NCBI GenBank assembly: GCA_934675045.1
Contig: CAKUPI010000135.1
Location: forward strand, 1 to 5,384
Direction of reading: 5' to 3'
Origin: an uncultured Eubacteriales bacterium
GTDB taxonomy: Bacteria > Bacillota > Clostridia > Oscillospirales > Butyricicoccaceae
DNA length: 5,384 bases
Within the stretch, counting starts at the first letter, position 1. Each line of letters starts with the position of its first letter. The translations under genes and the position numbers were made by a program. Shown here in pieces: positions 1 through 5,384 of the stretch. The notes under the pieces were generated by a model. That model was given only the letters and a program-made list of their open reading frames with translations, searched no databases and was not told the DNA's origin.

Positions 1-949
<949 letters not shown>

Positions 950-970
950 ACGACGCCTCCTTTCGCGGAT

Positions 971-1003
971 AAAAATTGATTCGACAACCGAGATTGTCGA
1001 ATC
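971..1003 (-). terminator. Stem-loop terminator after the SRP RNA gene
   Basis: On the minus strand a perfect 10-bp stem (GATTCGACAA with TTGTCGAATC, 994-1003 and 978-987) with a 6-nt loop is followed by AATTTTT. It lies 2 nt beyond the end of the SRP RNA terminal helix and about 7 nt before the dnaX Shine-Dalgarno, so it should end the SRP transcript. The stem has only 4 GC pairs and the U tract starts after AA, so partial read-through into dnaX is plausible (inference). Confidence 0.7.
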
Positions 1004-1005
1004 AT

Positions 1006-1306
1006 TACGGCAATTGACCCTGCCGTGCAAGGCATTTCGCGCTGTGCGCCCCACCCGGTATCCGCACCCTCGACTCAAGGTCGGTTGCCCCGCGGCACAC
1101 GCAAGGTGCCGCTTAATGCTGCTCGGTTCCCCGCCTGACATGGTTCACGGCTTCACGTTGCGCAGGACCGGCCTCTCATAGCTTCAGGTGCGGAGCTGCG
1201 ATGAAAAGCACAGCTCTCAAATGCTTCATTGCCCCCGCGTACAGCGGACTTCGGGTTACAAGGGACCGCTGCTCCCCCGGCCGGCACGGCAGGGGCAATT
1301 GCCGTA
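1006..1306 (-). ncRNA. ffs: Signal recognition particle RNA, large (Bacillus/Clostridium) type
   Basis: The RNA scaffold of the SRP; it binds Ffh and targets nascent membrane proteins. Seen on the minus strand: the Ffh-binding S domain with GGTCCTGCGCAACG (near 1150-1165), GTGAACC, TGTCAGG, a GGAA tetraloop (1127-1130) closed by CGG/CCG, then AGCAGCATTAAG. Further 5' is the Alu domain typical of the large Firmicute RNA, with GGGGGAGCAGCGG and GTCCGCTGTA resembling the B. subtilis scRNA. The ends are set by a terminal helix pairing 1284-1306 with 1006-1028: 22 of 23 positions pair, with one C.U mismatch. At about 301 nt it is somewhat longer than the roughly 270-nt mature B. subtilis RNA. The extra length may be a precursor helix removed by RNase III, so the mature ends could lie some nucleotides inside. 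Position upstream of dnaX agrees with Firmicutes. Confidence 0.95.
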
Positions 1307-1340
1307 TGAATTGCACCGGAAATGTTCTTCCAGCTTTAGT

Positions 1341-1369
1341 ATTATATTATATTTCCGCGTAAGAATCAA
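1341..1369 (-). promoter_or_regulatory. SigA-type promoter of the SRP RNA gene
   Basis: On the minus strand TTGATT (1364-1369) and a perfect TATAAT (1341-1346) are separated by exactly 17 bp. A second overlapping TATAAT lies at 1346-1351, but its spacing is only 12. A start near 1334 would leave a leader of about 28 nt before the SRP terminal helix. Strong, as expected for a stable RNA gene. Confidence 0.85.
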
Positions 1370-1505
1370 TTGATTTCTGAAAAACTTACTGTAAACAAAT
1401 CGGGGGCTTTCGGCAAAGCCGCCGCCGGCCCAAGCCCCGTCCCCGCGCGCGGCAGGGTATGCGGGCCGATTTTTTGCCGCAATAGTTTATTTTTATCGAA
1501 AGCCA
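1370..1505. other. Intergenic region between divergent promoters
   Basis: No convincing gene. It separates the SRP RNA promoter (minus) from the metNI leader promoter (plus). The left side is AT-rich. A small perfect hairpin GGCTTT-CGGC-AAAGCC lies at 1405-1420. An AT-rich block (AGTTTATTTTTATCGAAAG, about 1485-1502) directly precedes the metN -35 and could act as an UP element. The open frame across it in phase with metN has no ribosome binding site and reads as non-coding. Confidence 0.5.
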
Positions 1506-1534
1506 TTGACTTTTTCTCTGTGTTGTGTTATCCT
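1506..1534 (+). promoter_or_regulatory. SigA-type promoter of the metNI leader
   Basis: TTGACT (1506-1511), a 17-bp spacer and TATCCT (1529-1534) form a good housekeeping promoter. Transcription would start near 1541, giving a leader of about 260 nt before metN. The leader contains the peptide ORF and the attenuator. No obvious operator palindrome overlaps it, which fits control inside the leader rather than at initiation (inference). Confidence 0.8.
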
Positions 1535-1571
1535 CGATGGCATGCAAGACAACGGGAAAGGAGACTGCCGC

Positions 1572-1688
1572 ATGAAAGGCTGCAAGCGCCGCAATCTGAT
1601 GTGCATGGACATGGCCGCGATGGCGATGCCCATGGCGCGCCCTGCCCGCAAGCCGCCCGAACCCCGCGGCAGTCTGTTTGCCGCATAG
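1572..1688 (+). CDS. Methionine-rich leader peptide (38 aa) of metNI
   Basis: A short ORF from ATG 1572 to TAG 1686-1688, starting MKGCKRRNLMCMDMAAMAMP. The start is chosen because AAAGGAGA (1557-1564) ends 7 nt before it; the in-frame ATG at 1542 lies upstream of that site and lacks one. Met is at residues 1, 10, 12, 14, 17, 19 and 21, so 6 of residues 10-21 are Met; Cys is at 4 and 11. It lies between the promoter and a strong terminator, upstream of the methionine transporter genes, in a different frame from metN. By analogy with trp and his leader peptides, its translation rate would report charged elongator Met-tRNA. The C-terminal part (RPARKPPEPRGSLFAA) has no Met and carries the RNA arms. 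The peptide itself probably has no function. A chance ORF is possible, but the Shine-Dalgarno, Met cluster and context together argue against it. Confidence 0.82.
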   Translation: MKGCKRRNLMCMDMAAMAMPMARPARKPPEPRGSLFAA

Positions 1689-1722
1689 CGGAACCGGCAT
1701 TGCACAAGGGCAGGAAGCGCGC
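1635..1722 (+). promoter_or_regulatory. Candidate antiterminator helix of the metNI leader
   Basis: The core is 13 bp: GCGCGC (1635-1640) with GCGCGC (1717-1722), then CCTGCCC (1641-1647) with GGGCAGG (1708-1714), interrupted only by a 2-nt AA bulge (1715-1716). It can continue inward with GCAA (1648-1651) and TTGC (1700-1703), then GCCG (1652-1655) and CGGC (1695-1698). The apical loop holds another 6-bp hairpin (1666-1671 with 1679-1684) next to the leader stop codon. It fully sequesters the terminator 5' arm. Confidence 0.65.
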
Positions 1723-1743
1723 TTCGGGCTTCCTGCCTTTTTT
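1709..1743 (+). terminator. Attenuator terminator upstream of metN
   Basis: A perfect 10-bp stem GGCAGGAAGC (1709-1718) with GCTTCCTGCC (1728-1737), a 9-nt loop, and six T residues (1738-1743). It begins 20 nt after the leader peptide stop codon and ends about 60 nt before metN, with no complete gene upstream other than the leader peptide. Its position inside the metNI transcript makes it a regulated terminator rather than an operon end. Confidence 0.88.
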
Positions 1744-1753
1744 CCTGCGTCAG

Positions 1754-1798
1754 GGCAGCGCGGCGCGGGCCGCCGCTGCCGCAAAAAAACAGGAGGTG
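1754..1798 (+). promoter_or_regulatory. GC-rich hairpin, A tract and metN ribosome binding site
   Basis: GGCAGCG (1754-1760) pairs with CGCTGCC (1774-1780). An A7 tract (1783-1789) follows, then AGGAGGTG (1791-1798), which sets the TTG start of metN at 1805. The hairpin leaves the Shine-Dalgarno free, so it may serve as a 5' stabiliser of the read-through transcript (inference). GGGCAG at 1753-1758 repeats the terminator 5' arm. Confidence 0.5.
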
Positions 1799-1804
1799 TC
1801 TCCT

Positions 1805-2863
1805 TTGATCGAGCTCAAAAACATCTGCAAGGCCTTTTCCTCGGCCTCGGGGCGCGTCGAGGCGGTGCGCGACGTCAGCCTGCACATCGGCGCCGGGGAG
1901 ATTTTCGGCATCATCGGCCTGTCGGGCGCCGGGAAATCGACGCTCGTCCAGTGCATCAACCTGCTTCAGCGGCCCGATTCCGGCACCGTGACGGTCGGCG
2001 GCTGCGAGCTGACCGCCGTCGGCCCGAGGGAGCTGCGCGCCAGACGCCGCGGCATCGGCATGATCTTCCAGCACTTCAACCTGATGTCCTCGCGCACCGT
2101 TTTGCAAAACGTCCTCTTCCCATTAAGGGGCAGCGGCATGACCCGGCAGCAGCAGCAGGCGCGCGCCGCCGAGCTTTTGGAGCTGGTCGGGCTGCCCGAC
2201 AAGGCGCAGGCCTACCCCTCGCAGCTGTCCGGCGGGCAAAAGCAGCGCGTCGCCATCGCGCGCGCTCTGGCCTTAAATCCAAGGGTGCTGCTGTGCGACG
2301 AGGCCACGTCGGCCCTCGACCCGCAGACGACCGGCTCCATTTTGCGGCTTCTGCGCGACCTCGGACGCCGTCTCGGGCTGACCATTGTCGTCATCACCCA
2401 CGAAATGGCCGTCGTCAAGGAAATCTGCGACCGCGTCGCCGTAATGCAAAACGGAAGAGTGGTCGAGCAGGGCGAGGTGTACCGCGTCTTTTCCAGCCCG
2501 CGGGAGGCCGTTACCCGGGAGCTGGTCGGCACGGCCACCCGCCTGCATCAGGTGCATGAGCTTTTGCAGGCCGGCTCCCCCGCCGTCGTACCGGGGCCGG
2601 ACGAGCTGCTGCTCGGTCTGACCTATACGGCGGACAATGTTTCGGACGCCATCATTTCGACGGCCTCGCGCCGCTTCGGCGTGGATTTGAGCATCATTTT
2701 CGGCAGCCTCGAGCTGGTGCAGAACACGCCGCTTGGCGGGCTGGTCGTCCTCGCCGGCGGCGATCGCGCGCGGATTGACGCGGCCGTCCGGTATCTGTTG
2801 GAAAAAAACGTGGGAGTGGAGGTAATTTCAGATGGCAGAGCTGCTGCAAAGGCTGGCGCCTAA
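1805..2863 (+). CDS. metN: Methionine ABC transporter ATP-binding protein MetN
   Basis: The ATPase that powers MetNI import of methionine (D-/L-Met and derivatives in the family) across the cytoplasmic membrane. From TTG 1805 it has 352 residues, close to the 343 of E. coli MetN. Walker A GLSGAGKST (38-46); Q-loop FQHFN (88-92), a MetN hallmark; signature LSGGQ (141-145); Walker B VLLCDEA (161-167); D-loop SALD (169-172); switch His199. The C-terminal NIL (ACT-like) domain, about 268-345, is where family members bind Met for transinhibition, so the protein is probably also feedback-controlled. The start follows AGGAGGTG at a good distance and begins MIELKNI as in homologs; the frame stays open back to 1370, but that extension has no family similarity. 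Expression is probably gated by the upstream leader. The last 32 bp overlap metI. No key residue is missing. Confidence 0.96.
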   Translation: MIELKNICKAFSSASGRVEAVRDVSLHIGAGEIFGIIGLSGAGKSTLVQCINLLQRPDSGTVTVGGCELTAVGPRELRARRRGIGMIFQHFNLMSSRTVLQNVLFPLRGSGMTRQQQQARAAELLELVGLPDKAQAYPSQLSGGQKQRVAIARALALNPRVLLCDEATSALDPQTTGSILRLLRDLGRRLGLTIVVITHEMAVVKEICDRVAVMQNGRVVEQGEVYRVFSSPREAVTRELVGTATRLHQVHELLQAGSPAVVPGPDELLLGLTYTADNVSDAIISTASRRFGVDLSIIFGSLELVQNTPLGGLVVLAGGDRARIDAAVRYLLEKNVGVEVISDGRAAAKAGA

Positions 2864-3512
2864 CGTCATGGGCAAGCTGCCCGAGCTGTGGGAGCGCTGC
2901 GGCCAGACCCTAATCATGCTTCTCGTTTCGGGCCTTATCTCTTTTCTGTTCGGAATGGCGCTCGGCGTTTTGCTGACGGTCACGCGCCGCGGCGGCATCC
3001 TGCCCAACGCCGTTCTTTTCACCGCGGCGGACAAGGCGGTCAACATTTTCCGCTCCGTCCCCTTTATCATTCTGCTCTTCGCCCTCATTCCGCTGACCCG
3101 CGCCGTCGCCGGCACGGCCATCGGCACCCGCGGCGCCATTCTGCCCCTCATTTTCGGCACCGTACCCTTCTTCAGCCGCCAGATCGAAAGCGCGCTTTCA
3201 GAGCTGCCCGACGGGCTGGTGCGGGCGGCGCAGTCGATGGGCGTCGGCCCGCTGGGCATCATCACCCGCGTCTACCTGCGCGAATGCATTCCCGGCATCG
3301 TCCGCGCCGCCACCATCACCTTTGTCAGCCTGGTCGGCCTGACGGCCATGGCCGGCGCCGTCGGCGGCGGCGGTCTGGGCGACTTCGCCATCCGCTACGG
3401 CTACCAGCGCAATCAAATGGACGTCACGTACGCAAGCGTGCTCATTCTGCTGCTGCTCGTCAGCGTCATTCAGTGGATAGGCAGGCTCGTCATCCGCAAA
3501 ACGACACATTGA
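2832..3512 (+). CDS. metI: Methionine ABC transporter permease MetI
   Basis: Membrane-spanning subunit that forms the methionine channel with MetN. It has 226 residues (E. coli 217). Hydrophobic segments at about 25-50, 72-92, 99-115, 155-180 and 200-219 fit the five-helix MetI fold. Family blocks: VNIFRSVPFIILL (70-82), the coupling EAA-type loop about 121-141 (with AAQSMG at 132-137), and AATITFVSLVGLTAMAGAVG (159-178) plus GGGLG (179-183). ATG 2832 is supported by GGAGG (2818-2822). It overlaps the metN end by 32 bp, so translation is probably coupled. A terminator follows right after the stop. No metQ gene for the substrate-binding lipoprotein follows; a MetQ from elsewhere must serve this permease, or the substrate is supplied differently. 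Confidence 0.96.
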   Translation: MAELLQRLAPNVMGKLPELWERCGQTLIMLLVSGLISFLFGMALGVLLTVTRRGGILPNAVLFTAADKAVNIFRSVPFIILLFALIPLTRAVAGTAIGTRGAILPLIFGTVPFFSRQIESALSELPDGLVRAAQSMGVGPLGIITRVYLRECIPGIVRAATITFVSLVGLTAMAGAVGGGGLGDFAIRYGYQRNQMDVTYASVLILLLLVSVIQWIGRLVIRKTTH

Positions 3513-3515
3513 GCC

Positions 3516-3540
3516 AAAAGCCCCGCACGGGGCTTTTTTT
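3516..3540 (+). terminator. Terminator at the end of metNI
   Basis: AAAAGCCCCG and CGGGGCTTTT form an uninterrupted stem with a very short CA loop (in practice a 4-nt loop), running into T7 (3534-3540). It starts 4 nt after the metI stop codon. The A tract upstream of the stem means it could also work in the opposite direction. Confidence 0.92.
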
Positions 3541-3598
3541 GCGCTGCGCGGCATCCGGTGCGGATATCCCCCGTTTTGCATAAAATGGCCGGCAAACC

Positions 3599-3627
3599 TG
3601 TACAAAACGCCCGATCAATTGTATACT
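3599..3627 (+). promoter_or_regulatory. tetR-family gene promoter with an imperfect inverted repeat
   Basis: TGTACA (3599-3604), 17 bp, TATACT (3622-3627). The arms TGTACAA (3599-3605) and TTGTATA (3619-3625) form an inverted repeat matching at 6 of 7 positions across a 13-bp spacer, so the repeat covers both the -35 and -10. Such placement is typical of autorepressing TetR proteins, but the repeat is short and AT-rich. Promoter fairly likely; operator role is inference. Confidence 0.5.
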
Positions 3628-3655
3628 AAGGAAAAAGGCTGCGGGAGGTGCACCG

Positions 3656-4315
3656 ATGGGAGAACTTCATCCCAACAAAAAACTGATTTTTGACGCCATT
3701 GAAGCGCTCATTGTGGAGCAGGGGATTGAAGCCGTCACCTTTTCCGAGCTGGCCCGGCGGTGCTATTTGCAGCCCAGCGGCGTCATTTACTATTTCAAGA
3801 GCAAAAACAATATGCTGCGTGAGTTTTTTGCCTACATCCTCCAGCGCGTCCGGGACACCGATACTCTGGACGGCGCCGAGGCGGCGGAGATTGAAAACCC
3901 CGCCGAGGCCTTTTGCCGGTTTGTCGACACCGTACTTTTTTCGCAGAGCTACAACGAGCCGCTCTCTGCCGCCCTGCTGCGCAGCACCTTTTCCGCCCCC
4001 CTCTCCGATCGGTCGACCCGCGATCTGATGGCGTCCTCCCTGCTTTATTCCATCCAGTCCGTCATGCAGAAGGTCCTTTGGTTTCGCGAAACGGGCATTT
4101 TTGAAGAAAGCCGCTTTGGCCAAAGCCTCTCCTGCTTCATCTATGCCGTCATCGGTTATCAGTACACCGGCTATATCGGCTGCGCGCCCCCCGCCGAGCT
4201 GCAAAGCCTGCTGTCCCCCCATCTGGCGGCCGAGCACATCAAGCGCAGCTTTTTAAAAGACGGCCTTTATCCTCTTTCGGGCAAAACTCCGCAGGATTCT
4301 GCATCTACGCCTTGA
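3656..4315 (+). CDS. TetR/AcrR-family transcriptional regulator
   Basis: 219 residues, the usual size for the family. The N-terminal DNA-binding domain (about 8-54) has the typical pattern: helix 1 KLIFDAIEALIVEQGIEAVT (9-28), helix-turn-helix FSELARRCYLQPSGVIYYF (29-47) with the characteristic YYF-K-SK block (45-50) and a Leu at 54. The rest is helical and diverged, as expected for a ligand-binding and dimer domain; it contains several aromatic and Cys residues, but no ligand can be read from it. ATG 3656 follows GGGAGGTG (3643-3650). It has its own promoter after the metI terminator and no terminator before the tRNA gene, so some transcripts may run into the tRNA. Its target is unknown; autoregulation is suggested by the repeat over its promoter, and control of metNI is not supported by any shared site I could see. 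Confidence 0.88.
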   Translation: MGELHPNKKLIFDAIEALIVEQGIEAVTFSELARRCYLQPSGVIYYFKSKNNMLREFFAYILQRVRDTDTLDGAEAAEIENPAEAFCRFVDTVLFSQSYNEPLSAALLRSTFSAPLSDRSTRDLMASSLLYSIQSVMQKVLWFRETGIFEESRFGQSLSCFIYAVIGYQYTGYIGCAPPAELQSLLSPHLAAEHIKRSFLKDGLYPLSGKTPQDSASTP

Positions 4316-4340
4316 CAATCGCCTGCAAATAGTGTATTGT
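4312..4340 (+). promoter_or_regulatory. Promoter of the tRNA-Ser gene
   Basis: A consensus TTGACA (4312-4317), 17 bp, TATTGT (4335-4340). The -35 box includes the stop codon of the preceding tetR-family gene (TGA 4313-4315). The start would be near 4347, giving a 5' leader of about 40 nt with a 6-bp hairpin CGCAGC/GCTGCG (4352-4357 with 4365-4370) to be removed by RNase P. Confidence 0.82.
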
Positions 4341-4387
4341 AGATAAAGCTCCGCAGCGGTCAAAGCTGCGCCGCCACAAGAAAATAG

Positions 4388-4478
4388 GGAGCGGTATCGA
4401 AGTGGTTATAACGGCCCTGACTCGAAATCAGGTGTACCAGCAATGGTACCGTGGGTTCGAATCCCACCCGCTCCGCCA
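4388..4478 (+). tRNA. tRNA-Ser (anticodon CGA)
   Basis: Acceptor stem GGAGCGG (4388-4394) with CCGCTCC (4468-4474), discriminator G and encoded CCA (4476-4478). D arm with GTGGTTATAACGG. Anticodon stem CCTGA/TCAGG with loop CTCGAAA; anticodon CGA at 4423-4425, reading UCG. A long class II variable arm (TACC with GGTA around AGCAAT) and T arm GTGGG-TTCGAAT-CCCAC (4451-4467). Length 91 nt, normal for Ser. It is a single gene with its own promoter and terminator. Confidence 0.97.
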
Positions 4479-4480
4479 CC

Positions 4481-4517
4481 AAAAAAGCCTGTAATCCAGC
4501 CGATTGCAGGCTTTTTT
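4481..4517 (+). terminator. Terminator after tRNA-Ser
   Basis: GCCTGTAATC (4487-4496) pairs with GATTGCAGGC (4502-4511) through 10 pairs including one U.G wobble, loop CAGCC, followed by T6 (4512-4517). Preceded by A6, so the helix can extend by A-U pairs and may be bidirectional. It starts 2 nt after the CCA end. Confidence 0.92.
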
Positions 4518-4762
4518 CTTTTCCCGGCAAGCTCCGTATGCTTCCCGCCGCCCTCTCCCGCGCCGCGCAGGCCCCGGCGGCTTTTGACGCCGCTTCCCGG
4601 CAGGGCGGGTGCTTCCTCCACGGCCCGCGCCGGGCGATTTGGGTTGTGCCTTGCCTTTTCCCTCCCCCGAGGCGCCGCGCCCGCATGGGCCGAAAGCCGC
4701 CCGCGCCGGGGCGGACCTTCGGGCGCGCGCCCGCTGTTTTTTCCGCCAAACGGCAACAGTCG
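4518..4762. other. GC-rich intergenic region without a convincing gene
   Basis: About 245 bp. Open frames on both strands exist, but none has a ribosome binding site with protein-like composition. The minus-strand frames that cross the tRNA produce peptides often annotated by mistake from tRNA antisense sequence. The only structure noticed is the palindrome and T6 near its right end, listed separately. Confidence 0.5.
4720..4742 (+). terminator. Weak terminator-like palindrome
   Basis: CGGGC-GCGC-GCCCG (4720-4733) is followed by CTG and T6 (4737-4742). The stem is only 5 bp and is separated from the T tract by 3 nt, with no evident gene ending here. It may be a back-up stop for tRNA read-through or a chance product of high GC. 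Confidence 0.3.
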
Positions 4763-4791
4763 TTGCGAAATGCGCCGCGGCGCGGTATACT
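4763..4791 (+). promoter_or_regulatory. Promoter of the membrane-protein gene
   Basis: TTGCGA (4763-4768), 17 bp, TATACT (4786-4791). The start would be near 4798, leaving a 5' leader of about 100 nt before the TTG start. Confidence 0.65.
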
Positions 4792-4797
4792 TACATT

Positions 4798-4897
4798 ATC
4801 AGCCGTTTCCGAAAACGCCGCTTTGACGGCGCTTTTGACAAGGCCGGAAAACCTGCGGCGAGATGCCCCTCTGCCGCCCGGAAAGGAGGAACCGCCG
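4798..4897 (+). promoter_or_regulatory. 5' leader of the membrane-protein gene with two hairpins and the RBS
   Basis: First hairpin: AAAACGCCG (4812-4820) with CGGCG and, after a bulged C, TTTT (4827-4836). Second: GCGGC-g-AGA (4855-4863) with TCT-GCCGC (4870-4877), 8 pairs with one bulged G. AAAGGAGG (4882-4889) follows 4 nt later and defines the TTG start at 4898. Neither matches a riboswitch class I recognise; the first resembles a poor terminator. Confidence 0.35.
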
Positions 4898-5384
4898 TTG
4901 CCGAAGTCCCGGACAGCGCCGTTTGCCGCGGCGGCCGCGCTCGTCGGCATTGCCGTCGCCTGCCGCGCCGCCATGTACTGTGACGGGGCCTTTCCGGCGC
5001 GGCTCGCCGCCGCCCTGCCCTTTGTGCGGGCCGGCGCCTACATCCTCCTCTTTTCCGGCTGGGCCCTCTCCCTCTGGCAGCGCATCGTCCACAGGCAGGC
5101 GCGGCGGTATCTCATCGCCATTGCCGCCCTGATGCTCTTTTGGATGCTGGTGCGCACCGTCCGCTTCCTCATTCCCGGCTATCCGCCCAGCACCCGGTAC
5201 CTGTGGTACCTGTATTACCTGCCCATGCTCTTTCTGCCGCTGCTTTTCCTGCTGCTGGCGGCGTCGCTCGGGAAGGCGGAGGAGGACCGGCTGCCGAAAT
5301 GGACCCGGCTTTTGTATGCCGCCGCGGCCACATACTTCCTGTTTATCCTGCTGAACGATGTCCACCAGACGGTCTTTTTCTTTC
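4898..5384 (+). CDS. Polytopic membrane protein, N-terminal part (possible 7TM-type sensor; runs off right edge)
   Basis: From TTG 4898 there are 162 codons with no stop to the window edge. The start is set by AAAGGAGG 8 nt upstream. Five hydrophobic segments are visible: about 8-25, 36-60, 71-90, 102-124 and 138-152. Between them is a Trp/Tyr-rich stretch, RYLWYLYYLPMLFLPLL (100-116), then SLGKAEEDRLPKWTRLLY (123-140) and LLNDVHQTVF (151-160). From memory this pattern resembles the N-terminal membrane region of clostridial sensor proteins (putative 7TM histidine kinases or regulators), but no kinase or other catalytic domain is in the window, so the function is not assigned. It has its own promoter after a GC-rich gap. 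The coding call itself is secure: consistent membrane-protein composition, strong Shine-Dalgarno and no stop. Confidence 0.8.
   Translation, partial: MPKSRTAPFAAAAALVGIAVACRAAMYCDGAFPARLAAALPFVRAGAYILLFSGWALSLWQRIVHRQARRYLIAIAALMLFWMLVRTVRFLIPGYPPSTRYLWYLYYLPMLFLPLLFLLLAASLGKAEEDRLPKWTRLLYAAAATYFLFILLNDVHQTVFFF

Follow-up and report, generated by a model that had tools for sequence, protein, structure and literature searches.

Our analysis of a 5,384-nt stretch of DNA from an uncultured Eubacteriales bacterium (the window) indicates that positions 1541-1743 very probably act as a trp-type attenuator upstream of metNI, and comparison with related loci suggests that this leader belongs to what is likely a widespread, largely undescribed methionine form of trp-type attenuation. 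We propose that the leader ORF is translated and that, when charged tRNA-Met is scarce, the ribosome stalls at its Met codons. In a folding model that restricts pairing to RNA ahead of the ribosome (ahead-only), an A site on Met12, Met14 or Met17 is predicted to let positions 1634-1647 fold onto the 5' arm of the terminator, such that no terminator forms; the stalled ribosome would then permit read-through into the importer genes metNI. Once the A site has reached codon 19, and also when no ribosome is present, the same model predicts that the terminator forms. The features concerned are as follows.

1506-1534 (+): sigma-70-like promoter, TTGACT-17-TATCCT with TG
1555-1563 (+): Shine-Dalgarno of the leader ORF, GGAAAGGAG, with AGGAG at 1559-1563
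1572-1688 (+): leader peptide ORF, MKGCKRRNLMCMDMAAMAMPMARPARKPPEPRGSLFAA, 38 codons, ATG start
1599-1634 (+): Met-codon cluster and predicted stall zone, codons 10-21, with six ATG and one TGC
1634-1647 (+): predicted antiterminator arm (region 2), GGCGCGC plus CCTGCCC, duplex -29.1 kcal/mol
1708-1723 (+): region 3, the terminator 5' arm plus part of the loop, common to antiterminator and terminator
1708-1743 (+): intrinsic terminator with T6; fold of 1708-1738, -23.8 kcal/mol
1805-2863 (+): metN, ATPase of a methionine ABC transporter, carrying a NIL domain; TTG start, AGGAGG at 1791-1796
2832-3512 (+): metI, methionine ABC transporter permease, by best family match

By its sequence, the window has the layout of a ribosome-mediated attenuator: a leader ORF with a Shine-Dalgarno lies between a promoter and a structural gene, it contains a run of codons matching the downstream function (Met at residues 10, 12, 14, 17, 19 and 21, i.e. 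six in 12 residues), and an intrinsic terminator stands behind it. The initial annotation had listed a promoter, a Shine-Dalgarno, a 38-codon ORF with six Met in 12 residues, and a perfect 10-bp terminator with T6 followed by metNI, all of which we located; the interval that it gave, 1541-1804, corresponds to all of the transcribed leader as far as metN and not just to the ORF. The perfect 10-bp terminator stem is formed by GGCAGGAAGC and GCTTCCTGCC (1709-1718 and 1728-1737), with T6 at 1738-1743. These arms enclose a loop of 9 nt, outside the 3-8 nt accepted by a simple terminator scanner, which is why that scanner does not list this terminator. Promoter-like sites of the kind found at 1506-1534 occur seven times in the window, with 1.1 expected, and TTGACTTTTTC of the promoter region is preserved in loci L001, L002 and L003.

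The identity of metNI is assigned from best family matches that lie below curated cut-offs, together with the NIL domain: the best family for MetN is TIGR02314 (376 bits, under the cut-off of 499.7), and MetI fits best to MetI subfamily PRK10782 (201.5 bits, under the cut-off of 212). Downstream of metI, the window contains no metQ. A gene for a TetR-family regulator (PF00440, 3656-4315, +) directly follows metI and has a promoter-like site of its own at 3599-3627. There is also a tRNA gene (RF00005, 4388-4475, +), whose long variable arm suggests, by eye, the serine type. To the left of the leader are a large bacterial SRP RNA (RF01854, 146 bits, 1023-1289, -) and, beyond it, a reading frame that by eye resembles dnaX. 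DNA similar to the window was not found among phage records.

The initial annotation had foreseen an antiterminator, and one is predicted in the window between 1634-1647 and the terminator 5' arm: 1634-1640 are computed to pair with 1717-1723, and 1641-1647 with 1708-1714, giving a duplex of -29.1 kcal/mol, as compared with -23.8 kcal/mol for the terminator. In the ahead-only model, the probability of the terminator is 0.54 with the A site on Met10, 0.03 on Met12, 0.01 on Met14, 0.05 on Met17, 0.98 on Met19, and 0.99 from Met21 through to the stop codon; the values for Met12 and Met14 stay at or below 0.05 at every assumed footprint edge from +9 to +16, and those for Met10, Met17 and Met19 vary with the assumed edge. 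For ribosome-free window RNA the terminator probability is 0.97-0.98. The equilibrium switch of the window exceeds that of dinucleotide shuffles, 0 of 200 of which reach the observed mean. When pairing across the ribosome is permitted, the terminator probability is 0.09 for Met10, 0.17 for Met12, 0.11 for Met14, 0.86 for Met17, 0.98-0.99 for Met19 and Met21, 0.29-0.32 for codons 35-38, and 0.98 at the stop codon. Region 2 sits about 40 nt upstream of the leader stop codon, such that a ribosome at the stop codon does not cover it; for a fully read leader, the antiterminator is blocked in the ahead-only model, and with cross-ribosome pairing the duplex of regions 2 and 3 can re-form at the last codons. 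Computationally, the window has a predicted antiterminator that is mutually exclusive with the terminator and is released when a ribosome sits on the control codons.

Our first scan for related loci used MetI, with one genome per species and the best 80 of 182 loci, and later searches were made by family, order and class. In the three closest relatives among those best 80 of 182 loci (MetI 86-88% identical; record titles uncultured Clostridia, uncultured Clostridium and Candidatus Ventrousia), the layout is retained and the leader peptides differ (MYRFSARMMCMCAGMAVMPMPVMRCAHFSSVLSGALPASH, MTVYRRYAAMCMAMDMARMAMPMLFPVRLPPACDSLCSA and MRRFSARMMCMCTDMAVMPMSEMRCAHFSSVLSGALPASH). The next relative (L004, MetI 71% identical) has no leader at that locus, and a second metNI copy in the same genome does have one (L088); no leader precedes L090, a more distant second metNI-like copy carried by G002. 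Further carriers include Sedimentibacter, among them S. saalensis and S. hydroxybenzoicus (L005, L010). For a systematic count we used 154 records, in 148 of which metN adjoins metI, giving 130 distinct loci, and considered ORFs of 8-70 residues that start at most 400 nt from metN, with a Met cluster defined as at least 4 Met in the 14 residues after the start. A Met-cluster ORF is present in 25 of the 130 distinct metN-metI loci (25 of 782 ORFs pass), and a terminator lies near the leader stop codon in 24 of these 25; some terminator is present in 54 of the 105 loci that have no Met cluster. The initial annotation had named relatives that keep the terminator and lack the Met-rich ORF as evidence that would refute its reading; the association of Met clusters with terminators does not refute it, and together with the predicted antiterminator in the window supports the trp-type attenuation that it had proposed.

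Two weaker cases (L063 and L113) were added to the 25 to give a curated set of 27 leaders, which span 15 to 41 residues in length; 26 have a terminator 12-66 nt past the stop codon, and one, L009, has no terminator. The true start of the L114 leader is probably upstream of the start used here, by its likeness to L010. As a chance background, we took 4834 short ATG ORFs (15-60 aa, both strands) from the window and the first 80 loci. A density of 5 or more internal Met in 13 residues is reached by just 19, of which 11 are leaders at one syntenic place and 6 are one near-identical antisense frame in Bifidobacterium loci. A profile search with alignment A2 in the 25 leader-bearing genomes, at E up to 10, recovered the metNI leader in 12 and gave one extra match, in G098, with internal stops; it missed known leaders (e.g. 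those of G001, G003 and G005) as well as the metQ leaders described below, and therefore does not bound the size of the regulon. Two loci from the order of G094, a genome whose own record title is Spirochaetales bacterium, have short ORFs before metN in which the start is followed by two Met and two Cys (L140, MRKNTYMCMCLTLPNRD; L143, MRKNTYMCMCLILPNRD); these are possibly reduced leaders. At a second metNIQ locus in G091 (L173), we set aside a Met-rich frame because it is contained within another gene. That locus (G091:C1:134900-140200) is a second Sedimentibacter metNIQ set, by eye behind a ThiF-like gene, with a SAM riboswitch upstream at G091:C1:139026-139128.

Pairing was compared across 26 loci, L009 being omitted for its absent terminator. 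With the ribosome on the Met cluster the terminator 5' arm pairs upstream, and it does so less with the ribosome at the stop codon; in 20 of 26 loci this difference is larger than the shuffle mean, and it is singly below 0.05 in nine (Fisher 2e-8). Among the 21 loci that remain when close kin (L003, L007, L114, L091 and L144) are left out, it is above the shuffle mean in 15 and below 0.05 in eight (9e-7). The six loci that do not exceed the shuffle mean are L040, L063, L072, L095, L113 and L147. The drop in the terminator at equilibrium is likewise significant for the set (4e-6 for 26 loci, 1e-5 for the 21, and 1e-4 without the window), with only 8 of 26 loci singly below 0.05 of shuffles. Two close relatives of the window, L001 and L003, show the opposite trend, with 200/200 and 198/200 shuffles at or below the observed value; in these two the antiterminator would have to win kinetically. 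Relative to the window, their terminator arms have two compensatory changes from G-C to A-U pairs. In 23 of 26 loci, the position in the ORF at which arm pairing falls to half could be located; it lies past the last Met in 17 of these, and in the window after five of the six Met. The modelled switch is thus significant for the 26 loci as a set, not for each locus.

Conservation of the leaders is concentrated in their Met codons. Across the 27 leaders, ATG occurs 189 times in frame, as against 23 and 4 times in the other two frames, and in alignment A2, which has 25 leaders, the start Met alone is invariant. In three close-kin pairs, Met was kept at 8/8, 8/9 and 11/12 positions, and non-Met residues changed at 5/32, 3/27 and 2/20, counts that are too small to prove selection. 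When 22 less related leaders are compared with other short ORFs, Met is enriched 7.5-fold and Cys 2.3-fold; Met was a selection criterion in this comparison and Cys was not. Of 62 Cys residues, 39 touch a Met; shuffling the peptides gives 25.0 (sd 3.7), with as high a count in 2 of 2000 shuffles. Cys codons by frame (62, 117 and 37) are uninformative, because ATGC and ATGT make out-of-frame TGC and TGT. The Cys enrichment is an addition to the initial annotation, as is a second target, the unlinked metQ gene described below.

Cys codons beside the Met codons may supply a cysteine input, and a variant that overlaps with trp-type methionine attenuation is that interleaved Cys codons (MCM, MMCMC) make the leader respond jointly to charged tRNA-Cys and tRNA-Met. 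Such joint sensing of sulfur amino acids, which we regard as possible but doubtful, would fit an enrichment of Cys that was not selected for and its adjacency to Met; it would also fit the leader of L088, the second metNI-like copy of G004, which has seven Cys and four Met. This leader, on the reverse strand from about 3296 down to 3220, is GTG-started and has a strong terminator, and its composition suggests a cysteine-leaning version. However, Cys is missing from the leaders of L005 and L007, whereas Met is in all 27 curated leaders, and ATGTGC may have been retained for RNA pairing. A different reading of the same peptides is that the nascent chain itself arrests the ribosome and senses free methionine or SAM, not charged tRNA. 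Arrest peptides need fixed residues, and these leaders share little beyond Met and some Cys, with a mean column identity of 23% and lengths that range from 15 to 41, so we consider arrest improbable, even though leader peptides that sense a free metabolite do exist, as described for TnaC and tryptophan (PMC8429421).

Two further explanations were considered. The terminator might be controlled by a small-molecule riboswitch that has gone unrecognised, or by a protein, with the Met-rich ORF incidental; a terminator with an alternative pairing would suit any attenuator, but the clades share in-frame Met codons while the sequences of their arms differ. At E up to 10, Rfam gives only miRNA-type, Brucella sRNA and COG2908 matches in the window's leader, all far below gathering scores, with no match to the SAM aptamer (RF00162 and its clan) at 1541-1804 and none to the T-box (RF00230) anywhere in the window. 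The initial annotation had named such matches as a check on attenuation; they are likewise absent before metN in 26 leader-bearing relatives at Rfam gathering scores. We judge an unrecognised riboswitch or a protein-controlled terminator exceedingly improbable. The ORF might instead encode a functional small protein, with the terminator merely lowering downstream expression. Peptides rich in Met and Cys can bind metals, and a metal binder would be one such protein. Against this stand the absence of a Pfam or NCBIfam match to the window's peptide, the variation of non-Met residues between clades, the terminator between ORF and metN in 24 of 25 loci, the pairing of upstream leader RNA with the terminator arm, and the occurrence of similar leaders before unlinked metQ, which together make a small protein highly improbable.

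MetQ (PF03180) was matched in all 14 genomes searched. In the three closest genomes (G001, G002 and G003), the best metQ is on a contig other than that of the leader-bearing metNI, and lower-scoring metQ matches adjoin a more distant metNI-like copy in each. The best metQ has a Shine-Dalgarno, a Met-rich ORF and a terminator upstream in all three (MLKQCSTMKERMCMDAAMPMPMMRAAQ... in G001; GTG-started MLKQCRRMKERMWLDMAMPMPTMRFAH... in G002; MLKQCSTMKERMCMDMAMPMPMMRAAQ... in G003), suggesting that the two parts of the importer, metNI and unlinked metQ, would be co-regulated in these genomes. The 5' terminator arm of these metQ leaders is predicted to pair upstream with a probability of 0.6-0.9 when the ribosome is on the Met cluster, dropping just after it, and at equilibrium the terminator remains high in two of the three, values that come without a shuffle control. 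Two genomes in the order of G094 also have Met-rich leaders before a metQ that is distant from metNI, with no U-run terminator by eye. A second hairpin of these terminator-less leaders lies near the metQ Shine-Dalgarno, and control there may thus be translational. By eye, a common ATGCCC-N4-GGGCATA hairpin occurs in L171 (about 734-810), L172 (about 715-785) and L009 (2820-2882), where it spans the last Met and the stop codon in terminator-less leaders of this order. The second metQ of G205 (L170), behind another permease gene, has no Met-rich leader.

The place before metN that is occupied by a Met-rich leader in some loci is occupied by other RNA sensors in some of their relatives. Rfam searches of 34 leader-less loci, applied at gathering scores, placed a T-box (L118-L121, L129, L132 and L139) or a SAM riboswitch (L151 and L152) before metN in nine. 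The codon at the specifier's place in the T-box model is AUG in four of four T-boxes aligned. The leader-bearing genomes themselves have T-box matches in 25 of 25 searched (23 over the cut-off) and SAM riboswitch matches in 16 of 25 (14 over the cut-off); the leader therefore does not substitute for an absent toolkit.

Methionine is an awkward case for attenuation, because leaders also start with Met, and methionine starvation should slow initiation of the leader too, which counts against the proposed mechanism. Since AUG both starts and paces the leader, we put forward a band-pass response in which metNI would be on at moderate methionine shortage and off when deep starvation stops initiation, the off-state following from the predicted termination of ribosome-free window RNA. 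The full proposal, which we offer tentatively and do not consider probable as a whole, is that Clostridia and a spirochaete order have a widespread attenuator with Met and Cys codons on metNI and unlinked metQ, which swaps with tRNA-Met T-boxes and SAM riboswitches and has this band-pass behaviour. If the leaders work as predicted, methionine, and perhaps cysteine, would join the amino acids that control attenuation, in lineages where SAM riboswitches, T-boxes or repressors have been credited with methionine control, and three RNA sensors would exchange places before one operon. For annotation, a Met-rich short ORF with a terminator would flag methionine-uptake genes, including unlinked metQ.

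Textbook attenuation concerns trp, his, leu, ilv, thr and phe, and the trp-type ribosome-mediated transcription attenuators are the trpL, hisL, thrL, ilv and leu leaders of Enterobacteria. The Met leaders resemble these in having a short ORF with a Shine-Dalgarno and a run of the regulating codon, and a predicted antiterminator and a terminator that share one arm, before genes for the cognate amino acid. They differ in that the control codon AUG also starts the leader, in that the target is an importer and not a biosynthetic operon, in their occurrence in Clostridia and in the order with a record titled Spirochaetales, and, for the window, in the position of region 2 inside the ORF, well upstream of the stop codon. 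The initial annotation had suggested that a methionine version before metNI may be undescribed. This probably holds in large part, with the limit that a 29-aa leader, metL, was listed before metNIQ of Streptomyces lividans TK24 from RNA-seq data in 2021 (PMC8079986). Like the leaders described here, metL is a short ORF that precedes this transporter and has Met and Cys codons towards its end (CMCRRMC); unlike them, it has just two Met after the start, its transcript is leaderless and, according to its authors, lacks a typical Rho-independent terminator, and the accessible part of that account gives no comparative or pairing evidence (PMC8079986). Our search of the open-access literature, with most subscription papers outside its scope, gave no other Met leader before metNIQ, and a 2005 survey of Actinobacteria, in its accessible part, reports no conserved RNA structure before methionine operons (PMC1262725).

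A related system is the tRNA-Met T-box, as described before the methionine transporter in the met operon of Lactococcus lactis (PMC7058034); a 2010 terminator survey also shows a T-box before a methionine transporter in Lactobacillus sakei (PMC2965389). The tRNA-Met T-box has in common with the Met leader the kind of gene, the probable signal (tRNA-Met charging) and the output (terminator or read-through), but T-box RNA itself binds tRNA and translation is unnecessary. The SAM-I (S-box) riboswitch RF00162, which likewise occupies the slot before metN in the two loci named above, senses SAM via a conserved aptamer to which the window's leader has no match. The His leader peptides described before hisS/hisZ in Bacilli (Naville and Gautheret 2010, PMC2965389) are, like the Met leader, translated leaders in Firmicutes whose relatives carry a T-box; unlike it, they use His codons and precede synthetase-family genes. 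Lastly, uORFC-8-2, a predicted cysteine leader before cysS in Rhodobacterales, has tandem codons for a sulfur amino acid and an attenuation layout, as do the Met leaders, and differs from them in using Cys only, in belonging to alpha-proteobacteria and in preceding a synthetase gene (PMC8632094).
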